Positions 1-39,866 of a stretch of DNA of 39,866 nucleotides are shown here, one piece after another (position 1 is the first letter of the stretch; every line of letters begins with the position of its first letter). The notes under the pieces were generated by a model. The model did no database searches, had not been told where the DNA came from, and saw only the letters and a list, made by a program, of their open reading frames with translations. The stretch comes from Desulfobacteraceae bacterium (GTDB lineage Bacteria > Desulfobacterota > Desulfobacteria > Desulfobacterales > JAABSP01). The DNA lies in NCBI GenBank assembly GCA_011390065.1, contig JAABTD010000012.1:1-39866 (forward strand), in the 5' to 3' direction. The position numbers were made by a program, and so were the translations under genes.

Positions 1-932
1 TAGGCCGGCAGGGAGACGGGTCCCAGGTCGAAGTTCTTGTAGATCTCCACGCCGATGTCGTGCCATTCCTGGAGCCGGAGCAGACCGTTGTTGCCGTGGT
101 ACTGCTGATGCCACCAGAGCTGCTTGGCGTATTCCTCGGAGTAGAGGGGATCGAAAAGGCCGGCCCGGAACTCGATCCCGTAGGGGAGCAGTCCGGCCAG
201 GGCGGCCTCGGAAATCTTGGTGTTGATGGAGGAATTGGAATCCCGGCTGATGTCCGTACCGAGACGGGGCGTGGCCCCGGACCTCACGCCGGTATCGGTC
301 TGGACATCCATTCGCAGCCAGTCGTTGAGGCTCTTGGTCATGTAAAGGAAGACGTTGTGGACCCCGGCCGACAGGTTGTTGTTCTGGTCGAGGCCGTTGC
401 GTTCGCCTTCGGAACGGTCCGCCAGGTAGAGCTTGAGATGGCCGCCGAAGGTGAGCCCCTGGGTGATGCCGCCGCCGGGGGCCGGCCCTTCCTTCATCTC
501 GTCAACATCCATCAGGTCGCCCTCCAGGGCGATGTCCAGTCCACCGCCTTCGCCGGCGCCGAACTCCCCGCCGCCCTCGGCCGCACCGAATTCACCGCCG
601 CCGGCGTCACCGAATTCGCCCGCATCCGCCGCGCCGAACTCGCCGGCGCCGCTCTCGGCTTCTTCCGCCGCTTCAAAGGCCATCTCTTCCCCGGCCTCGG
701 GAAACGCTTCTTCCTCCTCGAACACCATCTCCTCTTCGGCTTCCGGAAACGCCGCCTCGGGCTCGGCCGCCCCCTGGGACTTCAGGGTGTCCACCTCCTG
801 TTTCAGGGCCTTAATGGTCTGTTCCAGCTGCTCGATCCGTTTCTCCATATCCGACATCTCATCGGGTGCGGCCAGCCCCGGACAAAGGAAGATCAGCGCG
901 AAAGCGGTCGTCAGGACGATACGTGGCTTCAT
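1..932 (-). CDS. Porin-like outer-membrane protein with coiled coil and acidic low-complexity linker (3' end cut by window edge)
   Basis: Minus-strand reading frame open from 932 to the left edge (310 residues, no stop), so the C-terminus is missing. ATG at 932 follows an AGGAGGG ribosome site. Residues 1-22 form a signal peptide ending GLAA. Residues 27-52 are a heptad-like coiled coil (MEKRIEQLEQTIKALKQ). Residues 57-95 hold an acidic near-repeat (AFPEAEEEMVFE / AFPEAGEEMAFE), followed by four GEFG units (about 97-128) and GLDIALEGDL. From about 156 onward, alternating segments such as FGGHLKLYLADRSEG and GIEFRAGLFDPLYSEEYAKQ look like beta strands of an outer-membrane barrel. The layout (signal peptide, coiled coil, linker, barrel) is typical of porins of the kind found beside multihaem cytochromes. 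It is the last visible gene of the cytochrome block, 63 bases after the Gx/EcfT gene. The porin role is inferred from this layout, not from a recognised family signature. Confidence 0.7.
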   Translation of the reverse strand, partial: MKPRIVLTTAFALIFLCPGLAAPDEMSDMEKRIEQLEQTIKALKQEVDTLKSQGAAEPEAAFPEAEEEMVFEEEEAFPEAGEEMAFEAAEEAESGAGEFGAADAGEFGDAGGGEFGAAEGGGEFGAGEGGGLDIALEGDLMDVDEMKEGPAPGGGITQGLTFGGHLKLYLADRSEGERNGLDQNNNLSAGVHNVFLYMTKSLNDWLRMDVQTDTGVRSGATPRLGTDISRDSNSSINTKISEAALAGLLPYGIEFRAGLFDPLYSEEYAKQLWWHQQYHGNNGLLRLQEWHDIGVEIYKNFDLGPVSLPA

Positions 933-995
933 TTTTCCCTCCTTATAAAAGTGCGCGGAAAAAAACGGTCGCACCACCAAATAGGTTGATAGAAT

Positions 996-2273
996 TCACC
1001 CTCTAACGCTGCGTCGTTCGGACGCCGGTGTTTCCCCGTGAACCGCTTCGCTCTCCCGGGGGACGGCGTTTCGCCAGACCCGGCCGTGGGGGGTCGCCTC
1101 CAGGTAGAGCGCGGCAATGACGTTGCTGATGAGCGGGATGATGGTCCGAATCCCGGCTTCTTTGCGGAAATTTTCGGATTTGATGGCCGACCGGGCCGCG
1201 GCCCAGATCTCGGGAAAGGAGGCCCAGGCCAGGGTGAAGACCGCGGCGATCCGGTCTTCGGAAACCCCGACGCATCGGAGCGGAGAAAGGATCCGGGTCA
1301 GACCGGCGGTGGTCTCCTCCGGGGACGTGGTCATCACCACCAGGGCGCTGGCGGCGATGAGAAACAGGATTCTCAGGCCCAGGGTGAGCCCCGTGGCGAG
1401 TCCTTCCGCCGTTACGTGGAATCCGCCGATGGACGCCGCGACGTGGACTCCGCTGTTGAACAGGATGGGGAGCGCCACGGCCAGCACCACCAGAAACGCA
1501 TATTTCCGAACCCGGCAGAAGACGGCGGAAAAGGGAATCCGGGCCGTTGCAATGCCGGCCATCAGCAGCGAAAACAGGACCGCGAACGCCCAGCGGTTGG
1601 AAACGAACAGGACCACCGCCGACAGGATCAGAAGGGCGCCGAGTTTCACGGCGGCCGGCAGCCGATGGATGGGGGAAGATCCCGGCAGGTAGCCCCTGGC
1701 TTCGGGCCCGCCCATATCGCCGGCGCGGACGCCGGTTTCCGGCGCGGTCGCTTCGGCTCTCTCCAGCCGCCGGCACACGCCGCCGGCCACCAGCCCGGTG
1801 ATCCACCCGGTGCCCACGGCGCCGATGGCCAGCCAGGGGAACAGCACGAAGATGCCCGTGTGTTTCACAAGGATCAGGTAGGCCAGGAAGAGCTGGACCA
1901 TGTTGTGGGTGAGGGCCCCGGCGATGCTGACGCCGATAATGGAAAAACCGTACCGCCAGCGGGCCGCGGAAAGCCGGTGAAACAGGCCCATGGTCGCCGT
2001 CGCGACCATGGCGGCGGAAAAGCTCAATATAAAGGTAGGGGACATGAAGGTTCCCATGAGCAGGGAACTGATGAGGGTGCGGTAGAAGGCCACCTCCAGG
2101 GCGGCGCGCACGCCCATGGAGACCAGGGCCACCAGGGCCAGCATGTTGGCCAGGCCCAGGCGGAGGCCCGGAATCGGGTGGGGGATCATGGATTCGGAGA
2201 TCTGGAGGACGCAGGAGATCGACGCCAGCAGGGCGATGCGATAGATCCGTTCCCGTTCCGTATTCGCCGTCAC
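996..2273 (-). CDS. Gx transporter (HepS_1-type) S-component fused to an EcfT-like transmembrane protein
   Basis: A 425-residue polytopic membrane protein with a GTG start at 2273 preceded by AAAGGAAG. Residues 1 to about 175 match the family often mislabelled 'heptaprenyl diphosphate synthase component I' (Gx transporter). Its small-molecule S-component fold is seen in segments such as HPIPGLRLGLANMLALVALV and in the helix-rich stretch rich in Gly and Ala. After a polar linker (about 176-200), residues 203-395 resemble the EcfT/CbiQ transmembrane coupling subunit of energy-coupling-factor importers, including an AARSAIKSE stretch like the Ala-Arg-Ser/Gly motif that docks onto the ATPases. 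No EcfA ATPase gene is visible in the window, so energisation would need ATPases from elsewhere. It sits 53 bases after the NusG-domain-II gene, a pairing common for this family. The substrate is unknown; a flavin or quinone-related compound is only a guess. Confidence 0.75.
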   Translation of the reverse strand: MTANTERERIYRIALLASISCVLQISESMIPHPIPGLRLGLANMLALVALVSMGVRAALEVAFYRTLISSLLMGTFMSPTFILSFSAAMVATATMGLFHRLSAARWRYGFSIIGVSIAGALTHNMVQLFLAYLILVKHTGIFVLFPWLAIGAVGTGWITGLVAGGVCRRLERAEATAPETGVRAGDMGGPEARGYLPGSSPIHRLPAAVKLGALLILSAVVLFVSNRWAFAVLFSLLMAGIATARIPFSAVFCRVRKYAFLVVLAVALPILFNSGVHVAASIGGFHVTAEGLATGLTLGLRILFLIAASALVVMTTSPEETTAGLTRILSPLRCVGVSEDRIAAVFTLAWASFPEIWAAARSAIKSENFRKEAGIRTIIPLISNVIAALYLEATPHGRVWRNAVPRESEAVHGETPASERRSVRG

Positions 2274-2326
2274 GCGCTTCCTTTCATATTCTTTTCAAGC
2301 TTATTCAGTCCGGAGTTCCGAACGTG

Positions 2327-2743
2327 CTAATGGACCACCGCGTCCAGGAACCCGCCGCTCCGGGACCGGACTTTGACCAGCACCCGGTTGGGGACGCAGG
2401 TAATCACCTGTCCCGGGGTTTTGGCCCATCCGGCCGCCACGCAGATCTGTCTCGGGCAGTCCGATTTGGCCACCCGAACGCCCCCCGGATCGGCCTCGAT
2501 GATCATGCGGCCGTCCCGCAGGGAAAGCTCCCGGTGATCATCCATCCGGAGACGTCCCACCAGCCGGCCCTCTTCATAGACCATGGCGTCGAGATCAGCG
2601 GCGCCGGCGCCGCCGGCCCCGAACTGGAGGTAGGCGATGGCCCAGCCGGACAGGGAAAGGATCGCCAGGATGAGCAGCACGTCCCGCCAGTTAAGCCTGT
2701 AAAACCGGTCTGCGTTTCCGTGGTCATCCCGTTCCCGATCCAT
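2327..2743 (-). CDS. NusG domain II-containing membrane-anchored protein
   Basis: A 138-residue protein with one N-terminal membrane segment (about 20-41, DVLLILAILSLSGWAIAYLQ) and an exported beta-rich domain. The domain carries the family signature DCPRQICVAAG followed by PGQVITCVPNRVLVKV, with cysteines at 96, 101 and 116. Despite the name, this family is unrelated in function to the transcription factor NusG; its members are small exported proteins with no settled role. The gene starts 18 bases after the cytochrome b stop and is followed by the Gx/EcfT fusion. From memory, the same two families occur together as EetA and EetB in Gram-positive flavin-based extracellular electron transfer loci, which would fit the cytochromes here. 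Family assignment is firm; function is not. Confidence 0.8.
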   Translation of the reverse strand: MDRERDDHGNADRFYRLNWRDVLLILAILSLSGWAIAYLQFGAGGAGAADLDAMVYEEGRLVGRLRMDDHRELSLRDGRMIIEADPGGVRVAKSDCPRQICVAAGWAKTPGQVITCVPNRVLVKVRSRSGGFLDAVVH

Positions 2744-2761
2744 CCGGTTCGATGAGAGCCG

Positions 2762-3586
2762 TTACCATGTAATGGCGGCGCTGTTGAGGATGCCGCCGAT
2801 GAGCAGAAACAGCCCGGTAAACATGGCCAGATACCCCACCGCGTAAAAGACCGCCCGCCGCCCCCGGCCGGCCTCGGTCGTAATGGCGCCCTTCAGGTCG
2901 TCATTTTTCTCCAGCCGCTCGTACCAGGCCGGTCGCTCGTGGCGGACCGAGTCGATGTCCACGCTCCCTTCGAACATGGCCTTGTCCATGGGGAAATTGT
3001 GGCGGCGGAGATGGCCGATGAAGAAATGGATGATGAACACATGGCCCATGGCGAGGATCGCTTCGATCCGGTGGACCCAAAAAGCCACGTTGAGCCCCCA
3101 TCCGGGGATGATCCGGCTGGAGGAGAGGGAAAAGGCCAGTAAAAGCCCGGTCACGCCCATGATGACCATGCCCCAGAAGACGGCCCAGTAGTCGAATTTC
3201 TCCCAGTACCCCCAGCGGTCGAACCGGGGCCAGTCCCGGATGCCGATCAGCCAGAGGGCGTGCTCGTAGGCCTCTTTGGCGTCCCTGGGCTGGAGCAGCA
3301 CCGAATCGCGGCCCAGCAGGCTCTTGGGAAATCCTTTCCAGTCGATTCTCGCCAGCAGGTAGAAGAAATGGACCAGAAATCCGGCCAGCATGAAGATGCC
3401 GACGTAGATATGGATCGTCAGGCAATACTCGTACCCGCCGAAGACCCAGGCGATGTACTGCCCCCATGGGGTTTCGATGTACATCCGGGCTAATCCCGTG
3501 GCGCCCTGGACCAGAAACGACACCATGAGCAGCAGATGGAAGAGCCGTTGAACGGCGGTGAAGCGACGAATCCGGGTATTATTCAT
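2762..3586 (-). CDS. Membrane cytochrome b (cytochrome b561 / formate dehydrogenase gamma-like)
   Basis: A 274-residue integral membrane protein. Start chosen at 3586 (MNNTRIRRF), which overlaps the end of the trihaem gene by 8 bases; the frame is open further upstream but that part lacks protein character. Four main helices fit the cytochrome b/b6-type quinol oxidase subunits. Candidate haem-ligand histidines lie at 17 (first helix), 59 and 73 (second helix, IHIYVGIFMLAGFLVH), and 172, 182 and 187 (last core helix, VHRIEAILAMGHVFIIHFF). A fifth helix follows at about 253-272 near the C-terminus. Proteins of this type take electrons from menaquinol and pass them to periplasmic partners, or run in reverse. 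Its coupling to a membrane-anchored trihaem and an octahaem cytochrome suggests a quinol:cytochrome c electron transfer unit. Confidence 0.82.
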   Translation of the reverse strand: MNNTRIRRFTAVQRLFHLLLMVSFLVQGATGLARMYIETPWGQYIAWVFGGYEYCLTIHIYVGIFMLAGFLVHFFYLLARIDWKGFPKSLLGRDSVLLQPRDAKEAYEHALWLIGIRDWPRFDRWGYWEKFDYWAVFWGMVIMGVTGLLLAFSLSSSRIIPGWGLNVAFWVHRIEAILAMGHVFIIHFFIGHLRRHNFPMDKAMFEGSVDIDSVRHERPAWYERLEKNDDLKGAITTEAGRGRRAVFYAVGYLAMFTGLFLLIGGILNSAAITW

Positions 3587-4262
3587 GGTGCTCACCCGAT
3601 GTCTCCTTTTTTCGAGCCAGCAATTCCCGTATGCCCCAGAGGAAGGTATGGGGCAGAAAAACCAGAAACGTGCCCACGGCGATGGCCGCCATGGCCCAGA
3701 AGACATAAAACAGCGCCGGAAATTCCTCCAGAGCCTTGATGTCCGCCGGGTTGGGCGGATGGATGACGTAACTGGCAAAGGAGGCGCCGGCCCCTTCGTG
3801 GCACTTGGCGCAGACGTAGGCGTGCCGGCGGATGGGATTCATGGGGGAATAATAATGGTCGATGCTGGCGATGGGTTCGCCGCCGTGGCACTGCCGGCAG
3901 GTGAGATTGGCCCGGACGGTGTGGAGGTCGTCCGACTGTTCGGGGTGGCAGGTTTCGCATCTTTGGACATCGTAAAACTGAAGCCCCCGATGGCTGTCGG
4001 CCAGACGAGATCGAATACGGACCCTGGCCCCGGAGGGGCTATAGGGAAACGCGCCGCGTCCGACGCCGGGCAGGACGACAAACGGCCGTTGCCGTTGGGG
4101 CCGCACCTCATATTCTTCGTAATAACCGGTGCTCACCTCCAGGTCCCGGTATCGGCGGATGGCCGAAGAGACCTCCTCCTGGGAACAAACCGTTCCCGGC
4201 GCGGCGATCAGAATCGCCGCCGCCAGGGCCAGGAGCGCTCTATGCCCATATTGTCCCTTCAT
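3579..4262 (-). CDS. Trihaem c-type cytochrome with C-terminal membrane anchor
   Basis: A 227-residue exported protein starting at 4262 (MKGQYGHRALLALAAAILIA), chosen because this gives a clean signal peptide; an ATG nine codons upstream adds only polar residues. Three CxxCH haem-binding motifs are visible: CETCH (102-106), CRQCH (122-126) and CAKCH (151-155). Extra histidines (for example H91, H114, H136, H147) could be distal ligands. A hydrophobic helix at about 183-205 followed by a basic RELLARKK stretch anchors the C-terminus with the tail in the cytoplasm. It lies 28 bases after the octahaem gene and overlaps the cytochrome b gene, so it probably bridges cytochrome b and the octahaem protein in the periplasm. 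Confidence 0.85.
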   Translation of the reverse strand: MKGQYGHRALLALAAAILIAAPGTVCSQEEVSSAIRRYRDLEVSTGYYEEYEVRPQRQRPFVVLPGVGRGAFPYSPSGARVRIRSRLADSHRGLQFYDVQRCETCHPEQSDDLHTVRANLTCRQCHGGEPIASIDHYYSPMNPIRRHAYVCAKCHEGAGASFASYVIHPPNPADIKALEEFPALFYVFWAMAAIAVGTFLVFLPHTFLWGIRELLARKKETSGEHHE

Positions 4263-4290
4263 CGTCCCCGCCTCGCTCCGTCGCTCCACG

Positions 4291-5625
4291 CTATTCGAAC
4301 TCCAGCATTTCGCCGCCTTCGAGATCCAGATCCAGCCCCTCGGGCGCCTCGTCTCCGGTCTCGTCTTCGCCGCCGAACTCGCCGCCGGGCGCCACGGGCA
4401 TCACTTCGCCCAATCCCGTGGGGTCGAAGGCGTTCTGGAGATCCATCAGTTTGTCGTCCTTATGATGGTGGCACGCCTGGCAGGAATTTGGAACCTTCGG
4501 GTTTTTGATGGTGTCGATGGGCGTCAGGGAGTCGAACACATGACTGTGGAGATCGCCGGACACGGCGCTTTTGACGATCCGCGGCATGTGGCAGCCGATG
4601 CAGTTCCCGAAGGAGTGAATCGAATGGGCTTGAACCTTGTTGATGATTATGTGGCATTCGAAGCACTGGGCCGAACCGGCGTTGATGGTCTGGGACCGCG
4701 TCGGCGGCATGCCGATCTGGTGAACGAAGTGGCAGGAAGTGCAGGTGACGCCCTCTTTATAATGCTGGGATTGTTCCCAGTCGAGGTACTGCTGATGGTG
4801 CCCCCTGGCGAACTCGTTGGCGTAGACGTATTCCTCACGCGAGGCGTAGTCGATGGAATCGAAATAGGCATTCAGGGCCTTTCCGGGTTGGTAGCCCACC
4901 GGCCATTCGGCGTTCTCGTTCTTGGTGGACCGGCCCCGGTTGTGGCAGGAGCCGCAGATCTGAACGGCCACGCCCATGGTCATTTTGGAGGGATTGACGA
5001 TGGTCTCCCGCTTTTCGAATACCGCGGTCTTGGGCAGGGCCGCGTGCCACGATCCTTTTCCATGGCAGGCTTCGCATCCCACCGCTGGCTCGCTGAATGC
5101 CCCCTGCTCCAAATCCAACCCCGTGGAATGGCAGCCGCCGCATTTGAGGGACCAGGGGCGCTCCTGCCAGTCCGCTTCATGGTAGGCCACCCATTTGTCC
5201 GTATCGATATTGTATTGGATGGGGGCGACGTAGAGGGTTCCTTCTTTTTTGACGACATATCGCTGCTGCCACTGACTGCCCATGGTGTAGAGGATCTCTT
5301 CGACCTTGGGAACGTAAATCTCCTCCACCGGCGCCGACAATTCGTCCTTTATCTCGGCCAGGTCCGCCCGGATGGCCGCTTCGTCGATTTCCGCCACAAA
5401 GGCGTCCACATTGTTTTGCGCATCCTGAAGGCCGCGGCTGTGGAGGGTCATCTGCCAGGAGTCGAAATGCTCCAGGTGGCATTTCTTGCAGGTATCCGAA
5501 CCGACGAACGCTTTGGGACGGGCCGTCACCTCCTCCACATTCACGACCGGATCACGCCCGCATGCAGAGAATGCAAAACCGATCATGACCGCGATCACAA
5601 CAGCGACAAAACCTCTGGTCCCCAT
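4291..5625 (-). CDS. Octahaem c-type cytochrome, probable lipoprotein (cytochrome c554-like)
   Basis: A 444-residue exported protein. ATG at 5625 has AGGAGG seven bases upstream. The signal sequence ends FAFSAC with Cys22, a plausible lipobox, so the protein may be lipid-anchored. Eight CxxCH motifs are present: CKKCH (46), CGGCH (162), CEACH (184), CGSCH (224), CTSCH (295), CFECH (321), CIGCH (342) and CQACH (382). The first motif followed by HFDSWQMTLHSR is typical of the cytochrome c554 family. No CxxCK or other reductase-type active-site motif is visible, so an electron-carrier role is more likely than an enzyme. The C-terminus (about 412-444) is a strongly acidic tail containing PGGEFGGED and GLDLDLEGG, resembling the linker of the porin-like protein at 1-932. 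It is the first gene of the minus-strand block. Confidence 0.88.
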   Translation of the reverse strand: MGTRGFVAVVIAVMIGFAFSACGRDPVVNVEEVTARPKAFVGSDTCKKCHLEHFDSWQMTLHSRGLQDAQNNVDAFVAEIDEAAIRADLAEIKDELSAPVEEIYVPKVEEILYTMGSQWQQRYVVKKEGTLYVAPIQYNIDTDKWVAYHEADWQERPWSLKCGGCHSTGLDLEQGAFSEPAVGCEACHGKGSWHAALPKTAVFEKRETIVNPSKMTMGVAVQICGSCHNRGRSTKNENAEWPVGYQPGKALNAYFDSIDYASREEYVYANEFARGHHQQYLDWEQSQHYKEGVTCTSCHFVHQIGMPPTRSQTINAGSAQCFECHIIINKVQAHSIHSFGNCIGCHMPRIVKSAVSGDLHSHVFDSLTPIDTIKNPKVPNSCQACHHHKDDKLMDLQNAFDPTGLGEVMPVAPGGEFGGEDETGDEAPEGLDLDLEGGEMLEFE

Positions 5626-6024
5626 GGCGTCCTCCTGAGCGTTGCAGTTAATTGGCAAACACCTCTCCTATACCGACTGAATTCCATTCATCGGGAATGA
5701 TCAAAAAAACTTAAGTTCTACTAAAAACTTCCGGGAGAAAACGCGTCGGAGCGGCGTGAAGGACACTTTGCGATATCGCTTCGCCGCAACGCGTTCCAAA
5801 AGCCCGGAGCAGGGTTCCGAAGAATCGGGGGGACGGCTCAACTCAGAAGAAATGATCAAATCATCGCTGAAGAACAGTCGTAATCGGAAAAGATCGGTTA
5901 GGCTTTTGATAAAAAATATCATGCGGTCGTTTGACGGGTCAAGAAAAAATGATAAAGAGAATATTCTGTTTTAAAACAATATTCACGGTTTATTGTCCCT
6001 CACTTCCCGATTGAGACCCCACCG
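5626..6024. other. Intergenic control region between the divergent cytochrome block and the dehydrogenase genes
   Basis: About 400 bases with no convincing gene; the reading frames here lack coding character. It should hold the promoter of the minus-strand cytochrome block, but I could not pick a convincing -35/-10 pair for that direction. The stretch from about 5840 to 6000 is clearly AT-richer than its surroundings and contains the nested palindrome at 5959-5984. Confidence 0.5.
5959..5984. promoter_or_regulatory. Nested AT-rich palindrome
   Basis: GAATATT (5959-5965) and its inverted copy AATATTC (5978-5984) enclose the perfect 10-base palindrome GTTTTAAAAC (5968-5977), with only CT left over. 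The dyad could be a regulator binding site or a hairpin. There is no upstream gene that it would terminate, so an operator in the divergent region is more likely. Confidence 0.35.
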
Positions 6025-6053
6025 TTGCCCCAATCGATCTGGAGTGGTATACT
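6025..6053 (+). promoter_or_regulatory. Sigma-70-type promoter candidate for the 6093 small gene and dehydrogenase
   Basis: TTGCCC (6025-6030), a 17-base spacer, then TATACT (6048-6053). A start of transcription near 6060 would place the AAGGAG ribosome site (6079-6084) and the ATG at 6093 in a normal short leader. Confidence 0.5.
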
Positions 6054-6092
6054 CTGCAAAATATGGATGGATAGTCGGAAGGAGACGCTGTA

Positions 6093-6273
6093 ATGAAGAT
6101 CGCCGTAAGAGATAAACTGCCTGAATTTATGGGTCTCATCGGGTTGGAAGACCATGCCCAGCCACCTCTTCGAGGAGATGATCGACCGGTGCGAAGCGTC
6201 GTTTCTGACCCGGAAGAACTGGTCCACGGTGAAGAAAAAGATCGACAAGAGCCGGGACGCCTGGAGCAGGTAA
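6093..6273 (+). pseudogene. Small hypothetical protein gene, apparently frame-shifted (or two tiny overlapping genes)
   Basis: A promoter candidate and a good AAGGAG site precede ATG 6093, whose frame begins MKIAVRDKLPEFMGLIGLED and then turns into arginine- and proline-rich text up to a stop at 6281. In the next frame, ATG 6154 to TAA 6273 encodes 39 residues (MPSHLFEEMIDRCEASF... ending DKSRDAWSR) with a natural amphipathic composition and about 36 of 40 codons ending in G or C, like the real genes nearby. Joining the two at the GAC-C-ATG step gives a sensible protein of about 59 residues, so one extra base, a programmed +1 shift or a sequencing error would explain the pattern. The second part ends 4 bases before the dehydrogenase start. 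I recognise no family. Confidence 0.4.
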
Positions 6274-6277
6274 GCCT

Positions 6278-7258
6278 ATGAAACCGACCGTATTTATCGC
6301 CCATCCCATCCCCGAGATCGGCATCGACCGGCTGCGGAAACGCTTCGAGGTGTCGGTTCATCCGGAAATCCGCCCTATGGCGCCGGAGGTCATGATCCGG
6401 AAGATGGCCGATTGCAGCGCCGTGATCAGCCTCCTGTGCGACCGGATCGACGCGCCGCTCCTGGATCAGTGCCCCGGTCTGAAAATCATCGCCAACCATG
6501 CCGTGGGATACGAAAACATCGACGTGGCGGCGGCAAACGAGCGGGGCGTCCTGGTCACCCACACGCCGGGCGTGCTGACCCATGCCACCGCCGAAATCGC
6601 CTTTGCCCTGCTCATCACCCTGACGCGGCGGATCATCGAAGCGGACCGGTTCACCCGAAAGGGCCTGTTCATCGGCTGGGATCCGCTCCTGTTGCGGGGA
6701 GACGAACTGGCCGGCCGGACGATCGGGATTATCGGCATGGGCCGAATCGGCCGGGACATGGCCCGGAAGTGCCGGGCGTTCGACATGACCATCCTTTACC
6801 ACAACCGCCATCCCGTGGATTCAGAAACGGAAAAGGCCCTGGATGCCCGATACGTCTCCCTGGACGAGCTGCTGGCCCGTTCCGACGCTCTCTCCATCCA
6901 TGCTCCCGCCACCCCGGAGACGCGACATCTCATCGACGCCGCCGCCTTCGCGAAAATGAAGCCGGGGGCCTACCTGATCAACGCGGCCCGCGGCGAAATC
7001 GTCCACGAGGCCGCCCTGGCCGAGGCCCTGGCGTCCGGAAAGATCAAGGGCGCGGGGCTGGATGTCTACGAATTCGAGCCGAAAATCACCGAGGCCCTGC
7101 TGGATATGAAAAATGTGGTCCTGCTTCCCCATATCGGGTCCGCCACCCGGGAAGCCCGGGACCGGATGTCGGCCATGGCGGCGGACAACGTCATCGCGGC
7201 CCTGGAAGGCCGGAAGCCGCCCAACCTGGTTCCGGAGATGGCCGATCTTTCGCCTTAG
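6278..7258 (+). CDS. D-isomer-specific 2-hydroxyacid dehydrogenase (glyoxylate/hydroxypyruvate reductase-like)
   Basis: A 326-residue NAD(P)-dependent oxidoreductase of the phosphoglycerate dehydrogenase/glyoxylate reductase family, of the usual length for the short form without a C-terminal ACT domain. The catalytic domain is split around the nucleotide-binding domain, as is normal. The Rossmann motif GMGRIG lies at 153-158 (IGIIGMGRIGRDMARK). The catalytic triad is visible as Arg238 (NAARGE), Glu267 (FEP) and His285 (LPHIGSAT). The reaction is the reversible reduction of a 2-oxo acid to a D-2-hydroxy acid in the cytoplasm. The exact substrate (glyoxylate, hydroxypyruvate or another) cannot be told from sequence alone. 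It starts 4 bases after the small upstream reading frame and precedes the EFR1 gene by 42 bases. Confidence 0.88.
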   Translation: MKPTVFIAHPIPEIGIDRLRKRFEVSVHPEIRPMAPEVMIRKMADCSAVISLLCDRIDAPLLDQCPGLKIIANHAVGYENIDVAAANERGVLVTHTPGVLTHATAEIAFALLITLTRRIIEADRFTRKGLFIGWDPLLLRGDELAGRTIGIIGMGRIGRDMARKCRAFDMTILYHNRHPVDSETEKALDARYVSLDELLARSDALSIHAPATPETRHLIDAAAFAKMKPGAYLINAARGEIVHEAALAEALASGKIKGAGLDVYEFEPKITEALLDMKNVVLLPHIGSATREARDRMSAMAADNVIAALEGRKPPNLVPEMADLSP

Positions 7259-7300
7259 CCGACTGATGTAAAAAACTGACACAAGATAAGGAGACCATTG

Positions 7301-8143
7301 ATGACCGAAAAAAAGAACGCGCTGATCGTTTACGCATCGCCCGGCGGCAGCACGCGCCATGTGGCCCGTACCATCGAGGATCGGCTGAAGGAGCTGGGCG
7401 GCGCCGTTTCCGTCCTTGACCTGGGCCGGGGGGCGGACGCGGGCGCCGTCCATGATCTGCTGTCGGCGGCGGCCGGCGACACCCTGCTGTTCATCGGGTC
7501 GCCGGTTTATGTGGGCCGCGCCGTGCCGCCGGTCATGTCGTTTCTGGAAAGCCTTCCCGAAAACAGCGGCGTCGCCGCCTTTCCCTTCGTTACCTGGGGC
7601 GGCGTCTCCAGCGGCATCGCGCTGTGGGAGATGGGGAAAACGATAAAGGAGAAGGGGTATCATCTGGCCGGCGCCGCCAAGGTGCTGGCGGTCCATACCA
7701 TGATGTGGCAGGAAGACGAACCTCTGGGCGAAGGCCATCCGGATCCCGATGACGACGACATGATCCGCAACCTGGCGGCGGCGGTTTACGCCAAGGCGGT
7801 CGGGGAAGGGGACATCCCTCTGGACGCCCTGGATTACCAGCCCGAACCGCTGAAGCAAGAAATGCTCAAGAGTTCTCTCAAGCAGGCCGAAGAAAAACTG
7901 CCCAACCGGAAGGTGGACGAGGACCTGTGCACCGAATGCGGGATCTGTGCGGATGTCTGTCCCACGGACGCCATCGCTTTTACGCCCTACCCCGAGTTCG
8001 GCCCTGCCTGCATTTTCTGCTTCAATTGCGTCCGGGAATGCCCGGAGGAGGCCATCAAGGCCGACATGTCGCCGGTGGGGCCTCGACTCAAGGCCCGATC
8101 CGAGCAACTGGACGAACGGCCTTTCACCAAGGGGTTTCTGTAG
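7301..8143 (+). CDS. EFR1-type flavodoxin-like protein fused to a two-cluster ferredoxin
   Basis: A 280-residue cytoplasmic electron carrier. ATG 7301 has AAGGAG at 7288-7293, so the TTG one codon upstream is not needed. Residues 6 to about 165 form a flavodoxin-like domain, starting ALIVYASPGGSTRHVA, where the SPGGST loop would bind the FMN phosphate, and including LLFIGSPVYVGRAVPP. Residues 205-255 hold two [4Fe-4S] motifs: CTECGICADVCP (210-221) and CIFCFNCVRECP (237-248). The combination is the EFR1 family of anaerobes. It probably shuttles low-potential electrons between iron-sulfur and flavin partners; the actual partners are unknown. Confidence 0.85.
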   Translation: MTEKKNALIVYASPGGSTRHVARTIEDRLKELGGAVSVLDLGRGADAGAVHDLLSAAAGDTLLFIGSPVYVGRAVPPVMSFLESLPENSGVAAFPFVTWGGVSSGIALWEMGKTIKEKGYHLAGAAKVLAVHTMMWQEDEPLGEGHPDPDDDDMIRNLAAAVYAKAVGEGDIPLDALDYQPEPLKQEMLKSSLKQAEEKLPNRKVDEDLCTECGICADVCPTDAIAFTPYPEFGPACIFCFNCVRECPEEAIKADMSPVGPRLKARSEQLDERPFTKGFL

Positions 8144-8321
8144 CCGTTTCCTTCAATCTCAAGTCGAACGCACCGATGTCCCGGGAAGGGGTTTACGACG
8201 ACATTCTCCAACAGATGGCGGCCTGGCTGGCGGCGCGATAAGGAAATGTCTACCCTTCATTACCCCGGTGGACCTATTGACGCAGGGGACAAGAGGGGGT
8301 AAACCCTGTTGAAAAAGGAGG
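8144..8321 (+). other. Gap after EFR1 with a tiny possible reading frame
   Basis: Mostly non-coding. ATG 8176 to TAA 8241 would encode 21 residues (MSREGVYDDILQQMAAWLAA plus a final R) that read like the C-terminus of a real protein, with the reading frame open further upstream inside the EFR1 gene. There is no ribosome site in front, so it may be a relic rather than a gene. No convincing terminator for EFR1 was seen. Confidence 0.3.
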
Positions 8322-8350
8322 CTCCACTTTACTCCACCTTTTCCACTTTT
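8322..8350 (-). promoter_or_regulatory. MraZ-type operator, reverse orientation (three boxes)
   Basis: CCAC cores begin at 8324, 8334 and 8343. Read on the minus strand these are three AAAGTGG or AAGGTGG units spaced 9-10 bases apart, the arrangement reported for MraZ binding (tandem GTG/TGGG-core repeats with a period of about 10 bases). They lie upstream of the putative mraZ promoter. Confidence 0.5.
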
Positions 8351-8377
8351 TTGCCTGTTTTAAGCCTTTGAGAACAT

Positions 8378-8405
8378 TTGCAATACCAGAGCATGATGAT
8401 AATAT
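8378..8405 (+). promoter_or_regulatory. Candidate mraZ/dcw promoter
   Basis: TTGCAA (8378-8383), a 16-base spacer and TAATAT (8400-8405) in an AT-rich stretch. Transcription would start near 8412. The two sets of MraZ-type boxes lie on either side. Confidence 0.35.
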
Positions 8406-8445
8406 ATGGCTAAATTTTATCCTAAAACATCATTTTATGCTTGTC

Positions 8446-8465
8446 GGGTGGATAAAAGTGGTGGT
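8446..8465 (+). promoter_or_regulatory. MraZ-type operator, forward orientation
   Basis: GTGG cores at 8448 and 8458 are exactly 10 bases apart, with a third overlapping GTGG at 8461, immediately in front of mraZ. Position and period fit the autoregulatory MraZ boxes known upstream of mraZ in other bacteria. Confidence 0.55.
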
Positions 8466-8476
8466 AATAAAGAAGA

Positions 8477-8923
8477 ATGTTCCGGGGCATCTCCTTCCAT
8501 ACCATCGATCCCAAGGGGCGGATCATTATCCCCTCGCGGTTTCGCGATACAATACGGGCCACGGGGGAAAACCTGCTCATGATCACCCGGATGGACGGAT
8601 GCCTCTACGCCTATACCTTCGAGGAATGGCGACAGATCGAAAACCGGGTCCTGGCCATGGCCGAGCAGGGCGAAAATATGCGCCGGTTCCGACGGGTCTT
8701 CATCGGCGGCGCCTTCGAATGTCCCATAGACAAGCAGGGGCGGACGCTGATACCGCCGGTGTTGCGGCAATATGCGAAACTCGAAAAGGAAATCGCCCTG
8801 GTGGGGGTTCTCAACCATTTCGAGATCTGGGATCAGGGGGCATGGGACGAGGAGAACCGGCTGATGGAGGAAGCGATGCAGTTGGAGGACGCCCGGAGCG
8901 ACGTGGCCCGTCTCGGACTTTAA
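8477..8923 (+). CDS. mraZ: Transcriptional regulator MraZ
   Basis: A 148-residue protein at the head of the division and cell wall cluster. Two AbrB/SpoVT-like swapped-hairpin repeats are visible, each with the DxxGR core: DPKGRIIIPSRF near residue 11 and DKQGRTLIPPVL near residue 84. MraZ forms ring-shaped oligomers and binds tandem GTGG-type boxes in its own promoter, repressing or modulating the cluster. Two such box sets are found upstream here. The ribosome site is weak (AAGAAG close to the ATG at 8477). Length and start fit the family. Confidence 0.95.
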   Translation: MFRGISFHTIDPKGRIIIPSRFRDTIRATGENLLMITRMDGCLYAYTFEEWRQIENRVLAMAEQGENMRRFRRVFIGGAFECPIDKQGRTLIPPVLRQYAKLEKEIALVGVLNHFEIWDQGAWDEENRLMEEAMQLEDARSDVARLGL

Positions 8924-8940
8924 CCTGACAAGGCGGACCG

Positions 8941-9903
8941 TTGACGTTTACCCATACGCCGGTCATGATGGCCGAAGTGCTGCATTGTCTGGCCCCCCGA
9001 CCCGGCGGGATCTATGTGGACGGCACCCTCGGCGGCGCGGGCCATGCCCGGGCGGTGCTGGAGAGGATCGGGAACGATGGCCTGTTGATCGGCATCGACC
9101 AGGACCCGGACGCCATCGAAAACACACGGAAGATTCTGGGAGACCACCGGGCCGAGGTCAGGCTCTTCCAGGACAATTTTACGGCGTTGCCCCGGATACT
9201 TTCAGAACTGGGGATACCGGCAGTGGACGGCATCCTGCTTGATCTGGGGCTGTCGTTCCATCAGATCCGTGAAAGCGGCCGGGGGTTCAGTTTCCAGCGC
9301 AACGAAGCCCTGGACATGCGGATGGACCCGACCCGCAAGACGACCGCCGGGGAGATCGTCAACCGGGAGAGCGCCGCGGAGCTGGCCCGGATTTTCAAGG
9401 AATACGGCGAGGAACGATGGGCCCGCCGTATCGCCGAACGGATTGTCCGGACCCGTCGGGCAGGGTCCGCTGCCGGCATCGAGACCACGGACCAGCTGGC
9501 CGAACTGGTCCGGGACGCGATCCCCGGCGGCCGCCGGCCCGACAACCGAATTCATCCGGCCACCCGGGTCTTCATGGCGCTGCGCATCCGGGTAAACCGG
9601 GAGCTGGAACGGCTCCAATTTTTCATGGACCGCATAGCGGCTGAGGCTGACGGGGCCATTTTCCGGACAGGCGGCCGGCTCTGCGTTCTGGCCTTCCATT
9701 CTTTGGAAGATCGGATCGTCAAACAGCAACTGAAATCCATGGCGTCGCCCTGCACCTGTCCGCCGGGATTTCCTCAATGCGTCTGCGGGCGCAGGCCCTT
9801 CATGCGCCTGATAACGCGAAAACCCCTGCGGCCCGGTGAGGCGGAGATCGCCGCCAATCCCATGGCCAGAAGCACCCGGTTGCGGGCGGCTGAAAAGATA
9901 TAA
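8941..9903 (+). CDS. rsmH: 16S rRNA (cytosine1402-N4)-methyltransferase RsmH (MraW)
   Basis: A 320-residue S-adenosylmethionine-dependent methyltransferase that modifies C1402 of 16S rRNA in the decoding centre. The start is TTG at 8941, 17 bases after the mraZ stop; this start keeps the family N-terminus HTPVMMAEVLHCL, which a later ATG would cut into. Visible motifs are the SAM-binding YVDGTLGGAGHA (residues 25-36), the acidic loop IGIDQDPDAI, LLDLGLSFHQI, and the conserved C-terminal SFHSLEDR-like AFHSLEDRIVK. The Cys-rich loop CTCPPGFPQCVCG near the end is normal for the family. Confidence 0.95.
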   Translation: MTFTHTPVMMAEVLHCLAPRPGGIYVDGTLGGAGHARAVLERIGNDGLLIGIDQDPDAIENTRKILGDHRAEVRLFQDNFTALPRILSELGIPAVDGILLDLGLSFHQIRESGRGFSFQRNEALDMRMDPTRKTTAGEIVNRESAAELARIFKEYGEERWARRIAERIVRTRRAGSAAGIETTDQLAELVRDAIPGGRRPDNRIHPATRVFMALRIRVNRELERLQFFMDRIAAEADGAIFRTGGRLCVLAFHSLEDRIVKQQLKSMASPCTCPPGFPQCVCGRRPFMRLITRKPLRPGEAEIAANPMARSTRLRAAEKI

Positions 9904-9944
9904 CGGCAAAAACCCGGCGGTTTACTTAAACGAGGATTGCGCCC

Positions 9945-10220
9945 ATGGCATGGCAGATAAAGCATACGCTCCTCTGGGGCCTGATCCTGCTGGTGTTCCT
10001 CGGCCAACTCCTGTTTTATACCTGGTGCAGGGTGCAATGCGTTCAGATCGGTTACCAGATCGCCAGTGAAACCGACAAGCGCCAGCAGTTGATCGCCCTT
10101 CAAAACAGCCTGCGGATCGAGATGGCGCGACTCAAATCGCCGGAGCGGATCGCCAGAATTGCCAGATATGAGCTGGGCCTGGAAACCCCCGGCCCCGAGC
10201 AGACGATTGTGATCCCATGA
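9945..10220 (+). CDS. ftsL: Cell division protein FtsL
   Basis: A 91-residue bitopic membrane protein: a short cytoplasmic start, one membrane helix (about 8-26, TLLWGLILLVFLGQLLFYTW), then a periplasmic coiled coil (QIASETDKRQQLIALQNSLRIEMARLKSPERI). It ends with the ARYELGLETPGPEQTIVI pattern common to FtsL. FtsL forms a complex with FtsQ and FtsB that activates the septal synthase FtsWI. Sequence conservation in this family is low, so the call rests mainly on position between rsmH and ftsI, size and topology. It overlaps ftsI by 4 bases. Confidence 0.88.
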   Translation: MAWQIKHTLLWGLILLVFLGQLLFYTWCRVQCVQIGYQIASETDKRQQLIALQNSLRIEMARLKSPERIARIARYELGLETPGPEQTIVIP

Positions 10221-11950
10221 AATCCGAAAGACAAAAACGGAGACGACGCATCACCATCTCAGGGGTAGTGTTTGCACTGGTCTTTGCGGTGATCTGCGGG
10301 CGGGCCGTCTATCTTCAGGTTTTCTGCCGATCCTGGCTTGCCCAGCAGGCCTCCTCTGAATACGAAAAATCACTTCGCTATCCGGGCAAGCGCGGCGCCA
10401 TTTACGACGCTCTGGGCAGGGAGATGGCGCTGTCCGTAGACGCCACTTCCATTGCCGCCTATCCGAAACGGGCCGCGTCGTCGCCCGATACCGCCCGAAT
10501 CCTCACTCAGGCGCTGAATATCGACATCTCCGAGGTTCACCGGCGCCTCAATTCCGACCGGTCCTTTGTCTGGATCAAGCGGCAGGCCAGCCCCCGGGAA
10601 GCCGGCGCCATCCGGTCCCTGAAGCTTGAAGGGGTCGATTTTATTCCGGAACACAGTCGATTTTATCCCAACCGAACGCTGGCGGCCCAGATGCTGGGAT
10701 TTACCGGCATCGATGGGCGCGGGCTGGAGGGGCTGGAGTTCTACTATGACGCCTATCTGAAGGCCGGGGCCGGCAAGTTCACCGTTCTCAAGGACGCGCT
10801 GGGCCGGGGGTTCGATCTGGCGCAGGCGGGGCCCTCCGACTATGGCGGCAACAACCTCATCCTCACCATCGACAAGACGGTCCAGTTCATTGCGGAGGAT
10901 GCCCTTGAAGCAGGGATCGCCCGCTCCGGCGCGGCATCGGGCATGGCCATCGTCATGGTTCCGGCCACCGGTCAGATCCTGGCCCTGGCCCATTACCCCT
11001 TTTTTAACCCCAACGCCTTTGCCGAATTCGATCGGAACGCGTGGCGGAACCGGGCTGTGACCGATCCCTTCGAACCGGGATCCACCATCAAGATTTTTGC
11101 CGCCGCCGCCGCCATCGAACACGGCGGATGCCGGCGGGACACGATTTTCTTCTGCGAAAAGGGCAGCTACCAGGTGGGGGATTACCGTATCCATGACACC
11201 ACCCCTCACGGCTGGCTCACCCTGGAGAACGTTATCAAGTATTCAAGCAATATCGGCGCCGTCAAGGTCGGAGAAATGATCGGCCCCGAAAACCTCTATC
11301 AGACCCTCCGGGATTTCGGGTTCGGCGACAAGACCGGCATCGACTGCCCCGGAGAGGCTTCGGGCAGCCTTCCCCATTTCCGCCGCTGGTCCAGGGCCCG
11401 AACCGGCACCATCTCTTACGGCCACGGCATGGCATCGACGGCTCTCCAACTGATCACCGCCGTCTCCGCCATCGCCAACGACGGGATTCTCATGAAACCC
11501 TATATCGTCCAGGCCATCACCGACCGCATGGGCCGTCCCATCGAACAATTCGCTCCCCGGAAGGTCCGCAAGGCCATCTCGGCGGCCACCGCCTCGGTGG
11601 TCCGGGGGATGATGCGGAGCGTGGTCTCCGAAGGGGGAACGGGGGCCCGGGCCGCTTTGAACGGCTACGCCGTGTGCGGTAAGACGGGAACCGCCCGGAA
11701 AACCGACCAGTACGGCGCCTATGCTGAACAAAAATACACCGCTTCTTTCGTCGGATTTGCCCCGGCCTCCCGGCCCGCTGTCTCCATCCTGGTGATCATC
11801 GACGAGCCGACCCGCCAATATTACGGCGGCCTGGTTGCGGCCCCGGTCTTCAAACAGATCGCCCAGGGGGTGCTGAATTATCTCAACGTGCCGCCCAGAT
11901 ACGGTCCGAACCAGCTGACCGCGTTTCAGAAAGGGGAGGAAAGCGGGTGA
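10217..11950 (+). CDS. ftsI: Septal peptidoglycan transpeptidase FtsI (class B penicillin-binding protein)
   Basis: A 577-residue class B penicillin-binding protein. A basic N-terminus precedes a membrane anchor at about 13-33, followed by a pedestal domain (from YPGKRGAIYDALGREMALS) and the transpeptidase domain. The three active-site motifs are in order: S289-T-I-K, S343-S-N and K489-T-G. It cross-links peptidoglycan at the division septum together with FtsW. No C-terminal PASTA domain is seen, so it is the FtsI rather than the SpoVD/PBP2x form. The start overlaps ftsL (ATGA) and the stop overlaps the GTG of murE. Confidence 0.95.
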   Translation: MKSERQKRRRRITISGVVFALVFAVICGRAVYLQVFCRSWLAQQASSEYEKSLRYPGKRGAIYDALGREMALSVDATSIAAYPKRAASSPDTARILTQALNIDISEVHRRLNSDRSFVWIKRQASPREAGAIRSLKLEGVDFIPEHSRFYPNRTLAAQMLGFTGIDGRGLEGLEFYYDAYLKAGAGKFTVLKDALGRGFDLAQAGPSDYGGNNLILTIDKTVQFIAEDALEAGIARSGAASGMAIVMVPATGQILALAHYPFFNPNAFAEFDRNAWRNRAVTDPFEPGSTIKIFAAAAAIEHGGCRRDTIFFCEKGSYQVGDYRIHDTTPHGWLTLENVIKYSSNIGAVKVGEMIGPENLYQTLRDFGFGDKTGIDCPGEASGSLPHFRRWSRARTGTISYGHGMASTALQLITAVSAIANDGILMKPYIVQAITDRMGRPIEQFAPRKVRKAISAATASVVRGMMRSVVSEGGTGARAALNGYAVCGKTGTARKTDQYGAYAEQKYTASFVGFAPASRPAVSILVIIDEPTRQYYGGLVAAPVFKQIAQGVLNYLNVPPRYGPNQLTAFQKGEESG

Positions 11951-13464
11951 AGCTCAGCAGGCTGATGGCCCCGGATATGGTTTCGATCGCCGGTCCTGAA
12001 CCCGATGCGCTTTCCATTAGCGGAATCCGGTACCGGTCTCAGGATGTCGAACCCGGCGATCTTTTTGTGGCGGTTCCCGGCATTCGCGCGGACGGTCATG
12101 ACTTCATCCAGACGGCCATGGAACAGGGGGCCGCGGCGGTGGTGATCCGGGAGGATCGGGCCGGCGAGGTTTTCAAACCGACCGATACAGCGATTGTGAC
12201 CGCTCCCGATACGCGGAAGGCGCTGGCGAACATCGCCGCCCGGTTCTACGGGCACCCTTCCCGGGATATGCGTCTCATCGGGATCACCGGCACCAACGGG
12301 AAAACCACGGTCAGTTATCTGGTGGACCGGATGCTGTCGGCGGCCGGTCACCGGTCAGGGGTCCTCGGCACCATTCATTACCGGTACGGCGACATCTTCT
12401 TGGACGCGTCCATGACCACTCCCGAAGCCCCGGATCTGCAACGCATGCTGGCCGATATGCGGGACGCCGGAATCACCCATGTGGTGATGGAAGCCTCCTC
12501 CCACGCCCTGGCGCCCGCAATGGCCCGGCTGGATGGTTGTCGTTTCGATGTGGCGGTCTTCACGAATTTAAGTCAGGACCACCTCGACTTTCACCGGGAC
12601 ATGGAGACCTACTGGGGGTGCAAAAAACGGCTGTTCACCGAATACCTGACCGGAACGCCTCGGCCGGGAACCGCCGTGATCAATACCAACGATCCCAGGG
12701 GCCGGTCCCTCGCATCGGAACTGGCCGGACCGGTCGTCGCCACGGGAAACAGCCCGAACGCCGATGTGACGGCCAGGGTCCACCGAAACGATGTGGCCGG
12801 GATCACCGCCCGGATAGAGACCCCCGACGGCGGTTTCGATTGCCGTTCGTCCCTCTCCGGGGCCCACAATGTCGAGAACCTGCTCAGCGCCATCGGCGTT
12901 GGAACAGCCCTGTCCCTGTCCCTTGCCGCCATTAAAGCGGGCATCGAATCGGTGGCGGCGGTGCCGGGACGACTGGAAAAGGTCATCGCCGGTCCCGGAG
13001 ACGACCGCTCGGTGTTTGTCGATTACGCCCATACGCCGGATGCCCTGAAAAACGTGCTGACTTCGCTTCGGCCCCTGACCCGAGGCCGGGTCATCTGCGT
13101 ATTCGGCTGCGGCGGGGACCGGGACCGGGACAAGCGCTCCAAAATGGGGCGCATCGCCGCCTCCCTGTCGGATCTGGCCGTGGTCACTTCGGACAATCCT
13201 CGTTCGGAGCCGCCTCTGTCCATCATCGAGGACATTCTTCCCGGCGTCCGGGACGCACTGGGCGAACGCAACGAATTCCTGGTGGAACCCGATCGCCGAA
13301 GGGCCATCCATCTGGCTATCGCAGAGGCCCGGCCGGGCGATGTGGTGCTCATCGCCGGCAAAGGACATGAAACCTACCAGATCCTGGGGGACCGGACCAT
13401 CGATTTCGACGACAGGAAGGTGGCTCTGGAGGCCCTGTCCTTCTGTGAAAGAAAGACGGGCTGA
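11947..13464 (+). CDS. murE: UDP-MurNAc-L-Ala-D-Glu:meso-diaminopimelate ligase MurE
   Basis: A 505-residue cytoplasmic Mur ligase that adds the third residue of the stem peptide using ATP. The start is GTG at 11947, overlapping the ftsI stop (GTGA). The N-terminal UDP-binding domain includes DSR-like GIRYRSQDVEPGDLFVAV. The ATP loop TGTNGKTT is at 114-121. The DNPR motif (416-419) marks selection of meso-diaminopimelate rather than lysine, so the wall should be of the Gram-negative A1-gamma type. C-terminal VFGCGGDRDRDKR and AGKGHETYQ are also as expected. Confidence 0.95.
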   Translation: MKLSRLMAPDMVSIAGPEPDALSISGIRYRSQDVEPGDLFVAVPGIRADGHDFIQTAMEQGAAAVVIREDRAGEVFKPTDTAIVTAPDTRKALANIAARFYGHPSRDMRLIGITGTNGKTTVSYLVDRMLSAAGHRSGVLGTIHYRYGDIFLDASMTTPEAPDLQRMLADMRDAGITHVVMEASSHALAPAMARLDGCRFDVAVFTNLSQDHLDFHRDMETYWGCKKRLFTEYLTGTPRPGTAVINTNDPRGRSLASELAGPVVATGNSPNADVTARVHRNDVAGITARIETPDGGFDCRSSLSGAHNVENLLSAIGVGTALSLSLAAIKAGIESVAAVPGRLEKVIAGPGDDRSVFVDYAHTPDALKNVLTSLRPLTRGRVICVFGCGGDRDRDKRSKMGRIAASLSDLAVVTSDNPRSEPPLSIIEDILPGVRDALGERNEFLVEPDRRRAIHLAIAEARPGDVVLIAGKGHETYQILGDRTIDFDDRKVALEALSFCERKTG

Positions 13465-13469
13465 GGCAG

Positions 13470-14915
13470 ATGTCCCCTCCCCCCCTGCCCTGGACGGGGT
13501 CGGATATCATCGACGCCGTCGGCGCGCGCATCCTCTGCGGCGATCCGGACCGGTGCTTTGCGCAAATCGCCATCGATTCCCGACAGGCCACGCCATCAAC
13601 CTTTTTTGTCGCCATCCGGGGCGAGCGCCACGACGCCCATGCGTTTCTGCCGGACGTGGTGGCCAGGGGCTGCCGCGGCCTGCTGGTGGCATCGGACAAG
13701 GTCCGGGGCCTTCCCCTTGAGGAATGGCGCGGAAAAGGCGTTTTCGCAGCGGCCGCGGCCGACGGCGTCCGGGCGCTCGGTGATCTGGCAGGATTTCAAC
13801 GGCGCCGATGGGGCGGATCAGTGGCGGCCATCACGGGCTCCAACGGCAAAACCACCACCCGCCAGATGACCGCCGACGTCATGTCGCGCCGCTTCGACAC
13901 CCTGGCCACCCGCGGCAATTTCAACAACCTGATCGGCCTTCCCCTGACCCTGCTGGAACTGGCCTCGCGCCACGAGTGGGCCGTCGTAGAGATGGGCATG
14001 AACGCCCCGGGAGAAATCAGACGGCTGGCCCGGATTGCCCGACCGGACATCGGCGCGATCACCAACATCGGCCCTGCCCATCTGGAGGGGTTGGGGTCCG
14101 CCGCCGGTTTCTCGGCGACCATGGAGAATATTCTGGCGGCCAAGGCGGAACTGACGGCGGAACTGAGCCCGGAGGGCACAGCGGTGCTCAACGCTGACGA
14201 TCCCCGTCTGTTGCAGCTCTCCAAGGAGATCGATCGTCCCTGCCTTCTTTTCGGGGCTGCAGACGCATCGGCAAAAAAGGCCGCCATCAGAGCCCGTGAG
14301 GTCGTTCCCGCCGAATCCGGCGTCGCTTTCATCCTCGAAGTTCCCGGAGAAAAGGCGCCTGTTGCCCTTGCAGCGCCCGGCGATTTCATGGTATCTAATG
14401 CGCTGGCTGCAGCAGCGATCGGGCATCTGGCGGGGCTGACAGCGTCGGAGATCGCCGAAGGCCTGTCGGCGTTCCGACCGGTTCCTGGCCGGATGAACAT
14501 TCATCGGACACCGGAGGGCGTCGCCATCATCGATGATGCCTATAACGCTAATCCCGGCTCCATGGCCGCCGCCCTGAACGCCCTGAAACAGCTCAAAGGA
14601 GCGTCAAGGGGGTTTTTCGTGGCCGGAGACATGTATGAACTGGGGGCATTTGCCGGCCCTCTCCACCGGGAGCTGGGTCGGATCGCGGCCGTATCGGGCC
14701 TGAGCGGTCTTTTGGCCGCCGGCCGACTTGCCCCGGAGGTGATCGCCGGCGCCGCCGCGGCGGGTATGGACCCGAAGACGCTTTTTTACGGAAGCCATGA
14801 CGCCATTTGTCAAAAACTCAAGGAGATCCTTAGGCCCGGAGACTGGGTCCTGATAAAAGGCTCCCGCGCCATGAAAATGGAATGCATTTCCCAGGCGTTC
14901 CGTTCCAATCCTTAA
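13470..14915 (+). CDS. murF: UDP-MurNAc-tripeptide:D-Ala-D-Ala ligase MurF
   Basis: A 481-residue cytoplasmic ligase that completes the pentapeptide precursor by adding D-Ala-D-Ala. The ATP loop TGSNGKTT lies at 122-129, followed by RGNFNNLIGLPLTLLEL and VVEMGMNAPGEI, both characteristic of MurF. The C-terminal domain contains DDAYNANPGSMAAAL and VLIKGSRAMKME. It starts 5 bases after the murE stop. No ddl gene (source of D-Ala-D-Ala) is in this cluster, so that enzyme must be encoded elsewhere. Confidence 0.95.
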   Translation: MSPPPLPWTGSDIIDAVGARILCGDPDRCFAQIAIDSRQATPSTFFVAIRGERHDAHAFLPDVVARGCRGLLVASDKVRGLPLEEWRGKGVFAAAAADGVRALGDLAGFQRRRWGGSVAAITGSNGKTTTRQMTADVMSRRFDTLATRGNFNNLIGLPLTLLELASRHEWAVVEMGMNAPGEIRRLARIARPDIGAITNIGPAHLEGLGSAAGFSATMENILAAKAELTAELSPEGTAVLNADDPRLLQLSKEIDRPCLLFGAADASAKKAAIRAREVVPAESGVAFILEVPGEKAPVALAAPGDFMVSNALAAAAIGHLAGLTASEIAEGLSAFRPVPGRMNIHRTPEGVAIIDDAYNANPGSMAAALNALKQLKGASRGFFVAGDMYELGAFAGPLHRELGRIAAVSGLSGLLAAGRLAPEVIAGAAAAGMDPKTLFYGSHDAICQKLKEILRPGDWVLIKGSRAMKMECISQAFRSNP

Positions 14916-14937
14916 CGCTGAATGTTGATGCGCCGCT

Positions 14938-16017
14938 ATGCTCTATCATTTTCTTTTTCCGCTCCACACGAGTTTTTCGATCTTCAATGTCTTCCGATAC
15001 ATCACGTTTCGCACGATCTACGCCAGTCTGACGGCGTTTCTGATCTGCTTTTTCCTGGGCCCCTGGGTTATTCGCAGGCTGCGGAAAATGCAGATCGGTC
15101 AGTACATCCGGGAGGAAGGGCCCAGCACCCATCATCAGAAGGCCGGCACCCCCACCATGGGCGGATTGCTGATCATCTTCTCCATTGTCGCGTCCACCCT
15201 CCTCTGGGCGGACCTGACCAACTGGCTCATCTGGATGATCCTCGGCGTGACCGTCGCCTTCGGAGCCATCGGGTTTGTGGACGACTACCTCATGCAGGTC
15301 AAAAAGCGGAACAAAGGGCTGAGCGTCCGGGGCAAGTTCCTCCTCCAGACAGTGGTGGCCCTTCTGGCCGGGCTGATCGTGATTCTCAGACCCGAGGCGG
15401 ACACCCGCCTGACGGTTCCTATTTTCAAGTCCATCAACCCCGACCTGGGATGGGGCTATATGATTTTCACCGCCCTGGTCATCATCGGCGCCGCCAACGC
15501 CGTCAACCTCACCGACGGCCTGGACGGTCTGGCCATCGGACCCACCATCGTGGCAGCGGTCGCTTACATGGTTTTCGCTTATGCAGCCGGCCATATCGAA
15601 ATCGCCCAGTACCTTCAGATTCCCTACATCGTGGGAAGCGGCGAAATCACCGTATTCTGCGGGGTTCTGGCCGGCGCCGGCCTTGGTTTTCTCTGGTTCA
15701 ACACCTATCCTGCCCAGGTCTTCATGGGCGATGTGGGATCTCTGGCCCTGGGCGGCGCCCTGGGGGCCGTGGCCGTGGTGGCAAAGCAGGAGATCCTGCT
15801 GGTGATTGTGGGCGGGCTGTTTGTTATCGAGGTGCTGTCGGTGATTTTTCAGGTGGGGTTTTTCAAAATGACCAACGGGAAGCGGATCTTTCGAATGGCG
15901 CCCCTCCATCATCATTTCGAACTGAAGGGCTGGCCCGAACCCAAGGTTATCGTTCGCTTCTGGATTATCTCCATCGCTCTGGCCCTGTTTTCCCTGAGTA
16001 CGCTGAAGATACGATGA
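14938..16017 (+). CDS. mraY: Phospho-MurNAc-pentapeptide transferase MraY
   Basis: A 359-residue integral membrane enzyme with about ten helices, which moves phospho-MurNAc-pentapeptide from UDP to undecaprenyl phosphate to make lipid I. Family signatures are clear: [10 protein letters not shown], the catalytic aspartates in [33 protein letters not shown], and the loop [15 protein letters not shown] near the C-terminus. ATG 14938 ([22 protein letters not shown]) gives the usual N-terminus, although no clear ribosome site precedes it. Confidence 0.95.
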
Positions 16018-16021
16018 CGCC

Positions 16022-17431
16022 ATGGAGATAAGGGGCAATCATTTTCTGGTGGCGGGTCTCGGAGTTTCCGGCCTCGCCGTGACGCGGTTTCTGACGACCC
16101 GGGGGGGCAGGGTGACGGTGACCGATCGGCGCGGGGAGGACGAGATCGGCGACGCGGTAAGGGAAATCCGGGCAATGGGCGCCGCGACCGCTTTAGGCGG
16201 CCATGATCCCGGCATTTTGGGCAACGCCGGGGCTGTCAGCGGCGTTATCCTCAGCCCCGGCGTTCCCCACACCCTTCCTTTTCTGGCGTCGGCCCGGGAC
16301 CGGGGCATCGAAGTGATGGGTGAAATCGAGCTGGCGGCCCGTTTTATTGAGACCCCTCTGGCGGCGGTGACCGGCACCAACGGAAAGACCACCACCACCG
16401 AATGGATCGGCGAGATGTTGCGTCGTTCCGGCAGAACCGTCTTCGTGGGGGGCAACATCGGCACACCTCTGATCGGTTTCGCCGATGCGGGGCAGCCGGC
16501 TGGAATAGCCGTGGTGGAGTTGAGTTCTTTTCAGCTGGACACCATCCAGCGATTTCGGCCCAACGTGGCGGTGCTGCTCAACATTACCGCGGATCATCTG
16601 GATCGGTATCCCGACATGGCGGCTTACGCAAGATCCAAGGCCCGGATCTTTGAAAACCAACAGGAAGGAGACGCGGCCGTGCTGAATGGAACCGACGCCC
16701 GGACCGCCGCACTGGCCGAGGTTATCCCCGCCGGGGTGGATCGGATGTTTTTCCGGTCCGACGGGAGCGCGGCGGATGCCGGCATTCGGTCAGGGGCGAA
16801 AAATGCGGCGTCCCTGCTCGTGATTCGGCGGCCGGACGGCGAGGAGTTGACATTTGACCTGTCCCGGTCAGGGGCGAAAAATGCGGCGCCCCTGCCCCCG
16901 GGCCGCCACAACCTGGAAAATCTGGCAGCGGCCGCCCTGGCCGCCCTCTGCATGGGGGCCGTTCCTTCCGGCATCCAGGCCGCCATCAATGAATTCAAAG
17001 CGCCTGACCACCGGTTGACGCATGTGGCGACCATCGACGGGGTCCGGTTTTACGACGATTCCAAGGCCACCAACGTGGATGCCGTGGCGCGGGCGCTGGA
17101 CGCCTTTGATGCGCCGATCCTGTTGATCATGGGAGGGCGGACCAAAGGGGGCGGATTCCGAACCTTGGCCGATGCCGTCCGGAAAAAGGTCAAAGGACTC
17201 TTTCTCATGGGGGAGGCCGCGGATGTCTTGAAGGGCGATCTGGGCGACCGGGTTCCCACCCGGATGACGGAATCCATGGACGAGGCGGTTCAAGAGGCGT
17301 TCAGGACGGCCGATCCGGGAGACGTGGTGCTGCTTTCACCGGCCTGCGCCAGCTTCGACATGTACGCCTCCTATGCCCAGCGGGGAGAGGATTTCCGCCG
17401 ATGCGTTATAGAACAAACACCGACCCTTTAA
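16022..17431 (+). CDS. murD: UDP-MurNAc-L-Ala:D-Glu ligase MurD, carrying two in-frame repeat-derived peptides
   Basis: A 469-residue cytoplasmic ligase adding D-glutamate to UDP-MurNAc-L-Ala. The N-terminal nucleotide-binding domain starts FLVAGLGVSGLAVTRFL. The ATP loop TGTNGKTTTT is at 117-126, then ELSSFQLD and NITADHLDRY. The C-terminal domain has FYDDSKATNVDA and LLSPACASFDMY. Oddly, residues 256-264 (RSGAKNAAS) and 282-290 (RSGAKNAAP) are a duplicated peptide, encoded by two nearly identical palindromic DNA copies. They fall between the central domain and GRHNLENL, a variable hairpin region, so the enzyme is probably still functional. Starts 4 bases after the mraY stop. Confidence 0.95.
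   Translation: MEIRGNHFLVAGLGVSGLAVTRFLTTRGGRVTVTDRRGEDEIGDAVREIRAMGAATALGGHDPGILGNAGAVSGVILSPGVPHTLPFLASARDRGIEVMGEIELAARFIETPLAAVTGTNGKTTTTEWIGEMLRRSGRTVFVGGNIGTPLIGFADAGQPAGIAVVELSSFQLDTIQRFRPNVAVLLNITADHLDRYPDMAAYARSKARIFENQQEGDAAVLNGTDARTAALAEVIPAGVDRMFFRSDGSAADAGIRSGAKNAASLLVIRRPDGEELTFDLSRSGAKNAAPLPPGRHNLENLAAAALAALCMGAVPSGIQAAINEFKAPDHRLTHVATIDGVRFYDDSKATNVDAVARALDAFDAPILLIMGGRTKGGGFRTLADAVRKKVKGLFLMGEAADVLKGDLGDRVPTRMTESMDEAVQEAFRTADPGDVVLLSPACASFDMYASYAQRGEDFRRCVIEQTPTL
16787..16817 (+). repeat. Palindromic repeat inside murD, copy 1
   Basis: Thirty-one bases from CGGTCAGGGGCG to CCCTGC, identical to the copy at 16865 except for T instead of C at 16811. The outer bases CAGGGGCG and the downstream CGCCCCTG (one mismatch in this copy) form inverted arms. 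Read in frame it gives RSGAKNAASL. Confidence 0.75.
16865..16895 (+). repeat. Palindromic repeat inside murD, copy 2
   Basis: Second copy, exactly 78 bases (26 codons) after the first and in the same frame, giving RSGAKNAAPL. The arms CAGGGGCG and CGCCCCTG are perfect inverted copies here. The palindrome at 30708-30736 carries the same arm sequence. Confidence 0.78.
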
Positions 17432-18630
17432 TGACAACCCAATACCGGCTGCCGGCGCCCGATGCCACAAACCGGTCCGCGCCCATGGCGATGCTGACCC
17501 GTCACCGAACCGCAACGCCTGATGCCCGGCCCCGGATTTTTTTTTCACGCTTCGATTTTCATCTGCTGCTCCCTGTTCTGCTGCTGGTGGGCATCGGGGT
17601 GGTCATGGTCTACAGCGCCAGTTCGGCCCTGGCGTTAAAAAAATTCGGCGCCGACACCTACTTTCTGAAAAAACAGGCGGCTTTCGCCATGGTCGGGATT
17701 CTGCTGCTGCTGGCCGCCTATCGCGTCCCCATCAAGACCCTGCGCCATCTCACTTATCCTCTGGTGGCCCTGGCCTTCGCCCTTCTTTTCGCGGTCCACA
17801 TCCCGGCCTTCGGCATTTCGGCCGGCGGCGCCACGCGATGGCTCCACCTGGGAAGGTTTTCGTTTCAGCCCGCCGAGTTCGCGCGGTTCGCTCTGGTGCT
17901 TTACCTGGCCTATTCCCTGAGCCGCAAGCAGGAGCAGCTGAATGATTTTTACATCGGATTTCTCCCTCATGTCCTGATCCTCGGCCTTTTTTCATTTCTG
18001 ATTCTGCTCCAGCCCGATTTCGGAACCGTGGTGATCCTGGGCGCGATCACCTGGATCATGATGTTCATGGGCGGGGTGCCCTTGAAGCATCTGGGAACGT
18101 CGCTGCTTTTTCTCTTTCCCGCCGTTTATGTCTTCCTGGTGGTGGAATCCTACCGCATCGAGCGGATCATCAGCTTTTTCGACCCGTGGCAGTACGCCTC
18201 AGACGGCGGCTATCAGATTATCCATTCTCTCATGGCTTTCGGTTCCGGCGGGGTGTGGGGCAAGGGGCTGGGGCAGGGCTATCAGAAACTGTTCTATCTT
18301 CCCGAGCCGCACACCGACTTCATCTTCTCGGTCATCGGCGAGGAATTGGGGTTGCTGGGGGTGATCTTCATCCTTTTTCTTTACGGGGCCATTATCTACA
18401 AAGGGATTCGGATCGCCCTGAATGCCCCGGACATGTTCGCTTCTCTGCTGGCGGGCGGCATCACCTTCGCCCTCGCCCTGCAGGTCTGCGTCAATACCTG
18501 TGTGACTCTGGCCCTGTTGCCGACCAAAGGGCTCACCCTCCCATTTCTCAGTTACGGCGGCACCTCCCTTCTGCTCAACATGATCGCCGTGGGCGTGCTC
18601 ATGAAGATCGGGGCGACCGAGATAGAATGA
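17431..18630 (+). CDS. ftsW: Septal peptidoglycan glycosyltransferase FtsW (SEDS family)
   Basis: A 399-residue polytopic SEDS protein that polymerises lipid II at the septum with FtsI. The start at 17431 overlaps the murD stop (TAATG); earlier (17401) or later (17485) ATG codons in frame are possible because the conserved part begins only at FDFHLLLPVLLLVGIGVVMVYSAS. About ten helices follow. Conserved SEDS features are the GGATRWLHLG and FQPAEFARFALVLYLAY region, QPDFGT, the large periplasmic loop with YQ and SLMAFGSGGVWGKGLGQG, LPEPHTDFIFSVIGEELG, and the C-terminal PTKGLTLPFLSYGGTSL. Confidence 0.95.
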   Translation: MTTQYRLPAPDATNRSAPMAMLTRHRTATPDARPRIFFSRFDFHLLLPVLLLVGIGVVMVYSASSALALKKFGADTYFLKKQAAFAMVGILLLLAAYRVPIKTLRHLTYPLVALAFALLFAVHIPAFGISAGGATRWLHLGRFSFQPAEFARFALVLYLAYSLSRKQEQLNDFYIGFLPHVLILGLFSFLILLQPDFGTVVILGAITWIMMFMGGVPLKHLGTSLLFLFPAVYVFLVVESYRIERIISFFDPWQYASDGGYQIIHSLMAFGSGGVWGKGLGQGYQKLFYLPEPHTDFIFSVIGEELGLLGVIFILFLYGAIIYKGIRIALNAPDMFASLLAGGITFALALQVCVNTCVTLALLPTKGLTLPFLSYGGTSLLLNMIAVGVLMKIGATEIE

Positions 18631-19745
18631 TGGGCGAGGGGCCGCTTCGAATACTCGTTGCCGGCGGCGGCACGGGAGGTCACCTGTTCCCCGGCATCGC
18701 CCTTGCCAAGGCCTTGACGGCGATGGATCCGCGAAACCAGGTCCGTTTTGTCGGAACGAGGAAACCTTTTGAACGGGCGGCCCTGGCTGCCGCAGGTTTC
18801 GAAGGCGCCGCCATCGATGTGGAAGGGCTCAAGCGACGGGGTCTCCGAAATCAGGTCCGGGCCGCGGCCAAGCTGTTGCCGGCCCTGGCCGCATCTCTTG
18901 GCATTCTTCGGGCGTTCCGGCCCCATCTGGTCATCGGGGTAGGGGGGTACTCGGCAGGGCCTGTCGCCATGGCGGCCCGGTTGTTGTCCATCCCGGTAGT
19001 CCTCCATGAACAGAACATGCTGCCGGGCATTACCAACCGGCTTCTGGCCCCTCTGGCGGAGCGGATCTACGTCTCTTTCGAAGACACGAGGTTCCCGAAG
19101 AAATATGCCGATCGGGCCCGGCCTTTTGGAAACCCGGTGCGGGCTGAAATTTTAGATAGAGGCCGGCGGGGGGACGGCAAGGGTCAGAGGACGGAAAGCG
19201 GACCCACTTTCACTCTGGCGGCGCTGGGCGGCAGCCAGGGGGCTCATGCCGTCAATAGGATCATGATCGACGCCGTGGGACTTCTGAAAGATCGGGAACG
19301 GATTCACCTCATTCATCAGACGGGGCCGAACGAAGTGGCATCCGTTGCCCGGGCCTATAAGGCCATGGGCGTTTCGGCCGATGTCAGGGGGTTTTTCAGA
19401 GACATGGCCCCGATCTATGCCGCCGCGGATCTCATCATCTGCCGGGCCGGGGCCACTACGATAGCGGAGGTCACCGCCCTTGGAAAGCCGGCCATCTTCA
19501 TTCCCTTTCCTTTTGCAGCCGACGACCATCAGATGCTGAACGCCCGCGGGCCGGCGGATGCAGGGGCGGCCGAATTGATTTCTCAAAAGGCGGCGACCGG
19601 CCGTTTTATTGCGGACCGGATCGCTTTCTATGCAAACCACCCCGATGCGCTCCGCCGAATGGCCGACTGTTCGCGCCGGTTCGGCAAGCCGGACGCCGCC
19701 CGGCAAATCGTTTCGGATCTTTATCGACTGTTGCGGCAATCTTGA
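18627..19745 (+). CDS. murG: UDP-GlcNAc:lipid I N-acetylglucosaminyltransferase MurG
   Basis: A 372-residue peripheral membrane GT-B glycosyltransferase that converts lipid I to lipid II on the inner face of the cytoplasmic membrane. The N-terminal glycine-rich loop LVAGGGTGGHLFPGIALA and the second GVGGYSAGPVAMAA loop bind the acceptor. The nucleotide-sugar site is AALGGSQGAHAVN and ICRAGATTIAEVTALGKPAI...FPFAADDHQ. The ATG at 18627 overlaps the ftsW stop by 4 bases; a second ATG directly follows at 18630. The frame is also open into ftsW, but that part lies inside the ftsW gene. Confidence 0.95.
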   Translation: MMGEGPLRILVAGGGTGGHLFPGIALAKALTAMDPRNQVRFVGTRKPFERAALAAAGFEGAAIDVEGLKRRGLRNQVRAAAKLLPALAASLGILRAFRPHLVIGVGGYSAGPVAMAARLLSIPVVLHEQNMLPGITNRLLAPLAERIYVSFEDTRFPKKYADRARPFGNPVRAEILDRGRRGDGKGQRTESGPTFTLAALGGSQGAHAVNRIMIDAVGLLKDRERIHLIHQTGPNEVASVARAYKAMGVSADVRGFFRDMAPIYAAADLIICRAGATTIAEVTALGKPAIFIPFPFAADDHQMLNARGPADAGAAELISQKAATGRFIADRIAFYANHPDALRRMADCSRRFGKPDAARQIVSDLYRLLRQS

Positions 19746-19754
19746 GACGCATCC

Positions 19755-21134
19755 ATGTACCGGAAAAAATATCGCATCCATTTTGTGGGCATCGGCGGCA
19801 TCGGCATGAGCGGCATCGCCGAACTTCTGCTCAACCTGGGATACCGGGTCTCCGGTTCCGACCTGAAAAGATCGGAGATCACCGATCGCCTCGGTGAACT
19901 GGGCGGGAACATCTTCACGGGCCATGCGGCGGAACAGATCCAGGGCGCCGACGTGGTGGTCACCTCCTCGGCGGTGGGACCGGAGAATCCGGAGGTGGCC
20001 GCAGCCCATTCCAGCGGCATTCCCGTCATTCCCCGTGCCGAGATGCTGGCCGAGCTGATGCGGCTCAAGTACAGCGTGGCCGTAGCCGGGGCCCATGGGA
20101 AAACCACCACCACCTCCCTGGTTTCGGCGGTGCTGGCAGCCGGAGGGTTGGATCCCACGGTGGTCATCGGAGGAAAGCTCAAAAACCTCGGAACCAACGC
20201 ATTGCTGGGCGGAGGGGACTTCATCGTTGCCGAGGCCGACGAAAGCGACGGTTCTTTCCTCAAATTTTCTCCCACCATCGCGGTGGTGACCAACATCGAC
20301 CGGGAGCACCTGGATCATTACGCCGACCTGGATGAAATCAAAGCCGCCTTTCTCACCTTCCTCGACCGGGTTCCTTTTTACGGTCTGGCAGTGGTGTGTC
20401 TGGACAACGAGTCGATTCAGGAACTGATTCCCCGGATCCAGAAGCGGTTCACCACCTACGGCATGACCTCCCAGGCCGATTTCCAGGCTCGGGACGTCCG
20501 GTTTTCCGGGCTGTCCAGCCATTTCACCGTATCCCACAACGGGGAATCGCTGGGGGAAATCGCCCTGAGCCTGCCGGGTCTCCACAACGTCTCCAACGCC
20601 ATGGCCGCCATCGCCGTGGGCATGGAGCTGGACATTCCCTTTGATATTATTCGATCAGCCCTGGAGACCATCGACGGCGTCCAACGGCGGTTGGAGGTCA
20701 AGGGGGAAAAAGACGGCGTGATCGTGGTGGACGATTACGGCCATCATCCCACGGAGATCAAAACCACCCTTCAGGCGGCCCGGTCGAGCTGGCCGGATCG
20801 ACGGTTGATGGTGGTTTTCCAGCCCCATCGGTACAGCAGGACCCAAGCGCTCTTCGATGACTTCACCCGGGCCTTCTATCAGTCGGATTCTCTGGTGCTG
20901 CTTCCGATCTATTCGGCGGGAGAAAGCCCCTTGGTCGATTGTCCCAGCAGTCAGGACCTGTGCGACGGCATCAACGCCCACGGGCATCGGGATGTGACCT
21001 GCACCGACGATTTGCAGGGCGCCGTCGCCCATCTGAAAGCCGTCCTGGCGGCCGGCGACAACAACCATAGCGTGCTGTTGACCCTGGGGGCGGGGGATGT
21101 TTATAAAATCGGGGAGGCCTTCCTTGAGGATTGA
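19755..21134 (+). CDS. murC: UDP-N-acetylmuramate:L-alanine ligase MurC
   Basis: A 459-residue cytoplasmic ligase that adds the first amino acid of the stem peptide. The N-terminus [29 protein letters not shown] is the typical UDP-binding Rossmann start. The ATP loop is GAHGKTTTT, followed by [20 protein letters not shown], and the C-terminal [11 protein letters not shown] and FQPHRYSRT motifs. It begins 9 bases after murG, and its end overlaps the start of murB. Confidence 0.95.
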
Positions 21135-22071
21135 CGACGACGATCGAAAATGGCTGGTCGATCTTCTGGGTGAGTCGATCCATTTCGATGCGCCCATGGC
21201 CCGTCATACGAGGTTCCGGGTCGGCGGACCGGCCATGGCGTTTGCGCGTCCCTGCGATCTTGCGGCGCTGAAACGACTGACGGCGGGTCTCTGGGACCGG
21301 CGTCTTCCCTATAGGATTGTAGGGGAGGGCGCCAATTTGCTGGTGAGGGACAAAGGTCTCCGGAAAATCGTAATTGTTTTGACAAACGGTTTGAATGCCA
21401 TTAGATATAGCCATGAAACAACCGACCGACCCAACGCCGTCGCGATTGAGGCAATGGCCGGGGCGCGTCTTCCCGCGCTGTGCCGGTATGCCCGGAAAGA
21501 TGGCCTTTCCGGCCTGGAAATGCTTCTGGGAATCCCCGGAACCGTGGGGGGAGCGGTGAGGATGAACGCCGGCACAGCGCTGGGAGAAGTGGGAGACGCA
21601 CTCCGCTCGGCCACCTTTCTCCTGCCGGACGGCCGGATGGAGACGCCGTCCCGAGCTGAGCTGGATTTCCGGTACAGGAGCCTCCGGGGGAAAGAGGGGG
21701 CCATCGTTCTGGGCGCGGTATTCGGTCTCCAGAGAAACGGCGCTTCCCCCGATCAGTTGAAAGCCCGGGAACAGGAGATTCTGGCGGCGCGGCGCAAGAG
21801 CCAGCCCCATCCCGCAGACGGCCACAGCGCGGGTTGTTTTTTCAAAAACCCTCCGGACGGGCCGCCGGCCGGCGCTTTGATCGACCGGGCCGGACTGAAG
21901 GGCATTCGGATCGGGGGGGCCATGGTATCGCCGCGCCATGCCAATTTCATTATCAACACGGGACGCGCCGCAGCATCGGATATTCTGGCCCTGAAGGAGC
22001 GGATACAGGAAACCGTCTCCAGGCGGTTCGGCATATGGTTGTCTCCGGAGGTGGAGATTGTCGGAGAATAA
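21124..22071 (+). CDS. murB: UDP-N-acetylenolpyruvoylglucosamine reductase MurB
   Basis: A 315-residue FAD enzyme that reduces the enolpyruvyl group to make UDP-MurNAc. I chose the TTG at 21124, overlapping the murC stop, because GGGGAGG sits at the ideal distance; the ATG at 21097 would add nine residues and has no good ribosome site. FAD-binding features are [25 protein letters not shown] and [24 protein letters not shown]. The C-terminal domain has [23 protein letters not shown] and ANFIINTG. Overall it resembles the shorter, type II MurB proteins. Confidence 0.93.
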
Positions 22072-22993
22072 CGGCTCACGATCCAAGGGAAAAGGGGGGC
22101 TCAACATTTGGCGCCCCGGCGGCCGCGCCAACAGGCGGGACCGCCGCAACGGCTTGTTCGAGAAGGTCCGACCGGCCGCCCTGATGCCGGCCGTTCAAAT
22201 CATCTGTGGTCTGGCAATGATCGCCGCCATGAGCGTGGGGCTCATTCTGACCCATGATTTTCTGACCCAGTGCGATTATTTCAAGGCCGACGTTCTTTCC
22301 GTGGAAGGCTGTCGCCAATTAGAAAGGGAAACAGTGCTGCAACAGGCCCGGGTCGCTCCGGGGGTGAACCTGCTGTCGGTCAACCTGACCCTTGCGCGGA
22401 AGCGGCTGCTGGCGCATCCGTGGATCGCCGACGCCCAGGTGAGCCGGGAACTGCCGTCCGGGCTCCATATCCGCATTCAGGAGCATGCCCCCCTGGCGAT
22501 CCTCGATATGGGCCGTCGATTCATCATTAACCTCGATGGCGCCGTCTTCAAGGAATATGATCCATCCGACAGGCTGGACGTCCCCGTTGTTCAGGGACTC
22601 GAATTCATGGACATTCCACTGCCGGAACGGACTGGAAGCGCACCATTCCGAGCCGTCATGACGGTGCTTGGGATGGGGCGTCAATCGTCCGGTACGCTGC
22701 CCAACCGGGTCGTTCGGTCTATTCGAGTGGACCGGGAAATGGGATTGACCCTCCACTTGCCCGATCATGCGCCCGGACCTTTTACAACCGTCCAACTCGG
22801 GTACGACGACCGCGCCAACGGGCGCGGCTATGCCGTCAAGTATGAACGGTTCCAGGAGATTATCGATTTTCTCGAGCGGGAAGGGTCGTTTCTCCGCGTG
22901 GACGCCATCGATCTCAAGGATCTGGACCGAATCGTGATCAATCCCGCCGCAGGGAACATTGAATCGCTCTCCGAAGACCAGAAGGAGGTTTAG
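22058..22993 (+). CDS. ftsQ: Cell division protein FtsQ
   Basis: A 311-residue bitopic membrane protein starting with TTG at 22058, overlapping the murB stop by 14 bases and preceded by a GGAGGTGG site. A basic cytoplasmic tail (1-43) precedes one membrane helix (about 44-66). A periplasmic POTRA domain follows (FKADVLSVEGCRQLERETVL... NLLSVNLTLARKRLLAHPWI), then the FtsQ domain with LHIRIQEHAPLAIL. FtsQ scaffolds FtsB and FtsL at the septum. Sequence similarity is modest, as usual for FtsQ, but topology and position make the call secure. Confidence 0.92.
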   Translation: MSENNGSRSKGKGGLNIWRPGGRANRRDRRNGLFEKVRPAALMPAVQIICGLAMIAAMSVGLILTHDFLTQCDYFKADVLSVEGCRQLERETVLQQARVAPGVNLLSVNLTLARKRLLAHPWIADAQVSRELPSGLHIRIQEHAPLAILDMGRRFIINLDGAVFKEYDPSDRLDVPVVQGLEFMDIPLPERTGSAPFRAVMTVLGMGRQSSGTLPNRVVRSIRVDREMGLTLHLPDHAPGPFTTVQLGYDDRANGRGYAVKYERFQEIIDFLEREGSFLRVDAIDLKDLDRIVINPAAGNIESLSEDQKEV

Positions 22994-22994
22994 A

Positions 22995-24221
22995 GTGCAT
23001 GGACAGGAAGAAATCATTGTCGGGCTGGACATCGGCACGACAAAGATCTGCGCGGTAGTCGGCGAACTCTCCGGAAACGACATCAACATCATCGGGATCG
23101 GAACCCATCCCTCCATCGGACTTCGCAAGGGCGTAGTGGTCAATATCGAATCCACCGTACAATCGATCAAAAAGGCGATCGAAGACGCCGAACTGATGGC
23201 CGGCTGTGAAATATCATCGGTCTACGCCGGCATCGCCGGCGGCCATATCACCGGTTTCAACAGCAGGGGGATTATTGCCATCAAGGGCAAGGAGATCGCC
23301 CAGCATGACGTGGATCGGGTCATCGATGCGGCCCGGGCCGTGGCCATTCCCATGGACCGGGAAGTCATTCATGTCCTGCCCCAGGAGTTCATCGTCGACG
23401 ATCAGGCGGGCATTCTTGACCCGGTGGGCATGGCGGCGGTCCGATTGGAAGCCAAGGTCCACATCGTCACCGGCGCCGTGACCTCGGCTCACAACATCGT
23501 CAAATGCGCCAACCGGGCGGGCCTGGATGTCTGCGACATCGTGCTGGAGTCTCTGGCTTCGGGTGAAGCGGTTCTGGCCGACGAAGAAAAAGAACTCGGG
23601 GCCGCGCTTATCGATCTGGGCGGGGGCACCACCGATCTGGCCATTTTCTCCAACAAAAACATCAAGCACACCTTTGTCCTGGCTTTAGGCGGCAACAACT
23701 TGACCAACGACATCGCCGTCGGCCTGAGAGCCCCCCTGGCGGAAGCCGAGAACATCAAAAAAACCTTCGGCACCTGTATTTCCGACAATATCGGCAGCGA
23801 CGAGATGATCGAGGTGCCGGGCATGGGCGGCCGGAAACCGCGGAAACTGTCCCGGCAGATCCTGGGGGAGATCCTTGAACCCCGGATGGAGGAGATTTTC
23901 ACCTTGGTCCAGCGGGAAATCTACCGGGCCGGCATGGAAAACGTGATGGCGTCCGGACTGGTGCTCACCGGCGGGTCGGCCCTTCTGGACGGGGTGACGG
24001 ATGTGGCGGAATCCATTTTTAATCTTCCCACCCGACAGGGAAAGCCCAGGGGCATCGGCGGCCTGGTGGACGTGGTCAACAACCCCATGTACGCCACCGG
24101 GGTCGGACTGGTCATGTACGGCGCGCGGAATCAGAGCGCCAACAAATTTCGCATTCGGGACGCTAATATCTTCAACCGGGTCATGACCCGGATGAAGCGA
24201 TGGTTCAAAGAGATAATATAA
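22995..24221 (+). CDS. ftsA: Cell division protein FtsA
   Basis: A 408-residue actin-like ATPase that tethers FtsZ to the membrane and recruits late division proteins. I chose GTG 22995 because AAGGAGG (22982-22988) is correctly spaced and the protein then starts just before EEIIVGLDIGTTKICAVVGE; an ATG at 22959 would lie inside ftsQ. Visible motifs are the phosphate-1 loop GLDIGTTK, the SHS2-type 1C domain (about 80-160), the phosphate-2 loop ALIDLGGGTTDLAIF and the adenosine motif GLVLTGGSALLDG. The C-terminus FNRVMTRMKRWFKEII is the amphipathic membrane-targeting helix. Confidence 0.95.
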   Translation: MHGQEEIIVGLDIGTTKICAVVGELSGNDINIIGIGTHPSIGLRKGVVVNIESTVQSIKKAIEDAELMAGCEISSVYAGIAGGHITGFNSRGIIAIKGKEIAQHDVDRVIDAARAVAIPMDREVIHVLPQEFIVDDQAGILDPVGMAAVRLEAKVHIVTGAVTSAHNIVKCANRAGLDVCDIVLESLASGEAVLADEEKELGAALIDLGGGTTDLAIFSNKNIKHTFVLALGGNNLTNDIAVGLRAPLAEAENIKKTFGTCISDNIGSDEMIEVPGMGGRKPRKLSRQILGEILEPRMEEIFTLVQREIYRAGMENVMASGLVLTGGSALLDGVTDVAESIFNLPTRQGKPRGIGGLVDVVNNPMYATGVGLVMYGARNQSANKFRIRDANIFNRVMTRMKRWFKEII

Positions 24222-24222
24222 T

Positions 24223-24251
24223 TTGACCCATGGGCAAAAATCGGGTAGGCT
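24223..24251 (+). promoter_or_regulatory. Possible ftsZ-proximal promoter
   Basis: TTGACC (24223-24228), a 17-base spacer and TAGGCT (24246-24251) in the 83-base ftsA-ftsZ gap. The -10 is a poor match, so this is tentative. Extra ftsZ promoters at this position are common in other bacteria. Confidence 0.3.
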
Positions 24252-24304
24252 GTCGGCATCTGAAATCCGTATAAGGCCAGCCATTTTTCAGGAGGTAGGG
24301 TAAG

Positions 24305-25513
24305 ATGTTTAGCTATCCAGACAACGACGGAAAATCCGCAAAGATAAAAGTAATCGGCATCGGCGGCGCCGGCGGAAACGCCATCAACAACATGATCGAT
24401 TCCAATCTCCAAGGCGTCAATTTCATTGTGGCCAACACTGATGCCCAGGCGCTGGGCATTTCCAAGGCGCCCCAGAAGATACAGATCGGCGACAAGCTCA
24501 CCGAAGGGCTCGGGGCCGGGGCCAATCCCCAGATCGGACGGGAGGCGGCCAAAGAAAGCGCCGAGGCGATCCGCAACGCTCTGAAAGACGCCCACATGGT
24601 TTTCATCACCGCGGGCTTCGGCGGCGGCACCGGCACCGGCGCGGCGCCGGTCATTGCGGAGATCAGCAAGGAACTCGGCTCCCTGACCGTGGCGGTGGTG
24701 ACCAAGCCCTTTTCTTTCGAAGGCCGCAAGCGCTTCCGGCAGGCCGAGGACGGCATCGAGGAACTCAAGGAACTTGCCGACACCGTCATCACCATTCCCA
24801 ACGACCGGCTCCGGGGGCTGGCCTCCAAAAACGCCACCATGATCGACATGTTCCGCAAGGCCGACGAGATCCTGCTCCACTCGGTCAGAGGGATCACCGA
24901 CCTGATTCTCATGCCCGGTCTGGTCAACCTCGATTTCGCGGACATCAAGACCACCATGCTCAAGGCGGGCATGGCCATCATGGGCATCGGCGTGGCCCAC
25001 GGCGAAAACAGGGCCGTGGAAGCAGCCGAAAGGGCCATCTCCCATCCCCTCCTGGAGGATCTTTCCATTGCCGGCGCCACCGGCGTGCTGATGAACATCA
25101 CCTCTTCCAGCGATCTCACCATGGAGGAGATGACCGAGGCCTCCGAACGGATTTACAGCGAAGTGGGCGGCGAAGCCGAAATCATCTGGGGCGCGGTCAT
25201 TGACGACAACCTGGGAGACGAGATGCGGGTGACCGTCATCGCCACCGGCATCGGCGGCAGCCCGGAATCGGCCCTTCCGGAGCGGCGCACGCCGACTTCG
25301 AAATTCCAGCGGAAATCCCGGGAGACCCGGCTGGAAACGCACCCCGAAGATTACGATGCCCCCACCTTTCTCCGGAAGAAAAAAAAGGAAAAAGAAGCGT
25401 CAACCCAAGACCCCGCCGAGGCCATCGACAAGCCTTACCGCGGCCCCAAAGGGATGGAAATCGACAACGAGGACCTGGACATCCCGACTTTTTTAAGGAG
25501 AAAAGCCGACTAG
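24305..25513 (+). CDS. ftsZ: Cell division GTPase FtsZ with two C-terminal conserved peptides
   Basis: A 402-residue tubulin-like GTPase that forms the division ring. A strong GGAGG site precedes ATG 24305. The core shows VIGIGGAGGNAINNM, ANTDAQAL, the tubulin signature GGGTGTG (106-112), and the T7-loop region LDFADIKTTM. The core ends near residue 320 and is followed by a charged linker. The normal C-terminal peptide that binds FtsA is at the very end (LDIPTFLRRKAD). A second, very similar copy, YDAPTFLRKKKK, lies at 350-361 inside the linker, which is unusual. Confidence 0.96.
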   Translation: MFSYPDNDGKSAKIKVIGIGGAGGNAINNMIDSNLQGVNFIVANTDAQALGISKAPQKIQIGDKLTEGLGAGANPQIGREAAKESAEAIRNALKDAHMVFITAGFGGGTGTGAAPVIAEISKELGSLTVAVVTKPFSFEGRKRFRQAEDGIEELKELADTVITIPNDRLRGLASKNATMIDMFRKADEILLHSVRGITDLILMPGLVNLDFADIKTTMLKAGMAIMGIGVAHGENRAVEAAERAISHPLLEDLSIAGATGVLMNITSSSDLTMEEMTEASERIYSEVGGEAEIIWGAVIDDNLGDEMRVTVIATGIGGSPESALPERRTPTSKFQRKSRETRLETHPEDYDAPTFLRKKKKEKEASTQDPAEAIDKPYRGPKGMEIDNEDLDIPTFLRRKAD

Positions 25514-25564
25514 ACGAAGCCGGGCGGGAGTGCCCGACGCTGTCGGCGCCCCTCCGATGACGCT

Positions 25565-27325
25565 ATGACATGGAAAGCGGACAGATCATACAACGCGCTG
25601 CTTGAGGCTGAAACCGGCGCCGTCCGGAAGGAGGGCAAGGGATATCTGCGGGTGGCCCTTGTGTATCCCAATGCCTACGGCATGGGCATGTCCAACCTGG
25701 GATTTCAGACCGTTTATGGTCTCCTGAACCGGATGGCCTTCGTCGCATGCGAGCGGGCCTTTCTCCCCGCTCCGCCCCTTCCCGATCGCGCCGACCTGGT
25801 CACCCTGGAGACCGGCCGTCGTCTGGCGGATGCCGATGTGGTCGCTTTTTCCATTTCTTTTGAAAACGATTATCTCCATCTCCTGACCATTCTGGAGAAA
25901 GCCGGCCTTAACCTGCTCTCTGACCAGCGGACCGATGCCGATCCCTTGGTCATGGCCGGCGGCGTCGCCTGCACCATCAATCCCGAACCCATCGCCCCCT
26001 TCATGGATGGATTTCTCCTGGGCGAAGCCGAGGTCGGCCTCGCGACGCTTTTTGACATGCTGGCCGAAAAGCGCCATGCCGAAGACCGGTCATCACTGCT
26101 GGCCCGACTGTCCCGAACGGTCCCCGGTTTTTATGCGCCGCGGTTCTACGCTCCGTCCTATTTTCCGGATGGGCGGCTCAGGGACGTCGTTGCTTCCGAG
26201 GGTGTTCCGGAAACGGTTCAACGCCCCTATGCAGCAGATTTGTCCGACGTGGCCACCTGCAGCGAGGTGCTGGCGCCCGAGACGACCTTTGACAACGCCT
26301 TCCTCATTGAAGTCAGCCGGGGCTGCCCCCATGGCTGCCGTTTTTGCAGCGCCGGTTATGTCTACCGGCCGCCTCGGTTCCGTTCCGCAGACACTGTTGC
26401 GTCCGCCATCGACAAAGGGGCCGCTCTTTCCGGCCACATCGGTCTGGTGGGCGCAGCGGTTTCGGATTTTCCGGAGATCGGCCACGTCTGCGCCCGGGCC
26501 GCCGGAAAAGGGGCGCGCCTTTCTTTCAGTTCCCTGCGGGCGGACGCCCTCACCGGCGACCTCCTGGCCGTTCTCAGGGCAAGCGGCGTCAAAACCGCCG
26601 CCATCGCTCCGGACGGTGGTTCCGAGCGGATGCGCCGGGTCATCAACAAAGGGTTGACCGAAACCCAGATTCTGGACGCTGCCGAGACGCTGGTCTCCGG
26701 GTCCATCCCCAATCTGAAGCTCTATTTTATGATCGGGCTTCCCACGGAAACCGATGCGGACGCCGAGGCCATCGTGGAGTTGTGCAAATCGGTCAAGGAG
26801 CGGTTTCTGGCCGCCAGCCGCGACCGGGGGCGCATCGGGGTCATCACGGTCAGCTTGAATTCCTTTGTTCCCAAGCCCTTTACCCCCTTTCAGTGGGCGG
26901 CCATGGCCGACGCGACCACCCTCAAAAGACGGATACAGTTGATCAGAAAGGGGCTCAAAGGCGTGGCGAACCTCCGGATCAGCGCGGCCTCCCCCCGCAC
27001 CGCCCATGTGCAAGGTCTCCTCTCCCGGGGGGACCGACGGATCTCTCAGGTTCTGATGCTGGCCCATGAAAACGGCGGCAACTGGGCCAAAACCTTCAAA
27101 ACGACGCCCGTGCCGCCGGCATTCTATACCACCCGACCCCGCGGAGCGTCGGAACGATTTCCCTGGGAGGTCATTGATCAGGGGGTGAATCGTTCTTACC
27201 TGTGGCGGGAATACCAGCGTGCGCTCTCCGGAAAGATCACGCCGCCGTGCGCTGTGGGCGCCTGTCGCCGGTGCGGCGTCTGCACTGAAGAAGCCGAACC
27301 CGCATCCGCCGCAGCTGCGACCTGA
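25565..27325 (+). CDS. Radical SAM protein with B12-binding-like N-terminal domain
   Basis: A 586-residue protein. The N-terminal part (about 25-160) has the Rossmann-like pattern of cobalamin-binding radical SAM proteins: VALVYPNAYGMGMSNLGFQTVY, then ADVVAFSISFENDY and VMAGGVACTINPEPI. The classical DxHxxG cobalamin motif is not evident. The radical SAM cluster motif C254-x3-C258-x2-C261 lies in EVSRGCPHGCRFCSAGYVYRPP. A C-terminal CAVGACRRCGVC cluster could hold another metal or cluster. It resembles the large TIGR03960-type radical SAM proteins that in some bacteria pair with a second protein. The reaction is unknown. It follows ftsZ by 51 bases in the same direction and may be co-transcribed with it. 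Confidence 0.8.
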   Translation: MTWKADRSYNALLEAETGAVRKEGKGYLRVALVYPNAYGMGMSNLGFQTVYGLLNRMAFVACERAFLPAPPLPDRADLVTLETGRRLADADVVAFSISFENDYLHLLTILEKAGLNLLSDQRTDADPLVMAGGVACTINPEPIAPFMDGFLLGEAEVGLATLFDMLAEKRHAEDRSSLLARLSRTVPGFYAPRFYAPSYFPDGRLRDVVASEGVPETVQRPYAADLSDVATCSEVLAPETTFDNAFLIEVSRGCPHGCRFCSAGYVYRPPRFRSADTVASAIDKGAALSGHIGLVGAAVSDFPEIGHVCARAAGKGARLSFSSLRADALTGDLLAVLRASGVKTAAIAPDGGSERMRRVINKGLTETQILDAAETLVSGSIPNLKLYFMIGLPTETDADAEAIVELCKSVKERFLAASRDRGRIGVITVSLNSFVPKPFTPFQWAAMADATTLKRRIQLIRKGLKGVANLRISAASPRTAHVQGLLSRGDRRISQVLMLAHENGGNWAKTFKTTPVPPAFYTTRPRGASERFPWEVIDQGVNRSYLWREYQRALSGKITPPCAVGACRRCGVCTEEAEPASAAAAT

Positions 27326-27349
27326 CATGTCAAAGCCTTGTTCTGTTTT

Positions 27350-28115
27350 ATGCTCGCGTCCATCATCGGCAGACCGAATCGACAGATTCCATATAGATAT
27401 CTTTTTAACCTCTTTCTGATCGTCTTCGGGCTGTCGTTGCCCGCCCAGGCGATCGGCGTCTTCCATCTTGTCTACGGAAACCTCACCACATCGGATGACG
27501 CAGTCCCTGACAACGACAAGGTCGCCCTGGGACCCTGATCTTCGCGGATTATACCTACGATAATGCCGGTCGGCTCACCCGGCGCTGGGATCGGTGGCCG
27601 AAATCCTCGATCCCACAGGCGTGCTGGTGGAGCGGTATGCGTATGACGCCTACGGCAACTTCGCCATAACGGATGTCAATGGAGACTCGCTCGACGCCTC
27701 GACTATCGGCAATCCCTTCTTTTTCGCCGGCATGCTGCACGATCCCATGGGCCTCTATGTTTCCGGCAAACGGTTCTACCCGCCGGATCTGGGACGGTTT
27801 ATCCAGGCCGGTCCGTACGACCGAAGTGGGAACGCCTATACCTACGCGAACAATGATCCCGTCAACGGAAAAGCCGCCGCGGACTTCGCCGTCCCCGAGG
27901 CAACGGCCGGTCTGTTCAATGGCCGACTCGACATCGCCTCGGGCGGCCATGCGTCAACCGGAATGCCCTGGAGCGACGCCCTCGTTCCGAATCCGAACAG
28001 GCCCAATCTGTGCGAGCAGGGTTTGGCGACGCAATATCCGTCGCTGATCCCAGTTCCGGCGTCGCCTGAGAGTCTCCGCCCGGCGACGCCCGCACCTTCG
28101 GTTCGGATCGATTAG
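27350..28115 (+). pseudogene. Decayed RHS/YD-repeat protein gene
   Basis: Three pieces in three different frames. First, ATG 27350 gives a signal-peptide-like start (FNLFLIVFGLSLPAQAIG) and stops at 27538. Second, from 27541 the next frame reads FADYTYDNAGRLTR, a classic YD repeat, running into non-coding text. Third, from about 27591 another frame reads SVAEILDPTGVLVERYAYDAYGN and then FFAGMLHDPMGLYVSGKRFYPPDLGRFIQAGPYDRSGNAYTYANNDPVN, the conserved end of the RHS core, with a short variable tail to 28115. Normal RHS genes are several kilobases long, so most of the repeat region has been deleted and frames are broken. RHS proteins usually act as large secreted shells carrying a C-terminal toxin; no toxin domain is recognisable here. 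Confidence 0.75.
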
Positions 28116-28167
28116 GCTAAATAGAGAATCTCCAACGACACATTGACCAATATTCGGTCAGGAATTA

Positions 28168-28206
28168 AAAAAGCCCCCAACCACTTTAAGCGGTTGGGGG
28201 CTTTTT
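28168..28206. terminator. Strong bidirectional intrinsic terminator
   Basis: Perfect 15-base arms, AAAAAGCCCCCAACC (28168-28182) and its inverted copy (28192-28206), with a 9-base loop. The A-run and T-run at the two ends make it work in both directions, between the convergent RHS remnant and TPR gene. Confidence 0.93.
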
Positions 28207-28231
28207 GTTTGCTGAACAGCTTTTTTTCTCG

Positions 28232-30529
28232 CTACAATTCCGACAAAATCTCCTTGGCCTTCTCCGCGCCGTCGAAAGATTCGTCCAGGCTCAACGCCTT
28301 CTCCAGCGCATCCCTGGCTTTTTCCTTCTCCCCGTTTTCATAATAAGCAAGACCGAGATGATAATGGACCGCCGGGATCTCGGCGTTCTTTTCGATGCTG
28401 TCGAGAAATTCGGCGATGGCCAGTTCGTGAAAGCCCTTTTTATAATAGACCCACCCCAGCGTATCCATGATCGACGGGTCGTTGGGCAGCTTGCTTTTGG
28501 CGGTTTGGGCGTAGCCGAGGGCCAGTTCCAGGTCCTTGTCCTGGTCAGCCAGCAGATAGGCCAGGTTGTTGGCTGCAGGTGCAAAATCGGGGTCGATCTC
28601 AAGGGCCTTCCGGTAATGTTTTTCCGCCGGCTCTTGTTCCTTTTTCGAGTCGTAGATGATCCCCAGCATCATGTGGGGCCGGGCCTGGTTGGGGCTCTTT
28701 TCCAGAATGTCCTCATACTGGGCGATGGCCTCGTCCGCCTCGCCTTTTCTCAGGTAAAGGCCCGCCAGAGCGTAATAGGAAGGTGCGAAATTGGGGGACG
28801 CCTCGATGGACGATTGAAAGGACGCCTCCGCTGCATCCAGATCTTTCCGGATGGCGTGGATTCGCCCCTTGAAATTGTGGATCATGGCTTGGGCCAGTGC
28901 GTTGTCGCCGGCCTTTTTCAGCTGCACGTCACATTTCTCGATGGCCTGATCGTACTCTTTCCGGGAGAGATGAATCAGGATCACGTTGGAAAAGGCGTCC
29001 ATCAGCGTGGGGCTGATGTCCAGCGCCTTCTGGAAGCTGGCCATGGCCGAATCCAACTCCCCCTGGAATCGGTCCAGTAATCCCAGCCGGTAATGGCCGG
29101 TGGGATTTTTCGGGGCCATCTCCACCAGGGATTCAAAGGCTTTCCGGGCTTCGTCGAACCGCTTCTGCCGCAGATGGATATCGCCGATGATCCGGGTGGC
29201 GTGGTAGCGGTAGGCGTAATCTTCCGGTCCGGCCATGGCGAGGACCGCCTCGGCCTCCTGCCGGGCCTGGGTGTAATTCTGCTCCCGAAGATGGATCTCG
29301 GCCAGGAGGATTTTGGTTCTCACATGCTCCGGATTTTGCTGGAGCGCCACGCTAAGCGCTTCCCGGGCTTTGCCGAGTTCCCCTTTTTCGTAATGGGAAT
29401 ACCCTTTGTAATAGTGGGCGGAAGCGGCCTCCGGCTCCTCTTTCAAAAGCTGATCAAAAAGCGTGATCGCCTCATCGTACTGGCGCTTCAACACCAAAAG
29501 TTCGCCCTTCAGCATCCGGGCTTGCAGGCTGTCCGGTCGTTTTTCTTGGAGCAAATCGACATACTTCTGGGCATCCTCCCGATGTTTTTCCTTGATATGG
29601 AATCGGGCCAGGGAAGTCAGGGCGTCCATGTCGTCGGGATCGGCGCCGTGGGCCTTTTCGTACATCTCCCCTGCTTTATCTGTGTTGTCCATGGCCTCGT
29701 AATAACGGGCGGCCGCCAGATAGGGCCTGACGCTGTCTCCGGAGGTCTCCACAGCCTTCAAATAGGCGTCTTCGGCGTTTTCAGGGTTTTTCATCATCAT
29801 GTGATAATTGCCGAGAACGATATGCAGGTTGGAATCCTCCGGATTCGCCTCGACCAATCGGCGGATCTCATCCCCGGCGCTGTCGAAATCTTGTTTCCGC
29901 AGATAAAACTCGAAGAGGGCCAGCTTGAGTTCCACGGATTCGGGGGCCGCATCGATGGCCTCTTTTAAAACGGCCTCGGCATCGTCGAACCGCTCCTGAC
30001 GCGCCAGCAGTCCCGCCCGTTTCAAGGAGGCTCTCTGGCCGCCCTTATCGGACAGCCCGATCTTCTCAAGCGTGGAGATGGCCCTTGCGTACTCCTGGTT
30101 TTTGATGTGGAGGTCCGCCAGCATATGGAGCGCATCCATATTAGAAGGCTGTTTTTCCAGAACCAGATCGATGCGTTTCTGGGCCTCCTCCGGCTTGTCC
30201 GCCAGGAGGTAAAACCCGGCCAGCTTCAGACGGGCATCGATGTTATCCGGGTCGAGCCTTTCCACCGCCGAATATTGCTGAAACGCCTCCCGGGCCTCCC
30301 CAAGCTTCATATGTGTTTCGGCCAGCAGCTTGTGGGCCGCCAAATATTCAGGGTCCACTTGAATGGCTTTTTTGAGGACGATTTTGGCGCTGTTGTAGTC
30401 CTCCGCATCAAAATAGGATTGCGCTTCCTTGAAGAATTCGGTCTTCTTCTCCTCGTCGGACTGACAACCGGCCATAACCGGGGCCAACAGGATTAAGGTC
30501 ATGAACAGGATGGCGTTCAGGTGTTTCAT
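28232..30529 (-). CDS. Large tetratricopeptide-repeat lipoprotein
   Basis: A 765-residue protein starting at 30529 (MKHLNAILFMTLILLAPVMA), preceded by AAGGAGAG. The signal sequence ends VMAGC, a lipobox, so it is probably anchored by Cys21. The rest is an almost continuous array of roughly twenty TPR units with repeated patterns such as AHKLLAETHMKLGEAREAFQQY, AQARPHMMLGIIYDSKKEQEPAEKHYRKAL and VHYHLGLAYYENGEKEKARDALEKAL (shown here only as examples). Such proteins act as scaffolds. It resembles PrsT-type TPR lipoproteins of exopolysaccharide/PEP-CTERM systems in general build, but no such system genes are beside it. It ends next to the bidirectional terminator. Confidence 0.85.
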   Translation of the reverse strand: MKHLNAILFMTLILLAPVMAGCQSDEEKKTEFFKEAQSYFDAEDYNSAKIVLKKAIQVDPEYLAAHKLLAETHMKLGEAREAFQQYSAVERLDPDNIDARLKLAGFYLLADKPEEAQKRIDLVLEKQPSNMDALHMLADLHIKNQEYARAISTLEKIGLSDKGGQRASLKRAGLLARQERFDDAEAVLKEAIDAAPESVELKLALFEFYLRKQDFDSAGDEIRRLVEANPEDSNLHIVLGNYHMMMKNPENAEDAYLKAVETSGDSVRPYLAAARYYEAMDNTDKAGEMYEKAHGADPDDMDALTSLARFHIKEKHREDAQKYVDLLQEKRPDSLQARMLKGELLVLKRQYDEAITLFDQLLKEEPEAASAHYYKGYSHYEKGELGKAREALSVALQQNPEHVRTKILLAEIHLREQNYTQARQEAEAVLAMAGPEDYAYRYHATRIIGDIHLRQKRFDEARKAFESLVEMAPKNPTGHYRLGLLDRFQGELDSAMASFQKALDISPTLMDAFSNVILIHLSRKEYDQAIEKCDVQLKKAGDNALAQAMIHNFKGRIHAIRKDLDAAEASFQSSIEASPNFAPSYYALAGLYLRKGEADEAIAQYEDILEKSPNQARPHMMLGIIYDSKKEQEPAEKHYRKALEIDPDFAPAANNLAYLLADQDKDLELALGYAQTAKSKLPNDPSIMDTLGWVYYKKGFHELAIAEFLDSIEKNAEIPAVHYHLGLAYYENGEKEKARDALEKALSLDESFDGAEKAKEILSEL

Positions 30530-30625
30530 TTTTCTCTCCTTTTGTTTCCGTCCACTGGGTTCTGTTCCGACATGTTTTGTATCATATTTGAAGACGTGGC
30601 ACAAAACATTTAACCCAAGCAGGCC

Positions 30626-30649
30626 GCGCGGGAGTGAGAACTCCCACGC
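30626..30649. repeat. Small hairpin element
   Basis: GGGAGT (30630-30635), a GAGA loop and ACTCCC (30640-30645), extended by GCG and CGC outside a single mismatch. One of three palindromes in this gap between the TPR and Crp-family genes. Confidence 0.6.
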
Positions 30650-30660
30650 TATTGCATGTC

Positions 30661-30686
30661 GTCGCTACGGGACTGGAACCCGCGAC
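30661..30686. repeat. Small hairpin element
   Basis: GTCGC (30661-30665) pairs with GCGAC (30682-30686), and the inner GGG (30669-30671) with CCC (30679-30681). It lies between two other palindromes; it has no tRNA-like cloverleaf. Confidence 0.45.
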
Positions 30687-30707
30687 AGCAGAGGAAAAAT
30701 AATGTCC

Positions 30708-30736
30708 TGCAGGGGCGAAAATCTTTCGCCCCTGCA
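30708..30736. repeat. Perfect palindromic element related to the murD inserts
   Basis: Thirteen-base arms, TGCAGGGGCGAAA and TTTCGCCCCTGCA, with a 3-base loop ATC. The arms share the CAGGGGCGAAAA / CGCCCCTG core of the two copies inside murD, so this is probably a dispersed genomic element. For the minus-strand Crp gene, which ends 64 bases earlier on that strand, it could also slow or end transcription. Confidence 0.75.
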
Positions 30737-30800
30737 AAAATGATGGAATTGGGCATCATCATTTCTCGGGAAAGCGGCATTTTAACAAATGCTGAATCCC

Positions 30801-31448
30801 TTACAACTCGTAAGGCAGTTTCTTGTGCAGAGTAATCCGCTTCTGCTGGATCGAGATGTAGCCTTCGTTGGCCAAATCTTTCAGAACCCGACTCACCATC
30901 TCCCTGGAGGCGCCCACCATATTGGCGATTTCCTGATGGGTCATCTTCTCCGCAATGACCACCTCATCCTCCCGCGGGGTTCCGGCAATTTGGGTGAGCA
31001 GTCGGGCGACCCTGCCGTATACATCCATCAAAGCCAGGCTTTCGATCCGCTTATTCGCCTCCCGCAGCCGTTTCTGGAGGCCTTTCAACAGGCTCAACAT
31101 AATGCCCGGATTGGCATTCAGTAAGTGTTCGAATTCTTTCTTGGAAATAATCAGCAGCTTTGTCCGCTCTTTGGTCATCACATATGCGCAGCGGGGTTCG
31201 CCATCCAGCAACGCCATCTCACCGAAATACTCGCCCGGCCCCAGAACGGATAATATCACCTCTCTGCCCTCTTCATCATTTATTCCGACGTTCACCTTTC
31301 CCTTTTCAACCACATAAAACGAATCTGAAGGATCGCCCTCACTGAAAAGATAAACATTTTTGGGATAAGTCTTTACAATAAGCGCCTTCCTCAACGTATC
31401 GATCTGATCTTCTTCAAGGCCTGAGAATAAGGGGATATTTTTTAGCAT
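30801..31448 (-). CDS. Crp/Fnr-family transcriptional regulator
   Basis: A 215-residue regulator. I chose ATG 31448 because GAGGAG lies seven bases upstream; the ATG at 31454 would sit directly on the ribosome site. Residues 1-110 form a cyclic-nucleotide-binding fold with FGEMALLDGEPRCAYV (75-90), close to the phosphate-binding cassette of cAMP-responsive proteins. A long dimerisation helix follows (about 112-140), then a winged helix-turn-helix domain with THQEIANMVGASREMVSRVL (170-189). The N-terminal cysteines of Fnr-type oxygen sensors are absent (only Cys87), so it is Crp-like. Its ligand and targets are unknown. Confidence 0.9.
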   Translation of the reverse strand: MLKNIPLFSGLEEDQIDTLRKALIVKTYPKNVYLFSEGDPSDSFYVVEKGKVNVGINDEEGREVILSVLGPGEYFGEMALLDGEPRCAYVMTKERTKLLIISKKEFEHLLNANPGIMLSLLKGLQKRLREANKRIESLALMDVYGRVARLLTQIAGTPREDEVVIAEKMTHQEIANMVGASREMVSRVLKDLANEGYISIQQKRITLHKKLPYEL

Positions 31449-31900
31449 TATCATACTCCTCTCTGTCTATTCATTCTTGAATCATCATCAAGATGGCGCC
31501 TCGTCGTTATATGCGCATGATCACACCGTGGGAAACGTGAAAAAATGCAATAGGAATCGAAAAAAGAATCACTGAAATCATGGGCACATGAAACTGAATA
31601 TAGATATAAACCCATCTATAGTGCGCTCAAATTTTGCAGATGCTCGACATTTCACTATAACAGGCAGAATGATGCCCTCTGCTCGAACACTACAAAAAAA
31701 ACACAGATCTGTCATACTCGGAGGTAGCAATTCACCCAATGGATAGGATTATTTTCACACACCATGAAGAATTACATCACTGAAAGCCAAATCGAATTAA
31801 GCGATAATCGCACTCAAATCCCTTACCAATCAGGCATTTTATCACACTTTGCAAATATGGCAATATCGCAGGTCACATTGAATAAAAGGAGACAACTCAC
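31449..31900. promoter_or_regulatory. Long divergent control region with two dyad sites
   Basis: A 450-base gap between the Crp-family gene and the divergent secreted-protein gene, AT-richer than most of the window and without coding frames. Two dyads stand out: TATAGAT (31599-31605) with inverted ATCTATA (31614-31620), spaced by 8 bases, and the 11-base palindrome GCGATAATCGC (31801-31811). Both could be operators, perhaps for the adjacent regulator. No known riboswitch was recognised. Confidence 0.45.
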
Positions 31901-33556
31901 GTGATACAATCCGCAAAGAAACCCCATACCGGGCGATTCGTCAGGATTTCGGTTTTTACAGTCATTACGCTTTTGGCCATTGCAGTGCCCGGCCAGGCCA
32001 AGGACATTACCCTGGCCTGGGATACCAGTCCGGATGAAAACGTCGATCATTATGTGGTGTATTGGGGCGTCGAATTAGGAAATTACACCCAAAACAGCCC
32101 CCCCATCAAAGATGCCGCCTCTTATACGGTTAAAGGTCTCGAAGAAGGTAAAATTTACTATTTTTCAGCCAAAGCGGTGGGCGCAACCGGGCTGGAGAGC
32201 GATTTTTCGAACGAAGCAGCCATCCCACAGATCGATTCGCCAAAAGACGCTTGCACCATTAACGGTGAAACCGGTACAGGCGTTTCCATTCAAGGCAGAG
32301 CGGCGGGCTCTGCCGCAGTGGAAATCCTATTGAATGCCAGTCCCTTGGCGACCACCACCGCGTCAGAAGATGGCAAGTGGTCGGTTACCGTCGATTTTTC
32401 TTCTGTTCCAGAAAGTGCGTTCGAACTCAAAGCTGTCTCCACCGGCGCTGATTCGAGTCCGGTCAGCGGTCAATATGACAAGACGGCCCCCATTTCGAGC
32501 ATCACCGGCTTTCCACAATACGGAACAGACGAAATCCCTGTTAATTGGACTGCCAGCGATGCCTTTACAGGTGTCGCCAGTACGGAATTGTGGTATAAAA
32601 AAGAATCCGGCGGGGATTGGACGAAATCGGCGCTTTCTTCTGACGACGTCGAGGGCGCCTTCCTGTTCGAACCGCCTCTTGGAGACGGCGTTTACTATTT
32701 TGCCACCCGAGCTGTCGATAATGCAGGAAACGCAGAGGCCTCTCCATCGGAAAACGGGGGAGGCGAGGTGATATGCGATAATCAGCCGCCCACTTCCCAG
32801 GCGATTGTTCGATCCGAATCGAGATCGACGTCTGTAACAGTAGAGTGGAGCGCATCGGACGACTTTTCCGGCGTGGCATCAACAAGGCTTTTTTACAAAC
32901 AGGAAAATGACGGTGAATGGACCGACACCGGCCTCTCGCCCCGGACGGGAACCAGCGGCGCCTTTTCCTATTCTCCGCCTCAGACCAATACAACGTACGC
33001 TTTCCAAACCCGTTCGGTTGACAAGGCCGGTAATGAGGAACCGCTTGAAGCCGCAGATTCCGGCAATGAAATCGTCCTTGACAGCACCCAGCCGACCTCC
33101 ACCATCACCGAAGCGCCGACAATGGTTCAGGGCCTTTTAAGAGCGGAATTCTCCATCCGATGGACTGCTTCCGATGACACGTCGAGCATCGATTCGACTG
33201 AACTCTGGGTCAGAAAAGGGGCAGATGGCCTATGGAAGGATTCGGGGCTTCCCCCGCAGGATGGGGATTCCGGCGTCTTTGCTTATCAGCCGGCATTGGG
33301 CGACGGCACTTACTATTTTGCGACCCGCACAACCGACGCGGCCGGAAATGTGGAAGAACTGCCGGCTGGAAAAGGCGGGACATCGACCCTGATTCAGGCG
33401 GATCTTTCGGATGCGGTCATGGCGTTGCAGATCCTGTCGGGAATCGATGTCGGAGAGGTGAACCGGGCGGCGGATGTCAACGGGGATGGGCGGATCGGCA
33501 TAAGTGAGGTTATATATTTCCTTAGATCAACGACGGCGCAAAGGTACTTGCTATAG
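31901..33556 (+). CDS. Secreted multi-domain protein: FN3 and three repeated Ig-like modules with C-terminal dockerin-like repeat
   Basis: A 551-residue exported protein, GTG start at 31901 with AAAGGAG at 31885-31891. The signal peptide ends near residue 33 (VPGQA). Residues 34-108 are fibronectin type III-like (DITLAWDTSPDENVDHYVVYWG). Residues 111-192 are an Ig-like module. Three repeats follow (about 197-290, 297-392, 398-492), each with xVxWxASDxxSGVASTELWYK, a W, then GDGxYYFATRxxDxAGNxE. The C-terminus has DLSDAVMALQILSGI and the calcium-loop-like D525VNGDGRIGISEVIYFL, a dockerin-type repeat seen at the ends of many secreted proteins of sulfate reducers. It probably binds surfaces, glycans or partner proteins. 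No catalytic domain is seen. Base composition is lower in GC than the flanking genes. Confidence 0.78.
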   Translation: MIQSAKKPHTGRFVRISVFTVITLLAIAVPGQAKDITLAWDTSPDENVDHYVVYWGVELGNYTQNSPPIKDAASYTVKGLEEGKIYYFSAKAVGATGLESDFSNEAAIPQIDSPKDACTINGETGTGVSIQGRAAGSAAVEILLNASPLATTTASEDGKWSVTVDFSSVPESAFELKAVSTGADSSPVSGQYDKTAPISSITGFPQYGTDEIPVNWTASDAFTGVASTELWYKKESGGDWTKSALSSDDVEGAFLFEPPLGDGVYYFATRAVDNAGNAEASPSENGGGEVICDNQPPTSQAIVRSESRSTSVTVEWSASDDFSGVASTRLFYKQENDGEWTDTGLSPRTGTSGAFSYSPPQTNTTYAFQTRSVDKAGNEEPLEAADSGNEIVLDSTQPTSTITEAPTMVQGLLRAEFSIRWTASDDTSSIDSTELWVRKGADGLWKDSGLPPQDGDSGVFAYQPALGDGTYYFATRTTDAAGNVEELPAGKGGTSTLIQADLSDAVMALQILSGIDVGEVNRAADVNGDGRIGISEVIYFLRSTTAQRYLL

Positions 33557-33816
33557 TTAAGAAAGGAATTTTTCAGGGCAAGAAAAACGCTGGATGGAAA
33601 ATACGACAACATGGAAGGAATATTTGCCACCCTTCTCGAACTCTGCTTTTCCAGATAATCGGCGACCACTTTTTCTGAAATGCCATACTTTCTGGCAATT
33701 TATCTGCACAGACGACGGATTTCACCCTGCTGGATGCCTTTTTCTGGCCTTGATCATCATTTCGGCCAGAGCGATTGAGGCCGGCTTCAACCGGGTTTGG
33801 CTTGCAGTCGGCTGCT
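33557..33816. other. Convergent gap with a possible relic of a DNA-binding gene
   Basis: No intact gene and no clear terminator. On the minus strand, around 33630-33760, one frame reads GEIRRLCR, a stop, then IARKYGISEKVVADYLEK, which looks like a helix-turn-helix segment followed by short junk. It may be the remains of a small regulator or mobile-element gene. Confidence 0.25.
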
Positions 33817-34848
33817 TCATTCTCCTGCGGCGCTTTCCTCATAACCCCCGGGATTTCCGGACTGCCATCGCCATGCGTCGGCGCAGATGGTTTCGATGTC
33901 CCGGGTCGCTTTCCAGGACAGTTCCGCATTGGCCTTTGACGGGTCGGCGTACAATTGGGCGACGTCGCCGGGGCGGCGGGGGGCGAACCGATGGGGAACC
34001 GGGCGGCCGGAGGCGGTTTCAAATGCCGCAATCAGCTCCAGAACGGAGCAGCCCTTGCCCGTGCCCAGGTTGTATGCGGCGATATTCCGGGCGCCGCCAA
34101 GGCGCTCGATCGCTTTCAAATGACCTTCCGCCAGATCCATGACGTGGATGTAATCGCGGACCCCGGTGCCGTCGGGCGTTGGATAGTCGCCGCCGAAAAC
34201 GTCCAGTCTCGGAAGCCTGCCCACCGCCACCTGGGATATGTACGGCATGAGATTATTCGGGACGCCCCGGGGGTCTTCGCCGATCAAACCGCTTTCATGG
34301 GCGCCGACCGGGTTGAAATAGCGCAGCAATGCGATGTTGAACGCGGCATCGGCGGCTGCCAGATCCTGCAATATCATTTCAATCATCAGCTTGGTCCGGC
34401 CGTAGGGATTGGTCGGCGACAGGGGCGTTTCCTCCGTCACCGGCGATGTGGCCGTTTCACCGTAAACCGTTGCCGATGAGCTGAAAACCAGATCGTAAAC
34501 GCCATGTTCCCGCATCACCCGGCACAGATTCAGCGTACCGGTGATGTTGTTGTGATAATACGCCAGCGGGAGGGTCATGGATTCGCCGACGGCCTTGAAG
34601 CCGGCAAAATGAATGACGGCGTCAAAGGACCGGTTGCTGAAAACCGCATCCAACGCGGCAAAATCCAGGAGATCGATGTTAAAAAAATGCGGCCTTTTCC
34701 CGGTGATGTCGGTGATCCGGTCCAGGGCCACGGGGGAACTGTTGGAAAGATTGTCGACCACCGCAACGGCGTATCCGTGATTGAGCAATGCAACGCAGGT
34801 ATGGCTGCCGATATATCCCGCGCCGCCGGTAACGAGAATTGAGATCAT
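33817..34848 (-). CDS. galE: UDP-glucose 4-epimerase GalE
   Basis: A 343-residue short-chain dehydrogenase-type sugar nucleotide epimerase that interconverts UDP-glucose and UDP-galactose for surface polysaccharide synthesis. ATG 34848 has AGGAG seven bases upstream. The NAD loop GGAGYIGSH is at 8-16. The catalytic set is Ser123-125 region (SSSATVYG) with Tyr149 and Lys153 (YGRTK). Further GalE signatures are RYFNPVGAHESGLIGEDP, DYPTPDGTGVRDYIHVMDLA and NLGTGKGCSVLE. It lies 26 bases after the metallo-beta-lactamase-fold gene and is probably in one transcript with it. Confidence 0.94.
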   Translation of the reverse strand: MISILVTGGAGYIGSHTCVALLNHGYAVAVVDNLSNSSPVALDRITDITGKRPHFFNIDLLDFAALDAVFSNRSFDAVIHFAGFKAVGESMTLPLAYYHNNITGTLNLCRVMREHGVYDLVFSSSATVYGETATSPVTEETPLSPTNPYGRTKLMIEMILQDLAAADAAFNIALLRYFNPVGAHESGLIGEDPRGVPNNLMPYISQVAVGRLPRLDVFGGDYPTPDGTGVRDYIHVMDLAEGHLKAIERLGGARNIAAYNLGTGKGCSVLELIAAFETASGRPVPHRFAPRRPGDVAQLYADPSKANAELSWKATRDIETICADAWRWQSGNPGGYEESAAGE

Positions 34849-34874
34849 GGGCGTACTCCTGACATGCTGTGAAA

Positions 34875-36191
34875 TTATGGGGCGTTGTGGATGATGGTAT
34901 TGGGTCGGGAGCCCCCCGGCGCCCGGCTCAACGCCCGGCCCAGGGCCTTCCGGGCGCCGGGTTCGCCGTGGACCAGGGTGACGGCGGCCGGGGGATGGGG
35001 CATGGCGTTGACCCAGTTGACGAGCATGGTCTGGTCGGCGTGGGCCGAGTAGCCCGACAGGACATGGATGGCGGCCTTGACCGGCAGGGTTTTCTCGATC
35101 ATGCGCCGGCCCGGCGTGCCCTTTGCCTGGTAGCCGACAAAAACAAGGTCGTTTTTCGGATCATCCAGGCCCTGTTTCAGGTGGTCGACGATGCGGCCGC
35201 CGGTGCACATGCCGGAGCCGGCAATGATCACGGCCGGACCGGTCATCTCCATGAGCTGTTGGTGATCCCGGTAGTTTTCCACGGCGTAGAGGTTTTTAAA
35301 GTCCAGGGGATGATCGCCGGCGGCCTTCAAATCTTTTGCCTCCGCGTCCCAGAAGTTTTCCAGACGGGCGTAGATCCGGGTGATCTCAAGGCCCAGGGGG
35401 GAGTCGATGAACACGGGCGCCGGGGTCCGGATGCGGTCCAGCTCGTAGATCAGCTCCTGAGTGCGGCCCAGGGCGAATGCGGGGATGTAAACAATGCCGT
35501 TGTCGGCCAGGGCCTTGTCCAGCAGGTGTTTCAGGGTGGATATGCGCCCGGTTCTGTCGGCGTGGATGCGATCCCCGTAGGTGGATTCCAGGATCAACAG
35601 ATCGCAGGCGGGCGGCGGATCCGGGTCGGGCAGGATCGGGGTGTCCGTGCAGCCGAGGTCTCCGGAGAAGATCACGGTGAAAGGCGCGGCGTCCCCCGGC
35701 CCGGGGGGAAAACAGAACCGGATGAAGCAGGAGCCCAGGATGTGTCCGGCGCCGTACAGGGTGAAGGTCACGCCCTTTTTCAGGGAGAAATCCCGGCCGC
35801 GTTCAAACCCCCAGGCCAGATCGTCGATGGTCCGCTCCAGGCGCCGGACCTGGTCGGGGCTTCGGCCGGTAAAGGACAGGGCGTCGTGGAGCATGGGCCG
35901 CAGCAGCTCCCGGGTGGCGTGGGTGCAGAGGATTTCACCCCGGAACCCGGCGTCGATGAGGTCCGGCGTCCGGCCGATGTGGTCGATGTGGGCGTGGGTG
36001 AGGAAAAGATACGGGATCTGGTCCGGCGCAACCGGGAACTGATCAAAAGGCAGCAGGGGGTCGTCGCCGTAAGCGATGCCGCAATCCACCAGGATGTTGA
36101 GGTTGTCCGCCGAACCGGGCCGGGTCTGGATGAGGTGGCAGGACCCCGTCACGCCGTCTTTGGCCCCCAAGTGAAAGATGGTCGGTTTCAT
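34875..36191 (-). CDS. Metallo-beta-lactamase-fold / beta-CASP RNase-like protein
   Basis: A 438-residue protein of the beta-CASP group (relatives of the cleavage factor CPSF73 and archaeal/bacterial RNA-processing enzymes). The metal-binding HAHIDH motif is at 66-71. The GAGHILGS and FSGDLGCTDTP segments supply further ligands. Beta-CASP motifs follow: PAFALGRTQELIYEL, GSGMCTGGRIVDHL and LSGYSAHADQ. It most likely cuts RNA in the cytoplasm. No KH or other RNA-binding extension is seen. The start at 36191 lies only a few bases downstream of a very good promoter and has no ribosome site, so the message may be nearly leaderless. Confidence 0.88.
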   Translation of the reverse strand: MKPTIFHLGAKDGVTGSCHLIQTRPGSADNLNILVDCGIAYGDDPLLPFDQFPVAPDQIPYLFLTHAHIDHIGRTPDLIDAGFRGEILCTHATRELLRPMLHDALSFTGRSPDQVRRLERTIDDLAWGFERGRDFSLKKGVTFTLYGAGHILGSCFIRFCFPPGPGDAAPFTVIFSGDLGCTDTPILPDPDPPPACDLLILESTYGDRIHADRTGRISTLKHLLDKALADNGIVYIPAFALGRTQELIYELDRIRTPAPVFIDSPLGLEITRIYARLENFWDAEAKDLKAAGDHPLDFKNLYAVENYRDHQQLMEMTGPAVIIAGSGMCTGGRIVDHLKQGLDDPKNDLVFVGYQAKGTPGRRMIEKTLPVKAAIHVLSGYSAHADQTMLVNWVNAMPHPPAAVTLVHGEPGARKALGRALSRAPGGSRPNTIIHNAP

Positions 36192-36199
36192 AGGGCATC

Positions 36200-36228
36200 A
36201 TTATGATGGGGCGCAGTTTGTTTGTCAA
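36200..36228 (-). promoter_or_regulatory. Sigma-70-type promoter for the metallo-beta-lactamase-fold gene and galE
   Basis: On the minus strand TTGACA (36228-36223), a 17-base spacer and CATAAT (36205-36200): 11 of 12 consensus bases. The expected transcription start (about 36193) almost coincides with the ATG at 36191. Confidence 0.65.
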
Positions 36229-36229
36229 T

Positions 36230-36266
36230 GGCGCCCGGCGGGGGATAGGTAAAAACAGCGGGCGCC
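36230..36266. promoter_or_regulatory. Inverted repeat centred between two divergent promoters
   Basis: GGCGCCCG (36230-36237) and its inverted copy CGGGCGCC (36259-36266), separated by 21 bases. The dyad fills the gap between the two -35 elements (36223-36228 and 36272-36277) almost symmetrically, so a bound regulator would touch both promoters. Confidence 0.5.
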
Positions 36267-36271
36267 GCCAC

Positions 36272-36300
36272 TTGACAGGTTTGTGCATTAATTCTAATTT
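36272..36300 (+). promoter_or_regulatory. Sigma-70-type promoter for the pseudouridine synthase gene
   Basis: TTGACA (36272-36277), a 17-base spacer and TAATTT (36295-36300). Transcription would start near 36307, about 50 bases before the gene. Confidence 0.65.
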
Positions 36301-36355
36301 TAACCACTTATACCGACGCGCTTGTCGCGGCAATCCAAACATTCTGGAAAATGGC

Positions 36356-37087
36356 ATGGAACCGATGCGATTACAGAAGTTTCTCTCCGCGGCCGGGGTC
36401 TGCTCCCGGAGGAAAGGGGAGGAACACATCCGGGCCGGGGACGTGGCCGTCAACGGCCGGACCGTCACCGAACTCGGGACAAAGGTGGATCCGGAAACGG
36501 ACCGGGTGACGTTCAGGGGCCGAACCGTCCGGCCGGCCCGATCGATCCTTTATATCGCCCTGAACAAGCCCCGGGGGTACGTCACGTCCTGTGAACAGGC
36601 CGGCGAGCGGTTGGTGGTCGATCTCCTGGACATTCCGGAACGGGTCTTTCCCGTGGGGCGGCTCGACAAGGCGTCCACCGGCCTGCTGCTGCTGACCAAT
36701 GACGGGCCGCTCCATCACCGTCTTTCCCATCCTTCTTTTGATCATGAAAAAGAATACGAGGTCGCGGTGGCCAAGCCGATGCCCGACGGCGCCCTGGCCG
36801 CCATGGCCCGGGGCATGCCCATGATGGGCGCGAAGACCCGCCCGGCGGAGATCGAGCGGATTTCGGCCGTTAAATTCAGGATGGTGCTCAAGGAGGGAAA
36901 GAACCGCCAGATCCGGCGGATGGTCCGGAAGGTGGGCCACCATGTGACGGATTTGAAGCGGGTCCGGGTGGCCAACATCCGACTGGGGGACCTGCCGGAA
37001 GGCGCCTGGCGGCATCTGACCCCCGCCGAGCGGAAGGGGTTGCTGGCCGCCGCCGGCCGGGTCCCCGGGGCCGGTTCCGGAACATAA
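36356..37087 (+). CDS. RsuA/RluB-family rRNA pseudouridine synthase
   Basis: A 243-residue enzyme that converts a ribosomal RNA uridine to pseudouridine. The start at 36356 (MEPMRLQKFLSAAGVCSRR) lies just downstream of the promoter; the in-frame ATG at 36365 is an alternative. An N-terminal S4 RNA-binding domain (about 4-50) is followed by ALNKPRGYVTS and the catalytic motif GRLDKASTGLLLLTNDG with Asp104. KNRQIRRM near residue 180 is the family's C-terminal motif. The type fits RluB (23S) or RsuA (16S); I lean to RluB, because many bacteria with one copy have RluB, but the substrate is not proven. Confidence 0.9.
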   Translation: MEPMRLQKFLSAAGVCSRRKGEEHIRAGDVAVNGRTVTELGTKVDPETDRVTFRGRTVRPARSILYIALNKPRGYVTSCEQAGERLVVDLLDIPERVFPVGRLDKASTGLLLLTNDGPLHHRLSHPSFDHEKEYEVAVAKPMPDGALAAMARGMPMMGAKTRPAEIERISAVKFRMVLKEGKNRQIRRMVRKVGHHVTDLKRVRVANIRLGDLPEGAWRHLTPAERKGLLAAAGRVPGAGSGT

Positions 37088-37095
37088 TGCGCCGC

Positions 37096-37118
37096 GGCGC
37101 GCCACGGGTGGCCGCGCC
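37096..37118. terminator. GC-rich hairpin after the pseudouridine synthase gene
   Basis: GGCGCGCCA (37096-37104) pairs with TGG and CGCGCC (37109-37118) with one bulged C and a short loop. There is no following T-run, so it is at best a weak terminator or pause site. Confidence 0.3.
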
Positions 37119-37124
37119 GCCGGT

Positions 37125-37153
37125 TTGCATCCCTGCGACTTTATGGTTATGAT
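37125..37153 (+). promoter_or_regulatory. Candidate promoter for the DUF255 gene
   Basis: TTGCAT (37125-37130), a 17-base spacer and TATGAT (37148-37153), 36 bases before the start codon. The -10 matches five of six bases; the -35 is weak. Confidence 0.35.
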
Positions 37154-37188
37154 GATGCTATATGCCGATCGCCAAAGGAGAGATCATC

Positions 37189-39285
37189 ATGGCCGAAAAT
37201 CGCCTTATCGACGAAAAAAGCCCCTATCTGCTGCAACACGCCCACAACCCCGTGGACTGGCATCCCTGGGGAGACGCGGCCTTTGAAAAAGCCCGGAAAG
37301 AGGACAAGCCGGTCTTTCTGTCCGTGGGCTACGCCACCTGCCACTGGTGCCACGTCATGGAAAAGGAATCCTTCGAGGACGCGGAGGCGGCGAAGGTCTT
37401 GAACGACACTTTCGTCTCCATCAAGGTGGACCGGGAGGAACGCCCCGACATCGACGCCGTTTACATGGCGGCCTGCCAGATGCTCACCGGCAGCGGGGGC
37501 TGGCCCCTGACCGTGTTCATGACACCGGACAAGCGCCCCTTTTTCGCCGGCACCTATATCCCCAAGCGCAACCGGTTCAACCGGCCCGGCCTCATCGAAC
37601 TGTGCGAGCAGGTAAAGCGATTGTGGAAAGACGAGCGGGCCAAACTGCTGGCATCTTCGGAATCGATTTCCGGTCACCTCGGCAAGGCCTTTGCCTACAA
37701 GGACGGCGGCCGACCGGACGTTGCGCTGCTGGATGCCGCCTACCGGCAAATTGAAGGCAGCTTCGACGCCCAAAAAGGCGGGTTCGGTCCGCCGCCCAAG
37801 TTTCCCACGCCCCATAAGATGCTGTTTCTGCTTCGCCATTACCACCGCACCGGCGAGGAAAAGGCCCTGAAGATGGTCCGCGACACCCTCACGGCCATGC
37901 GCATGGGCGGCGTCTGGGATCACGTCGGATTCGGCTTCCATCGGTATTCCACGGACCGGGACTGGCTGGTCCCCCATTTCGAAAAGATGCTCTACGACCA
38001 GGCCCTCATGGCCATGGCCGGCCTGGAGACCTTCCAGATCACCCGGGACCCCTTTTTCTCCGGCATCGCCGAAGACATCTTCACCTATGTGCTGCGGGAC
38101 ATGACCGATGCGGACGGCCCGTTCTACGCCGCCGAAGACGCCGACAGCGAAGGGGAAGAAGGCAAATTCTACGTCTGGACCCCGGACGCCTTCCGCCAGG
38201 CGCTGGGGGAAGCGGAAAGCCGTCTGTGGGAGCGGGTCTTCAACCTGACCCCCGAGGGCAATTTCGCCGAAGAGGCTGCCGGCCGGAAGACCGGGGCCAA
38301 CATCCCCCACCTGACCCGGCCCCTGTCGGAATGGGCCGCGGAACTGGGGACCGACGAGGGGTCCCTGACGGAACGGTGGGAGGCGGCCCGGCAGAAACTG
38401 TTTGAAGCCCGTGAGCAGCGGGTGCATCCGTTAAAGGACGACAAGGTGCTGGCCGACTGGAACGGGATGATGATTTCCGCCATGGCCCTGGGCGGCCGGG
38501 TGCTCAACCGGCCCGACCTGACGGCGGCCGCCCGGAAGTCCGCTCAGTTCGTGCTGCGGAAGATGCAGGACGGCGACTGCCGGCTGCTGCACCGGTATCG
38601 GGACGGAAAGGCCGGCATCGCCGCCCATGCCGACGATTACGCGTTCCTTATCGACGGCCTGCTGACGCTCTATCGGACCACTTTCCTGGCGCCCTACATC
38701 CAGCAGGCCGACGCCCTTCAGAACGTAATGATGGCGGATTTCCGGGACGAAGCCGGCGGCGGCTTTTTCCTCACCGCCGAAAAGAGCCATGAACTGCCGG
38801 TGCGGCCCAAGGCGCTGTACGACGGGGCCACGCCCTCGGCCAATTCCGTCGCCCTGCTCAACCTGCTCCGGCTGGGGCGGTTGACGGGAGATCCCCGGTG
38901 GGAGGAAACGGCCCAGGCCCTGACGACGGCGTTTTCCGGAACGGTCGCGTCTCATCCATCGACCTATACGTATTTTCTGATGGGCCTTGATTTCATCCTG
39001 GGCAAAAGCCAGGAGGTGGTCATTGTCGGCGAACCCGATGCCGACGCTGCCCGGGCCATGATCGACGCCCTGAATTCGGTCTTCGCCCCTCATCAGACGG
39101 CGCTGCTGAAAACCGCTGGAAACAGCGACAAACTGGCCGGCATCGCCCCTTTTACCGCCGACCTCCCGGCACAGGAGGAGGCCGCCGCCTATGTCTGCAC
39201 CGATTTCGCCTGCGGCCGTCCCGTCCACAGCGCCGGGGAACTGGCGGAAAGGATCGCATCGTCAGATCCGGCATCCATTCGATAA
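37189..39285 (+). CDS. DUF255 thioredoxin-domain protein (YyaL/SSP411-like)
   Basis: A 698-residue cytoplasmic protein. ATG 37189 has AAAGGAG upstream, so the ATG at 37162 is not used. The N-terminus matches the family closely: [18 protein letters not shown], then [21 protein letters not shown] with the C51-H-W-C54 redox-type motif, and [12 protein letters not shown]. This is a thioredoxin-fold domain (about 1-165). The rest is an alpha/alpha-barrel like glycan-active enzymes of the six-hairpin type (for example [32 protein letters not shown]). The C-terminus includes [10 protein letters not shown]. The family is widespread from bacteria to man (SPATA20), but its reaction is not settled. Confidence 0.92.
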
Positions 39286-39433
39286 CGTCATCGATGCGGT
39301 TATCCTCTTAAATGGCGGCGCGCCGGATGAATTCCGGAAATTTCTTTGACTTTTCGCCTCCTATTCATTATTTTTCTCGCTTTGGGAGAATCAATCCCGC
39401 CGCCGCAACCGGAGCCTGAGCAACCACGCACAG
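39286..39433. other. Intergenic region before the permease gene
   Basis: About 150 bases with no coding frame. It holds the promoter at 39346-39374. No terminator for the DUF255 gene was seen. Confidence 0.5.
39346..39374 (+). promoter_or_regulatory. Sigma-70-type promoter for the permease gene
   Basis: TTGACT (39346-39351), a 17-base spacer and TATTTT (39369-39374), about 60 bases before the ATG at 39434. Confidence 0.55.
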
Positions 39434-39866
39434 ATGATTCAAATTTTCCGAAACTGGATAAACCGTTATCTGGCCGATCCCCAACTGATCATACTGGGGC
39501 TGTTGCTGCTCTTCGGCTTTTTCCTGATCTACCTGCTGGGGAACCTGCTGACGCCGGTGTTCGTCAGCATCATCATCGCCTATCTCCTGGAGGGGATGGT
39601 CGCCAGACTCCAGAAATTCCGGACGCCCCGGATGGCGGCGGTCATCGTCGTTTTCCTGATCTTTCTCGCCTGCATGCTGCTGCTGTTCATCGGGCTGCTG
39701 CCCATGCTGTCGCGTCAGCTGGCCCAGCTCTATCAGCAGATTCCCGACTGGATCGCCAAAGGCCAGAAAGAGTTGATGCAGTTGCCCCAGAAATATCCGG
39801 AATACATTTCCGAAACCCAGGTGAAGGACATCATGAACATCATCGGAACAGATCGGAAGAGCACAC
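39434..39866 (+). CDS. AI-2E-family (PerM-like) permease, 5' part only
   Basis: The first about 139 residues of a membrane protein cut by the window edge. ATG 39434 begins MIQIFRNWINRYLADPQLII. Helices at about 20-45 (LGLLLLFGFFLIYLLGN and LLTPVFVSIIIAYLLEG) and 65-90 (MAAVIVVFLIFLACMLLLF) are followed by the amphipathic LPMLSRQLAQLYQQIPDWI, typical of the AI-2E transporter/PerM family of eight-helix proteins. The last 17 bases (39850-39866) are adapter sequence, so the final five or so codons are not real. The substrate is unknown; the family name comes from one exporter of autoinducer-2. Confidence 0.82.
   Translation, partial: MIQIFRNWINRYLADPQLIILGLLLLFGFFLIYLLGNLLTPVFVSIIIAYLLEGMVARLQKFRTPRMAAVIVVFLIFLACMLLLFIGLLPMLSRQLAQLYQQIPDWIAKGQKELMQLPQKYPEYISETQVKDIMNIIGTDRKST
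39850..39866. other. Illumina adapter contamination at the contig end
   Basis: AGATCGGAAGAGCACAC is exactly the first 17 bases of the TruSeq read-1 adapter. It interrupts the permease frame and marks the end of an assembled contig. Confidence 0.92.

Follow-up and report, generated by a model that had tools for sequence, protein, structure and literature searches.

REPs are defined as short (14–40 nt), palindromic and highly similar sequences that occur in many copies (PMC12306157). Those of the GTAG type are described as palindromes of 20–40 bp starting with GTAG or GCAG, which are present in tens of copies, usually sit close to 3′ ends where the adjoining ORFs are unidirectional or convergent, and provide the TAG that serves as the stop of neighbouring genes (Di Nocera et al. 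2013, PMC3733652). The same study describes intragenic GTAG and CGTC REPs in several species, with double insertions in uvrA and uvrB, and counts the intragenic repeats of R. conorii, RPE-4 and RPE-6, among the CGTC-tagged REPs. Rickettsia palindromic elements (RPEs), about 150 bp long (PMC10969869), are described as palindromic coding repeats that have entered housekeeping genes in frame, as a rule in segments without structure (PMC10969869, PMC2996958). PARCELs are tandem 75-nt repeats of palindromic coding DNA that are tied to membrane proteins, with patchy occurrence and probably horizontal spread (PMC2996958). In RAYT/TnpA-REP systems, GTAG-headed hairpins, among which the group 3 REPs are perfect palindromes (PMC2817692, PMC8266576), are mobilised by a single-strand transposase (PMC8266576), and two REPs are said to flank every RAYT gene (PMC2817692).

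Here we describe a palindrome of a Desulfobacteraceae bacterium that shares features with each of these systems. Like the GTAG REPs as described, it has GTAG (or GYAG) at one end, occurs in tens of copies near the 3′ ends of unidirectional or convergent genes, lends its TAG to neighbours as a stop, and is found in frame inside some genes, in one of them twice. It differs from the published REPs in two respects. The GTAG tag of those elements is described as unpaired, giving a head and a tail (PMC3733652), whereas here both ends are complementary and GTAG pairs with CTAC, making the full 28 bp a palindrome; and an element-flanked tyrosine transposase gene was not found in the stretches fetched from two genomes, in contrast to the flanking REPs described for RAYT genes. 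With RPEs it shares in-frame insertion into housekeeping genes at loop positions, as judged from a MurD model and from smc and DUF748 alignments, but the descriptions of RPEs set it apart by size (28 bp here) and sequence, and its in-gene copies are a small minority. It is palindromic coding DNA of patchy occurrence like PARCEL, without the tandem 75-nt arrangement and the tie to membrane proteins given for that repeat. The first-pass annotation of this DNA had likened the element to RPEs; the comparison stands as far as an in-frame coding palindrome goes, but intragenic REPs generally are the closer published parallel (PMC3733652). The insertion of palindromic repeats in frame into genes is thus an already published phenomenon, of which this family is a further case. 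When the literature was searched for the string GTAGGGGCG, the titles among the matches listed all concerned unrelated subjects, and a search on palindromic or repetitive extragenic sequences in Desulfobacterota gave no title on this element among the matches listed.

Two palindromic inserts in murD

The window analysed, 39,866 nucleotides long, is a contig (C181) of a genome of 5.04 Mb in 464 contigs, and bears the dcw cluster. Its murD gene (16022..17431, + strand) is an open frame for a UDP-N-acetylmuramoylalanine--D-glutamate ligase of 469 residues, which matched MurD chains in the PDB with a best E of 4e-68. Two copies of the sequence CGGTCAGGGGCGAAAAATGCGGCG[T/C]CCCTGC, 31 bases each, lie within it on the + strand at 16787..16817 and 16865..16895, differing by the single T/C and offset by 78 bases, or 26 codons. 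They encode R256-SGAKNAAS (R256–S264) and R282-SGAKNAAP (R282–P290), and both coordinates and translations agree with those first recorded. A 26-base core, allowing up to 3 mismatches, matched the window twice, at this pair, and gave no match in 100 shuffles. Eight of the nine codons compared between the copies encode the same residue, and at each of these eight positions the two copies use an identical codon, for which the chance is about 7.5e-4 given how ten genes of the cluster use their codons. The likeness of the two copies is therefore one of DNA. That two alike peptides evolved in MurD at the protein level and came to match a palindrome by chance is scarcely credible. In favour of such an origin, the peptide has a loop-like character and the loop that holds the first site varies in length. 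Against it speak the identical codons, the shuffles, a genome-wide palindrome family, five further copies that are read in this frame in unrelated genes, and the smc copy. Protein-driven convergence was rejected on the shuffles, the genome-wide count and the codon identity.

MurD was compared with that of relatives, as the first-pass annotation had proposed. The MurD of a sister species, the only other genome of the genus searched, lacks both; it is 72% identical over residues 146–467, the part that lies on the sister's contig, and reads DLSGVKLAGRHN where this MurD reads DLSRSGAKNAAPLPPGRHN. MurD was matched in 37 relatives, 29 of which were fetched and aligned. The second insert, which adds 7 codons relative to these proteins, is absent from 28 of the 29, the remaining one (L127), read on the wrong strand, being uninformative. 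It is also absent from six more MurDs of a second collection, one of which, L134, very likely comes from the contig that also appears as L106. The first insert adds a net of about 6 codons relative to the sister species, whose loop is about 6 residues shorter. This loop varies in length among relatives, and the empty-site evidence is therefore weaker at the first site than at the second. No relative was seen to encode the same peptides with unrelated DNA.

A MurD structure was predicted with AlphaFold2 from a 7-sequence alignment (mean pLDDT 84). The model has strands at 253–257, 264–269 and 275–279, and 264–279 forms a predicted β-hairpin. The first insert makes the turn before it, between strands 253–257 and 264–269, and the second makes the loop after it, overlapping residues 285–293, the only stretch of three or more residues with pLDDT below 50. 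In the predicted structure the inserts thus flank a β-hairpin, one at each end, which bears out the earlier placement of the two sites. MurD carrying the inserts presumably retains its activity.

The palindrome family and its setting between genes

The family has the consensus GTAGGGGCGAAAAATTTTTCGCCCCTAC, with T or C at position 2, A or G at position 27 and a variable centre. The hits underlying it, 51 from this genome and 36 from the sister, include a few chance matches, and G1, T/C2, A3 and G4 occur in most of both sets. A free-standing copy, which had been noted as matching the arms of the murD inserts, does so; it lies between genes at 30709..30735, with no strand assigned, and measures 27 bp, or 29 bp with one more outer pair. 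It is better preserved than the murD copies. Measured against the majority consensus, the latter are changed at 7 and 8 of the 28 positions, loop included, and against its GCAG...CTGC form at 5 and 6; they begin with TCAG, and their symmetric centre is lost. Single-strand RNA folds of the free-standing copy (z −7.3) and of a copy in smc (z −5.8) are better than those of shuffles. The fold of murD copy 2 (−25.2 kcal/mol, z −2.0) is somewhat better, and that of copy 1 (z −0.9, with 33 of 200 shuffles equally good) is no better. The mismatches to the consensus and the poor fold of copy 1 weaken the reading of the murD inserts as REP copies. We nevertheless consider it likely that both are diverged copies of a dispersed, REP-like palindrome, which would have been mobilised in trans and copied locally within murD.

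The palindrome is present in tens of copies in both species. The pattern AGGGGCG-N3-25-CGCCCCT gave 50 exact-arm matches in this genome, one place being matched twice, against 2 for a reversed control, so that in size (28 bp), palindromy, similarity and copy number the family agrees with the broad REP definition. The stricter pattern AGGGGCGAAA-N2-8-TTTCGCCCCT gave 39 matches here, 31 in the sister and none for the control, and a covariance model run on both strands gave at least 136 and at least 107 matches, respectively. These counts, together with in-frame copies in other genes, uphold the earlier suggestion of a dispersed element that lands in genes in frame; it is not confined to murD. 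Beyond the two species its occurrence is patchy. The strict palindrome was present in 10 of 58 genomes searched, its own included, and was not found in two other genomes of the same family searched, one of which is 73% complete. A sample of the class, all from the same order, had the palindrome in 19 of 291 genomes and 15 of 123 genera, again with its own included, and the control was 0 throughout. At least 14 sites are common to both species at matching positions; much of the family is therefore old and may no longer move.

To determine gene context, genes were called by codon usage with a simple caller for which the dcw genes served as training set. The 66 matches in this genome comprised 42 between unidirectional genes, 15 between convergent genes, none between divergent genes, 8 inside called genes and 1 at a contig edge; the corresponding figures for the 41 matches of the sister were 24, 13, 0, 3 and 1. 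With 57 of 66 and 37 of 41 matches called intergenic, the family is mostly extragenic, as broad REPs are. Copies lie mostly tens of bases from a gene 3′ end. The nearest called 3′ end was at a median of 28 bases in this genome (46 of 57 within 60) and 16 bases in the sister (33 of 37 within 60), and the outer TAG of the element is the stop codon of the called neighbour at 18 intergenic loci (9/66 and 9/41). A role at transcript ends is possible for copies outside genes. Four of the matches in coding DNA were set aside by judgement as chance matches (L062 4734, L091 3055 and window 13615; L197 451 in the sister), after which 4 of 63 and 2 of 40 lie inside genes, with L061, of uncertain gene start, as a further candidate. 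Some of the 63 (L046, L067, L071, L072 and L091 1599) are either doubtful or members of a related sub-family.

The palindrome might instead be the binding site of a DNA-binding or chromosome-organising protein, not mobile and kept by selection even inside genes. Conservation between the species fits such a site: over 17 paired copies, one pair of which (the second L060 copy) was matched to a wrong partner, 455 of 476 element bases agree, and the changes sit at the centre (positions 13–16 and 18) and the outer ends (2, 27 and 28). The 20 bases on each side agree at 443 of 680 positions, an underestimate as the comparison was ungapped. The smc copy, too, has stayed unchanged in both species while the gene around it diverged. 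We regard a binding site as improbable all the same, given the patchy presence of the palindrome, the occurrence of tandem part-copies and broken copies, and the murD copies that have no symmetric centre. The absence of any placement between divergent called genes argues against an operator as the main role. A REP-like dispersed palindrome remains the preferred reading.

Several irregular forms were observed beside the regular copies. Tandem part-copies, repeats of TACGCCCCTACA, start at L083 1615, and a broken copy lies beside a whole one at L049 up to 1666; these suggest decay and local re-copying of the palindrome. A related palindrome, GTAGGGGCGAACCTTGTGTTCGCCC, forms near-identical pairs 49 bp apart at two places of this genome (L046 1529–1606 and L071 935–1012), with a similar pair at a third (L067 1516–1585), and looks like a REP dimer sub-family of this genome.

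Copies inside other genes and their reading frame

A further case lies in a DUF748/AsmA-type protein, where the ten residues VGAGAKDVSP are inserted in this genome and are absent from the sister and from five other relatives aligned, while the DNA around the site is identical to that of the sister at 422 of 470 bases (90%). Related proteins thus lack the insert here as they do at the second murD site. The gene smc carries a copy at the same place in both species (L081 521–548; L185 1573–1600 in the sister), at about residue 174 in the hinge domain (Pfam 99–216). All 28 element bases are identical between the two, against 390 of 470 over the whole stretch compared, and 17 other relatives aligned at the site have gaps of 3–7 residues. 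In the sister, a protein with an M28-peptidase domain contains an in-frame AGAKNVSPL; a homologue was found neither in this genome nor in three other relatives at E 1e-10, and this copy therefore has no empty site for comparison. Three genes of other genera also carry copies. An AMP-binding ligase reads NVGAKNFSPL inside its AMP-binding domain, with no clean empty site in an alignment to solved ligases; a chemotaxis-type protein reads AGAKNFSPL in its N-terminal stretch; and a PMT_2 protein has the element at its C-terminus. Where the consensus peptide GAKNFSPL has phenylalanine, murD, the DUF748 protein and the M28 protein (window, L080 and L182) have A or V instead.

Altogether the palindrome lies inside at least seven genes of five genomes, as 8 copies, all in the frame G-A-K-[ND]-x-x-P-L (GAKxxxPL). 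In the GTAG form of the element one of the three frames contains TAG and two are open, and the use of the same open frame in 7 of 7 genes has a two-sided probability of about 0.016, over ORFs that were scanned non-exhaustively. This is suggestive of a real bias towards one frame, and is not proof of it. The Pfam scan covered 20 ORFs over copies in this genome and 10 in the sister. In 11 other genomes 41 copies were viewed and 10 of the 28 covering ORFs listed were scanned; 3 copies were accepted as in-gene, of which one lies at a C-terminus and another in an N-terminal stretch. L249, a Pfam-hit ORF in the other open frame, was not counted, its start more likely falling after the copy, and L082, in the same frame as murD but outside the Pfam scan, was left out by eye for the same reason. 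The net inserts measure 18, 21 and 30 bases, compared with 28 bp for the element, which shows that insertion cost some target bases or that the frame was restored by later indels.

The present and empty sites in two species of one genus provide examples in which a probably selfish palindrome adds loops to MurD, the SMC hinge and other proteins. With them one can test whether palindromic repeats make loops neutrally and whether one fixed reading frame is preferred. There is a slim chance that the family is something more particular, namely a perfect-palindrome REP-like family without an element-flanked transposase, patchy across the order, always read in the GAKxxxPL frame within genes and re-copied within the essential murD, whose sequence may have been shaped for tolerance as a protein loop.

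Proposed mobilisation and probable origin of the murD pair

The most likely path, as we reconstruct it, is that a REP-like hairpin was moved in trans by a Y1/HUH transposase and that protein-breaking insertions were then lost. The palindrome would spread as a hairpin element that is not autonomous and depends on a single-strand transposase of the HUH/Y1 type, as in the model described for TnpA-REP systems; this enzyme may by now be lost or unrecognised. Arrivals in genes would be random, and the survivors would be those in frame, free of stops and in surface loops. Y1 transposase genes (PF01797) were found twice in this genome and three times in the sister. No whole palindrome copy lies beside these 5 genes in the stretches fetched, which is not an exhaustive survey as the contigs are short, and the sole trace near them is one 9-base half-match (sister L285 778). 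A third genome, G031, has 5 palindrome copies and no Y1 match. Mobilisation by Y1 is weakened as an explanation because no Y1 gene could be tied to the element and because G031 holds its copies without one.

The first-pass annotation took the palindrome to have been inserted twice into murD. The two copies are there, but two separate arrivals are probably not what produced them. Their common loop, AAAAATGCGG, occurs in none of the other element copies tabulated. A search for the TGNNGCG-loop form gave one exact match in the genome, murD copy 2, copy 1 being one base off; such an exact-match search would miss diverged forms. Since this shared loop has no exact counterpart elsewhere in the genome, one of the murD copies probably derives from the other. 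Two independent insertions from a donor copy with a GCGG loop, now lost or diverged, would be the less probable course, though one with some weight: the outer flanks of the two sites are unrelated to each other and homologous to the uninterrupted sequence of the sister, and double insertions are on record for uvrA and uvrB. Besides the loop, the extent of the shared block speaks against it, as the block also takes in the three bases before the element, CGG, that are native to the second site. A tandem duplication of a 78-bp unit was also considered, and was rejected, as the two copies are followed by different flanks, each of them homologous to the sister.

On the favoured course of copying within murD, one palindrome would first have entered the second site, taking the place of a few loop bases ahead of the GRHN motif. 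A 31-base tract of this copy, which includes the three native flank bases, may then have been transferred 78 bases upstream, to the opposite end of the hairpin, through gene conversion or template switching. The stretches that separate and follow the copies are homologous to the uninterrupted sequence of the sister. The CGG of the second site is the codon for R in a DLSR motif that also occurs in several relatives, and this hints that the second-site copy is the older and that the tract was copied from there to the first site, a direction that rests on these three bases.
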